A DNA stretch of 37,215 nt from Acidobacteriota bacterium (lineage in GTDB: Bacteria; Acidobacteriota; Thermoanaerobaculia; Thermoanaerobaculales; Thermoanaerobaculaceae), in contig SCRJ01000096.1 of assembly GCA_004298115.1 (NCBI GenBank), forward strand, positions 1 through 37,215, given 5' to 3'. The translations under genes and the position numbers were made by a program. Below, piece after piece: positions 1 to 37,215 of this stretch (the stretch's first letter is position 1; every line of letters starts with the position of its first letter). Below the pieces are notes generated by a model, which had not been told where the DNA came from, searched no databases, and worked only from the letters and a program-made list of their open reading frames with translations.

Positions 1-255
1 CCGACCACGCCCTCTCTCGCCAAGCTGGTGCTCGCGACGGGAGCGGCCGTTGTCCCGCTCTTCTCCTACCCGGACGGGACCGGCTACCGCTTCCGGCTCG
101 ACCCGCCGCTGGGCATCGAGCCCGGCGACACCGTCGTCTCCCTCACCCAGCGGTACAACGACTGCGTGTCGCGGGAGATCCTGGCGCGCCCGCACCTCTG
201 GTTCTGGTTCCACGACCGCTGGACGCCCCGCAAGCGCCGCGGCGCGGGGCGCTGA
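1..255 (+). CDS. Lipid A acyltransferase (LpxL/HtrB-like), C-terminal fragment
   Basis: The frame is open from the first base of the window and stops with TGA at 253-255, so only the last 84 residues of a longer gene are present. The fragment has the tail of the LpxL/LpxM lysophospholipid acyltransferase family: a strand with VVPLFSYPDG, then RYNDCVSREILARP followed by LWFWFHDRW, which matches the family's usual ending of an aromatic WFWxHxRW segment and a basic tail. These enzymes transfer a secondary acyl chain to lipid A precursors at the inner membrane. The HX4D catalytic motif would lie upstream of the window and cannot be checked. The presence of lpxC at 16.1 kb fits an LPS-making organism. 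The GTG at 28 is an internal codon, not a believable start. Confidence 0.72.
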   Translation, partial: PTTPSLAKLVLATGAAVVPLFSYPDGTGYRFRLDPPLGIEPGDTVVSLTQRYNDCVSREILARPHLWFWFHDRWTPRKRRGAGR

Positions 256-258
256 CGG

Positions 259-459
259 CTACGGGCGCCGGCGGCCGGCGGTCAGCCGTCCCAGCGTGAG
301 GTAGAGAACCAGGCAGACGAGGAAGTCGCCGCCGAGCCCGGCGTCGATGGCGAACGGCCGGTGGCCCAGCGACGCGGGCAAGGTGGGGGCGAGGAGGAGG
401 AAGTACAGCGCGTTGCCCGCCACAACCGCGGCCAGCGCCCGCACCCACGTCGCCAACAC
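259..459 (-). CDS. Small two-segment membrane protein, unknown function
   Basis: A 66-residue frame starts at GTG 459, about 20 bases after the stop of the YaaH-like gene (480), and ends with TAG at 259-261. A GAGG stretch lies roughly 12 bases before the GTG. The product has two likely membrane segments (about residues 5-27 and 44-60), a short polar loop between them, and a basic C-terminus ending GRRRP, which predicts a cytoplasmic tail. I recognise no family. Its close spacing suggests co-transcription with the YaaH-like gene. It is convergent with the acyltransferase fragment, with three bases between the two stops. The hydrophobic pattern in a frame distinct from the neighbouring shadow frames is the main reason to accept it. 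Confidence 0.5.
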   Translation of the reverse strand: MLATWVRALAAVVAGNALYFLLLAPTLPASLGHRPFAIDAGLGGDFLVCLVLYLTLGRLTAGRRRP

Positions 460-479
460 CGACGTCCCCGGTCCTCGCC

Positions 480-1379
480 TCAGGCGAACTGGTCCTTCTT
501 GAGCACCACCTGCTCGAAGAAGTCGATCCCCGCCGCGGAGAGGCGCACGGCCGCCGGCGCCTCCGGCTCGCCGGGCCGGGGCGTGAGGACGAGCCCTCCG
601 AGCTCCGCGAGGTACTGCACCTCGGGCACGACGCTGGGTCCGTCCGCCTGTGCCCCGAGGGCGCGCTCCAGTTCGTCGAGACCGACCGGCCGGAACCCCT
701 GCTCCTGCCAGCGCCGATAGAGCTCGGCGAAGATCGCGCGCCGCCGCGACGTGTCGAACGACGGCCGCCGGGCGGCGGCAAAGAGCGGTCCCGCGATCGG
801 GAAGACGACCCTCCCTGCGGTCGGATTGACCAGGAGCGCGAACGCGATCCACAGCGACAGGACCCCGAGGCCCACCGTGAACACCGCGATCGGGAGGTCG
901 AACGCCCTCGTGCCAAAGATGGCGTTGGCGAGCTTGCACACGTACAGGAGGTCGATGTCCGCGAGGAACGCGAACAGCAGCGTGCTGTAGAAGCCGAAGC
1001 CGTAGGTGATGACGAGGAAGACGACCAGCGAGGCGGCCTCGACGGCGTGGACGACGACCGCGTCCGGGACGAACCCCCGCGCCAGCGAGTTGAGCGCCCA
1101 CCAGTTGAGCGTCCAGTTGAACGCGAACGCGGTGAACAGGGTGCCGCCGTAGAGGTTCTTGTTGGCGAAGCTCATCAGGCCGGCGAGGAGCTGGCAGCCG
1201 GCGCCGAACAGCAGGCAGATCACGGCCGCGGTCGAGAGTCCCGCGGGCGTGAGCCGGAAGCCGAAGGCGATCGGCGTCAGCGCGGCGCACCCGAGCGCGA
1301 GGCCGATCAGGCCGAGGGGCGTCGGCTCGGCGAAGACCTCGCGGTGCACGGCAGGTCCGAACTCGATCTTGCTGATCAT
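480..1379 (-). CDS. GPR1/FUN34/YaaH-like membrane protein with extra C-terminal winged-helix-like domain
   Basis: The 299-residue product starts at ATG 1379 with GGAGGA about 9 bases upstream; an earlier in-frame start at 1439 lacks this signal. Residues 18-22 (EPTPL) match the N-terminal N/EPxPLGL signature of the acetate/succinate transporter family (SatP/YaaH), and about six membrane segments follow (about 22-40, 51-70, 79-98, 111-131, 133-151, 164-185). The family is usually 190-230 residues. Here about 95 residues follow the last membrane segment: a helical stretch 212-242, then EVQYLAELGGLVLTPRP and AVRLSAAGIDFFEQ, a pattern resembling the recognition helix and wing of winged-helix proteins. 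Transport of a short carboxylate such as acetate is the family expectation; the role of the tail is unknown. A small membrane protein follows directly. Confidence 0.72.
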   Translation of the reverse strand: MISKIEFGPAVHREVFAEPTPLGLIGLALGCAALTPIAFGFRLTPAGLSTAAVICLLFGAGCQLLAGLMSFANKNLYGGTLFTAFAFNWTLNWWALNSLARGFVPDAVVVHAVEAASLVVFLVITYGFGFYSTLLFAFLADIDLLYVCKLANAIFGTRAFDLPIAVFTVGLGVLSLWIAFALLVNPTAGRVVFPIAGPLFAAARRPSFDTSRRRAIFAELYRRWQEQGFRPVGLDELERALGAQADGPSVVPEVQYLAELGGLVLTPRPGEPEAPAAVRLSAAGIDFFEQVVLKKDQFA

Positions 1380-1482
1380 GGCGTGGGTTCCTCCGTCCTC
1401 TCGCCGAGGATACGGCATCGCGGCGACCGCCGTCGGCAAGGCGTCCGCGCCGCGGCGCCCGGCCGGGGCGCGCCGACCGGCG

Positions 1483-4400
1483 CTACCGTGCCGGCGGCCA
1501 GCCCAGCCCCAGGCGGTCGAAGTTGAGGATGGCGTTGGTGACGAGCCCGTACGTTCCCTGTGTGCTCGCCCGCCACATCGGGTTGCAGGCGAAGAGAAGG
1601 ACGTGGCCGCGGCCGCGCGGAGCGTCGACCACGACCGCCTTGCCGGCGATCTCGTCGCCCCCGTCCAGCATCCCGGAGAGCAGGATCGAATCGGCGTTCT
1701 TGGGGAATGAGGCGATCACCCGCGGGCGGTCGGCCGGGCGCGGGCGATAGGCCTCGGCGAACGCCCGGTAGTCATCGGGGGCCTGGAACCCCTCCTCGCC
1801 CGGAGCCGGCGCCGGGCGCTCGGGCGGGGCGACGTACGGCCTCCCCTGCGGCACGTCGGGGTCGGCCGGTCCGCCCCGCCCGCTCGGCCGCTTCGACTCG
1901 CGCGCGTCGCGATCGGCGGTGCCGACCTGGAACACGGGCGCGCCGTCGAAGTACACGGGGACGGACTCGTCGTACCCCCAGGCGACCGGGCTGCCGGGGT
2001 CGGTCACCACGGCCTTGAGGAGCGATCCGGCCGCTTTGAGTTTGGGCGTCTCCACCACCTTGATCCAGCGAACGAGGCCGAACTCGATGGCCAGGCGCGC
2101 GGTGTCCTGCGCCGTGATCAGCAGGCCGCCGCGCTCGACGAACTCCGCGAGGTGCGCGACCCCGGCGATGCCGAGGCCCGGCCGCATGTCGTCGGTCGAG
2201 TCGACGCCCAGGTTGGGCGTGAGAGCGGTCTTCTTCCACGGCAGCGGCGGGCCGGGCGGCATGCCGTCGACGATCTCCTGCGGCGAGGCGTCGGCGGGGG
2301 GGAAGACGATCACATCGTATCTGGCCCGCAGATTCGGCTCGGTCGCGACTCGCTGGGTGGAGATGTAGTCGTAGGGGAGGCCGAGGTCCTCGAACGCGAG
2401 GCGGAACCATCCCTCCTGCCGGGTGGACAACCAGGTGTGCAGCAGCGCGATCCGCGGCACGGTCCACTCGCGGGTCGCCACGGCGGGCATCGCCGCGAGC
2501 GCTTGGGTCCGCAGATTGAGGTGGGCCAGGGCCCCGGCGATCGCGGCCGTATCGGCGCCCGCGAGGGGAACGATCACGGTCCCCGCCGGCCACGGCTGCG
2601 GCCCGTCGGTCGCCGCGAGGGTGACGAGCATGCGCACGCCCGGCAGCGCGGTGCGCATGCGGACCAGGTCGGTGTCGGCGGTGCCGGCGACGGCCAGCGC
2701 GGCGCCCTTGATCACGGCGGGGGCGCCGCCCTCGCGCCACGCGTGCATCGGCACGGCAAGGACGTCGGGGTTGACGATCCGCCGGCAGTCGAGGTTCCTG
2801 GCGAAGGCGAGCGTCCAACCGCTGTCGTCGTACACGCGGTCGTCCCCGCGCACGTACTGGGTGTCGAGCAGGGTGTCGGCCAGGCGCGAGAACGGCTGGT
2901 CCATGCGAACGATGAGGCTGCCGGCGGCGAAACGGATCGGTTCCGTGCCGGTCGGCTGGCGTTGCTGGGCCGACGTCTCGCCTCCGGCGCCGGTGCGATC
3001 AACCCCGTGATCGGCCCGCGGCGGCGGCCACAGCGGCGCGACCGTGAACGCTCCCTCCGCCACTTGCACCTCGATGCCGTTGGCCAGCAGCAGGCGCGCG
3101 AGGTCGCGCAGCTGCCCTTGCCGCCTTTGCGCCCCGTCGAACACATAGGCGGCGGGCCCTTCGGTGCGCGCCTTGGCGACCGAGCGCTTGCCGAGCGTCC
3201 AGTACTGCTCGAGGAAGTGGGCGCGGTTGGCGGCCATGTCGTCGAGGGCGAGCAGGGCGCCGCTCTCCTGGTAGTTGACGTTGTCGCGCAGCGACCAGCG
3301 CACGGCGGGAAGCGGCGGGTTGGGGCGGAACCAGGCGCGCTCGCTCCAGCCGCGGACGACGCGGTCCTCGGTCGCGGGCACGAGGTTGCCGAACGTCTCG
3401 TAGAAACGGCCGATCGCGTTGTGGCCCATGCCGACCCAGAACATGTAGTTGGGCGACCAGCCGTCGTAGAAGCCGTGGGTCCAGACGCCGGGCAGGCCCA
3501 TGGCCGTCAGCTGCTGCACTTCGATGTCCGCCATCCGCGAGAACTCCGCGACGGTGAGCGGGTCGAGCCAGGCGTTGTACGGTCCGGTGCCGGTCGAGAT
3601 GTACAGGAACGGGATCGACTCGTGCAGGTCGTGCAGCACCTGCGGGTGCCAGGCGAAGAAGGTGCGCATGACGTTCCGGGTGAGAGCGAGCGCCAGCCCC
3701 AGCGTGTCGCGGTTGTTGTCGTGGCCGACGTAGTGTCCCCAGTAGGCGAGCGGCGGCATCGGCGAGGCCGGGTTGGCCTGGTGCCAGCGCACGAGGTCGA
3801 CCATGCGGTCGCGCCCGTCCACCTCGAGCACCGGCGTGATCAGCGTGATCAGGTTGGCGCGGATCGCGCGGATCATCGGCGTGTCTTCGACGGCGAGCCG
3901 GTAGGCGAGCTCCATCAGCATCTCGGGGCTGCCGGTCTCCGGCGAGTGAATGGCCCCGGTCAGCCAGTAGATCGGCTTCCCTTCCGCGATCAAGGCCTGC
4001 GCCGCGGCGTCGCTCAGCCGGCGCGGGTCGGAGAGCCGCTGCGTGATCTCCCGGTAGCGGTCGATGGTGGCGATCGTGGCCTCGTCCGCGATCGCGACCG
4101 CGAGCATTTCGCGCCCTTCTTCGCTGCGGCCGACCGAGAACACCTTGACGCGCGGCGAGGCGGCCGCGAGGGCGCGCAGGTACGCGTGAACGTCCTCCGC
4201 GTAGGTCAAACGATCGGGGGCGCCGGCGATGTGGCCGAGGAACGCGAGCGGCGTCGGCACGGTCGCAGAGGCGGGAAGGTGATCCACCAGGGCGGTCGAG
4301 AACTCGGGGCCGGTCGTGGCCTGGCGGATCAGCTCGGTGTACCTGGCGTCCCACTCGGGGTGGTGCGCGACGGGCTCGGCGGCGGCGCTGGTCGCGGCTG

Positions 4401-4485
4401 CCTGGGCCGGGAGCGGCGGCGGGCCGGCGGCAAGCACGGCGGGTAGGAGGAACAGCGGCAGCACGCGGGCGAGGGGGGTGTCCAT
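1483..4485 (-). CDS. Secreted M14-family zinc carboxypeptidase-like protein
   Basis: A 1000-residue protein with an N-terminal hydrophobic signal (residues 5-21, then a small-residue region ending PAQA). Residues 178-185 (AIHSPETG) hold the HxxE zinc motif of M14 peptidases (H180, E183); HDNNRD near 255-260 corresponds to the family's NR substrate-binding pair, and HDLHES near 285-290 supplies the third zinc histidine. This points to a periplasmic or secreted metallopeptidase. The C-terminal half (about 480-1000) resembles the glutamine-amidotransferase-like region found in large M14 proteins (GGLLITAQDTARLAIEFG), with Pro/Gly/Ala-rich low-complexity inserts near 495-515 and 885-930. A TAAGGT box ends 8 bases before the ATG. 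Substrate unknown; peptide or cell-wall fragment scavenging is plausible. It lies 33 bases downstream of the DUF3108-like gene. Confidence 0.85.
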   Translation of the reverse strand: MDTPLARVLPLFLLPAVLAAGPPPLPAQAAATSAAAEPVAHHPEWDARYTELIRQATTGPEFSTALVDHLPASATVPTPLAFLGHIAGAPDRLTYAEDVHAYLRALAAASPRVKVFSVGRSEEGREMLAVAIADEATIATIDRYREITQRLSDPRRLSDAAAQALIAEGKPIYWLTGAIHSPETGSPEMLMELAYRLAVEDTPMIRAIRANLITLITPVLEVDGRDRMVDLVRWHQANPASPMPPLAYWGHYVGHDNNRDTLGLALALTRNVMRTFFAWHPQVLHDLHESIPFLYISTGTGPYNAWLDPLTVAEFSRMADIEVQQLTAMGLPGVWTHGFYDGWSPNYMFWVGMGHNAIGRFYETFGNLVPATEDRVVRGWSERAWFRPNPPLPAVRWSLRDNVNYQESGALLALDDMAANRAHFLEQYWTLGKRSVAKARTEGPAAYVFDGAQRRQGQLRDLARLLLANGIEVQVAEGAFTVAPLWPPPRADHGVDRTGAGGETSAQQRQPTGTEPIRFAAGSLIVRMDQPFSRLADTLLDTQYVRGDDRVYDDSGWTLAFARNLDCRRIVNPDVLAVPMHAWREGGAPAVIKGAALAVAGTADTDLVRMRTALPGVRMLVTLAATDGPQPWPAGTVIVPLAGADTAAIAGALAHLNLRTQALAAMPAVATREWTVPRIALLHTWLSTRQEGWFRLAFEDLGLPYDYISTQRVATEPNLRARYDVIVFPPADASPQEIVDGMPPGPPLPWKKTALTPNLGVDSTDDMRPGLGIAGVAHLAEFVERGGLLITAQDTARLAIEFGLVRWIKVVETPKLKAAGSLLKAVVTDPGSPVAWGYDESVPVYFDGAPVFQVGTADRDARESKRPSGRGGPADPDVPQGRPYVAPPERPAPAPGEEGFQAPDDYRAFAEAYRPRPADRPRVIASFPKNADSILLSGMLDGGDEIAGKAVVVDAPRGRGHVLLFACNPMWRASTQGTYGLVTNAILNFDRLGLGWPPAR

Positions 4486-4493
4486 GGGGTCGA

Positions 4494-4499
4494 ACCTTA
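4494..4499 (-). promoter_or_regulatory. Possible -10 box for the M14 peptidase gene
   Basis: TAAGGT on the minus strand ends 8 bases before the ATG at 4485, too close to leave room for a normal leader. It fits the TANNNT pattern seen before several other genes here but is the weakest copy. No clear Shine-Dalgarno sequence lies between it and the ATG. Confidence 0.3.
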
Positions 4500-4518
4500 G
4501 ACCGCGTGAGGGGACGAT

Positions 4519-5625
4519 TCAAGGCGGCGGGGGCTCCGCGGCGGGGGTTGCCGACGCGGCGGCGGCGGTCGCGGCGGGCGCGGTGGCGAGCACGGCCCGC
4601 GTGAGCCTCACGGTCAGGTGGCCGATGTAATCGGCGCGGCCGGAGAAGGCGATAGGGATGCCGGTACCGACCTCGACGAACAGCGTCAGGGCGCCGCGCA
4701 TGCCGAGAAACCCGAGGTCGACGTCGTCCGCGCTCGCGGCGGCGCCGACGGCGCGAGCCGCGCCCCGAACGGTTCGGACGAGGACGTCGCCGTTGCGCCG
4801 CCGGGCGCCGCCGGGCCACGACTCCTCGAAGTCGGCGCGGACGTAGGAGAGACCGCCGGCGGCGAAGGCGATCTCGACGTAGCGGTCGCCGCTGAGCAGG
4901 ACGAGCGGGAGGGAGCCGTCCTTGCGGTCGAGGCGGGCGGCGGAGACGAGGTAGAGGAGCGCGTACGGGTCGGCGACCGGCATCCCCGGTGGCGGCCCCA
5001 GCGCCGGCGCGGTGAGGTAGTGCGAGCGGTTCGTCCAATCCTCAGGCGGCAGCGACCGCTCGCGCTCGCCTCGGGGCGAGCTGCGCCAGGTGTACAGGCC
5101 CGCCTGCGTGAAACGCATGAACTTGTGATAGGCGCTGCCGCCGAGCATCGTCTTCTCGCCGCCGAGCGCGGCGCCGCTGGCGGGGTCGAGCCAGAGCGTG
5201 ACCCGCTCGTCGCGGCCGAACGGGAGCTCGCTCGCCAGCGAGACTGCCACCGCCCCGTCGGCGGGCGCCGCGACCGGGCGGCCCTTTTCGGGCGGCCGCA
5301 GGAGCACTGCCAACTCCGCGGCGGGGACCGATGCCGCCCGGATCGTCGTCGTGGCCGAGAGGAAGAGCTTGTGGGCGGCGTACCGCAGCTCGGTCCAGGC
5401 GACCGCCGGAGGCGGCTCGGCGACCCCATGCGCGGTGGGCGACGGCTCGGGGGTAGGCGCGGGCGGAGGTTGGGAAGGCGCGGGCGGGGTCGCCGTCGGC
5501 GCCGGGTCCGGGTGCCCGCCGCGGGCGGCCGGCGCCGCCGCGCAGAAAGCCGCCAGCACGATCGCCGCCGCACCCCAGCGCCGCGCCGGTCGCGCCGCGC
5601 CGCCGTCTTGCACCGCATGAACCAT
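4519..5625 (-). CDS. Exported DUF3108-like protein (paralogue A)
   Basis: A 368-residue protein with a signal-like N-terminus (hydrophobic about residues 18-34, then GG) and a Pro/Ala/Thr-rich linker to about residue 70. The folded part begins AWTELRYAAHKLFLSATTTI and ends with a strand pattern GIPIAFSGRADYIGHLTVRL. It aligns by eye over its length with the product of 24826-25719: ELRY-AHK, GSAYHK/GAKYHR, PEDW/PERW, a LLYLVSAA/LLYAASAA block, a LVLL/LVLV strand, and the same C-terminal pattern. The opening pair of strands and the final 'lP...G...iG.v.v.L' pattern resemble periplasmic DUF3108 proteins, which are linked to outer-membrane and LPS functions, but this is pattern-level only. A TACCAT box ends 8 bases before the ATG. 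A Pro/Ala-rich tail ends the protein. Confidence 0.7.
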   Translation of the reverse strand: MVHAVQDGGAARPARRWGAAAIVLAAFCAAAPAARGGHPDPAPTATPPAPSQPPPAPTPEPSPTAHGVAEPPPAVAWTELRYAAHKLFLSATTTIRAASVPAAELAVLLRPPEKGRPVAAPADGAVAVSLASELPFGRDERVTLWLDPASGAALGGEKTMLGGSAYHKFMRFTQAGLYTWRSSPRGERERSLPPEDWTNRSHYLTAPALGPPPGMPVADPYALLYLVSAARLDRKDGSLPLVLLSGDRYVEIAFAAGGLSYVRADFEESWPGGARRRNGDVLVRTVRGAARAVGAAASADDVDLGFLGMRGALTLFVEVGTGIPIAFSGRADYIGHLTVRLTRAVLATAPAATAAAASATPAAEPPPP

Positions 5626-5633
5626 CGGCGACG

Positions 5634-5639
5634 ATGGTA
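5634..5639 (-). promoter_or_regulatory. -10-like box TACCAT, probable leaderless transcript
   Basis: TACCAT on the minus strand lies 8 bases before the ATG at 5625, so transcription would start at or within a few bases of the start codon. No Shine-Dalgarno sequence is present. The same hexamer with 9-base spacing precedes accD. Confidence 0.45.
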
Positions 5640-5661
5640 GCAGGCGTCGCCGGCGGCCGGG

Positions 5662-6486
5662 TCACGCGCCGTCGTGACCCGGGGCGCGCTCGTGGTGGCC
5701 GAGCACGAGGACCTCCCGGGAGACTTCCTCCACCGACTTGCCGGTCGCGTCGATCTGGCGCCAACCCTGCTCCCGGCACAGCGCGTCCGAGCACCGCAGC
5801 TCGTCCCGGACCGCCGCGAGCGACGCGTAGGTTTCGCCCGGGATGCCGAGATGGGCCGCCCGGGCCCGACGCAGCTCCGCCAGGCGCGGCGCGCTCATCG
5901 TGAGGCCGAAGACCAGCTCGTGCGGCAAGGCGAGCAGCGCGGGGTCGGCCGGGATGCCGGGGACGATCGGCACGTTGGCGGCGAACCAGCCGTGATAGGC
6001 GAGGTACAGCGTGGTCGGCGTCTTCATCGTGCGCGAAACGCCGACGAGGACGATCTCGGCGCGCTCGAGCTCATCCACGCGCTGGCCGTCGTCGTGGCGG
6101 AACGCGAACTCGACCGCCTCGATCCGCCGCGAGGTCGCTTCCACCAGCTGCGAGAAGAGGCCGGGCTTCTCCTGCGGCGAGACGCCCAGGTGGGTGGCGA
6201 GCCGGTCGAGCACGGGGCCGAGCAGGTCCATGGCGTCCACCCCGTGGATGCGGGCCTCGCGCAGGATCGCGGTGCGGAGCTGGTCGGAGACCAGGGTGTG
6301 AAGGATCAGCGAATCCCGCAACGCCGCCTCCGCCACGACGGCGCGGACCTGCTCGGCGGTGCGGATCCCACCGCAGCGCACGATCGCGACGGGTGCGCTC
6401 CCGAACTGGGTGAGGGCGGACCGCACGACGCGCTCCGCCGTCTCGCCGGTCGCGTCGGAGACCACGTAGACCCTGAGGATGGCCAT
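5662..6486 (-). CDS. ppsR: PpsR-type bifunctional kinase/pyrophosphorylase (DUF299)
   Basis: The 274-residue product starts at ATG 6486 (MAILRVYVVSD) with an AAGGGGG ribosome site just upstream; a start at 6516 would add 10 residues but has no such site. The family signature is clear: SDATGETAERVV at the N-terminus and the nucleotide-binding segment VGVSRTMKTPTTLYLA followed by ANVPIVPG. These cytoplasmic enzymes switch phosphoenolpyruvate synthase (or pyruvate phosphate dikinase) on and off by ADP-dependent phosphorylation and phosphate-dependent dephosphorylation of a threonine. No target gene is in the window, so the partner cannot be named. Length matches the family. A TATAGG-like -10 near 6520 on the minus strand would give a leader of about 30 bases. 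It is transcribed divergently from the threonine-synthase-like gene. Confidence 0.9.
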   Translation of the reverse strand: MAILRVYVVSDATGETAERVVRSALTQFGSAPVAIVRCGGIRTAEQVRAVVAEAALRDSLILHTLVSDQLRTAILREARIHGVDAMDLLGPVLDRLATHLGVSPQEKPGLFSQLVEATSRRIEAVEFAFRHDDGQRVDELERAEIVLVGVSRTMKTPTTLYLAYHGWFAANVPIVPGIPADPALLALPHELVFGLTMSAPRLAELRRARAAHLGIPGETYASLAAVRDELRCSDALCREQGWRQIDATGKSVEEVSREVLVLGHHERAPGHDGA

Positions 6487-6566
6487 CGTCCCCCTTCCCG
6501 CCGCAACTTCGATCACCTATAGCACCAACCTGAGGCACGGCCAAGTGGCGGGTGCGACGGGGCGGG

Positions 6567-6572
6567 TATGAT
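6567..6572 (+). promoter_or_regulatory. -10-like box TATGAT upstream of thrC
   Basis: TATGAT lies 33 bases before the ATG at 6606, leaving a leader that contains the GGGAGGG ribosome site. It contrasts with the leaderless spacing of other genes. No convincing -35 hexamer is seen at 17 bp. Confidence 0.4.
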
Positions 6573-6605
6573 CGTGAGGCGGTAGGGGGCGGGAGGGATA
6601 CCGAG

Positions 6606-7844
6606 ATGCAACTGCGCATCAACCCGAACGTGGCGAGGCTGGTGTGCTCGAACTCCGGCAAGGAAGTCCCGGCGCGCGGGTTTGCCTCGCCGGTCGGCCT
6701 GTGCCCGTGCTGCCCCAGTCCGGGCAAGCCCGTGGTCGTCGAGTACGCTCTCGACCAGGTGCGCGCCGAGCTGGCGTCGGCGCCGCTGGGAGGACGGGAC
6801 GGCCGCGGCATCTGGCGGTTCGCGCCGCTGCTGCCGGTGCTCGACGTCCCCGAGGAATACGCCGCGGACGTCGGGGGCACGCCGGTCGTTCGCCACCGGC
6901 GGCTGAGCGCCGACCTCGGCGTCGAGGTGCTCCTCAAGAACGAGGGGACCAACCCGTCGGGGAGCTTCAAGGACCGCGGTCTGGCGGTGGCCGCGGCGCT
7001 CGGGCGGGCGTGCGGGGCGCGGCGGTTCTGCCTGCCGACCCAGGGGAACGCGGGGGTTGCGGCGTGCCTGTTCTCCGCCCGCCTCGGCATGCCGGGCTGC
7101 CTGGTCTACATGCCCGAGTCGTACCGCGGCTGCGTCTACCACCGGGCGTGCGAGTTCTTCGGCGGTGAGGTGCGCTTCGTCGGCGCCAACATCGCGGCCG
7201 CCGGACGGGCGATGCGCGAGGACCTCGCGGGCGAACTCGCCAGCGGTGCGGCCGTGGACATGTCGACGTTCTTCGAGCCCGGGCGTCTCGAGGGCAAGAA
7301 GACGATGGGCTTGGAGATCGCCTCCGACCTCGGCGCCGGGGCGTTGCCGGACGTGATCATCTACCCCACGGGAGGAGGCACCGGTCTGGTCGGGATCTGG
7401 AAGGCGTTCGAGGAGCTCTCGGGCCTGGGGATACTCGACGCCGCCCGGACGGGCTTGCCGCGCATGGTGGCGGTGCAGTCGGCCAACTGTGCCCCCGTCG
7501 TGGAGGCGTTCGAGAAGGGACTCGCGGACGTCGCTCCGGTGACCTCGCGGGGGACCGTGGCCGACGGCCTCGACGTGCCCGGCGCGATCATGGGCCACGG
7601 GATCCTGCGGGTGCTGCGCGCCTCGGGCGGCGCCGCCGTGGCGGTATCCGACGCCGCGATCGAGGCGGCGTTCGCACGCTACGGCGCCCTCGGCGTCAAC
7701 GCCGGCCTCGAGAGCGCCACGACCCTCGCCGCGCTCGAAGCGCTGCTCGCCGTCGGCGACGTGCGCTCCGGCGAGCGCGTGCTCCTGCTCAACACCGGCA
7801 CTCACCTCATCCCGCTCGCCAAACCCCAACCGTCAAAAGGGTAA
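6606..7844 (+). CDS. thrC: Threonine synthase-like PLP enzyme
   Basis: The 412-residue protein starts at ATG 6606 after GGGAGGG; the frame is open 54 bases further but with no start signal there. Residues about 117-122 (GSFKDRG) hold the PLP-binding lysine of fold-type II enzymes. TQGNAG follows as the phosphate/asparagine loop, and YPTGGGTGLVG is the glycine-rich phosphate-binding loop. The final NTGTH matches threonine synthases. The N-terminus has cysteines in CSNSG and CPCC, a zinc-ribbon-like feature found in many threonine synthases. The expected reaction is O-phosphohomoserine to threonine plus phosphate in the cytoplasm. A close relative such as a cysteate or diaminopropionate enzyme cannot be excluded, and no other threonine-pathway gene is nearby. 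Confidence 0.8.
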   Translation: MQLRINPNVARLVCSNSGKEVPARGFASPVGLCPCCPSPGKPVVVEYALDQVRAELASAPLGGRDGRGIWRFAPLLPVLDVPEEYAADVGGTPVVRHRRLSADLGVEVLLKNEGTNPSGSFKDRGLAVAAALGRACGARRFCLPTQGNAGVAACLFSARLGMPGCLVYMPESYRGCVYHRACEFFGGEVRFVGANIAAAGRAMREDLAGELASGAAVDMSTFFEPGRLEGKKTMGLEIASDLGAGALPDVIIYPTGGGTGLVGIWKAFEELSGLGILDAARTGLPRMVAVQSANCAPVVEAFEKGLADVAPVTSRGTVADGLDVPGAIMGHGILRVLRASGGAAVAVSDAAIEAAFARYGALGVNAGLESATTLAALEALLAVGDVRSGERVLLLNTGTHLIPLAKPQPSKG

Positions 7845-7879
7845 CTTTGGGGGTACCTGGTACCACAAAATTACTCTTT
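7836..7879. terminator. Hairpin shared by two convergent genes
   Basis: Two arms of 21-22 bases (7836-7857 and 7859-7879) form an imperfect inverted repeat centred on GGTACC-T-GGTACC, with one wobble, one mismatch and one bulge. It is AT-richer than its surroundings, starts with AAA and ends with TTT, and so looks like a two-way terminator. It contains both stop codons: TAA 7842-7844 of thrC and TAA 7873-7871 of the BNR gene. Confidence 0.6.
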
Positions 7880-10800
7880 CGACCAGGCGGGCAGGCGTCC
7901 CGGGGTCCACGGCGCGCCGGCGGCGTCGAGGGCGGCGTCGAGCTTGACGAGGTCGCCGTCCAGGATCGACCGCAACTCGGCGAGCACCGGCGCGAACGCG
8001 GCGCACGCGTCGTCGTACGACCTCCGCATGGTGGCGGTCGGCGCCTGGGTGGTCGCCCACTGCGCGGCCACGATTCCCTGGACGCGGCCGACGATCGAGG
8101 GCGGCACCGGCTCGTTGTACCGCTCCATCACCTTGTCGCCGGAGAGCGCCCGCTGGATGCCGGCGAGCCGCCCGTCGAGGGAACGCGCCTGCTCGGCGAG
8201 CGCTGCGACGGGGGCCGGGGTCGCGGTCAGGGCCACCTCGATGCGGGCGAGGCGCCCGCGCGCCTCCTTCGCGGTCTCGACCGCGCCGAGGACCGCGCGC
8301 TGCAGGTGGGCGGTCTTCTCCTCGAAGGAGAAGACGGCGGCGCGGTCGCCGGCCTCGAGGGTTGCCAAGCCGAGGGGGACGACGCGGAACTGCAGCGGCC
8401 CCTCCGCCTCGGTGGTCACCCCGTTGACGCGGGTGGCGAGCCGCACGGCGTAGACCCCGGGAACGGCCATCGGTCCGCGGTCGGGGGCGTCCCAGGGGTC
8501 CGGTTCCTTCTTTTCGGACGGGAGCTCGGCCGGCGTCGACGGCGGGAAGCGAAGGTCCCACGCGACGCGGTGGAAGCCCTCTTCGGCCGGCCCCTCGATG
8601 CGGCGGACCACGTTTCCGCCGCTGTCGGTCACGGTCAGCACGACGGCGGGCTTCGCTTCGCGGGCCTCCGCGCGCAGCTGCTCCGGCGTGGGGTAGGGAG
8701 GCGCCACGCCCTTGCCCGCCGCCGCCTTCTCCGCCTCGTGGCGGAGCTCGCGGGCGGTCTTGGGGGTGCTCTTGAGGTAATAGGTGAACAGCGCCCCGAA
8801 CGGAGGGTTGGGGGCGGTGAAGTAGGCGTCGCCCTGGAACGACTTGCCCCGTCCCCCGAGCGGCGAACGCTCGATGTACGCGGCGGCGTCCCGCACCGGG
8901 AAGAGGGCCGCGGGTCGCTCGAGCGCGGCGCGGGTGAGGCCGCGCAGCGGCGTGATGTCGTCGAGGATGTAGAAGCCGCGACCGAACGTGGCGAGCACGA
9001 GGTCGCCGTCACGCTGCTGCACCGTCAGGTCGCGGACCGCGATCGTCGGCAAGCCTCCGTTCAGCTTCGTCCAGTGCCCGCCCGCGTCGTTGGAGAGATA
9101 GACGCCGAACTCGCAACCGGCGAACAGCAGCGCAGGGTCCACGGGGTCCTCGGTCACCGCGTAGACCACCTCGCCGGCCGGGAGGTCGGATGCGATCGAG
9201 GTCCAGGTGCGGCCGCGGTCGTTGCTGCGCAGGAGGTACGGCTTGAAGTCTCCGTCCTTGTGGTCGTCGAACGCGGCGTACACCGTGTCGGCGGCGTGCT
9301 TCGAGGCCTCGACGCGGCTGACCCAGCTCCGCGACGGCACCCCGGGGAACGCCTCCACCCTCCGCCAGGAGGTACCGCCGTCCTCGCTGACATCGATGAG
9401 GCCGTCGTCGGTGCCGACGTAGAGGAGCCCCTCCACCTTGGGCGACTCGGAGATCGCAGTGGCGTTGCCGTAGAACGAGGTCGACGCGTTCTTCGCCACC
9501 GCGTCGACCGGCCACACCCGGCCCATGACCGGCAGCGTGTTGCGGTCGATGCCGCGGGAGAGCTCGCCCGAGACGATCTTCCACGTGTCTCCCCGGTCGT
9601 CGCTGCGGAACAGCTTGTCGGCCGCGAAGTACAGGCGAGTGTGCGAATGGGGCGAGATGATCAGCGGGGAATCCCAGTTCCAGCGGTACGGCGCCTCGCC
9701 GTTGCCCTCCTGCGGCTTGATGTCGACCTCCTCGCCGCTCTTGCGGTCGTAGCGGACGAGACCGCCGTACTGCGACTCGGCGTACACGATCGCCGGGTCG
9801 GCGGGATCGATCCGGCTGACGAACCCGTCGCCGCCGGTCGTCACGAACCAGTCGGCGTTGGTGATGCCGTTGACCGACGTGGTGCGGGACGGCCCGCCGA
9901 GGGAGAAGTTGTCCTGAGTGCCGCCGTAGACGTTGTAGAACGGCCGCGCGTCGTCCACCGCGACGCGGTAGAACTGCGTCACCGGCAGGTTGGACTTGAA
10001 CTCCCAGGTCGCGCCGCGGTCGCGCGTCTCGTAGATCCCGCCGTCGCAACCGACGAGGAGGTGGTCCGTGTCGGCGGGGTCGATCCACATCGCGTGGTTG
10101 TCCACGTGCTTGGTCTTCTCGCCGACCTTGACGAAGGTCTTGCCGCCGTCCTCGGTGACGTGGAGCCAGGTGTCCATCGCGTACACACGCTCGGGGTTGG
10201 CGGGGTCGCAGACAAGCTCGTTGTAGTACTGCGGCGAGCTCGTCATGTAGGAGCTGCGCTTCTCCCATGACTCGCCGCGGTCGGTCGAGCGGAACACCCC
10301 TCCCTTGCCCTCGGCCGCCTCGACGATCGCATACACGACGTCCGGCGCGGAGGGCGCCACAGCGAGGCCGATGCGGCCGAGGTCGACGTCCTTGGGCAGC
10401 CCGCTCGTCAGCTTGCGCCACGTCTTGCCCGCGTCGGTGGACTTGTAGAGCGCGGACTCCGGGCCGCCGTCGATGATGGTCCAGGCGTGCCGGCGGCGCT
10501 GGTAGGCCGCGGCGTAGACCATGTCCGGGTCGCGCGGGTCGAGCGCGACGTCGCTGACGCCCGTGTTCTCCGAGATCTTCAGGACGGCGGTCCACGTCGC
10601 GCCGCCGTCGCTCGTCTTGTACAGGCCGCGGTCGCCGCCGGGCGCCCACAGCGGTCCCTGCGCGGCCACGTAGACGACCCGCGAGTCGCGGGGGTCGATC
10701 ACGATCTTCCCGATGTGCTCGGAGCGCTTCAGCCCGACATTGCGCCAGCTCTTGCCGCCGTCGTCGGAGCGGTAGACGCCGTCGCCCCACGACACCGAGC

Positions 10801-11182
10801 GCTGGCTGTTGTTCTCCCCGGTTCCGACCCAGACGGAGTTCGGGTTGCGGGGGTCCAGGGTCACGCACCCGATCGAATAGGAGCCCTCGCGGTCGAACAC
10901 CGGCGTCCACGTCGTGCCGGCGTTCTCGGTCTTCCAGACGCCGCCCGACGCCACGGCGACGAAGTAGCGCTCGGGGCGCGCCGGGTCGACGGCGAAATCG
11001 CCGATGCGTCCCGAGGTGAGCGCCGGGCCGATGCCGCGGAACGTGAGACCGGAGAACGTCGCGGCGGACATGACGTCCGCCTTGGGGGCGTCGACCGCGG
11101 CCGGTTTCCGGCCCGTCTCGGCGGCGACGCACGGCGCCGCCAACGCCAACGTGACGACCATCGCGAGTTCGCAGCTCCTCAT
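7871..11182 (-). CDS. Secreted BNR-repeat (sortilin/VPS10-like) beta-propeller protein
   Basis: A 1103-residue protein begins with a signal peptide (MRSCELAMVVTLALAAP..., cleavage near A20). GGGAGGA lies about 8 bases before the ATG at 11182. The first 700 residues contain many BNR/Asp-box repeats of the type SxDxGxTW, such as STDAGKTWRK, STDRGESWEK and SEDGGTSWRR. These build one or two beta-propellers of the sortilin N-terminal/exo-xylanase-like class. The C-terminal 350 residues have a strand-rich domain (VVLTVTDSGGNVVRRIEGP, then RVAWDLRFP) and a helical end. Such proteins are abundant in Acidobacteriota. Extracellular binding or glycoside hydrolysis is possible, but I see no specific catalytic residues and would not assign an activity. 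It reads into the hairpin shared with thrC. Confidence 0.83.
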   Translation of the reverse strand: MRSCELAMVVTLALAAPCVAAETGRKPAAVDAPKADVMSAATFSGLTFRGIGPALTSGRIGDFAVDPARPERYFVAVASGGVWKTENAGTTWTPVFDREGSYSIGCVTLDPRNPNSVWVGTGENNSQRSVSWGDGVYRSDDGGKSWRNVGLKRSEHIGKIVIDPRDSRVVYVAAQGPLWAPGGDRGLYKTSDGGATWTAVLKISENTGVSDVALDPRDPDMVYAAAYQRRRHAWTIIDGGPESALYKSTDAGKTWRKLTSGLPKDVDLGRIGLAVAPSAPDVVYAIVEAAEGKGGVFRSTDRGESWEKRSSYMTSSPQYYNELVCDPANPERVYAMDTWLHVTEDGGKTFVKVGEKTKHVDNHAMWIDPADTDHLLVGCDGGIYETRDRGATWEFKSNLPVTQFYRVAVDDARPFYNVYGGTQDNFSLGGPSRTTSVNGITNADWFVTTGGDGFVSRIDPADPAIVYAESQYGGLVRYDRKSGEEVDIKPQEGNGEAPYRWNWDSPLIISPHSHTRLYFAADKLFRSDDRGDTWKIVSGELSRGIDRNTLPVMGRVWPVDAVAKNASTSFYGNATAISESPKVEGLLYVGTDDGLIDVSEDGGTSWRRVEAFPGVPSRSWVSRVEASKHAADTVYAAFDDHKDGDFKPYLLRSNDRGRTWTSIASDLPAGEVVYAVTEDPVDPALLFAGCEFGVYLSNDAGGHWTKLNGGLPTIAVRDLTVQQRDGDLVLATFGRGFYILDDITPLRGLTRAALERPAALFPVRDAAAYIERSPLGGRGKSFQGDAYFTAPNPPFGALFTYYLKSTPKTARELRHEAEKAAAGKGVAPPYPTPEQLRAEAREAKPAVVLTVTDSGGNVVRRIEGPAEEGFHRVAWDLRFPPSTPAELPSEKKEPDPWDAPDRGPMAVPGVYAVRLATRVNGVTTEAEGPLQFRVVPLGLATLEAGDRAAVFSFEEKTAHLQRAVLGAVETAKEARGRLARIEVALTATPAPVAALAEQARSLDGRLAGIQRALSGDKVMERYNEPVPPSIVGRVQGIVAAQWATTQAPTATMRRSYDDACAAFAPVLAELRSILDGDLVKLDAALDAAGAPWTPGRLPAWSKE

Positions 11183-11308
11183 GGTGATCCTCCCTGCGAT
11201 CGTGCCGCGCGAACCCTACCTCCACCGGCGCCCGGGGCGCAACCGGCGCGGGCGCACGGACGAGTCGGCGGCGCGCCGCCCTCCCGGTCGGCGCACGCCC
11301 GGTCCGCG

Positions 11309-13576
11309 TCAGGATGAGCGGCGCAGGAAGTCGGCCAGGCCCTCGGCGGGAAGGTCGATCGAGAGGTACCAACCCTGGCCGTACGGGCACTGCAGCGCGG
11401 CGAGCGCGTCGGCTTGGGCCTGGTGCTCGATCCCCTCGGCGATCACCTCGATGTTGAGGCCGCGGCCGAGGCGGACGATCGCCTGCACCAGCGCGCCTGC
11501 CCCCTTGTCGGTCGTGATCCCGTCCACGAAGACCCGGTCGATCTTCACGATGTCCACCGGGAAGCGCCGCAGGTGGGACAGGGACGAGTAGCCGGTCCCG
11601 AAATCGTCGAGGGCGACCTTGACGCCGAGCGCCTTGATCCGGTTGAGGTGGACGGCGGTCTTCTCCGAGTCGAGAAGGATCGCCCCTTCGGTGATCTCGA
11701 GCACGAGCCGGCCCGGCTCGATGCCGGTGTCCCTGAGAACCTGTGCCACCTCGTCCACGAGAGCGGCGTCCTGGAGGTGGGTTGGAGAGATGTTCACGCT
11801 CAACAGAAAGCCGGTCGGGAGCTCCACGTCCGAGCGCAGCGCCTGCAGCGTCTCGCAGGCGCGGCGCAGCACCCAGCGGTCGATCTGGACCATGAGGCCC
11901 GCCTGCTCGGCGAGGGGCAAGAACGCCGACGCGGGCAGAAGCCCGCGGGCGGGGTGCTCCCAGCGCACGAGCGCCTCGACGCCGATGGCGCGCCCGTGGG
12001 CGAGGGAGAACATCGGCTGGTAGTGCACCGCGAGCTGCCCGTGCTCGAGGGCGTGCTGCAGCTCGCCCTCGAACTCGAGGCGCTGCAGGGCGTCGGCGTG
12101 CATCGTCTCCTCGAACGTCACGATCCGCCCCTTGCCCTGTGTCTTGGCGACGTTCTTGGCGGTGTCGGCGTTGCGCAGCAGCGCCTCGGCGCTCGAAGCG
12201 CCGAGCCCCTCCACCGCGATGCCGATGCTCGCGCGCAGCCACATCCGTCGCTCGCCGACGCTGAAAGGCTCCGCGAAGAGCGCGAGGATGCGCTCGGCGG
12301 TCGCCGCCGCGTCCTCCGCCGAGGTGACGTCCTCGATCAGGACCGCGAACTCGTCGCCGCCGAAGCGGGCCATCGCGTCCCCGGAGCGCACGCAGGTCCG
12401 CAGGCGGTCCGCGAAACCGATCAGCACCTCGTCGCCGGCGGCGTGGCCCAGGCTGTCGTTGATGAGCTTGAAGTCGTCGAGGTCGAGGAACAGGATGGCG
12501 ACGAGCTGCCCGGGCAGTCTCCGGCGCGACAGGGCGTGGTTGACGCGGTCGAGGAAGAGGGCGCGGTTGGGGAGGTTCGTCAGAAGGTCGTGGAGGGCCT
12601 GGTACACGTTCTGGGATGCCAGCAGCCGTTGTTCCTCGTACAGGCGGGCGTTGGCGATCGCGGCCGCCGCCTGTTCGCCGAAGAGACTGAGCGCGCGGAG
12701 CTGATGGCGCGTGTAGGCGCGGCCCGGCGCGGCGTTGACGTTGAGCACGCCCAAGAGCACGTCGCGGTAGACGAGGGGGACCGACATCGAGCTCGTCGGC
12801 GGCTGCGCCGCCCCGGATCCCGCGGGCCACTTTTCAGGTTCGAGGACGCCGGTGACGAGCACCGGCTCGCGCGTCTGGGCGACCTGGCCGGCGACGCCTT
12901 CGCCGAACTTGAGGCGGGCCCCGCGCGCCCCGCTGCTGCCCGAGACGCTCACGGTGCGCAGTTCGCCGTCGCCGTGGACCAGCATGATCGAGCCGTCGTG
13001 GGTGTCGAGGAGCTCGTTGGCGCACTCGAGGATCGTCCGCAGCACCTCCTCGAGGTCGAGGACCAGGTTCATCGCCTTGGCGGCCTCGAGCAGCGTGCTC
13101 ACCTCCCGCAGGCGGTTGGTGAGAGCCGCGGTGAGCACCCGCTCGTCGATCAGGAGCTTGGTGAGACGCCGGAGCTGGAGTTCCTTCTCGATGGCGTACG
13201 CGCAGAAGAGGATGACCGTCGCCAGGAGACCGCCCCGCAGGACGATCGGCGGCACCCATGCCGGCGGGCGGACGTCGTGCCAGGCCGTGACGGTGACCAG
13301 CGCCACGACCGCCGCGAAGAGGAGCGAGAGGGTCAACAGCCAGAGCTGCAGGCGGCGGTGCTCGACGGCCTCGAGCGTGGGTGTCTCGAAGCTGCGCAGA
13401 CCGGCGATGCGTGCGGCTCGCTCGGTCAGGTTTCGGCTGGCGTCGAACCCGGACGAGGTCACGGCCGCGACACGCCCCTTCGCCATGCGCTGCGGCCGCG
13501 GGGCGTCCGGCGAGTGCACGCCAGCGGCGTGCCACCTGCCGGCCACGGTCGGGCGAATTCGATCATGCGCGATCAT
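11309..13576 (-). CDS. GAF-GGDEF-EAL cyclic-di-GMP enzyme with two membrane segments
   Basis: The product is about 755 residues from ATG 13576; a TTG at 13597 and an ATG at 13486 are alternative starts and none has a clear ribosome site. Two membrane segments lie at about 80-100 and 108-130, then a coiled region, a GAF domain (about 165-310), GGDEF (about 325-480) and EAL (about 495-740). The GGDEF motif is intact, with an RxxD inhibitory site (RSGD) before it. The EAL domain keeps EALVRW, NISP, EITE, DDFGTGYSSL, the lysine in VKIDR and AEGIE, so both synthesis and breakdown of cyclic di-GMP look possible. It is the last gene of a run with HD-GYP, smpB and cytochrome c genes. Confidence 0.9.
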   Translation of the reverse strand: MIAHDRIRPTVAGRWHAAGVHSPDAPRPQRMAKGRVAAVTSSGFDASRNLTERAARIAGLRSFETPTLEAVEHRRLQLWLLTLSLLFAAVVALVTVTAWHDVRPPAWVPPIVLRGGLLATVILFCAYAIEKELQLRRLTKLLIDERVLTAALTNRLREVSTLLEAAKAMNLVLDLEEVLRTILECANELLDTHDGSIMLVHGDGELRTVSVSGSSGARGARLKFGEGVAGQVAQTREPVLVTGVLEPEKWPAGSGAAQPPTSSMSVPLVYRDVLLGVLNVNAAPGRAYTRHQLRALSLFGEQAAAAIANARLYEEQRLLASQNVYQALHDLLTNLPNRALFLDRVNHALSRRRLPGQLVAILFLDLDDFKLINDSLGHAAGDEVLIGFADRLRTCVRSGDAMARFGGDEFAVLIEDVTSAEDAAATAERILALFAEPFSVGERRMWLRASIGIAVEGLGASSAEALLRNADTAKNVAKTQGKGRIVTFEETMHADALQRLEFEGELQHALEHGQLAVHYQPMFSLAHGRAIGVEALVRWEHPARGLLPASAFLPLAEQAGLMVQIDRWVLRRACETLQALRSDVELPTGFLLSVNISPTHLQDAALVDEVAQVLRDTGIEPGRLVLEITEGAILLDSEKTAVHLNRIKALGVKVALDDFGTGYSSLSHLRRFPVDIVKIDRVFVDGITTDKGAGALVQAIVRLGRGLNIEVIAEGIEHQAQADALAALQCPYGQGWYLSIDLPAEGLADFLRRSS

Positions 13577-13645
13577 GCTACTACGATGCGGGAGCAAGCG
13601 TCCACAGCGCCGCGAGCGCCCGCGTCCGCCGCGTCGGCGCCGCGC

Positions 13646-14035
13646 CTACTCGAACAGCAGATAGCGGGCGAGCGCGCTGACGCGTGCCGGGTCGGCGAAC
13701 AGCGCCGGCATGTCCGATTTGTAGCGCGAGGCCAGGGTCGCCAGCCGCGGGTCCGCCAGCTTGAATGCGACCGGTTGGTGCAGGAACCGCGCGAGCGTGT
13801 CCTCGTCCCAGTGCGCTCGCAGCCCGTGCAGCGCCGGGCCGGTGTTGGTCCCCTCGCGACCGTGGCCGTGGCAGGTCGGGCACGGTTCGGCGAGATAGAC
13901 GAGCCGGCCGGGCGACGGGGTCGCGGCTGCGGCGGCCGGGCCGGGCGCGTCGCCGGACGGCGAGCACGCGGCCGCAATCGAACCGGCGGCCAGCACCGCG
14001 GCGCGCACGAGAAATCCCCAGGCCACGAGCGTCAT
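13646..14035 (-). CDS. Small c-type cytochrome, probable lipoprotein
   Basis: A 129-residue protein has a hydrophobic N-terminus and a lipobox-like AAAC (C24), then a Pro/Ala linker, a single heme-attachment motif CPTCH (about residues 52-56), and a later MPALF that offers the axial methionine. This is a class I cytochrome c held at the periplasmic face, likely moving electrons between respiratory complexes. It lies 22 bases after smpB and 69 bases before the GGDEF-EAL gene on the same strand. No cytochrome maturation or oxidase genes are near, so its partner is unknown. The distance from CxxCH to the methionine and the total length fit a small mono-heme domain. Confidence 0.82.
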   Translation of the reverse strand: MTLVAWGFLVRAAVLAAGSIAAACSPSGDAPGPAAAAATPSPGRLVYLAEPCPTCHGHGREGTNTGPALHGLRAHWDEDTLARFLHQPVAFKLADPRLATLASRYKSDMPALFADPARVSALARYLLFE

Positions 14036-14057
14036 GGTACCGCGCGCGCCGTCGTCC

Positions 14058-14504
14058 CTAGCGGCGGTCCTTCATCGCGGCCGCGGCTTCGCGGTCGAGG
14101 GTGCGGCGCTTGAGCGTCTCGCGCTTGTCGTGCAGTTTCTTGCCGCGAACCAGGGCGAGTTCGACCTTGATCCAGTTGCCCTCGACCGCGATCGCCAGCG
14201 GCACGACGGTGAGGCCTTTCTCCGCCACCTTGCTCGCGAGGCGGATGATGTCGCGCTTGGCGAGGAGCAGCTTGCGGCGGCGGGTGGGGTCGTGCGTGGC
14301 GTACCCCGCGTTCTCATACGGAGGGACGTGAACGTCGGCGAGGAACGCCTCGCCGGCCTCGAACGCGACCCAGCCCTCCTGGATCTTGGCGTGGCTCTCC
14401 CGAATCGACTTGACCTCGCCGCCGGTGAGGACGATGCCGGCCGTGACCCGCTCGAGGATCTCGTACTCGAAGCAGGCCTTGCGGTTCGAGGCCAACACCT
14501 TCAT
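14058..14504 (-). CDS. smpB: SsrA-binding protein SmpB
   Basis: The 148-residue protein shows the SmpB pattern throughout: NRKACFEYEILERVTAGIVLTGGEVKSIR at the N-terminus, then YENAGYATHDPTRRRKLLL, and a C-terminal tail with GKKLHDKRETLKRR. It binds tmRNA and delivers it to stalled ribosomes for trans-translation. The ssrA gene itself is not seen in the window. The ATG at 14504 overlaps the stop of the HD-GYP gene as ATGA, so translation is probably coupled to it. Coupling of smpB to a cyclic-di-GMP phosphodiesterase-type gene is not its usual setting. The cytochrome c gene follows after 22 bases. Confidence 0.96.
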   Translation of the reverse strand: MKVLASNRKACFEYEILERVTAGIVLTGGEVKSIRESHAKIQEGWVAFEAGEAFLADVHVPPYENAGYATHDPTRRRKLLLAKRDIIRLASKVAEKGLTVVPLAIAVEGNWIKVELALVRGKKLHDKRETLKRRTLDREAAAAMKDRR

Positions 14505-15988
14505 GAGCGGATGGCCTCGGCCAGCGCCGGCACGAGCTCGGGGTCGAACTGGCGGCCGGCCTCGGCGCCGATCACGTCGAGGGCGGCATCGCGCGGCAGC
14601 TGGCGGCGGTAGGAGGCCGGCGAGGTGAGCACGTCGTAGACCTCCGCCAGGTGGATGATGCGGCTCGCGAGCGGAATGGAGCGTCCTGCGAGGTGCTGCG
14701 GGTAGCCGCCGCCGTCCCAGCGCTCGTGATGGTGGCGGATGGCGCCCGCGAGGTCGCCGGGAAACTCGGAGGCCTCCACGATGCGAGCGCCCACCACCGG
14801 GTGCCGATGGTAGAGCCGCTGCTCCGGCTCGCCGGGGCGTTCGAGGCGGTACACGCGGGCGTAGTCGAGCTCACGCATGCCGACGTCGTGGAGGTACGCC
14901 GCAACGGTGATCAGCTCGTCCTGGTCCTCGGGAAGACGCAGGACGGCGGCCATCCGCTGCGAGATCTCCGAGGTGGCCTGCGAGTGCTGCCGGAGATGCG
15001 GAAAAGCGGTCTCGCCCGGCTCGAGCAGGACGCGGGCAAGGTTGCGGGCGGCCCGGCGGTAGTCGCGCAGCAACCGCGCGAGCTCGAGGTCATGGGCCGC
15101 TGCCGCGAAGACCGGGCCGGCGGACGTCGCCCCGGCGGGGGTGACGAGCGAAAGGGCGACCGCGACGGGCGGGCCGGCCATCAGCACCTCGGTCCGGATC
15201 TCCTCGGCGCGCGTCGCGCGTCCGCCGCTGGGCTGGCTGTCCCATCCCCACGTCTCCGCCGGAGGCGCCTTCACGCCGGACGCGAGGAAGGCGCGCGCCT
15301 GGTGCGCGGCGACCGCGCCCTGGTGCTGCGGGTCGAGCGCCGTCGCGTGCAGCGCGAGGGCGCGGGCGCTGCGCCCGTCGGTGATGGTGAGCACGGCGGC
15401 AGCAACCTCGGGAAGGCGGGCCAACGAGCGCACGAGGGCGGTGAGGTCCTCGACGATCCAACGGTGAGGGAGGGCGGCGGCGGGCGGCGCAACCGGCGGC
15501 AGGCCCAAGTCCTCCAGGGGACCGCCGGCCGTCAGGAGCGCGCCCCCGCGTTCCGCCACGAAGCGTTCGAGCGCCCCGGCGATGCCGCGCGCCACGGACA
15601 CATCCCCGGGAGCGAACGCCGCCCGCCGGGACTTGTCGCGGGCGTCGACGAGGCCCACCATGCGGCCCGCAAGCGTGAGCGGGATCGTCATCAGGCGCGA
15701 GGTGAGGGCGCCCTCGAGCAGCGGCTGCAGCGCGGGGAACTCCTGCGGCGTGTTGACGTACGCCGGCCCGGTCCGGTTGCGGCGGGCCCAGTCCAGGAGC
15801 GGGTGCCCGAGAGGCAGCGCCGCTGCCAGCGCGTCCCGGCGCCCGAACCCGTAGCTGGTGGCGAGCTCGAACGTGCCCTCGCTCCCCTCGAGGTAGAGCG
15901 CGGCCTTGGTCGCCTGGAGCTCCTCCATGCATCGGTAAAGGATCTCCTTGGCGCGCTTTTCGCACTCGCTGTCCCAGGACGGCAGCAT
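14501..15988 (-). CDS. GAF/HD-GYP protein, probable cyclic-di-GMP phosphodiesterase
   Basis: The 495-residue product starts at ATG 15988 (MLPSWDSECEKRAKEILY). An N-terminal GAF domain covers about residues 8-145; a less conserved middle region may be a second sensory domain; HD-GYP covers about 320-490. Signature residues are present: H in HSQATSEISQ, HD in YLHDVGMREL, HHHERWDGGGYP for the GYP motif, and HLAEVYDVLTSPASYR in place of the usual ADVYD (Asp to Glu at one position). The family hydrolyses cyclic di-GMP to GMP. It is the first gene of the smpB run and its last bases overlap the smpB start. Its promoter region contains the palindrome at 16015-16048. Confidence 0.87.
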   Translation of the reverse strand: MLPSWDSECEKRAKEILYRCMEELQATKAALYLEGSEGTFELATSYGFGRRDALAAALPLGHPLLDWARRNRTGPAYVNTPQEFPALQPLLEGALTSRLMTIPLTLAGRMVGLVDARDKSRRAAFAPGDVSVARGIAGALERFVAERGGALLTAGGPLEDLGLPPVAPPAAALPHRWIVEDLTALVRSLARLPEVAAAVLTITDGRSARALALHATALDPQHQGAVAAHQARAFLASGVKAPPAETWGWDSQPSGGRATRAEEIRTEVLMAGPPVAVALSLVTPAGATSAGPVFAAAAHDLELARLLRDYRRAARNLARVLLEPGETAFPHLRQHSQATSEISQRMAAVLRLPEDQDELITVAAYLHDVGMRELDYARVYRLERPGEPEQRLYHRHPVVGARIVEASEFPGDLAGAIRHHHERWDGGGYPQHLAGRSIPLASRIIHLAEVYDVLTSPASYRRQLPRDAALDVIGAEAGRQFDPELVPALAEAIRS

Positions 15989-16005
15989 GATGGCTCCCGT
16001 GGCGA

Positions 16006-16034
16006 AGTCTAGCACCGCGATGTGTGGCTGCCGA
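16006..16034 (-). promoter_or_regulatory. Candidate promoter for the HD-GYP-smpB operon
   Basis: On the minus strand TCGGCA (16034-16029) and TAGACT (16011-16006) are separated by exactly 17 bases, a sigma-70-type layout with four of six -35 bases matching TTGACA. The -10 lies 17 bases before the ATG. The -35 and most of the spacer are inside the palindrome at 16015-16048, so a bound regulator would block it. Confidence 0.45.
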
Positions 16035-16048
16035 GCCACACATTGCGG
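16015..16048. promoter_or_regulatory. 34-bp palindrome with GTGTGG-N8-CCACAC core between HD-GYP and lpxC
   Basis: Arms 16015-16029 and 16034-16048 pair over 15 positions, with only 16019/16044 not Watson-Crick (a G:T pair) and a 4-base centre GCCG. The core 16022-16041 is GTGTGG-N8-CCACAC. The same core and spacing recur at 17134-17153. The centre is about 85 bp upstream of the start expected from the sigma-54 promoter of lpxC, a normal position for an enhancer-binding regulator. It lies between divergent start codons, so it is not a terminator for either gene. Confidence 0.65.
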
Positions 16049-16090
16049 TTTCGACGCCACAGGGGGGCGGCCCAACGCCGCCCCCGAGCC

Positions 16091-16107
16091 TGGCACGCTC
16101 CTCGCTT
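16091..16107 (+). promoter_or_regulatory. Sigma-54 (-24/-12) type promoter for lpxC
   Basis: TGGCACG begins at 16091 and CGCTT follows at 16103, giving GG (16092-16093) and GC (16104-16105) with exactly 10 bases between, as RpoN holoenzyme requires; only the base before GC (C in place of T) departs from TGGCACG-N4-TTGCW. Transcription would start near 16117, leaving a short leader with GGAGGCG before the ATG at 16130. The neighbouring operon encodes a sigma-54 activator. Confidence 0.6.
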
Positions 16108-16129
16108 GGCAGAGCACCGGAGGCGAGCG

Positions 16130-17044
16130 ATGGCCTGGCAGAGCACGATCCTTCGAACCGCGAGCGCCAGCGGGGTCGGTATCCACGGCGGTGAGCAGGT
16201 GGCGCTGCGCCTGCGCCCGGCCCCGCCGGGTACGGGCGTCGTGTTCGTGCGCACCGACCTCGGGATCGCGATCCCGGCGCGGGCCGAGAACGCCCGCGAC
16301 CTCGCCTACGCGACGACGCTGCGCCTGCGGGGGGCCGAAGCGCGCACCGTCGAGCATCTGCTGGCGGCGGTGTCCGGAACCGGCGTCACCAACCTCTTCG
16401 TCGACCTCTCCGGGGCGGAAGTGCCGATCCTGGACGGCTCGGCGCTCCCGTTCGTCGAAATGGTGCGCCGCGCCGGGGTCGAGGAACAGAGGGTCAGCCT
16501 GCCGGAGATGCGCGTCCGCCGGGTCGTGCGGGTGGGCGACGACGAACGCTGGATCGAGTTGCGTCCCGGCGACGATCTCGCGGTCGACTATCAGGTGAGC
16601 TACGACTCGCCGGCGGTGGGGCGGCAGCGCTTCACCGGCGCGATCACGCCGCAACTCTTCGCCTCCGCCATCGCGCCGGCGCGCACGTTCGGCTTCCTCG
16701 AGGAGGTGGCGGCGCTCCGGGAGCGCGGGCTCGGCCTCGGCGGCTCGCTCGAGAACTGCATCGTGGTCGACCAGGGGAGGGTCCTCTCCGGCGCGCTGCG
16801 CTTCCCCGACGAGTTCGTCCGCCACAAGGTGCTCGACCTGATCGGCGACCTGGCGCTGCTCGAGTACCCGCTGCGGGCGCACGTCGTGGCGCACAAGGCC
16901 GGTCACGCGCTGCACGTCGCGGCCGTCAGCGAGCTGCTCGCCAACCCCGAGGCGTGGGAGCTCGTCGAGCCGGATCGGATCGCACCGCTCAGCGTGCGCC
17001 CCTACACCGGCGAGGTGGAGACCGAAGCCGCCCTGGCGGGCTGA
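16130..17044 (+). CDS. lpxC: UDP-3-O-acyl-N-acetylglucosamine deacetylase LpxC
   Basis: The 304-residue protein starts at ATG 16130 after GGAGGCG. It catalyses the committed step of lipid A synthesis in the cytoplasm, removing acetate from UDP-3-O-acyl-GlcNAc. Family residues are in place: TVEHLL (E75, H76), IPILDGSALPF-type segment EVPILDGSALPF, ARTFGF, LGGSLENCIVVD, RFPDEFVRHKVLDLIGDL (H232 and D236 as zinc ligands) and AGHALH (H259, catalytic). Length is typical of the single-domain enzyme; it is not fused to FabZ. It stands alone, not with fabZ, lpxA or ftsZ, behind a sigma-54-type promoter and next to an NtrYX-like system, which suggests regulation at the transcript level. Post-translational control by FtsH/LapB is known in enterics and cannot be judged here. 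Confidence 0.96.
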   Translation: MAWQSTILRTASASGVGIHGGEQVALRLRPAPPGTGVVFVRTDLGIAIPARAENARDLAYATTLRLRGAEARTVEHLLAAVSGTGVTNLFVDLSGAEVPILDGSALPFVEMVRRAGVEEQRVSLPEMRVRRVVRVGDDERWIELRPGDDLAVDYQVSYDSPAVGRQRFTGAITPQLFASAIAPARTFGFLEEVAALRERGLGLGGSLENCIVVDQGRVLSGALRFPDEFVRHKVLDLIGDLALLEYPLRAHVVAHKAGHALHVAAVSELLANPEAWELVEPDRIAPLSVRPYTGEVETEAALAG

Positions 17045-17132
17045 CCGGCGACCCGGACGCAGGCTCGGTGGCCCGGGCGTCAGGGCGCCACGGCTGCGGC
17101 GGGGCCTGCGTTTGCCGGCGCCCACCGGGGTC

Positions 17133-17154
17133 GGTGTGGTATGATTGCCACACC
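17133..17154 (+). promoter_or_regulatory. Inverted repeat around a -10 box, directly before the DUF4390-ntrY-ntrX operon
   Basis: GGTGTGG (17133-17139) and CCACACC (17148-17154) are perfect inverted repeats separated by 8 bases; those 8 bases contain TATGAT (17140-17145), a -10-like box ending 9 bases before the ATG at 17155. The core matches the palindrome upstream of lpxC in both half-site and spacing. A protein bound here would occlude the promoter, so autorepression is the natural prediction. Confidence 0.6.
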
Positions 17155-17655
17155 ATGTTTTTGGCCGCGATCCTGCTGGCCGCGGCGGCGGCGCCCGACC
17201 TCGATGTGCTCCTGACGCCGGCCCCGGGCCGCCTGGCGGTGCAGGTCGTCGTCGGCAGGACGCTCCCCACCGAGTGGACCGAGGCTCTGGCCGCCGGGGC
17301 CCCGGTCAGCATCACGTACCGGTTTCGCCTCTACCGCAACCGTCACTGGCTCTGGGACCAGCGGGTCGCCGGTCACGAGCTCGTCGTCAAGGCGCAGCGC
17401 GATCCTCTGACGGGCGTCTTCTCCCTGGTCGCCGAGCTCGACGGCGAGATCCTCGCCTCGGGTCAGGTCGGCACCCTCGACGAGGCGGTGCGCTGGGTGA
17501 CACACCCGCCGCCGTCCGAACTCGCGGTGCCGCTGCGCCGCGAACCGCTGCTGCTGTTCGTGCGTGCCGAGTTCTTGACCCGGTACAAGCTGCTCGTGAT
17601 CCCGACGACCGTCGGGACGGACTGGGTCCAGCTCTCGGTGCCGGAGCTGCCTTGA
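17155..17655 (+). CDS. DUF4390 protein, exported, NtrY-associated
   Basis: The 166-residue protein begins with a short hydrophobic signal (MFLAAILLAAAAAPDLDV). The body is strand-rich with SITYRFRLYRNRHWLWDQRV and ends LLVIPTTVGTDWVQLSVPELP, patterns of DUF4390 proteins. In Betaproteobacteria such genes sit directly before NtrY-type sensor kinases, as here. Function is unproven; a periplasmic accessory or sensor input for the kinase is a fair guess from the invariant neighbourhood. The ATG is 9 bases after TATGAT with no Shine-Dalgarno sequence, so the operon may be leaderless. Its stop TGA overlaps the TTG start of the kinase gene. Confidence 0.8.
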   Translation: MFLAAILLAAAAAPDLDVLLTPAPGRLAVQVVVGRTLPTEWTEALAAGAPVSITYRFRLYRNRHWLWDQRVAGHELVVKAQRDPLTGVFSLVAELDGEILASGQVGTLDEAVRWVTHPPPSELAVPLRREPLLLFVRAEFLTRYKLLVIPTTVGTDWVQLSVPELP

Positions 17656-19760
17656 AGGAGTGGCGGCGGCGCTGGCAGCGCTATCGCCGGCAGAACCGGT
17701 TCCTGGCCGCGGTCTACCTGGGCCTTCTGGTGCTCGCCGGCGGGGCGTACGCGCTGTTCTCGCGTATGGCGGGGCTCCCGGCCGAACAGTTCACCAACCG
17801 GCTGCTGACCTTCCTCCTCTGGTGGTTCGACCTGACGCTGATTGCGATCCTGCTCTTCATCCTGTTGCGGAATTTCCTCAAGCTCGCCCTCGAGCGGCAC
17901 TACGGGATCCTCGGCTCGCGGTTCCGGACGAAGCTGCTGCTCTCCTACCTCGGGCTGATCCTGGTCCCGACGTCGCTGCTGTTCCTGCTCTCGGCCGCGC
18001 TCCTCTCCGGGGCGGCCAAGGCATGGTTCTCCGAACCCGTCGAGCGCATGGCGCACGCCGGCGTCGAGTTGGCGGACGGGATGCGGGCCGAGGCCGAGGC
18101 GCGCGCGGAACGCGCCGCCGGCGTGATCGCGCAGCGCGTGCGGGGGATCGCCTCGGAACCCGCGCGCCTGGCCGAGATCGAGCGGCTGCACGCCGAACTC
18201 GGCGATCACCTCACCGGCCTGCTGCGCGACGGCATCCCGGTCGTCGAGTTCGCCGATCCGCGGCAGCGCATCCTGCAGAGGCTGCCGCCGCTCCCCGCGG
18301 AGGCGTTCAAGAGCGACGGCGTGCGCGGCGAGCGCTTCGGCGGGACGCTGGTGGTGCGCGCCTGGCGGCGGTTGCCGGACGGCTCCGCCGTCCTCGTCGG
18401 CGAGGCGCTTCCGGCCGACCTGGCGAAGGCGCAGGCCCGCCTCGCGGCCGGCGGCGTCGCTTACGAGCGGCTCAAGATCGAACGCCCCACGATCACGGCG
18501 ACGGTGGTCCTGGGGTTCGGAGGGCTCGCCCTGCTCGTGGCGTTCGCGGCGATCTGGCTCGGCCTCTACCTGTCGCGGCGGTTCACGGCGCCGCTGCTCG
18601 CGCTGGCCGCAACCACGCAGCGGATCGCCGGCGGCGAGTCGCTGGAACAGGTGCCGCTCCCGGCCGAGGACGAGGTCGGGATGCTCGTCGGGTCGTTCAA
18701 CTCGATGGTGCAGCGCCTGCGGCAGCGCGACGAGGAGCTCAACGCCACGGTCCGGCGGCTCGACGCGGTTCTCGGCGCGGTGCGCACCGGAGTGCTGACG
18801 CTCGACGCCGAGCGCGGCCGCGTGCGCGGGAACCCGGCAGCGGCCGCAATGCTCGGCGTCCCGGAGCTGGCGACCTCCGAGTTGCCCCTGGACGCGCTGC
18901 GCACGGCGGGGCTCACGTCCATCGCGGAGACGATCCAGGCCGCGACCGGCGCGGTGCGGGGATCGCTGGCCGTCTACCCGGGCGGCCTGGCGCGACACCT
19001 CGAGATGGCGGTCGTGCCGCTGGGTGGGGATGAGCATCCCGAAGGGTGGGTGGTGGCCCTTGAGGACCTCACCCAGCTGCAGCGGGCGCAACGGCTGGCG
19101 GCCTGGAGCGAGGTGGCGCGGCGCATCGCGCACCAGATCAAGAACCCCCTCACGCCGATCCGGCTCGCGGCCGAGCGCATGGCGCGTCACGTCCAGCGCG
19201 GCAGCCCGGAGATCGGCGAGGTCGTCACCCAGGGAAGCCGGGCGATCGTCGAGCACGTCCAGGCGATGCAGGAGATGGTGGACAGCTTCTCGCGCTACGC
19301 CAAGATGCCGCCCCTGGCGCGCCGGCCGGTGAAGCTCGGGGAACTGGCGGGCCAGGCCGTCGCGCTCTACCAGGGCGTCCGCGAAGGCCTCCGGGTGGAG
19401 CTCCGCGACGGCTCCGGCGGCCAGGAGGTCGTCCTCGACCCCGACCAGTTCCGCCAGGCGCTCACCAACCTCATCGACAACGCCGTGGAGGCCTCGCCGG
19501 CCGGCGGCGCCGTGACCGTCGGGGTCGAGCGCGAGGGGGACGAGGTCGTGGTGACGGTCGCCGACCAGGGATCGGGCCTCAAGGTGGACGATCCGGACCT
19601 CCTGTTCCAGCCGTTCTACTCGACGAAAGGGCGGGGCTCCGGCGTCGGGCTCGCGATGGTGCAGCGGATCGTCACGGACCACGGCGGCACGGTGAGGCTC
19701 GAGGCCAATCGGCCGTGCGGCGTGCGTGCGGTCGTACGCCTCCCAGGGAGCACGGCGTGA
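17652..19760 (+). CDS. NtrY-like membrane sensor histidine kinase
   Basis: The 702-residue product starts at TTG 17652, whose last two bases form part of the TGA of DUF4390; a GGAG lies about 5 bases upstream. The NtrY layout is visible: three membrane segments near the N-terminus (about 17-37, 50-72, 95-120), a periplasmic sensor region to about 275, a fourth membrane segment (about 283-305), HAMP, a PAS-like domain (about 365-465), and the kinase core. The H-box is ARRIAHQIKNPLTPI; the ATPase domain has DNAVEAS, DQGSGL and GSGVGLAMVQRI. It should autophosphorylate at that histidine and pass phosphate to the regulator encoded next. The ligand is unknown; NtrY homologues have been tied to nitrogen, redox and envelope control. 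Confidence 0.9.
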   Translation: MKEWRRRWQRYRRQNRFLAAVYLGLLVLAGGAYALFSRMAGLPAEQFTNRLLTFLLWWFDLTLIAILLFILLRNFLKLALERHYGILGSRFRTKLLLSYLGLILVPTSLLFLLSAALLSGAAKAWFSEPVERMAHAGVELADGMRAEAEARAERAAGVIAQRVRGIASEPARLAEIERLHAELGDHLTGLLRDGIPVVEFADPRQRILQRLPPLPAEAFKSDGVRGERFGGTLVVRAWRRLPDGSAVLVGEALPADLAKAQARLAAGGVAYERLKIERPTITATVVLGFGGLALLVAFAAIWLGLYLSRRFTAPLLALAATTQRIAGGESLEQVPLPAEDEVGMLVGSFNSMVQRLRQRDEELNATVRRLDAVLGAVRTGVLTLDAERGRVRGNPAAAAMLGVPELATSELPLDALRTAGLTSIAETIQAATGAVRGSLAVYPGGLARHLEMAVVPLGGDEHPEGWVVALEDLTQLQRAQRLAAWSEVARRIAHQIKNPLTPIRLAAERMARHVQRGSPEIGEVVTQGSRAIVEHVQAMQEMVDSFSRYAKMPPLARRPVKLGELAGQAVALYQGVREGLRVELRDGSGGQEVVLDPDQFRQALTNLIDNAVEASPAGGAVTVGVEREGDEVVVTVADQGSGLKVDDPDLLFQPFYSTKGRGSGVGLAMVQRIVTDHGGTVRLEANRPCGVRAVVRLPGSTA

Positions 19761-21100
19761 GCCACGCGCACATTCTCGTGGTGGACGACGAGCGCGGGAT
19801 CCTCGATCAGCTCGGCGGGATCCTGCGCGACGAGGGGTTCGCCGTCACGACGGTGGGGTCCGGCGAGGAGGCGATCGAGGCGACCGCGCGGGAGCTTTAC
19901 GACCTCGTTCTCCTCGACGTCGCGCTGCCCGGGATCGACGGCATCGAAGCGCTGCGCCGGATGCGCGCGGCCGGGCACGCGGCGCCGGTCGTGATGATCT
20001 CGGGGCACTCCGGCGCCGAGCAGGCGGTGAGGGCGTTGCGCGAGGGCGCCATCGATTTCCTGGACAAACCGCTCGGTCTCGAGCGCGTACTCGTCACGGT
20101 GAACAACGCGCTGGCACGGGCGCGTCTGGTCGAGCGGCTCGCCGCCGAACGCGAGGAGGAGGAACCGGTCCTGACGGGCGTCTCGCCGGCGGTCGCCGAG
20201 CTCAAGCGTCAGATCGCGCTCGCCGCGCCCACGGACTCGCGTGTCCTGATCTCGGGCCCGAACGGGGCGGGGAAGGAGGTCGTGGCGCGCCTGCTGCACC
20301 GCAACTCCAGGCGGGCGGGGAACCCGTTCGTGGCGGTGAACTGCGCCGCGATCCCGGGCGAACTGATCGAGAGCGAGTTGTTCGGTCACCTCAAGGGGGC
20401 GTTCACGGGAGCCGTGGAGAACAAGCGCGGCAAGTTCGAGCTGGCGGACGGCGGCACTCTCTTCCTCGACGAGGTCGGGGACATGAGCCTGCTGACCCAG
20501 GCCAAGGTGTTGCGGGTGCTGCAGGAGTCGCGCTTCACGCGCCTCGGGGGTTCGCAGGAAGTCGGAGTGGATGTTCGCGTGGTCGCGGCCACCAACAAGA
20601 ACCTCGAGGACGAGATCGCCGCCGGCCGCTTCCGCCAGGACCTCCTGTTCCGCCTCAACGTCATCCCGATCCGCGTGCCGGGTCTCGGCGAGCGCCGCGA
20701 GGACGTCCCGCTGCTGGTCGAGGAGTTCATGCGCCAGTACGCCCAGCGCACCGGGGTCAAGCCGAAGCGCGTGAGCCCGAAGGCGATGGAGATCATGCAG
20801 GCGTACTCGTGGCCGGGTAACGTGCGGGAGGTCAAGAACGTGGTCGAGCGCCTCATGATCATGGTCGCCGAGGACTCGATCGCGCCGGCGGCGCTCGACC
20901 TTTCCTCCGGCGCCGTCTTCGTCGATCACGAGGGCGGGTTCACCACGCTCAAGGAGGCCCGCGAGCGTTTCGAGCGCCGCTACCTCGAGCGGGTGGTGGC
21001 GGCGTGCGGCGGCAACATGTCGCGCGCCGCACGGGTGCTGGGGCTCGAGCGCTCCCACCTCTACCGCAAGCGGCGTTCCCTGGCGCAGCACTCGCGTTGA
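19757..21100 (+). CDS. NtrX-like sigma-54-dependent response regulator
   Basis: The 447-residue protein starts at GTG 19757, overlapping the kinase stop as GTGA. Receiver domain about 3-120: acidic pair at D10/D11, phospho-acceptor D54 in LLDVALPG, and K104. AAA+ domain about 140-375: Walker A GPNGAGKE (167-174; the usual form is GExGTGKE), GAFTGA intact at 214-219, and Walker B LFLDE. The C-terminus has a Fis-type helix-turn-helix (SRAARVLGLERSHLYRKR). The intact GAFTGA predicts real remodelling of sigma-54 RNA polymerase, unlike repressors that lost it. The likely binding site is the GTGTGG-N8-CCACAC motif upstream of lpxC and of its own operon. Confidence 0.92.
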   Translation: MSHAHILVVDDERGILDQLGGILRDEGFAVTTVGSGEEAIEATARELYDLVLLDVALPGIDGIEALRRMRAAGHAAPVVMISGHSGAEQAVRALREGAIDFLDKPLGLERVLVTVNNALARARLVERLAAEREEEEPVLTGVSPAVAELKRQIALAAPTDSRVLISGPNGAGKEVVARLLHRNSRRAGNPFVAVNCAAIPGELIESELFGHLKGAFTGAVENKRGKFELADGGTLFLDEVGDMSLLTQAKVLRVLQESRFTRLGGSQEVGVDVRVVAATNKNLEDEIAAGRFRQDLLFRLNVIPIRVPGLGERREDVPLLVEEFMRQYAQRTGVKPKRVSPKAMEIMQAYSWPGNVREVKNVVERLMIMVAEDSIAPAALDLSSGAVFVDHEGGFTTLKEARERFERRYLERVVAACGGNMSRAARVLGLERSHLYRKRRSLAQHSR

Positions 21101-21131
21101 CCGTGACCCGCCCGGGCGGTAGCATGAACGG

Positions 21132-23306
21132 ATGGGGTACCCAGGCGACGCGAACCTCGATCAGGCCGTGCAGCAGCGCATCCTCACCGCCTTCAAGGAA
21201 GCCGTCCGCCTCTACCGTGACGGGCATGGCGAGGAGGCGCGCACCATCCTGCGCTCGATTACCGACGTCGACCCGCGCTTCACGCCGGCGCAGCGCCTCG
21301 AGCAGGCGATCGCGGCCGGCGCTCCGGTGGATCTCGGCCAGCTCATCGGGGAAGTCACGGCGCAGGGCGGCATGGATGCCGCGGCGGCGATGGCCAAGGC
21401 CGACCAGGCGTACGCCGGGCGCGACTTCCAGGGGGCGCTGACACTCGCGCAGTCGGTCCTGCGCGACATGCCCGGGCACCAGCAGGCGCGCCAGTTGGCG
21501 TTCGACGCGCAGAACCGGCTGCGGGCCGCGGGAGAGATCCAGACCCACCTGGCCCGCGTTCGGCAAGCCCTCGATGCGGGCCTCCCCGATGACGCCAGGG
21601 GGTTCCTCCAGGTCGCGAAGGCGCTCGACCCTGGCCACCCCGACGTGGCGCCGCTCGAGCGCCGGCTGCAGCTCGCCGCCAAGCCGCTGGCGACCGAGGC
21701 CGAACCCGAGTTCGAGTTCGAGGTGTTCGACCAGCCCCCCGAGCTGCCCCCGGTCCCGCCGCAACCGGTCTCGGCGCAACCGTTCGCGGTCCCGGCCGCG
21801 CCTCCGCCGCCGGCGCCGCGACCGGAGGCCGCGCCCGCACCTCCGCCCGCGCCGGCCCGGCCGGTTCCTGTACCGGCTGCCGCGCCTCCGGCCGTCCCGG
21901 TTGCGCCGCGGCCGCCCGCAGCGCCCCCGCCTGCCGCCGCATTCGCCTTCGACGAGCCCGCCGGCGGCGGCGAGGTCGAATTCCACGCCGGCTCGGGCGC
22001 CGCGTTCTCCGCCGGCACGGCTCCACCCGCGGCCGGGGAGGGCGCCGGCGCCCGCGTCCAGACCCTGCTCGACCAGGGCCAGCAGGAGTTCGACCGCGGC
22101 GACTTCCAGTCCGCGGTCGACACCTGGTCACGGATCTACCTGGTCGACGTCTCGAACGCCGAGGCCGATCGCCGCATCGAGCAGGCGCGCCGGCGACGCG
22201 AGGAAGTCGAACGGCTCGCCGAGCAGAACTTCTACGAGGCGCACGAGGCGTTCGAGCAGAAGCGCTTCGACGACGCCCGCCTGCTGTGTCAACAGGTGTT
22301 GAAGCTGGTGCCACAGCACCTGGAGGCTCACGACCTGTTGCAGCGGCTCGAGACCCCGGCGGCGCCGCCCCCGCCCCCACCGGCGCCGGCGCCGAGCCTC
22401 GCCCAGGAAGAGGATCTGTTCCGCGACGAGTTCGTCCCTGCGACGATCTCCTCCTCGGGCGCGACCCCGGCCCTCCGCGGGCCGGCGGCGTCCGGCCCCG
22501 AGAAGACCCCCGGCGGGGGGCGCGCCACCGGCGCCGCGCCCGCTCCGGGCAAGCGGCTGGCGTCATTGCCGCTGACGTGGATCGGTGTCGCGGTCGGCGT
22601 GCTGGCGATCGCCGGCGGTGCGGCGTTCTTGCTCCGCGGCAAGGTGTTCTCCGGTTCGGGAACGGCGGTGGCCGAGGCGCTCACCGAGTCGGAACAGCTT
22701 GCGCAACAGGGCCGGCTGCAGGCCGCGATCCAGATCCTCCAGAGCCTCCAGGGACAGATCGAGGGCGAGCAGGCCAACCGCGTGAACCAGCGTGTCCTCG
22801 AGTACCAGCGCAGGCTCAAGGCGAAGGCGGCGCCCGCGGCCGTTACCGACACCAAGGCCATTCGCGACGCTCTCGCGGCGGGGCTTCGGGTCAAGGCGAT
22901 GGGTCTCGTCAGGGAGGGGCTCGCCAAAGTCCCCGGCGATCCGGAGCTGGCGGATCTGCAGTCGCAGATCATGGCGTACGCGCCCGCGATCTCGCCGCTT
23001 GCCGACGCGGTCGCGAACAAGAACTGGGATGCGATCCGCTCGCTGGCCGAGCAGGTGCTCAATGGCCACCCGGACGACGCCGAAGCGCTCCACCTCTGGT
23101 CGGTCGCCACCTTCAACCTGGCCGTGCTCGAACTGCGCAAGTACCAGGTCGCCGATGGACACGAGCTTCTGGTCGCGCTCTCCAAGCGCGCCCCCGACCC
23201 GGACGTCGAGCGCCTGCGGGAGCTGGCCAAGAGCTACCTTTCGCGGCCGGTCGATCCCAGGTACCAGATCTTCGTCAGCAACGTGGAGCTGCGGCAGACC
23301 CAATGA
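21132..23306 (+). CDS. Tetratricopeptide-type protein with one central membrane segment
   Basis: A 724-residue protein with helical repeat segments at both ends. The N-terminal part (about 15-195) has TPR-like pairs such as AFKEAVRLYRDGHGEEARTIL and ADQAYAGRDFQGALTLAQSVL. A long Pro/Ala linker (about 200-300) follows, then a second TPR group (about 305-415), another Pro-rich stretch, one membrane segment (about 478-498) and a C-terminal helical repeat region of about 220 residues. The C-terminal part would be periplasmic if the N-terminus is cytoplasmic. No enzyme motif is seen; a scaffold role is likely. It lies 31 bases after the NtrX-like gene and TAGCAT (21120-21125) precedes the ATG by 6 bases, so it may have its own start. 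It overlaps the next gene by 4 bases. Confidence 0.75.
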   Translation: MGYPGDANLDQAVQQRILTAFKEAVRLYRDGHGEEARTILRSITDVDPRFTPAQRLEQAIAAGAPVDLGQLIGEVTAQGGMDAAAAMAKADQAYAGRDFQGALTLAQSVLRDMPGHQQARQLAFDAQNRLRAAGEIQTHLARVRQALDAGLPDDARGFLQVAKALDPGHPDVAPLERRLQLAAKPLATEAEPEFEFEVFDQPPELPPVPPQPVSAQPFAVPAAPPPPAPRPEAAPAPPPAPARPVPVPAAAPPAVPVAPRPPAAPPPAAAFAFDEPAGGGEVEFHAGSGAAFSAGTAPPAAGEGAGARVQTLLDQGQQEFDRGDFQSAVDTWSRIYLVDVSNAEADRRIEQARRRREEVERLAEQNFYEAHEAFEQKRFDDARLLCQQVLKLVPQHLEAHDLLQRLETPAAPPPPPPAPAPSLAQEEDLFRDEFVPATISSSGATPALRGPAASGPEKTPGGGRATGAAPAPGKRLASLPLTWIGVAVGVLAIAGGAAFLLRGKVFSGSGTAVAEALTESEQLAQQGRLQAAIQILQSLQGQIEGEQANRVNQRVLEYQRRLKAKAAPAAVTDTKAIRDALAAGLRVKAMGLVREGLAKVPGDPELADLQSQIMAYAPAISPLADAVANKNWDAIRSLAEQVLNGHPDDAEALHLWSVATFNLAVLELRKYQVADGHELLVALSKRAPDPDVERLRELAKSYLSRPVDPRYQIFVSNVELRQTQ

Positions 23307-23821
23307 CGGCGCCCCGAACGCCTCAGACCGGACAGCTCGACATCCCGCTGGTTTGGGAGACGGGACCGGCCGCGGCGGACCGTGGCGCGCCCGCGCCGGG
23401 GCCGGAGCCGAAGGGCGACCTGGCACCCCTCGCCGGCGCGATGAGGTTGTGGCTCGCGGCGCTGGTGGATGCCGGCGTCGCCGTGGTCGCGCTGGGGACG
23501 TTCTGGGCGGTCGCTGGTGTGATCGTGTCCGGCCTGGCGCCGGCGCAGTTCGCGCTCGCGAGCGCGGCGGGGCTGGAGGGCGCGAGCGTGGTCGCTCTCG
23601 GTTGCCTGTGGGGATGGCGCGCGACTCCCGGCATGCTGCTCCTGGGCGTGTGCTTCTCGCACCCGATCCCGTTCGCGCGGGCCTGCAGGTTTTGGTTCTT
23701 CTGGCTCGCGTCGCTGCTGGTCCTCGGGCTTCCGCTTCTCGTCCGGCGGCGGGGGGAGAGCGTCGCGGAGACGCTTGCCGGGGGAACGCTCAGCCTGCGT
23801 TCGCTTCCCGAGGGCGCTTGA
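23303..23821 (+). CDS. RDD-like small membrane protein
   Basis: The 172-residue product begins at ATG 23303, overlapping the stop of the TPR gene as ATGA. After a polar, Pro-rich N-terminal 45 residues come membrane segments at about 47-72, 75-100 and 128-145. RLWLAALVDAGVAVVAL and the later ATPGMLLLGVCF match the conserved positions of RDD-family proteins (R..A...D and TPGK..LG..), with the usual basic residue after PG replaced by Met. Function in this family is poorly known; some members are linked to ion transport. Translational coupling to the TPR protein suggests a shared membrane complex. The final 32 bases overlap the convergent DUF4177 gene. Confidence 0.68.
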   Translation: MTAPRTPQTGQLDIPLVWETGPAAADRGAPAPGPEPKGDLAPLAGAMRLWLAALVDAGVAVVALGTFWAVAGVIVSGLAPAQFALASAAGLEGASVVALGCLWGWRATPGMLLLGVCFSHPIPFARACRFWFFWLASLLVLGLPLLVRRRGESVAETLAGGTLSLRSLPEGA

Positions 23822-23993
23822 AGACCATGCCGATGTGGTCGGTCGCACCTGTCTTGAAGTTGATCGCGGTGATGCCGACCAACTCCCACCCGTCCTCGCC
23901 GAGACGGTTGAGGTCGGATTCCTTCATCGGATCAAGGCGGTAGTTCTCCGAACGGACGTTGATGATACGGTACTCCCAGACGACGCGCGCCAT
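23790..23993 (-). CDS. DUF4177-type small protein
   Basis: A 67-residue frame starts at ATG 23993 with GGGAGG about 6 bases upstream. It reads WEYRIINVRSENYR, then LNRLGEDGWELVGI and GMVFKRP, the characteristic WEYk...LN.lG.eGWELV pattern of DUF4177 proteins, short soluble alpha/beta proteins of unknown function. The middle segment SENYRLDPMKESD is longer than in many members. It converges on, and overlaps, the end of the RDD-like gene by 32 bases. Its promoter, TATACT at 24050-24045 on the minus strand, overlaps that of the divergent glycosyltransferase gene. Confidence 0.8.
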   Translation of the reverse strand: MARVVWEYRIINVRSENYRLDPMKESDLNRLGEDGWELVGITAINFKTGATDHIGMVFKRPREANAG

Positions 23994-24044
23994 GCCGGCC
24001 TCCCCGCCCCCCCGGCGTTCCGTTCTGCTCGGTGGCTGCTCGGC

Positions 24045-24054
24045 AGTATACCAT
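24045..24054. promoter_or_regulatory. Overlapping divergent -10 boxes
   Basis: The ten bases agtataccat hold TATACT on the minus strand (24050-24045) for the DUF4177 gene and TACCAT on the plus strand (24049-24054) for the glycosyltransferase gene, 14 bases before its ATG. Polymerase could occupy only one of them at a time, so the two genes may be expressed alternatively. Confidence 0.4.
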
Positions 24055-24068
24055 TCAGCGCCCCGTCG

Positions 24069-24794
24069 ATGAGCGGCCAAGTCAATCTTTCCGTGGTAGT
24101 TCCCGCGTACAACGAGGAACGCCGTCTGCCCGCGACACTCGAGCGCATCGCCGGCTACCTCGGGGCGCGCCCGTCGTTGCTGCCGGCCGAGATCATCGTC
24201 GTGGACGACGGCTCGAGCGACCGAACCGCCGCCGTGGCCGAGGCAAGTCCAGCGACGCCCGGCGTGGCCGTGCGGGTGCTCCGGCTCGGCCGTAACCGGG
24301 GGAAGGGCGCGGGCGTGCGGGCCGGACTCGCGGCGAGCAGGGGCGGTTGGGTCCTGATCTCGGACGCCGACCTCGCGACGCCGGTCGAGGAGGTCGAGGC
24401 GTTGCTGGCGAGCGGCGCCGACCTTGCCGTCGGCTCGCGGGCCCTGCGGCGCGAGCTGATCGCGCGCCGCCAGCCGGCCGCCCGCGATGCCATGGGCCGC
24501 GTCTTCAACCTCACGCTGCGGGCGCTCGGGCTGACCCGTCTGTCGGACACCCAGTGCGGCTTCAAGCTCGTCGAGGGTTCCCTGGCACGCCGGCTGGCGG
24601 CGACGATGCGACTCGACGGCTTTGCCTTCGACGTGGAGCTGCTCGCCCGGGCGGCCCGCGCCGGCGCCACCATCGCCGAGGTGCCGGTGCGCTGGCGCCA
24701 CGTGGAGGCGTCGCGGGTGCGTCCGTTGCGCCACGGCGCGCAGATGCTGCGCGATGCCATCCGCATCCGCCTCTGGCTCTGGTGCGGCCGCTGA
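24069..24794 (+). CDS. GT2 family glycosyltransferase, dolichyl/polyprenyl-phosphate glucosyltransferase-like
   Basis: The 241-residue protein starts at ATG 24069 (MSGQVNLSVVVPAYNEE). GT-A fold marks: VVVPAYNEERRLP, VVDDGSSDRT, RNRGKGAGVRAGL, the metal-binding DADL (in LISDADLATP), and SDTQCGFKL, followed by DGFAFDVELL and a PVRW segment. These match ALG5-type enzymes that move glucose from UDP-glucose to a polyprenyl phosphate on the cytoplasmic face. There is no C-terminal membrane domain, unlike many bacterial DPM-like enzymes. The substrate is inferred only. It could feed envelope glycan assembly, in line with lpxC and the acyltransferase elsewhere in the window. The DUF3108-like gene follows by about 30 bases. 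Confidence 0.85.
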   Translation: MSGQVNLSVVVPAYNEERRLPATLERIAGYLGARPSLLPAEIIVVDDGSSDRTAAVAEASPATPGVAVRVLRLGRNRGKGAGVRAGLAASRGGWVLISDADLATPVEEVEALLASGADLAVGSRALRRELIARRQPAARDAMGRVFNLTLRALGLTRLSDTQCGFKLVEGSLARRLAATMRLDGFAFDVELLARAARAGATIAEVPVRWRHVEASRVRPLRHGAQMLRDAIRIRLWLWCGR

Positions 24795-24810
24795 CCGGGG
24801 CGGCGCCTGT

Positions 24811-24816
24811 CATAAT
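24811..24816 (+). promoter_or_regulatory. -10-like box CATAAT before paralogue B
   Basis: CATAAT ends 9 bases before the GTG at 24826, the same spacing as at the DUF4390 and accD genes, and no ribosome site lies between. A leaderless transcript is likely. The box also favours GTG 24826 over GTG 24829 as the start. Confidence 0.4.
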
Positions 24817-24825
24817 CACGCGGCG

Positions 24826-25719
24826 GTGGTGAAACGACGCGCCCTCGCGGCGCTCGCCTGCGGGTTCGTAATCGCCCAGCCTCCGGCGTGGGCGGACGGC
24901 CTCGCCCTACAGCGTGTGGCGTGGCGCGAGCTGCGCTACACCGCGCACAAGATGGGGATGTCGGCCACCGTCGACGTGCGCCTCGAGGACGGCGCCCCCC
25001 GGAGCGACCTCGCGGAAGGTGCGACGGCGCCGGTGCCGGGCGACGGTCTTCTCCTCGAGAGCACGACCCGCCTGCCCGGGAGGGTCTTCCTCGCCCGCGA
25101 GCGGATCGATCCGGCGCAGGCGAGGGTGCGGCGGATCGTGGACACGGAAACCGGCGCCAAGTACCACCGCAAGACGTACACGCTGACCAGCCACGGGTTC
25201 CTCCTGGATGTGCTGGAGCCGGCCTCCCGAGCGGAGTCGAAGCTGGCGCCCGAGCGCTGGACGCGCGCGGCCCGCTCGTTCACGCCATACCCCCGGGAAC
25301 TCGCGGAAGGGGTTCCGATCACCGGCCCGATCGGGCTGCTCTACGCGGCGTCGGCCGCGTCCCTGACGTCGCCCGGAGACGAGCTCACGGTCCTCGTTCT
25401 CGTGCAGACCCACGTGGAGCGGGTGACGCTGCGGGTCGAAAGCGTCGAGACGGTGGCGCTCCAGTTCGAGGAGCGCTCCGGAAGCGTGGTGACCGAGGTG
25501 CACGAGGAGCGCTCGGGCCTGCGGCTGGTGGCGCGCAGCCGGCCCGTGGATCCGTCCTCCACGAGCGCGTTCCGCATCTTCGGCCTGGGGGGCGACGTCG
25601 AGCTTCTCTGGGATCCGGTGCGGCGGTTGCCGTTGGAGATCGCCGGCAACGTGACGATGCTCGGCCGCGTTCACGTTCGCCTGGCCGCGGTGACCTTGCG
25701 CCCCGGCGGGCGCTCGTGA
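24826..25719 (+). CDS. Exported DUF3108-like protein (paralogue B)
   Basis: A 297-residue protein from GTG 24826 (GTG 24829 is equally readable) has a clear signal peptide ending PPAWADG. The mature part starts VAWRELRYTAHKMGMSATVDV and closes with RLPLEIAGNVTMLGRVHVRL. It aligns by eye with the product of 4519-5625, including ELRYxAHK, the YHR/YHK position, PERW, the LLYAASAA block, LVLVQTHVERVTL and the terminal strand. It lacks paralogue A's Pro-rich linker and tail, so it may be the minimal form of the family. DUF3108-like proteins are periplasmic; the ligand is unknown. It is about 30 bases after the glycosyltransferase, so an envelope glycolipid role is conceivable. The next gene converges with 15 bases between stops. 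Confidence 0.75.
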   Translation: MVKRRALAALACGFVIAQPPAWADGLALQRVAWRELRYTAHKMGMSATVDVRLEDGAPRSDLAEGATAPVPGDGLLLESTTRLPGRVFLARERIDPAQARVRRIVDTETGAKYHRKTYTLTSHGFLLDVLEPASRAESKLAPERWTRAARSFTPYPRELAEGVPITGPIGLLYAASAASLTSPGDELTVLVLVQTHVERVTLRVESVETVALQFEERSGSVVTEVHEERSGLRLVARSRPVDPSSTSAFRIFGLGGDVELLWDPVRRLPLEIAGNVTMLGRVHVRLAAVTLRPGGRS

Positions 25720-25734
25720 ACCCGCCCCGGTCCG

Positions 25735-26286
25735 CTACTCGAGCGCCAGCTTGATCCCGCCCGCGAGGCGGGCGGCCAGGTTGTACACCGCCGCTCCCAA
25801 CGCCCCCGCCACGAACCCGACGGCCGCGTAAACCAGCGGCAGCGCGACGACCGCCAGCACCCCGAGGACGCGGCCACGCAGGAACGGGACCGCGGCCACC
25901 GGCAGGACGAGCGACACCACGGCCACGATGACGCCGAGGAGGAGGCCGAACGCGGCGTGGATGACGGCGCTCGTCGCGGCGGCCGAAAGCACCCCGACCC
26001 GTCTCACCCGCCAGTACACCGTGCCGGTCGCCACGGCTCCATCGGAGGGCGCGGTGGCGAGGGCTTCCTCGAACGGCGGGGCGCCGGGCTCGCCGGGTCC
26101 CGGCGCGCTCGGCTCGGGGAACACCGGCGCCGGGGCGGCGGGCTCCGGCTCGGGTGGCTGCGGCTCGGGAGGGGCGACGCGGAAGGGATGACCGCAGTCG
26201 GGACACTTCAGATCGCGGCCCAGGTAGCGTTCCGGGATCGCCAGCGTGCGGCCGCAGCCCGCGCAGGTGGTGGTGATCGTCGTCAT
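25735..26286 (-). CDS. Zinc-ribbon membrane protein with DUF3566-like C-terminus
   Basis: The 183-residue protein starts at ATG 26286 after GAGGGGG. The N-terminus holds a four-cysteine ribbon, CAGCGR and CPDCGHPF (about residues 8-34). A Pro/Glu/Ala-rich linker runs to about 90. The C-terminus has two membrane segments (about 103-130 and 138-162) and ends VGFVAGALGAAVYNLAARLAGGIKL, which matches the GF..Ga..A..YN..A...GGI ending of DUF3566-type proteins. The ribbon should face the cytoplasm. Function is unknown. Divergent transcription from the 66-residue membrane protein, with a TACCAT box at 26346-26341 about 55 bases before the ATG. Confidence 0.68.
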   Translation of the reverse strand: MTTITTTCAGCGRTLAIPERYLGRDLKCPDCGHPFRVAPPEPQPPEPEPAAPAPVFPEPSAPGPGEPGAPPFEEALATAPSDGAVATGTVYWRVRRVGVLSAAATSAVIHAAFGLLLGVIVAVVSLVLPVAAVPFLRGRVLGVLAVVALPLVYAAVGFVAGALGAAVYNLAARLAGGIKLALE

Positions 26287-26340
26287 CGCGCCCCCTCGTT
26301 CATCCCGACCGCCGCAGCAAGGCGATCGGTCGACCCCACC

Positions 26341-26346
26341 ATGGTA
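26341..26346 (-). promoter_or_regulatory. -10-like box TACCAT for the zinc-ribbon gene
   Basis: TACCAT on the minus strand lies 54 bases before the ATG at 26286, leaving a leader that ends with the GAGGGGG ribosome site. It shows that the same hexamer also serves genes with normal leaders. Confidence 0.35.
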
Positions 26347-26391
26347 GACCAGACCGCCCTGCCGGCCGCCGCGCCGGCGCCCCGGCAAGCG

Positions 26392-26397
26392 TAGAAT
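26392..26397 (+). promoter_or_regulatory. -10-like box TAGAAT, probable leaderless transcript
   Basis: TAGAAT ends 8 bases before the ATG at 26406; the intervening bases hold no ribosome site. Transcription would begin at or next to the ATG. Confidence 0.45.
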
Positions 26398-26405
26398 GCG
26401 ACCTG

Positions 26406-26606
26406 ATGTCGATCGGCAACCTCATCGTGATCGCGTTCTTCAGCCTCGTGGGGCTTGCCGCGTTCAGCTACGGCAAGAAGAACGGCGAGGTACGGCCGAT
26501 GCTGCTCGGGGCCGCGCTCATGGCGTACGGCTACTTCGTCTCGAACGCGTGGATCTCGCTTTTGGTCGGGGTGGCGCTCACCGCCCTGATCTTCGTGCGG
26601 GTCTAG
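26406..26606 (+). CDS. Small two-segment membrane protein
   Basis: A 66-residue frame has two membrane segments (about residues 4-21 and 33-62), joined by the basic, polar turn YGKKNGEVRPM. The composition differs from shadow frames and the segments are well formed, so it is probably real. I do not recognise a named family. It stands alone between a divergent zinc-ribbon gene and the intergenic stretch before glyA. It is probably leaderless (TAGAAT 8 bases before the ATG). Confidence 0.65.
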   Translation: MSIGNLIVIAFFSLVGLAAFSYGKKNGEVRPMLLGAALMAYGYFVSNAWISLLVGVALTALIFVRV

Positions 26607-26892
26607 GCTCGGCCTGGCCGCCGGGGCGCCGCCGATAGCGGACCATCCGCGGCGTTGCGCTCGCCCCGCTCGCGTCCTCATGTAGCCTCCGGCTACACTC
26701 CGGCGCGGCGGGGTTCGCGCGCCTTGCGGCTGGCCCACTCTCGGCGGCGCGGCTGCACGCCCCAAGCTTGGAGGTCCTGCTTATCGTCGAGGTTCTCGTC
26801 TTCGAGGGAGGGGCTTGGGGCCGCGCGGCCTGCGGCCGGCGCGGCCGGTTCGGACCACGGACCACGTCTTCTCTGTGCCCGGCCCCCGGTCT
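26607..26892. other. Largest intergenic stretch, with hairpin and an unexplained open frame
   Basis: Between two convergent genes lie 286 bases without a recognised gene. They hold the 7-bp hairpin at 26681-26697, the heptad block at 26852-26893, and a minus-strand open frame that ends at TAG 26695-26693 and whose last 38 codons read like protein (SLEDENLDDKQDLQAWG, then RRREWASRKARE). The frame has no start of its own: upstream it runs into the heptads and a shadow frame of glyA. It may be the remnant of a gene or a dispersed repeat. No transposase or RNA gene is seen. Confidence 0.45.
26681..26697. repeat. Short perfect hairpin in the glyA downstream region
   Basis: TGTAGCC (26681-26687) and GGCTACA (26691-26697) are perfect inverted repeats around the loop TCC. 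No T-run follows on either strand, so it is not a classic terminator; a repetitive extragenic palindrome is possible. It contains the stop codon of the unexplained minus-strand frame. Confidence 0.5.
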
Positions 26893-26893
26893 C
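26852..26893. repeat. Degenerate 7-bp repeat block A, next to the glyA stop
   Basis: Six consecutive 7-base units begin with two copies of GGACCAC and end with CGGTCTC against the TAG of glyA (26893-26895). The period is exactly 7 but units after the second are degenerate. The final CGGTCTC resembles the AGTCTCT that ends block C against another stop codon. Confidence 0.5.
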
Positions 26894-28170
26894 TACGCCT
26901 GGCCGTAGAGCGGGAACGCCCGCGACAGCCCCTCGACCTCGCCCTTGACCGTCGCCCAGACGGCCTCGTCGTCGCTCCGGAGCGCGCGGTCGATCAGGCC
27001 CGCGATCGTCTTCATTTCGGCCGGGCCCATGCCGCGCGTGGTCACCGCCGGCGTGCCGATGCGGACGCCGGACCCGATGTAGGGTTTGCGCGTATCGAAC
27101 GGGACGGTGTTTTTGTTGACCGTGATCCCGGCCCGGCCGAGGCGCTCCTCGGCTCTCTTGCCGGAGATCCCGTCGGCGCCGAGGTTGATGAGCATGAGGT
27201 GGGTGTCGGTGCCGCCGGAGACCATCCGCCAGCCCAGCGACTGCAGCTCGCCGCACAACGTCCTGGCGTTCTCGATCAGGCGGGCGATGTAGTCGCGGTA
27301 GGCCGGGGTGAGCGCCTCCGCGAAGGCCACCGCCTTCGCCGCGATCACGTGCATGAGCGGGCCGCCCTGAACGCCCGGGAACACGGCCTTGTCGAGGGCC
27401 TCGGCGAACTCGGCCTTGCACATCACCATGCCGCCGCGCGGGCCGCGCAGCGTCTTGTGCGTCGTGGTGGTGACGAACTCGCAGTGCGGCACCGGCGACG
27501 GGTGCATGCCGACCGCGACCATCCCGGCGATATGGGCGATGTCGGCCATCACCATCGCCCCGGACTCGTGGGCGATCTCGGCGATGAGCGCGAAATCGAT
27601 GATGCGCGGATAGGCGGACGCGCCGCACACGATGAGCTTCGGCTTGTGCGCGCGCGCCAGCTCGCGCAGCGCGTCGTAGTCGATCGTCTCCGTGTCCGGG
27701 CGGACGAGGTAGGGCACCACCTTGAACGTCTTGCCCGAGTAGTTGAGCGGGTGGCCGTGCGTGAGGTGGCCGCCGTGCGCGAGGTCGAGGCCGAGGACCG
27801 TGTCGCCGGGCTGGCAGGTCGCGAGGTACACCGCCATATTCGCCTGGGCGCCCGAGTGCGGTTGGACGTTGACGTGGTCGCAACCGAAGAGCCGCTTGGC
27901 GCGGGCGCGCGCCAGCTCCTCGGCGACGTCCACGCACTCGCACCCGCCGTAGTAGCGCTTGCCGGGGTAGCCTTCGGCGTACTTGTTGGTCATCACCGAA
28001 CCCATGGCCGCGAGAACCGCGGGGGAGACGAAGTTTTCGGACGCGATCAGCTCGAGTCCGTCGTTCTCGCGGCGGCGCTCGTCGCCGAGGGCGGCCGCGA
28101 TCTCGGGGTCGCTCTCGCGGACCGCCGCCTCCAGGAAGTTGAAAAAGGCCGTTCGCTCGTGCTGGTTCAT
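26893..28170 (-). CDS. glyA: Serine hydroxymethyltransferase
   Basis: The 425-residue protein is a standard bacterial [22 protein letters not shown] at the N-terminus, [26 protein letters not shown], and the PLP-lysine segment [14 protein letters not shown]. It interconverts serine and glycine and charges tetrahydrofolate with a one-carbon unit in the cytoplasm. The ATG at 28170 follows GGAGCGGGAG and overlaps the rpiB stop as ATGA. The folC gene for folate polyglutamylation lies about 2 kb upstream on the same strand but in a separate cluster. Length and all motifs are normal. Confidence 0.97.
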
Positions 28171-28685
28171 GACTCCCGCTCCTTGTCCTCGTTCGGTGGG
28201 ACGGCGCTCCGTGCCGTGTCGTCCCCGGACCCCGGTCCCCGGACCCCAGGCCCCGGTTTCAATTCGACCTTGTCCACGCGGCGCTGATGCCGGCCGCCCT
28301 CGAACGGCGTGGCCAGGAAGATGTCGAGCATCTGGATCGCGACGCCGGGCCCGGTGGTGCGCCCGCCCATGCAGATGATGTTGGCGTCGTTGTGACGGCG
28401 CGCGAACTCGGCGGTGAAGGCGTCGTGGCAGAGGGCGGCACGCACGGCGGGGTGGCGGTTCGCAGTGATCGACATGCCGATCCCGGTGCCGCAGATCAGC
28501 ACGCCGAAGTCGCCGCCGCCGGCCGTCAGCCGGCGCGCGAGCAGGTGCGCGAAGTCGGGGTAGTCGACGCTTTCCGGCGTGGCGGTCCCGAGGTCGAGCA
28601 CGTCGTGGCCGGCCTCGCGCGCGTGGCCGGCGAGGAGCGCCTTGAGTTCGAAACCGGCGTGGTCGGAGGCGATCAGAATGCGCAC
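28167..28685 (-). CDS. rpiB: Ribose 5-phosphate isomerase B
   Basis: The 172-residue product starts at GTG 28685 after GGGAGGG. RpiB marks are [16 protein letters not shown], the phosphate-loop [25 protein letters not shown] and the closing [13 protein letters not shown]. It isomerises ribose 5-phosphate and ribulose 5-phosphate. The family normally ends soon after that motif (about 145-150 residues). Here a tail of about 27 residues, rich in Gly/Pro then acidic, is encoded through the 7-bp repeat block at 28220-28254, so the tail looks like an acquired extension. Its stop overlaps the glyA start, so the pair is probably co-translated. Confidence 0.93.
28220..28254. repeat. Degenerate 7-bp repeat block B inside the rpiB tail
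   Basis: Five consecutive 7-base units of the type GGACCCC/GGTCCCC fill 28220-28254. They are read through as the Gly/Pro-rich part of the RpiB tail. This is the cleanest of the five blocks: each unit ends in CCCC. Confidence 0.65.
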
Positions 28686-28796
28686 GGCGGACCCTCCCGG
28701 CCCCGCGAACGCCCGGGGCCGCCTGGCGATAGTACTACGCCGGCGGACCGACGGCGGCCGTCGGGGCCGGCAAGACCGGCGCGGCGCGTGCCGCCG

Positions 28797-30134
28797 TCAC
28801 ACCCGCGGCTGGTAGAGCGCCTCGTGTTCCTCGATGGCGTAGCTGTCGCTCATGCCGGCGAGATGGTCCACGATCAGGCGGACGAAACGCGCGTCCGAGT
28901 GGTAGTACGTCGCGACCTCCGCGGGGATCTTGGGAATCGTCAGGTCCCGCAGGTAGGGCCGCCCGGTCTCCTCGTGGAAGCGGAGCAGCGCGTACGTCGG
29001 CAGCGTGAGCGGGTTGGAGTAGAACGCGCGAAAGAGCTCGGTCATCACGAGGTGCGCCCGGTGGTCCTGGCGGTTGACCTCCTGGTGGTTGATGATGAAC
29101 CGGTAGATGAACGCCTTGAGGTCGGCGAAAAGCGCCGCCACCCGCTTCGACATCGCGACGGTGACCGCCGGGATCTCGCCGGCGATCGCCACCCAGCCGT
29201 CGTGGTCCGTGACGCCGTGCCTGGCCGCGATCCTCGCGACGTTGCGGGCGGTGCTCTCGACGGCGTCGGTGACGAACAGGTGGATGAGCCCGCGCTGCAG
29301 CAGGGCGGCCTTGCGCCAGCGCCGGCGCTCGCGCGCGTACGCCTCGCCCGAGCGCGCGATCACCGCCGCGGCGGCCGGAAGCCTCTCGACCTCCTCGAGG
29401 GAAACGGCCTCGGCGTAGAGGCCGTCCTCGAGGTCGTGGGTCTGCTGCGCGATCTCGTCGGCCAGCGCGACCGCCTGCCCCTCGAGGTGGCACGGCCGGT
29501 CGAGCCGCAGCCCCTCCGGGGTCGGCAGCGGGAACGGGAAGTGCGCCTTCCACGTCGTGTGCTTGATGATCCCCTCGCGCACCTGGTCCGTGAGGTTGAG
29601 CCCTGGGTAGTCGTAGCGGCGCTCGAGGAGGTCGACGACGCGGAGCGACTGGTAGTTGTGCTTGAAGGTTCCAGCTTCGCTCACCACCTCCTCGGGCAGC
29701 GGGCACGCCGGTTCCTCCCCGGCCAGGATCCTGGCGAGCACACGCTCGCCGGAGTGGCCGAACGGCGTGTGTCCGATGTCGTGCGCGAGCCCGATCGCCT
29801 CGACGAGGTCCTCGTTGAGGCCGAGGGCGCGCGCCAGGGTGCGGGCGACCTGCGCCACCTCGAGCGTGTGCGTCAGCCGCGTGCGCGGGTGGTCGCCGGT
29901 GTACGGCACGTACACCTGCGTCTTGTGCTTGAGCCGGCGGAACGCGCGGGCGTGCAGGATCCGATCGCGGTCGCGCTGGAACTGCGTGCGGTAGTCGAAG
30001 TGCCGGCCCTCGCGCGGGAGCGGCAAGCGGCGGGTCGCCTCGCTCGACCGGAAGGCGCAAAAGGCGAGGGCGGTTGCCTCCGCCTGCTCCAGGCGGAGGC
30101 GGGTGCGGACCTGAATCCTGGCCGTCTCAGGCAT
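28797..30134 (-). CDS. dgt: dGTPase-like dNTP triphosphohydrolase
   Basis: The 445-residue protein has the HD-domain dNTPase signature: RDRILHARAFRRLKHKTQV, TRLTHTLEVAQVAR (first H), GLAHDIGHTPFGHSGE (HD), and a later IAQQTHDLEDGL with the final Asp. It hydrolyses dNTPs, dGTP in the classic enzyme, to the nucleoside and triphosphate, which limits dNTP pools. It matches the shorter, broad-specificity group; a regulatory role of bound dNTPs is known there. The ATG at 30134 overlaps the folC end by 8 bases, giving an accD-folC-dgt run. A 111-base gap with a TACTAT-like box then separates it from rpiB. Confidence 0.92.
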   Translation of the reverse strand: MPETARIQVRTRLRLEQAEATALAFCAFRSSEATRRLPLPREGRHFDYRTQFQRDRDRILHARAFRRLKHKTQVYVPYTGDHPRTRLTHTLEVAQVARTLARALGLNEDLVEAIGLAHDIGHTPFGHSGERVLARILAGEEPACPLPEEVVSEAGTFKHNYQSLRVVDLLERRYDYPGLNLTDQVREGIIKHTTWKAHFPFPLPTPEGLRLDRPCHLEGQAVALADEIAQQTHDLEDGLYAEAVSLEEVERLPAAAAVIARSGEAYARERRRWRKAALLQRGLIHLFVTDAVESTARNVARIAARHGVTDHDGWVAIAGEIPAVTVAMSKRVAALFADLKAFIYRFIINHQEVNRQDHRAHLVMTELFRAFYSNPLTLPTYALLRFHEETGRPYLRDLTIPKIPAEVATYYHSDARFVRLIVDHLAGMSDSYAIEEHEALYQPRV

Positions 30135-31443
30135 GGGTTCCTCCGATGGCGGCGAGCACCTCGCCCGCCAGGCGCAACGACCCGGTCACCAGCGTGGGCC
30201 GGTCGGCGGGCAGCTCGAGCAGCGCCGCCGCGGCGCTGGCGGCGCTGCGGCAACCCGGGAAGGCGGCGGCCAGCGCCGCCGCAGGCGTCGCGCGGGGCGA
30301 CGCGATCTCGGTCACCGTGACGGTGCGCACGCGCGGGCGCAGCAGGGCGGCCATCTCGTCGAGCGGCTTGTCGTCAAGGCACGAGAACAGCAGGTGGAGC
30401 CTGCCGGACAGGCCCAACGCGTCGAGCGCGGCGGTGAGGGCGGCCATCGCTTCGCGGTTGTGGGCTCCGTCCACCAGCAACTCGCGTCCCGAGGCCCGGC
30501 ACCACTGCAGTCGTCCGGGCCAGGACACGCTTTCGATGCCGCGGCGCGCCGCCTCGGCGTCGAGCGCCGGCGCGAGGCGGTGCTTGGCGAGCGCCGCCGC
30601 ACCGGCCAGCGCCAGCGTCAGGTTCGCCAGCTGATGCTCGCCCGCCAGAGGCAGGTCCGCCTCGCCGTCCGTCGACCCCGCATGGAACGTGACGCGTTGG
30701 CTGAAGGTGGCCGCGGACCAAGCCTGCGAACCGGCGGCGCCTTGGACTCCGTTCCGGCGCCCGCCGCCCGGTGCCCGGGGCCCGCTCACCGACGCCCAGT
30801 CGGACGCGAGGGAGATCGGCGTGCCGGGGACCGCGCCGGCGCGGATCACGCCCTCGACCTCCTCGTCCCAGACGCCCACGATCGCCTCGCGGCCGGAGAG
30901 CGCGGCCGCTTTCTCCGCCGCGATCGCGGCCCGCGTCGCTCCGAGCCAGCGGGCGTGGTCGGTGCCGACGTTGGTGAGCAGCGCTACGGCGGGCGGCGCC
31001 GCCGCGCTCGCATCCCAGCGTCCGCCGAGGCCGGCCTCCATGACCGCGATATCCACCCCCCGCTCGGCGAACTCGAGCAGGGCGGCGCACGTCAGCGCCT
31101 CGAAATAGGAGAGGTCGGGAAACCGCGCGAGCGCGGCGACCAGCTCGGCCAGGCGAGGCGGAGCGATCGTGGCAGTGCCGACCCGGATGCGCTCTTCGAC
31201 CGCCACCAGGTGCGGCGAGGTGTACAGGCCGGCGGTCATGCCGTGCGCCTGCAGGATCGCGGCCAGCAGCGCCGAGGTCGAGCCCTTGCCGTTGGTGCCG
31301 AGCACCAACACCGATGGGAACGCGGTTTCGGGGTGGCCGAGAGCGGCGAGCGCGCGCCGCATGCGGTCGAGCCCCGGCAGGATGCGCTGCTCGAGACGCG
31401 GCGCCAGCAGCGCCTCGGCGCCTAGGCCATGTGCGCCAGACAC
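30127..31443 (-). CDS. folC: Folylpolyglutamate/dihydrofolate synthase
   Basis: A 438-residue Mur-ligase-family protein. GTG 31443 is chosen as start because AAGGAGA lies 10 bases before it and because it keeps the conserved N-terminal helix (LEQRILPGLDRMRRALAALG); the next ATG, 31362, would remove it. It overlaps accD by 22 bases. Motifs: VLGTNGKGSTSA (P-loop), SPHLVAVEERI, EAGLGGRWDAS, TNVGTDHARWLG, GEHQLANLTLAL and VDGAHN. It adds glutamate to folates, and to dihydropteroate in the bifunctional form. An unusual Gly/Arg/Ala-rich insert (about residues 220-245, encoded near 30710-30790) contains 7-bp repeats. Confidence 0.92.
   Translation of the reverse strand: MSGAHGLGAEALLAPRLEQRILPGLDRMRRALAALGHPETAFPSVLVLGTNGKGSTSALLAAILQAHGMTAGLYTSPHLVAVEERIRVGTATIAPPRLAELVAALARFPDLSYFEALTCAALLEFAERGVDIAVMEAGLGGRWDASAAAPPAVALLTNVGTDHARWLGATRAAIAAEKAAALSGREAIVGVWDEEVEGVIRAGAVPGTPISLASDWASVSGPRAPGGGRRNGVQGAAGSQAWSAATFSQRVTFHAGSTDGEADLPLAGEHQLANLTLALAGAAALAKHRLAPALDAEAARRGIESVSWPGRLQWCRASGRELLVDGAHNREAMAALTAALDALGLSGRLHLLFSCLDDKPLDEMAALLRPRVRTVTVTEIASPRATPAAALAAAFPGCRSAASAAAALLELPADRPTLVTGSLRLAGEVLAAIGGTHA
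30759..30786. repeat. Degenerate 7-bp repeat block E inside folC
   Basis: Four consecutive 7-base units, each beginning GCCCG (GCCCGCC, GCCCGGT and so on), lie inside the folC reading frame and encode part of an insert of low complexity. The reading frame is kept. This is the only block not near a gene end. Confidence 0.5.
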
Positions 31444-32252
31444 CGGGCCAGCGTCTCCTTGAGTTCCTGGCGGGGCACCACCAGGTCGAGCATGCCGTGC
31501 TCGAGCAGGAACTCGGCGCGCTGGAACCCCTCGGGGAGCTTCTGCCGGATCGTCTGCTCGATCACCCGTGGGCCGGCGAACCCGATCAGCGCCCCGGGCT
31601 CGCCGATGTTGATGTCGCCGAGCATCGCGAACGAGGCCGTGACCCCGCCGGTCGTGGGATCGGTGAGGACCGAAATGTACGGCAGCCGCGCCGCGTGCAG
31701 GCGGGCGAGGCCGGCGGAGATCTTGCCCATTTGCATCAGCGACAGGATTCCCTCCTGCATGCGGGCGCCGCCGGAGCAGGCGACCACGACGAGCGGCAGC
31801 CGGTTCTTGAGGCAGCGCTCGATCGCGCGGGTGAGCTTTTCCCCGACCGCGGAGCCCATCGAACCGCCCATGAACGAGTACTCCATCGCGGCGATGACGG
31901 CGCGGTTGCCGGCGAGGCGGCCCACGCCGACGAGCAGCGCGTCGCAGCGTACGCCCTTCTCGCGCAGATCCTTCAAGCGTTGGGCGTAGGGCTTGGTGTC
32001 GGTGAATTCGAGCGGATCGGCGGAGTGGATGTTGCCGAAGAGCTCCTTCCAACTCCCTTCGTCGAAGAGCTGGGCGAGGCGCGTGCGCGAGGATACCCGG
32101 TGGTGGTGGCCGCAGCGCGGGCACACGAACAGGCCGCGTTCGAGCTCCTTGCGGTACAGGGTCTCGCGGCAGCCGTCACACTTCACCCACAGTCCCTCGG
32201 GGACGCGGCTGGTCGGACGCTCGGCCCCTTCGGGGCGACGGAACCAAACCAT
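31422..32252 (-). CDS. accD: Acetyl-CoA carboxylase carboxyltransferase subunit beta
   Basis: The 276-residue protein starts at ATG 32252 (MVWFRRPEG). The N-terminal zinc ribbon has CDGC and CPRC; the crotonase-like fold follows with ACSGGARMQEGILSLMQMGK, SVLTDPTTGGVTASFAMLGDI, EPGALIGFAGPRVIEQT, and LPEGFQRAEFLLEHGMLD. With AccA it transfers the carboxyl from biotin to acetyl-CoA in the first step of fatty acid synthesis. An accD-folC pair is a common bacterial arrangement. TACCAT at 32267-32262 lies 9 bases before the ATG with no ribosome site, so the operon may be leaderless. Confidence 0.96.
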   Translation of the reverse strand: MVWFRRPEGAERPTSRVPEGLWVKCDGCRETLYRKELERGLFVCPRCGHHHRVSSRTRLAQLFDEGSWKELFGNIHSADPLEFTDTKPYAQRLKDLREKGVRCDALLVGVGRLAGNRAVIAAMEYSFMGGSMGSAVGEKLTRAIERCLKNRLPLVVVACSGGARMQEGILSLMQMGKISAGLARLHAARLPYISVLTDPTTGGVTASFAMLGDINIGEPGALIGFAGPRVIEQTIRQKLPEGFQRAEFLLEHGMLDLVVPRQELKETLARCLAHMA

Positions 32253-32261
32253 AGGGTGCCT

Positions 32262-32267
32262 ATGGTA
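32262..32267 (-). promoter_or_regulatory. -10-like box TACCAT, probable leaderless accD transcript
   Basis: TACCAT on the minus strand ends 9 bases before the accD ATG, and the intervening sequence has no Shine-Dalgarno. It is the same hexamer as before the DUF3108-like gene at 5625. Confidence 0.45.
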
Positions 32268-32274
32268 CACCGGT

Positions 32275-32309
32275 CGGGTCCGGACCCCGGTTCCCGGGGC
32301 CCAGTCTCT
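32275..32309. repeat. Degenerate 7-bp repeat block C, at the ATPase gene stop
   Basis: Five consecutive 7-base units (including GGACCCC and GGTTCCC) end with AGTCTCT, which overlaps the TAG stop of the ABC ATPase gene (32308-32310). It fills most of the space between that gene and the accD promoter. Confidence 0.55.
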
Positions 32310-33078
32310 ACCCGTGCGGGACGAGGACCGGCACGCCATCCGGCCGCTCGATGAGTTCGACCTCGACGCCGAAGACCTCACGGAACAGGTCGGGGCGGAG
32401 AACCTGGGCGGCCGACCCGGCGGCATGGAGCCAGCCGTGGTGGAGCACGGCGACGCGGTTCGCGACGCGCAGGGCGAAGTTCCAGTCGTGAACGACGACG
32501 ATCGTTCCCACGCCTTCGCCCGTCAACTCGCGCAGGATCGCCACCAGCTCGAGCTGATGGCCCACGTCGAGCGCGGTGGCGGGCTCGTCGAGCAGCAGCA
32601 CCCGCGGTTCGCTCGCGAGCGCCCGCGCCAGCAGGACGAGCTGGCGTTCCCCGCCCGAGAGGCGCTGCACGGCCGCGTGCTCCCGCCCCACCAGGCCGAC
32701 GCGCTCGATCGCGGCGGCGACGGCGGCGTGGTCGCGGGGGGAGGGCGGTCGCCACGGTCCCAGGTGCGGCGCCCGCCCCTGTTGCACCACCTCCGCGACC
32801 GTGAGCGGGAACGCGAAGCTCACGCTCTGGGGGACGAAGCCCATGGTCTGCGCTACCTCGCGGCGCCTCCATGAGGCGAGCGGGCGGCCGCGCAGTTCGA
32901 CCGTGCCCGAGGTCGCGGGGAGGATCCCGGCGAGCAGGCGCAGGAGCGTGCTCTTGCCGGCTCCGTTCGGGCCGAGCACCGCGACGCAGTCGCCCTCCGC
33001 GACGTCGAGATCGACCATGCGCACAACCTCGGCGCCGCCGTATCCGCCCGCGAGGGCGCGGGCCGCGAGCAGCATCAT
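32308..33078 (-). CDS. ABC transporter ATPase, BtuD/FhuC-like
   Basis: The 256-residue protein begins at ATG 33078; the adjacent ATG at 33075 is also possible and no strong ribosome site is seen. All nucleotide-binding motifs are intact: Walker A GPNGAGKST, Q-loop near FVPQSVS, signature LSGGERQ, Walker B RVLLLDEPATALD and H-loop VVVHDWN. It powers import through the FecCD-type permease encoded upstream. Its C-terminal extension (FGVEVELIERPDGVPVLVPHG) matches FepC/HmuV/BtuD relatives. Substrate is a corrinoid, heme or siderophore; sequence alone does not decide. It lies 31 bases after the permease gene. Confidence 0.92.
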   Translation of the reverse strand: MMLLAARALAGGYGGAEVVRMVDLDVAEGDCVAVLGPNGAGKSTLLRLLAGILPATSGTVELRGRPLASWRRREVAQTMGFVPQSVSFAFPLTVAEVVQQGRAPHLGPWRPPSPRDHAAVAAAIERVGLVGREHAAVQRLSGGERQLVLLARALASEPRVLLLDEPATALDVGHQLELVAILRELTGEGVGTIVVVHDWNFALRVANRVAVLHHGWLHAAGSAAQVLRPDLFREVFGVEVELIERPDGVPVLVPHG

Positions 33079-33109
33079 GACGCGTGTCCCGGCGCGCCCG
33101 CCCGGGCGG

Positions 33110-34084
33110 TCACGAGGTCCTCCGGAGCAGGACGACGAAGAACGGCACACCGAGCAGCGCGGTCACGACGCCCACCGGCAGCTCGGCCGGCGCCAGCGCC
33201 CGGTGGGCCACCAGGTCGCCGAGCACCATGAGCGCGGCCCCGGCGACCGCGGCGCGAGGCAACAGCCGGCGCGTGCTCTGTCCCCAGACCAGGCGGCAGA
33301 GGTGGGGTGTGACCAGACCGACGAAGCCGATCACCCCGGCGAACGCGACCGCCCCGCCCGACAGTGCGGCCGCCGCCAGAAACACCCGCCGGCGCACCGT
33401 CCCCACCTCGACGCCGAGCGCCGCCGCCGACTCCTCGCCGGTGGCGAGCAGCCCGAGATCTCGCCCGTGCAGGAGGAGCACGAATGCGGGAACGACCAGG
33501 TAGGGCGCGAGCCACGCGACCGCGGCGCCGGAAGCCGACGCGAGCGAGCCCATCGTCACCGCCAGGGCGCCGGGCAGGCGCGGCGACGGCGCGATCGACA
33601 GGATCGTCAGGATCGCCGCCGAGGCCGCCGCGTTGACGGCGACGCCGGCGAGGATCATGCGTGTCGAAGAGGGCCCGAGGGGGCCGCGCGCCATCCACCA
33701 GACCAGGGCGGTCGCGCCCGCGGCTCCGGCCATCGCCGCCGCGGGCACGAGGCCGAGCGCCGCCGCGGGAAGGAGCACGAACGCGGCCGTCGCGGCGGCG
33801 GCGCCCCCCCCCGAGATGCCGAGGAGGAACGGATCGCCGAGCGGGTTGCCCAGGAGCGACTGCAGCGCCGCCCCGGCGAGTGCGAGCGCGGCGCCGACGC
33901 CGATCCCGAGGAGGAGCCGCGGGAGCCGCAGGCCGACGACGACGGCGTGCGCCTCCGGCGAGCCGCCGCCGGCGAGGGCCGCGAGCGCTTCGGCGGGGGT
34001 CGCAGCGGGTCCTCCGGCGAGCAGCGCCGCCGCGCTCGCGAGCAGCAACACGAGTACGAGCGTGGCGTCGGCCGCGCGTCTCAC
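33110..34084 (-). CDS. ABC transporter permease, FecCD/BtuC family
   Basis: The 324-residue protein starts at GTG 34084, overlapping the stop of the binding-protein gene as GTGA. It shows the FecCD pattern with about ten membrane segments: LRLPRLLLGIGVGAALALAG, QSLLGNPLGDPFLLGISGGG, the cytoplasmic coupling region near LATGEESAAALGVEVGTVRR, and FVGLVTPHLCRLVWG. It forms the dimeric channel of a type II importer. Length is typical (320-335). An Ala/Gly/Val-rich composition reflects genome GC content. The gene order binding protein, permease, ATPase is complete. Confidence 0.93.
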   Translation of the reverse strand: MRRAADATLVLVLLLASAAALLAGGPAATPAEALAALAGGGSPEAHAVVVGLRLPRLLLGIGVGAALALAGAALQSLLGNPLGDPFLLGISGGGAAAATAAFVLLPAAALGLVPAAAMAGAAGATALVWWMARGPLGPSSTRMILAGVAVNAAASAAILTILSIAPSPRLPGALAVTMGSLASASGAAVAWLAPYLVVPAFVLLLHGRDLGLLATGEESAAALGVEVGTVRRRVFLAAAALSGGAVAFAGVIGFVGLVTPHLCRLVWGQSTRRLLPRAAVAGAALMVLGDLVAHRALAPAELPVGVVTALLGVPFFVVLLRRTS

Positions 34085-35019
34085 TGCGCCCCCTCTCCGC
34101 CCTGCGCCCCGTGTCCTGTGCCCTGTCGTTCCATCCGCTCCCGCGCCGCCACCAGCGCCTCCAGCGCCGCCGGGAGCCTCGGGCCGGGGCGGCTCGCGGG
34201 GTCGGCCGGCAGCCAGATCACCCGGACATCGCCGCCGGCGATTCTCGCTCCGGCCGGCGCGGTCTCGGTGCGGGCGAAGCCGGAGCGCAGGTCGGGCTCG
34301 TCGGCGGCGACGATGACCTGGAGGCGGGGGTCGAGCAGGAGCTCGGGGTCCACCCGGGGGTACCGCCCGGCGCCCGGCGGCGCCAGGTTCGCCAGCGCGG
34401 CGCGGTGCAGCAGGTCGTCGTGGAACGTCCCCGGACCCGCCACGATCAGCGGCTCCCACCACACCACGTAGAGCGCGCCGCGACGCGGCAGGGGCGCCGC
34501 GGCGGCGCCGGCTCGGGCGCAGCAGGCCTCCACGCCGGCGGCGAGGCGCTCGCCTTGCGCGCTCCGACCGAGGATACGGCCCACCTCGCGGCACGCCGCG
34601 GCAAGGCGGTCGAACGACGTGACGTCCACCGTGAAGACGCGGATCCCGAGTTCGCGCAGGCGCGCGATGGCGCGCGGGTCGCTGCCGGCGGTGGTGGCGA
34701 GCACGAGGTCGGGACGCAATGCGACGATCGCTTCGAGGTCGGAAGGCGCGAAGCGGGGGAGCCGTTCGACCTCGGAAGGGAAGTCGGCCGCGGTCGGCGC
34801 CGCCACGACCGAGCGTCCCGCGCCGAGGGCGAACGCCAGCTCGGTGACATCGGGGGCCAGAGGTACGAGCCGCCGGACGGCTCCCTGGCCGACCGCGGCT
34901 CCGGTCTGGTCGACGGCGCCCGGCGCCTGCGGCCGGGCGCAGGCGAGCGGCAGGAGGAGAGCAAAGAACCCACACCAGAAGGTGTGGGTCCTCCGATGAG
35001 CGACGGCGCGCGAACGCAG
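34081..35019 (-). CDS. BtuF-like periplasmic binding protein; start codon unclear
   Basis: The frame reads as a class III binding protein: LVPLAPDVTELAFALGAG, then DFPSEVERLPRF, LEAIVALRPDLVLATTAG, and GALYVVWWEPLIVAGPGTF, as in BtuF/TroA-like proteins. Upstream of these lies a clear signal peptide (FFALLLPLACA). No ATG, GTG or TTG occurs in frame between the stop of the coiled-coil gene (35021) and GTG 34806, and 34806 would remove the signal and the first strand. CTG 35019, one base after that stop, is the best candidate and gives 312 residues with a basic N-terminus; it is used here. A sequencing or assembly error near the 5' end is the alternative. The C-terminus ends in a Gly/Gln-rich tail from repeat block D. 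Confidence 0.7.
   Translation of the reverse strand: MRSRAVAHRRTHTFWCGFFALLLPLACARPQAPGAVDQTGAAVGQGAVRRLVPLAPDVTELAFALGAGRSVVAAPTAADFPSEVERLPRFAPSDLEAIVALRPDLVLATTAGSDPRAIARLRELGIRVFTVDVTSFDRLAAACREVGRILGRSAQGERLAAGVEACCARAGAAAAPLPRRGALYVVWWEPLIVAGPGTFHDDLLHRAALANLAPPGAGRYPRVDPELLLDPRLQVIVAADEPDLRSGFARTETAPAGARIAGGDVRVIWLPADPASRPGPRLPAALEALVAARERMERQGTGHGAQGGEGAQ
34101..34128. repeat. Degenerate 7-bp repeat block D at the binding-protein gene end
   Basis: Four 7-base units related to CCTGTGC (CCTGCGC, CCCGTGT, CCTGTGC, CCTGTCG) lie in the last codons of the binding-protein gene and encode a Gly/Gln/His-rich tail absent from the family core. Confidence 0.45.
34968..34989 (-). other. Perfect 9-bp hairpin within the binding-protein 5' region
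   Basis: ACCCACACC (34968-34976 on the plus strand) and GGTGTGGGT (34981-34989) pair perfectly around AGAA. Read on the minus strand, the stem is followed by TCTTTGCTC. It could be a weak terminator for the kinase/coiled-coil genes, yet it lies inside the reading frame that encodes the signal peptide of the binding protein. It may instead modulate initiation there. Confidence 0.5.
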
Positions 35020-35020
35020 G

Positions 35021-35245
35021 CTACTCGGTTCCCTGCTCTTCCAGGTCGTTGGGGACCCCCAGGCGCTGGCACGCCGCGTCGTACATCTGGCGCGCCGCTT
35101 TCTGCGCCGCCTGCAGCTCGGCGATCCGCTGCTTGACGCGCTGCAACTCCTCCTGGATCTGGTTCTCGAGTTCGCCGATCTCCTGCTTCGTCACCTTCCG
35201 CGTGTCCTCGTAGAACTTGCGCTGCTGGTCTGTGAGAACCGACAT
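35021..35245 (-). CDS. Short coiled-coil protein
   Basis: A 74-residue frame starts at ATG 35245 with GGAGGAGG upstream and stops with TAG at 35023-35021. Nearly the whole chain (about residues 5-60) is a charged heptad helix rich in Gln, Glu, Lys and Arg (KQEIGELENQIQEELQRV, then IAELQAAQKAARQMY), so a coiled coil is expected. A short polar tail follows. It has no signal peptide. I know of no named family. It is 17 bases after the kinase-TonB gene and so is probably in the same transcript; it could be an adaptor or inhibitor of the kinase, but that rests on position only. Confidence 0.75.
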   Translation of the reverse strand: MSVLTDQQRKFYEDTRKVTKQEIGELENQIQEELQRVKQRIAELQAAQKAARQMYDAACQRLGVPNDLEEQGTE

Positions 35246-35262
35246 GAGTGCCTCCTCCATCG

Positions 35263-37215
35263 TCAGAACCGGAACGTAATCGCTTGTGTGATCCGCACCT
35301 TGACCCGCACGCCGTCCTTGGTCGCCGGCTTGTACCTCCACGTGCGTGCGGCGGCAACCGCGGCGGCGCTGAGGCCGAGGTCGGGCGTGATTGGGCGCAG
35401 CACCTGAACGTCCCGAACGGAGCCGTTCTCGTCCACCAGGACGGCGAGCAACACCGTGCCGCTGATGCGCTGCCGCTCGGCGAGCGGGGGATATGCGGGC
35501 TTCGGGCTGTAGATGGGTTCCGGCGGGACGACGTCGCTGCCCATCTCCACGAGGTCGCCGACCTTGACGGCCGGCTGAGCCGCCACCAGCGGCGCGTGGG
35601 TGGGAGCGACCGTCGGCGTGGCCGGGACCGGCGTCGGCGGCGCCTCGGTCGGTGGGGCCGCCGCCGGTGCGGGCGTCGCCGCCTCGGTCGGGACCGGTGA
35701 CGGCTGGGCCGGCACCGGGGAGGGCACCGGAGCCTGGGCGGCGGGCGCCTGCCGAGTTCGCGGCGCGGGCGGGGCCTTGTCGACCGGCGTCGTGGCCGGC
35801 GGCGCGCCGGCGGCCGGCGTCAGGATCTCGCCGGCGAGGCGCTCCCGCATCGCCTGCGTCTGCTTGGCGACCTCTTGCTGCGCGACCTGGCGAGCCATCT
35901 CGACCGTCTCGGGCGCCGGCGTCGCCTGGGCCGCCGGGCCGGGCGCCGGGCTCTTGGAGCGCGTGAAGAGCATGACGGCGGCCACGATGACGATGACGCC
36001 GGCGGCGACGGCCGCGATCGGGGCGAGACGGGGTCTGGCCGGCGGTTTGAATTCCTCGGACGCCGGCGCCGCCACGGGCTCCATCACCGGGATGCGGGGG
36101 GCCGGCGCGGGCTTCGCCGGCTCGCTCGGCGGCGGCGCGACGGCCGGACGCGGGGCCGGAGCGGCGGCCGAGCTGACCGGCCGGTCGCGGCCCACCAGGT
36201 CGGCCAGGAACGAGCCCAGCTCGGACGCCCCCGGCGCCGGCCTGATGACCTGCAGGATGTTGCCCAACTCGGAGGCGAAATCCGCGGCGGTCTGGTAGCG
36301 CTGCTCGCAGTCCTCCTTGAGCGCCTTCATGACGACGCGCTCGACCTCCGGAGGGATCGCTGGGTCGACTTCGCGCGGGGGTACGAGCTGCGGCGCCCGC
36401 ACCTGCTCGAGGATCGAGAGCTCCGAGTCGCCGGCGAACCCCTTGCGGCCGGTCAGCATCTCGTAGAGCACGAGCCCGAGGGAGAAGATGTCGGAGCGGC
36501 GGTCGATATCCCTGCCCCACGCCTGTTCGGGCGACATGTACTGGAGCTTGCCCTTGAGCGCGCCGGCGCGGGTGTGCGACGCCTTCGACGCCGCCTTGGC
36601 GATGCCGAAATCGCACAACTTGATGTCGCCGTCGAAGGAGATCAACACGTTCTGCGGCGACACGTCGCGGTGCACCAGCGCCATCGCGTGTCCCTGCAGG
36701 TCCTTCTTGCGGTGGGCGTAGTCGAGGGCGGCGGCGAGGCGGGAAGCGATGAACAGGGTGAGACCGAGCGGGAGCCGCGACTTCTTCTCGTCGAGCGTGC
36801 GCAGGATCGAGCGCAGATCCTTGCCGTCGATGTACTCCATCGCGATGTAGTACGAACGCTCGATCTTGCCGAGGTCGTAGATGTGGATGATGTTGGGATG
36901 CTGGAGCTGCGCCGCCAGCTTCGCCTCGTCGACGAACATGGTGACGAACTCGTCGTTGTCGGTCAGGTGCGGCAGGATGCGCTTGATGGCGACGATCTTC
37001 TGGAAGCCCTCGACGCCCCGCATGCGGGCGCGGTAGACCTCGGCCATGCCGCCGGTGGCGATCGGCTCGATCAGCTCGTACTGGCCGAACGGGGTTCCCC
37101 CGGGGAGCGGAGCGACCGCCGCGGTCGGCGCGGGCGTGCCCGGCGCCGACCCGCGAGGCTGCGGCTCGGCCGCGGCCGGGGCGGCGGGCGCGCCCTCCGG
37201 CGCCGGTGCGGGCCG
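35263..37215 (-). CDS. Ser/Thr protein kinase fused to a TonB C-terminal domain (partial, N-terminus outside window)
   Basis: The frame is open to the window edge; 651 codons are visible including the stop. A Pro/Ala-rich start (about 43 residues seen) leads into a Pkn2-type kinase: glycine loop IATGGMAEVY, VAIKRIL, alpha-C Glu in FVDEAKLA, HRDVSPQNVL, CDFGIA and MSPEQAWG. All catalytic residues are present. After it come a Pro-rich region, one membrane segment (LAPIAAVAAGVIVIVAAVMLF), a long Pro/Ala/Thr-rich periplasmic stretch, and a TonB C-terminal domain: PKPAYPPLAERQRISGTVLLAVL, then DVQVLRPITPDLGLSAAAVAAARTWRYKPA. TonB domains contact outer-membrane receptors. ExbB/ExbD genes are not in the window. 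A BtuFCD-like importer lies downstream on the same strand. ATG 37047 is internal to the kinase domain and is not the start. Confidence 0.9.
   Translation of the reverse strand, partial: RPAPAPEGAPAAPAAAEPQPRGSAPGTPAPTAAVAPLPGGTPFGQYELIEPIATGGMAEVYRARMRGVEGFQKIVAIKRILPHLTDNDEFVTMFVDEAKLAAQLQHPNIIHIYDLGKIERSYYIAMEYIDGKDLRSILRTLDEKKSRLPLGLTLFIASRLAAALDYAHRKKDLQGHAMALVHRDVSPQNVLISFDGDIKLCDFGIAKAASKASHTRAGALKGKLQYMSPEQAWGRDIDRRSDIFSLGLVLYEMLTGRKGFAGDSELSILEQVRAPQLVPPREVDPAIPPEVERVVMKALKEDCEQRYQTAADFASELGNILQVIRPAPGASELGSFLADLVGRDRPVSSAAAPAPRPAVAPPPSEPAKPAPAPRIPVMEPVAAPASEEFKPPARPRLAPIAAVAAGVIVIVAAVMLFTRSKSPAPGPAAQATPAPETVEMARQVAQQEVAKQTQAMRERLAGEILTPAAGAPPATTPVDKAPPAPRTRQAPAAQAPVPSPVPAQPSPVPTEAATPAPAAAPPTEAPPTPVPATPTVAPTHAPLVAAQPAVKVGDLVEMGSDVVPPEPIYSPKPAYPPLAERQRISGTVLLAVLVDENGSVRDVQVLRPITPDLGLSAAAVAAARTWRYKPATKDGVRVKVRITQAITFRF

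Follow-up and report, generated by a model that had tools for sequence, protein, structure and literature searches.

Two copies of an inverted repeat as probable NtrX-like operators beside the lipid A gene lpxC in an Acidobacteriota genome

Abstract

Two copies of the inverted repeat GTGTGG-N8-CCACAC flank lpxC in a 37,215-nucleotide stretch of an Acidobacteriota genome (the window). Judged by conservation in relatives, both are very probably landing sites for an NtrX-like regulator, next to a lipid A gene. The regulator is probably a sigma-54-dependent activator of lpxC and a repressor of its own operon, DUF4390-ntrY-ntrX. In relatives without NtrX, LpxC is fused to an NtrX-like receiver domain.

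Introduction

LpxC catalyses the committed step of lipid A synthesis; in Escherichia coli, proteolysis is its main control. For Acidobacteriota, we know of no envelope regulator that has been worked out. The sites described here were first noticed by a first-pass annotation of the window. Sequence comparison revealed the sites and promoters, their conservation, and their disappearance together with NtrX or its GAFTGA loop. These findings suggest that a conserved two-component circuit controls lpxC transcription in much of the phylum.

Results and discussion

The repeat occurs exactly at 16022–16041 and 17134–17153, with 1.1 kb between copies, as the first-pass annotation had it. Also borne out is its longer palindrome around the first copy, with arms at 16014–16029 and 16034–16049 (16 + 4 + 16 bases, 15/16 paired, one mismatch, 4-nt loop). 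The annotation saw no third copy in the window, and a search of all 203 contigs of the genome (3.97 Mb) found no exact copies beyond these two. The motif is therefore not common, and its exact copies lie only beside lpxC and DUF4390-ntrY-ntrX. The pattern read backwards has 0 matches in the 3.97-Mb genome. Single GTGTGG or CCACAC half-sites also occur in the window at 9512, 24914 and 34459, and an outward-facing pair lies at 34970/34982; the operator arrangement is not repeated elsewhere in the window. A perfect outward-facing hairpin, ACCCACACC-AGAA-GGTGTGGGT, spans 34968–34990 and is probably unrelated to the operator, since its half-sites are reversed.

Exact matches were expected to be rare, and 0/100 dinucleotide shuffles of the window yielded any. 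Two matches become ordinary once up to two mismatches are allowed (mean 1.46). Repeated 6-mer palindromes at some spacing are not rare in the window (72% G+C), so the weight rests on conservation in relatives. Such palindromes would speak for a fortuitous pair of repeats in a genome rich in G+C. However, the genome holds no further copies, and orthologous positions are conserved across families and classes; a chance origin was thus rejected, with a negligible probability.

Genomes of relatives were nearly all metagenome assemblies and, being related, are not independent. Among 60 relatives searched, the exact pattern was found in 8/8 other genus members and several members of other families, mostly adjoining lpxC. 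Aligned loci gave the conserved core TGTGGY-N6-RCCACA, widened in farther relatives to TGTKGY-N6-RCMACA. Loci with lpxC contain 67 core sites in 16.9 kb upstream of lpxC and DUF4390, against 5 in the remaining 427 kb (odds ratio 339). The footprinting proposed earlier thus found sites that are conserved and promoter-associated.

Eleven genomes were searched whole. Outside the lpxC and DUF4390 upstream regions the core was barely above control in them, which points to a very small regulon. A broad regulon was rejected, as core sites beyond these two places are at background level. Extra core matches in the window's genome (C34:6697, C169:2191 and C169:4698) are coding-looking or have no conserved intergenic counterpart; counterparts were sought among core matches of four other genus members. 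The match at position 4698 of locus L075 (genome G000, contig C169), the palindrome TGTGGTGAGAAAGCCACA, is possibly upstream of an M3-type peptidase gene and has no counterpart in the four genus genomes searched.

Fifty-eight DUF4390 loci were divided into type A (39) and type B (19). Type A loci have the order lpxC, DUF4390, ntrY, ntrX, as in the window. Type B loci have DUF4390-ntrY without lpxC and without ntrX; the TPR gene that lies 3′ of ntrX in the window directly follows ntrY in 6 of the 10 type B loci inspected. A core site with at most one mismatch is present in 37/39 type A loci with an NtrX-type regulator (G005, G013 and G048 being counted as type A despite loci cut by contig ends). 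At type B loci, where NtrX is lost, the count is 0/19 and the best match has 3–4 mismatches. G039 and G048 have two-mismatch sites only. Site presence mapped on the NtrY tree takes six separate changes, versus 16 on average with shuffled labels, which reduces the concern about kinship. G007 is without site 1 because its HD-GYP and lpxC genes are only about 50 bp apart in the assembly.

The first copy (site 1) lies between a divergent gene and lpxC, among the following features.

14501–15988, minus strand: divergent GAF/HD-GYP protein (PF13487); site 1 is 33 bp from its start codon.
16006–16011, minus strand: −10-like TAGACT of the HD-GYP gene, conserved in the genus alignment; putative promoter.
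16022–16041 (core 16023–16040, TGTGGY-N6-RCCACA), unstranded: operator site 1, upstream of lpxC; conserved at type A and absent at type B loci.
16044–16061, unstranded: weaker tandem operator 1b, TGCGGTTTCGACGCCACA, 21 bp from site 1; its right half GCCACA is conserved in the genus.
16091–16106, plus strand: putative sigma-54 (−24/−12) promoter of lpxC, TGGCACGctccTCGCT, with GG at 16092–16093 and GC at 16104–16105.
16130–17044, plus strand: lpxC (PF03331; TIGR00325 above cut-off), the proposed main target.

Site 1 is likely an NtrX enhancer site. TGGCACGctccTCGCT sits between it and the lpxC start, and its GG-N10-GC spacing is correct for sigma-54. Conserved blocks in the genus alignment are the sigma-54 promoter, the half-sites, the second half-site GCCACAG and GGAGG. 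Nearly every type A locus has a counterpart of the promoter 46–137 bp downstream of candidate NtrX sites, and RpoN is encoded in 57/60 genomes and in the window's. At a threshold of 0.8, which 4.4% of random windows reach, the promoter was called in 44/45 lpxC genes linked to NtrX with GAFTGA, a set that includes a few with GSFTGA or truncated at a contig end. It was called in 0/4 lpxC genes where NtrX has lost GAFTGA and its helix-turn-helix (HTH) has decayed (G062, G090, G114 and G168). GAFTGA is the sigma-54 contact of NtrC-type proteins, so the coupled loss agrees with NtrX acting on lpxC as a sigma-54 activator. NtrX on site 1 (and 1b), about 50–70 bp upstream of −24, would act as an enhancer-binding activator. 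Tandem sites 18–22 bp apart also occur in families f8, f11 and f5. In other classes, four loci (L221, L226, L235 and L243) have two operators 35 bp apart upstream of lpxC.

The second copy (site 2) lies at the head of the regulator's operon.

17134–17153, unstranded: operator site 2, enclosing the −10 of the putative DUF4390-ntrY-ntrX promoter; genus form TGTGGTANNNNTGCCACA, with ATG 2–3 nt later.
17137–17145, plus strand: extended −10 element TGGTATGAT inside site 2, from sequence and an alignment of 12 relatives; putative promoter.
17155–17655, plus strand: DUF4390 protein (PF14334), first gene of the operon.
17652–19760, plus strand: NtrY-like sensor histidine kinase (HAMP, HisKA and HATPase by domain search; exact start codon uncertain).
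19757–21100, plus strand: NtrX-like response regulator (receiver, AAA+ with GAFTGA, Fis-type HTH), proposed binder of both sites.

The sequence of site 2 is GTGTGGTATGATTGCCACAC, followed by C and the DUF4390 ATG. Within it, TG-N-TATGAT reads as an extended −10; TGTGGTA is retained in nearly all copies of site 2. DUF4390 is likely leaderless, starting at ATG 17155. With NtrX bound here, both the start site and the sigma-70 extended −10 would be masked, which suggests repression of DUF4390-ntrY-ntrX, a negative feedback. A sigma-54 promoter for DUF4390 was not accepted, because the GG-GC spacing at site 2 is 7 rather than 10; the spacer fits a −10. Families f5, f8 and f11 have a site at lpxC only, and the unlinked ntrYX operons of other classes have no clear site. 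The feedback therefore looks like a lineage-specific addition, and autoregulation as a general rule was rejected. The exact site-2 pattern is too narrow for a useful phylum-wide search.

The 34–36 bp palindrome at site 1 could instead function in RNA, as a hairpin or a terminator separating the divergent genes, since its stem is long and near-perfect. Yet the palindrome lies upstream of both predicted transcription starts and has no T run, relatives conserve only its TGTGG/CCACA core, and site 2 has no comparable stem. An RNA role is accordingly very improbable, and the repeat is better read as an operator.

The comparison was extended outside the class to 40 lpxC loci of other families and classes. 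Both the sites and the sigma-54 promoters were again common there, and in other classes lpxC sites are present even where lpxC and ntrYX are far apart. Likely NtrX orthologues (48–56% identical) are encoded elsewhere in those genomes, so NtrX would act there in trans. The lpxC switch appears to recur across much of the phylum Acidobacteriota. These unlinked lpxC sites, the lpxC sigma-54 promoter and the −10 inside site 2 were absent from the first-pass annotation.

The protein at 19757–21100 has the makeup of an NtrC-family sigma-54 activator (bEBP): domains PF00072, PF00158 and PF02954, a conserved GAFTGA loop from residue 214, and, in its genome, RpoN and a −24/−12 promoter downstream of the candidate sites. 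Its gene directly follows that of an NtrY-type kinase, as expected of ntrX. The NtrX equivalog model NF051870 matches it over the full length and best among all NCBIfam models, with 460.7 bits versus a cut-off of 600; the protein is therefore called NtrX-like. The conserved core does not match the alphaproteobacterial NtrX operator (GCA-N9-TGC or CAA-N2-5-TTG) and has the TyrR/QseF-type geometry TGT-N12-ACA. In family f5 (L158, L162, L165 and L173) the recognition helix reads DRTTLHRK instead of ERSHLYRK, and the right half-sites are altered too (GCCGCA, GCAGCA), a hint of protein-site coevolution.

Conservation upstream of lpxC and DUF4390 and loss with NtrX support the earlier proposal that the repeat is an operator, with the NtrX-like protein as its most likely binder. 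Another regulator, either an NtrC-family paralogue or an unrelated factor, might bind the palindrome and control the locus, with NtrX merely a neighbor. The genome encodes many NtrC-family paralogues, and in other classes lpxC sites lie far from ntrYX. Against this, loci that have lost NtrX have no site, the sigma-54 promoter is missing wherever the linked NtrX is without GAFTGA, and site 2 overlies the ntrX operon's promoter. We consider another binder unlikely. For NtrX we infer DNA binding, phosphorylation by NtrY, the signs of regulation and the signal.

The local regulon proposed at first joined lpxC (lipid A synthesis), the regulator's own operon and the HD-GYP gene. The first two parts are supported; the third is not specifically supported. 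The HD-GYP gene is a possible, weakly supported target: the placement of TAGACT puts site 1 over its likely −35 region, so NtrX may repress it. Some lineages keep the lpxC site with no HD-GYP gene detected next to lpxC, and type B genomes, having lost NtrX, keep HD-GYP beside DUF4390-ntrY without any site. HD-GYP as the primary target is unsupported.

Enteric NtrC activates the sigma-54 promoter of glnA from upstream sites and represses its own sigma-70 promoter by covering it. The dual role proposed for NtrX is similar; target, sensor and operator differ.

An NtrC-family regulator targeting lpxC is already known. In Desulfovibrio vulgaris, lpxC was the single DAP-chip target of DVU2934, whose operon encodes a kinase and an HD-GYP regulator; in Syntrophobacter, lpxC is directly upstream of the orthologous operon (PMC3333781). 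The DVU2934 motif was found in few relatives, and the study proposed that orthologues might recognize a different one (PMC3333781). The window system resembles this one in having lpxC as target of an NtrC-family regulator, a likeness that does not imply orthology. It differs in its lineage, defined palindrome, added feedback site and linkage of lpxC to DUF4390-ntrYX, and by this comparison appears to be a new variant. It bears on the open Desulfovibrio point, that orthologues might keep the lpxC target and read a different motif.

NtrYX of Rhodobacter sphaeroides, Brucella and Sinorhizobium affects the envelope, with lpxC transcript changes in mutants, and the published alphaproteobacterial NtrX motifs are those given above (PMC7240162, PMC9223101, PMC12444477). 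R. sphaeroides NtrX binds upstream of its own operon (PMC7240162). In a mutant of the R. sphaeroides ntrX system the lpxC transcript rises about nine-fold, with no site upstream of lpxC (PMC7240162, PMC12444477). In these bacteria lpxC is repressed, indirectly in R. sphaeroides, whereas the window's lpxC has its own sites together with a sigma-54 promoter, which predicts activation. TyrR and QseF/GlrR boxes are 18-bp palindromes, TGT-N12-ACA, read by a Fis-type HTH, and akr is down-regulated through a TyrR box that overlies a −10 (PMC4374768, PMC8745638). The window core shares this frame and differs in its inner bases (GGY versus AAA in TyrR or C in QseF).

Almost all type B genomes with an lpxC found encode a receiver-LpxC fusion, with LpxC placed behind the receiver domain; the exception is G047. 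The fusions of this class and of family f37 are L089 (G000 contig C21:37721–38995), L157, L160, L180–L193, L195, L196, L224 and L225. The fusions are about 425–440 aa long and retain the aspartate for phosphorylation as well as the zinc and catalytic motifs of LpxC; Pfam confirmed both domains in the two tested. The sigma-54 promoter was called in 0/19 fusion genes (threshold 0.8). The window's genome has both forms, the NtrX-linked lpxC and the fusion on contig C21. The long open reading frame of this second lpxC was considered as an LpxC-FabZ fusion and rejected, as it is a receiver-LpxC. The fused receivers form one group (support 0.91) branching on the NtrX side of the receiver tree, a placement taken with caution given the short domain and midpoint root. 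Among 149 genomes, the fusion was found outside the class only in family f37. A literature search for such a fusion returned nothing on point, which is not proof of absence.

By gene content, receiver-LpxC evidently replaces NtrX and lpxC in type B genomes. In such a fusion the committed lipid A enzyme would itself be the output of a response regulator; with LpxC fused to an NtrX-like receiver, NtrY would presumably phosphorylate it and so control the enzyme directly. That NtrY runs lipid A synthesis by two interchangeable wirings, NtrX/sigma-54 on lpxC or receiver-LpxC directly, is a tentative reading, to which we give slightly less than an even chance. The fusions in NtrX-less relatives offer a way to test whether phosphorylation controls lipid A synthesis directly. 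In G015 and G013, which also have receiver-LpxC, LpxC at the NtrX-linked locus (L133 and L194) is very divergent, at about 35% identity, and may be decaying or changed in function.
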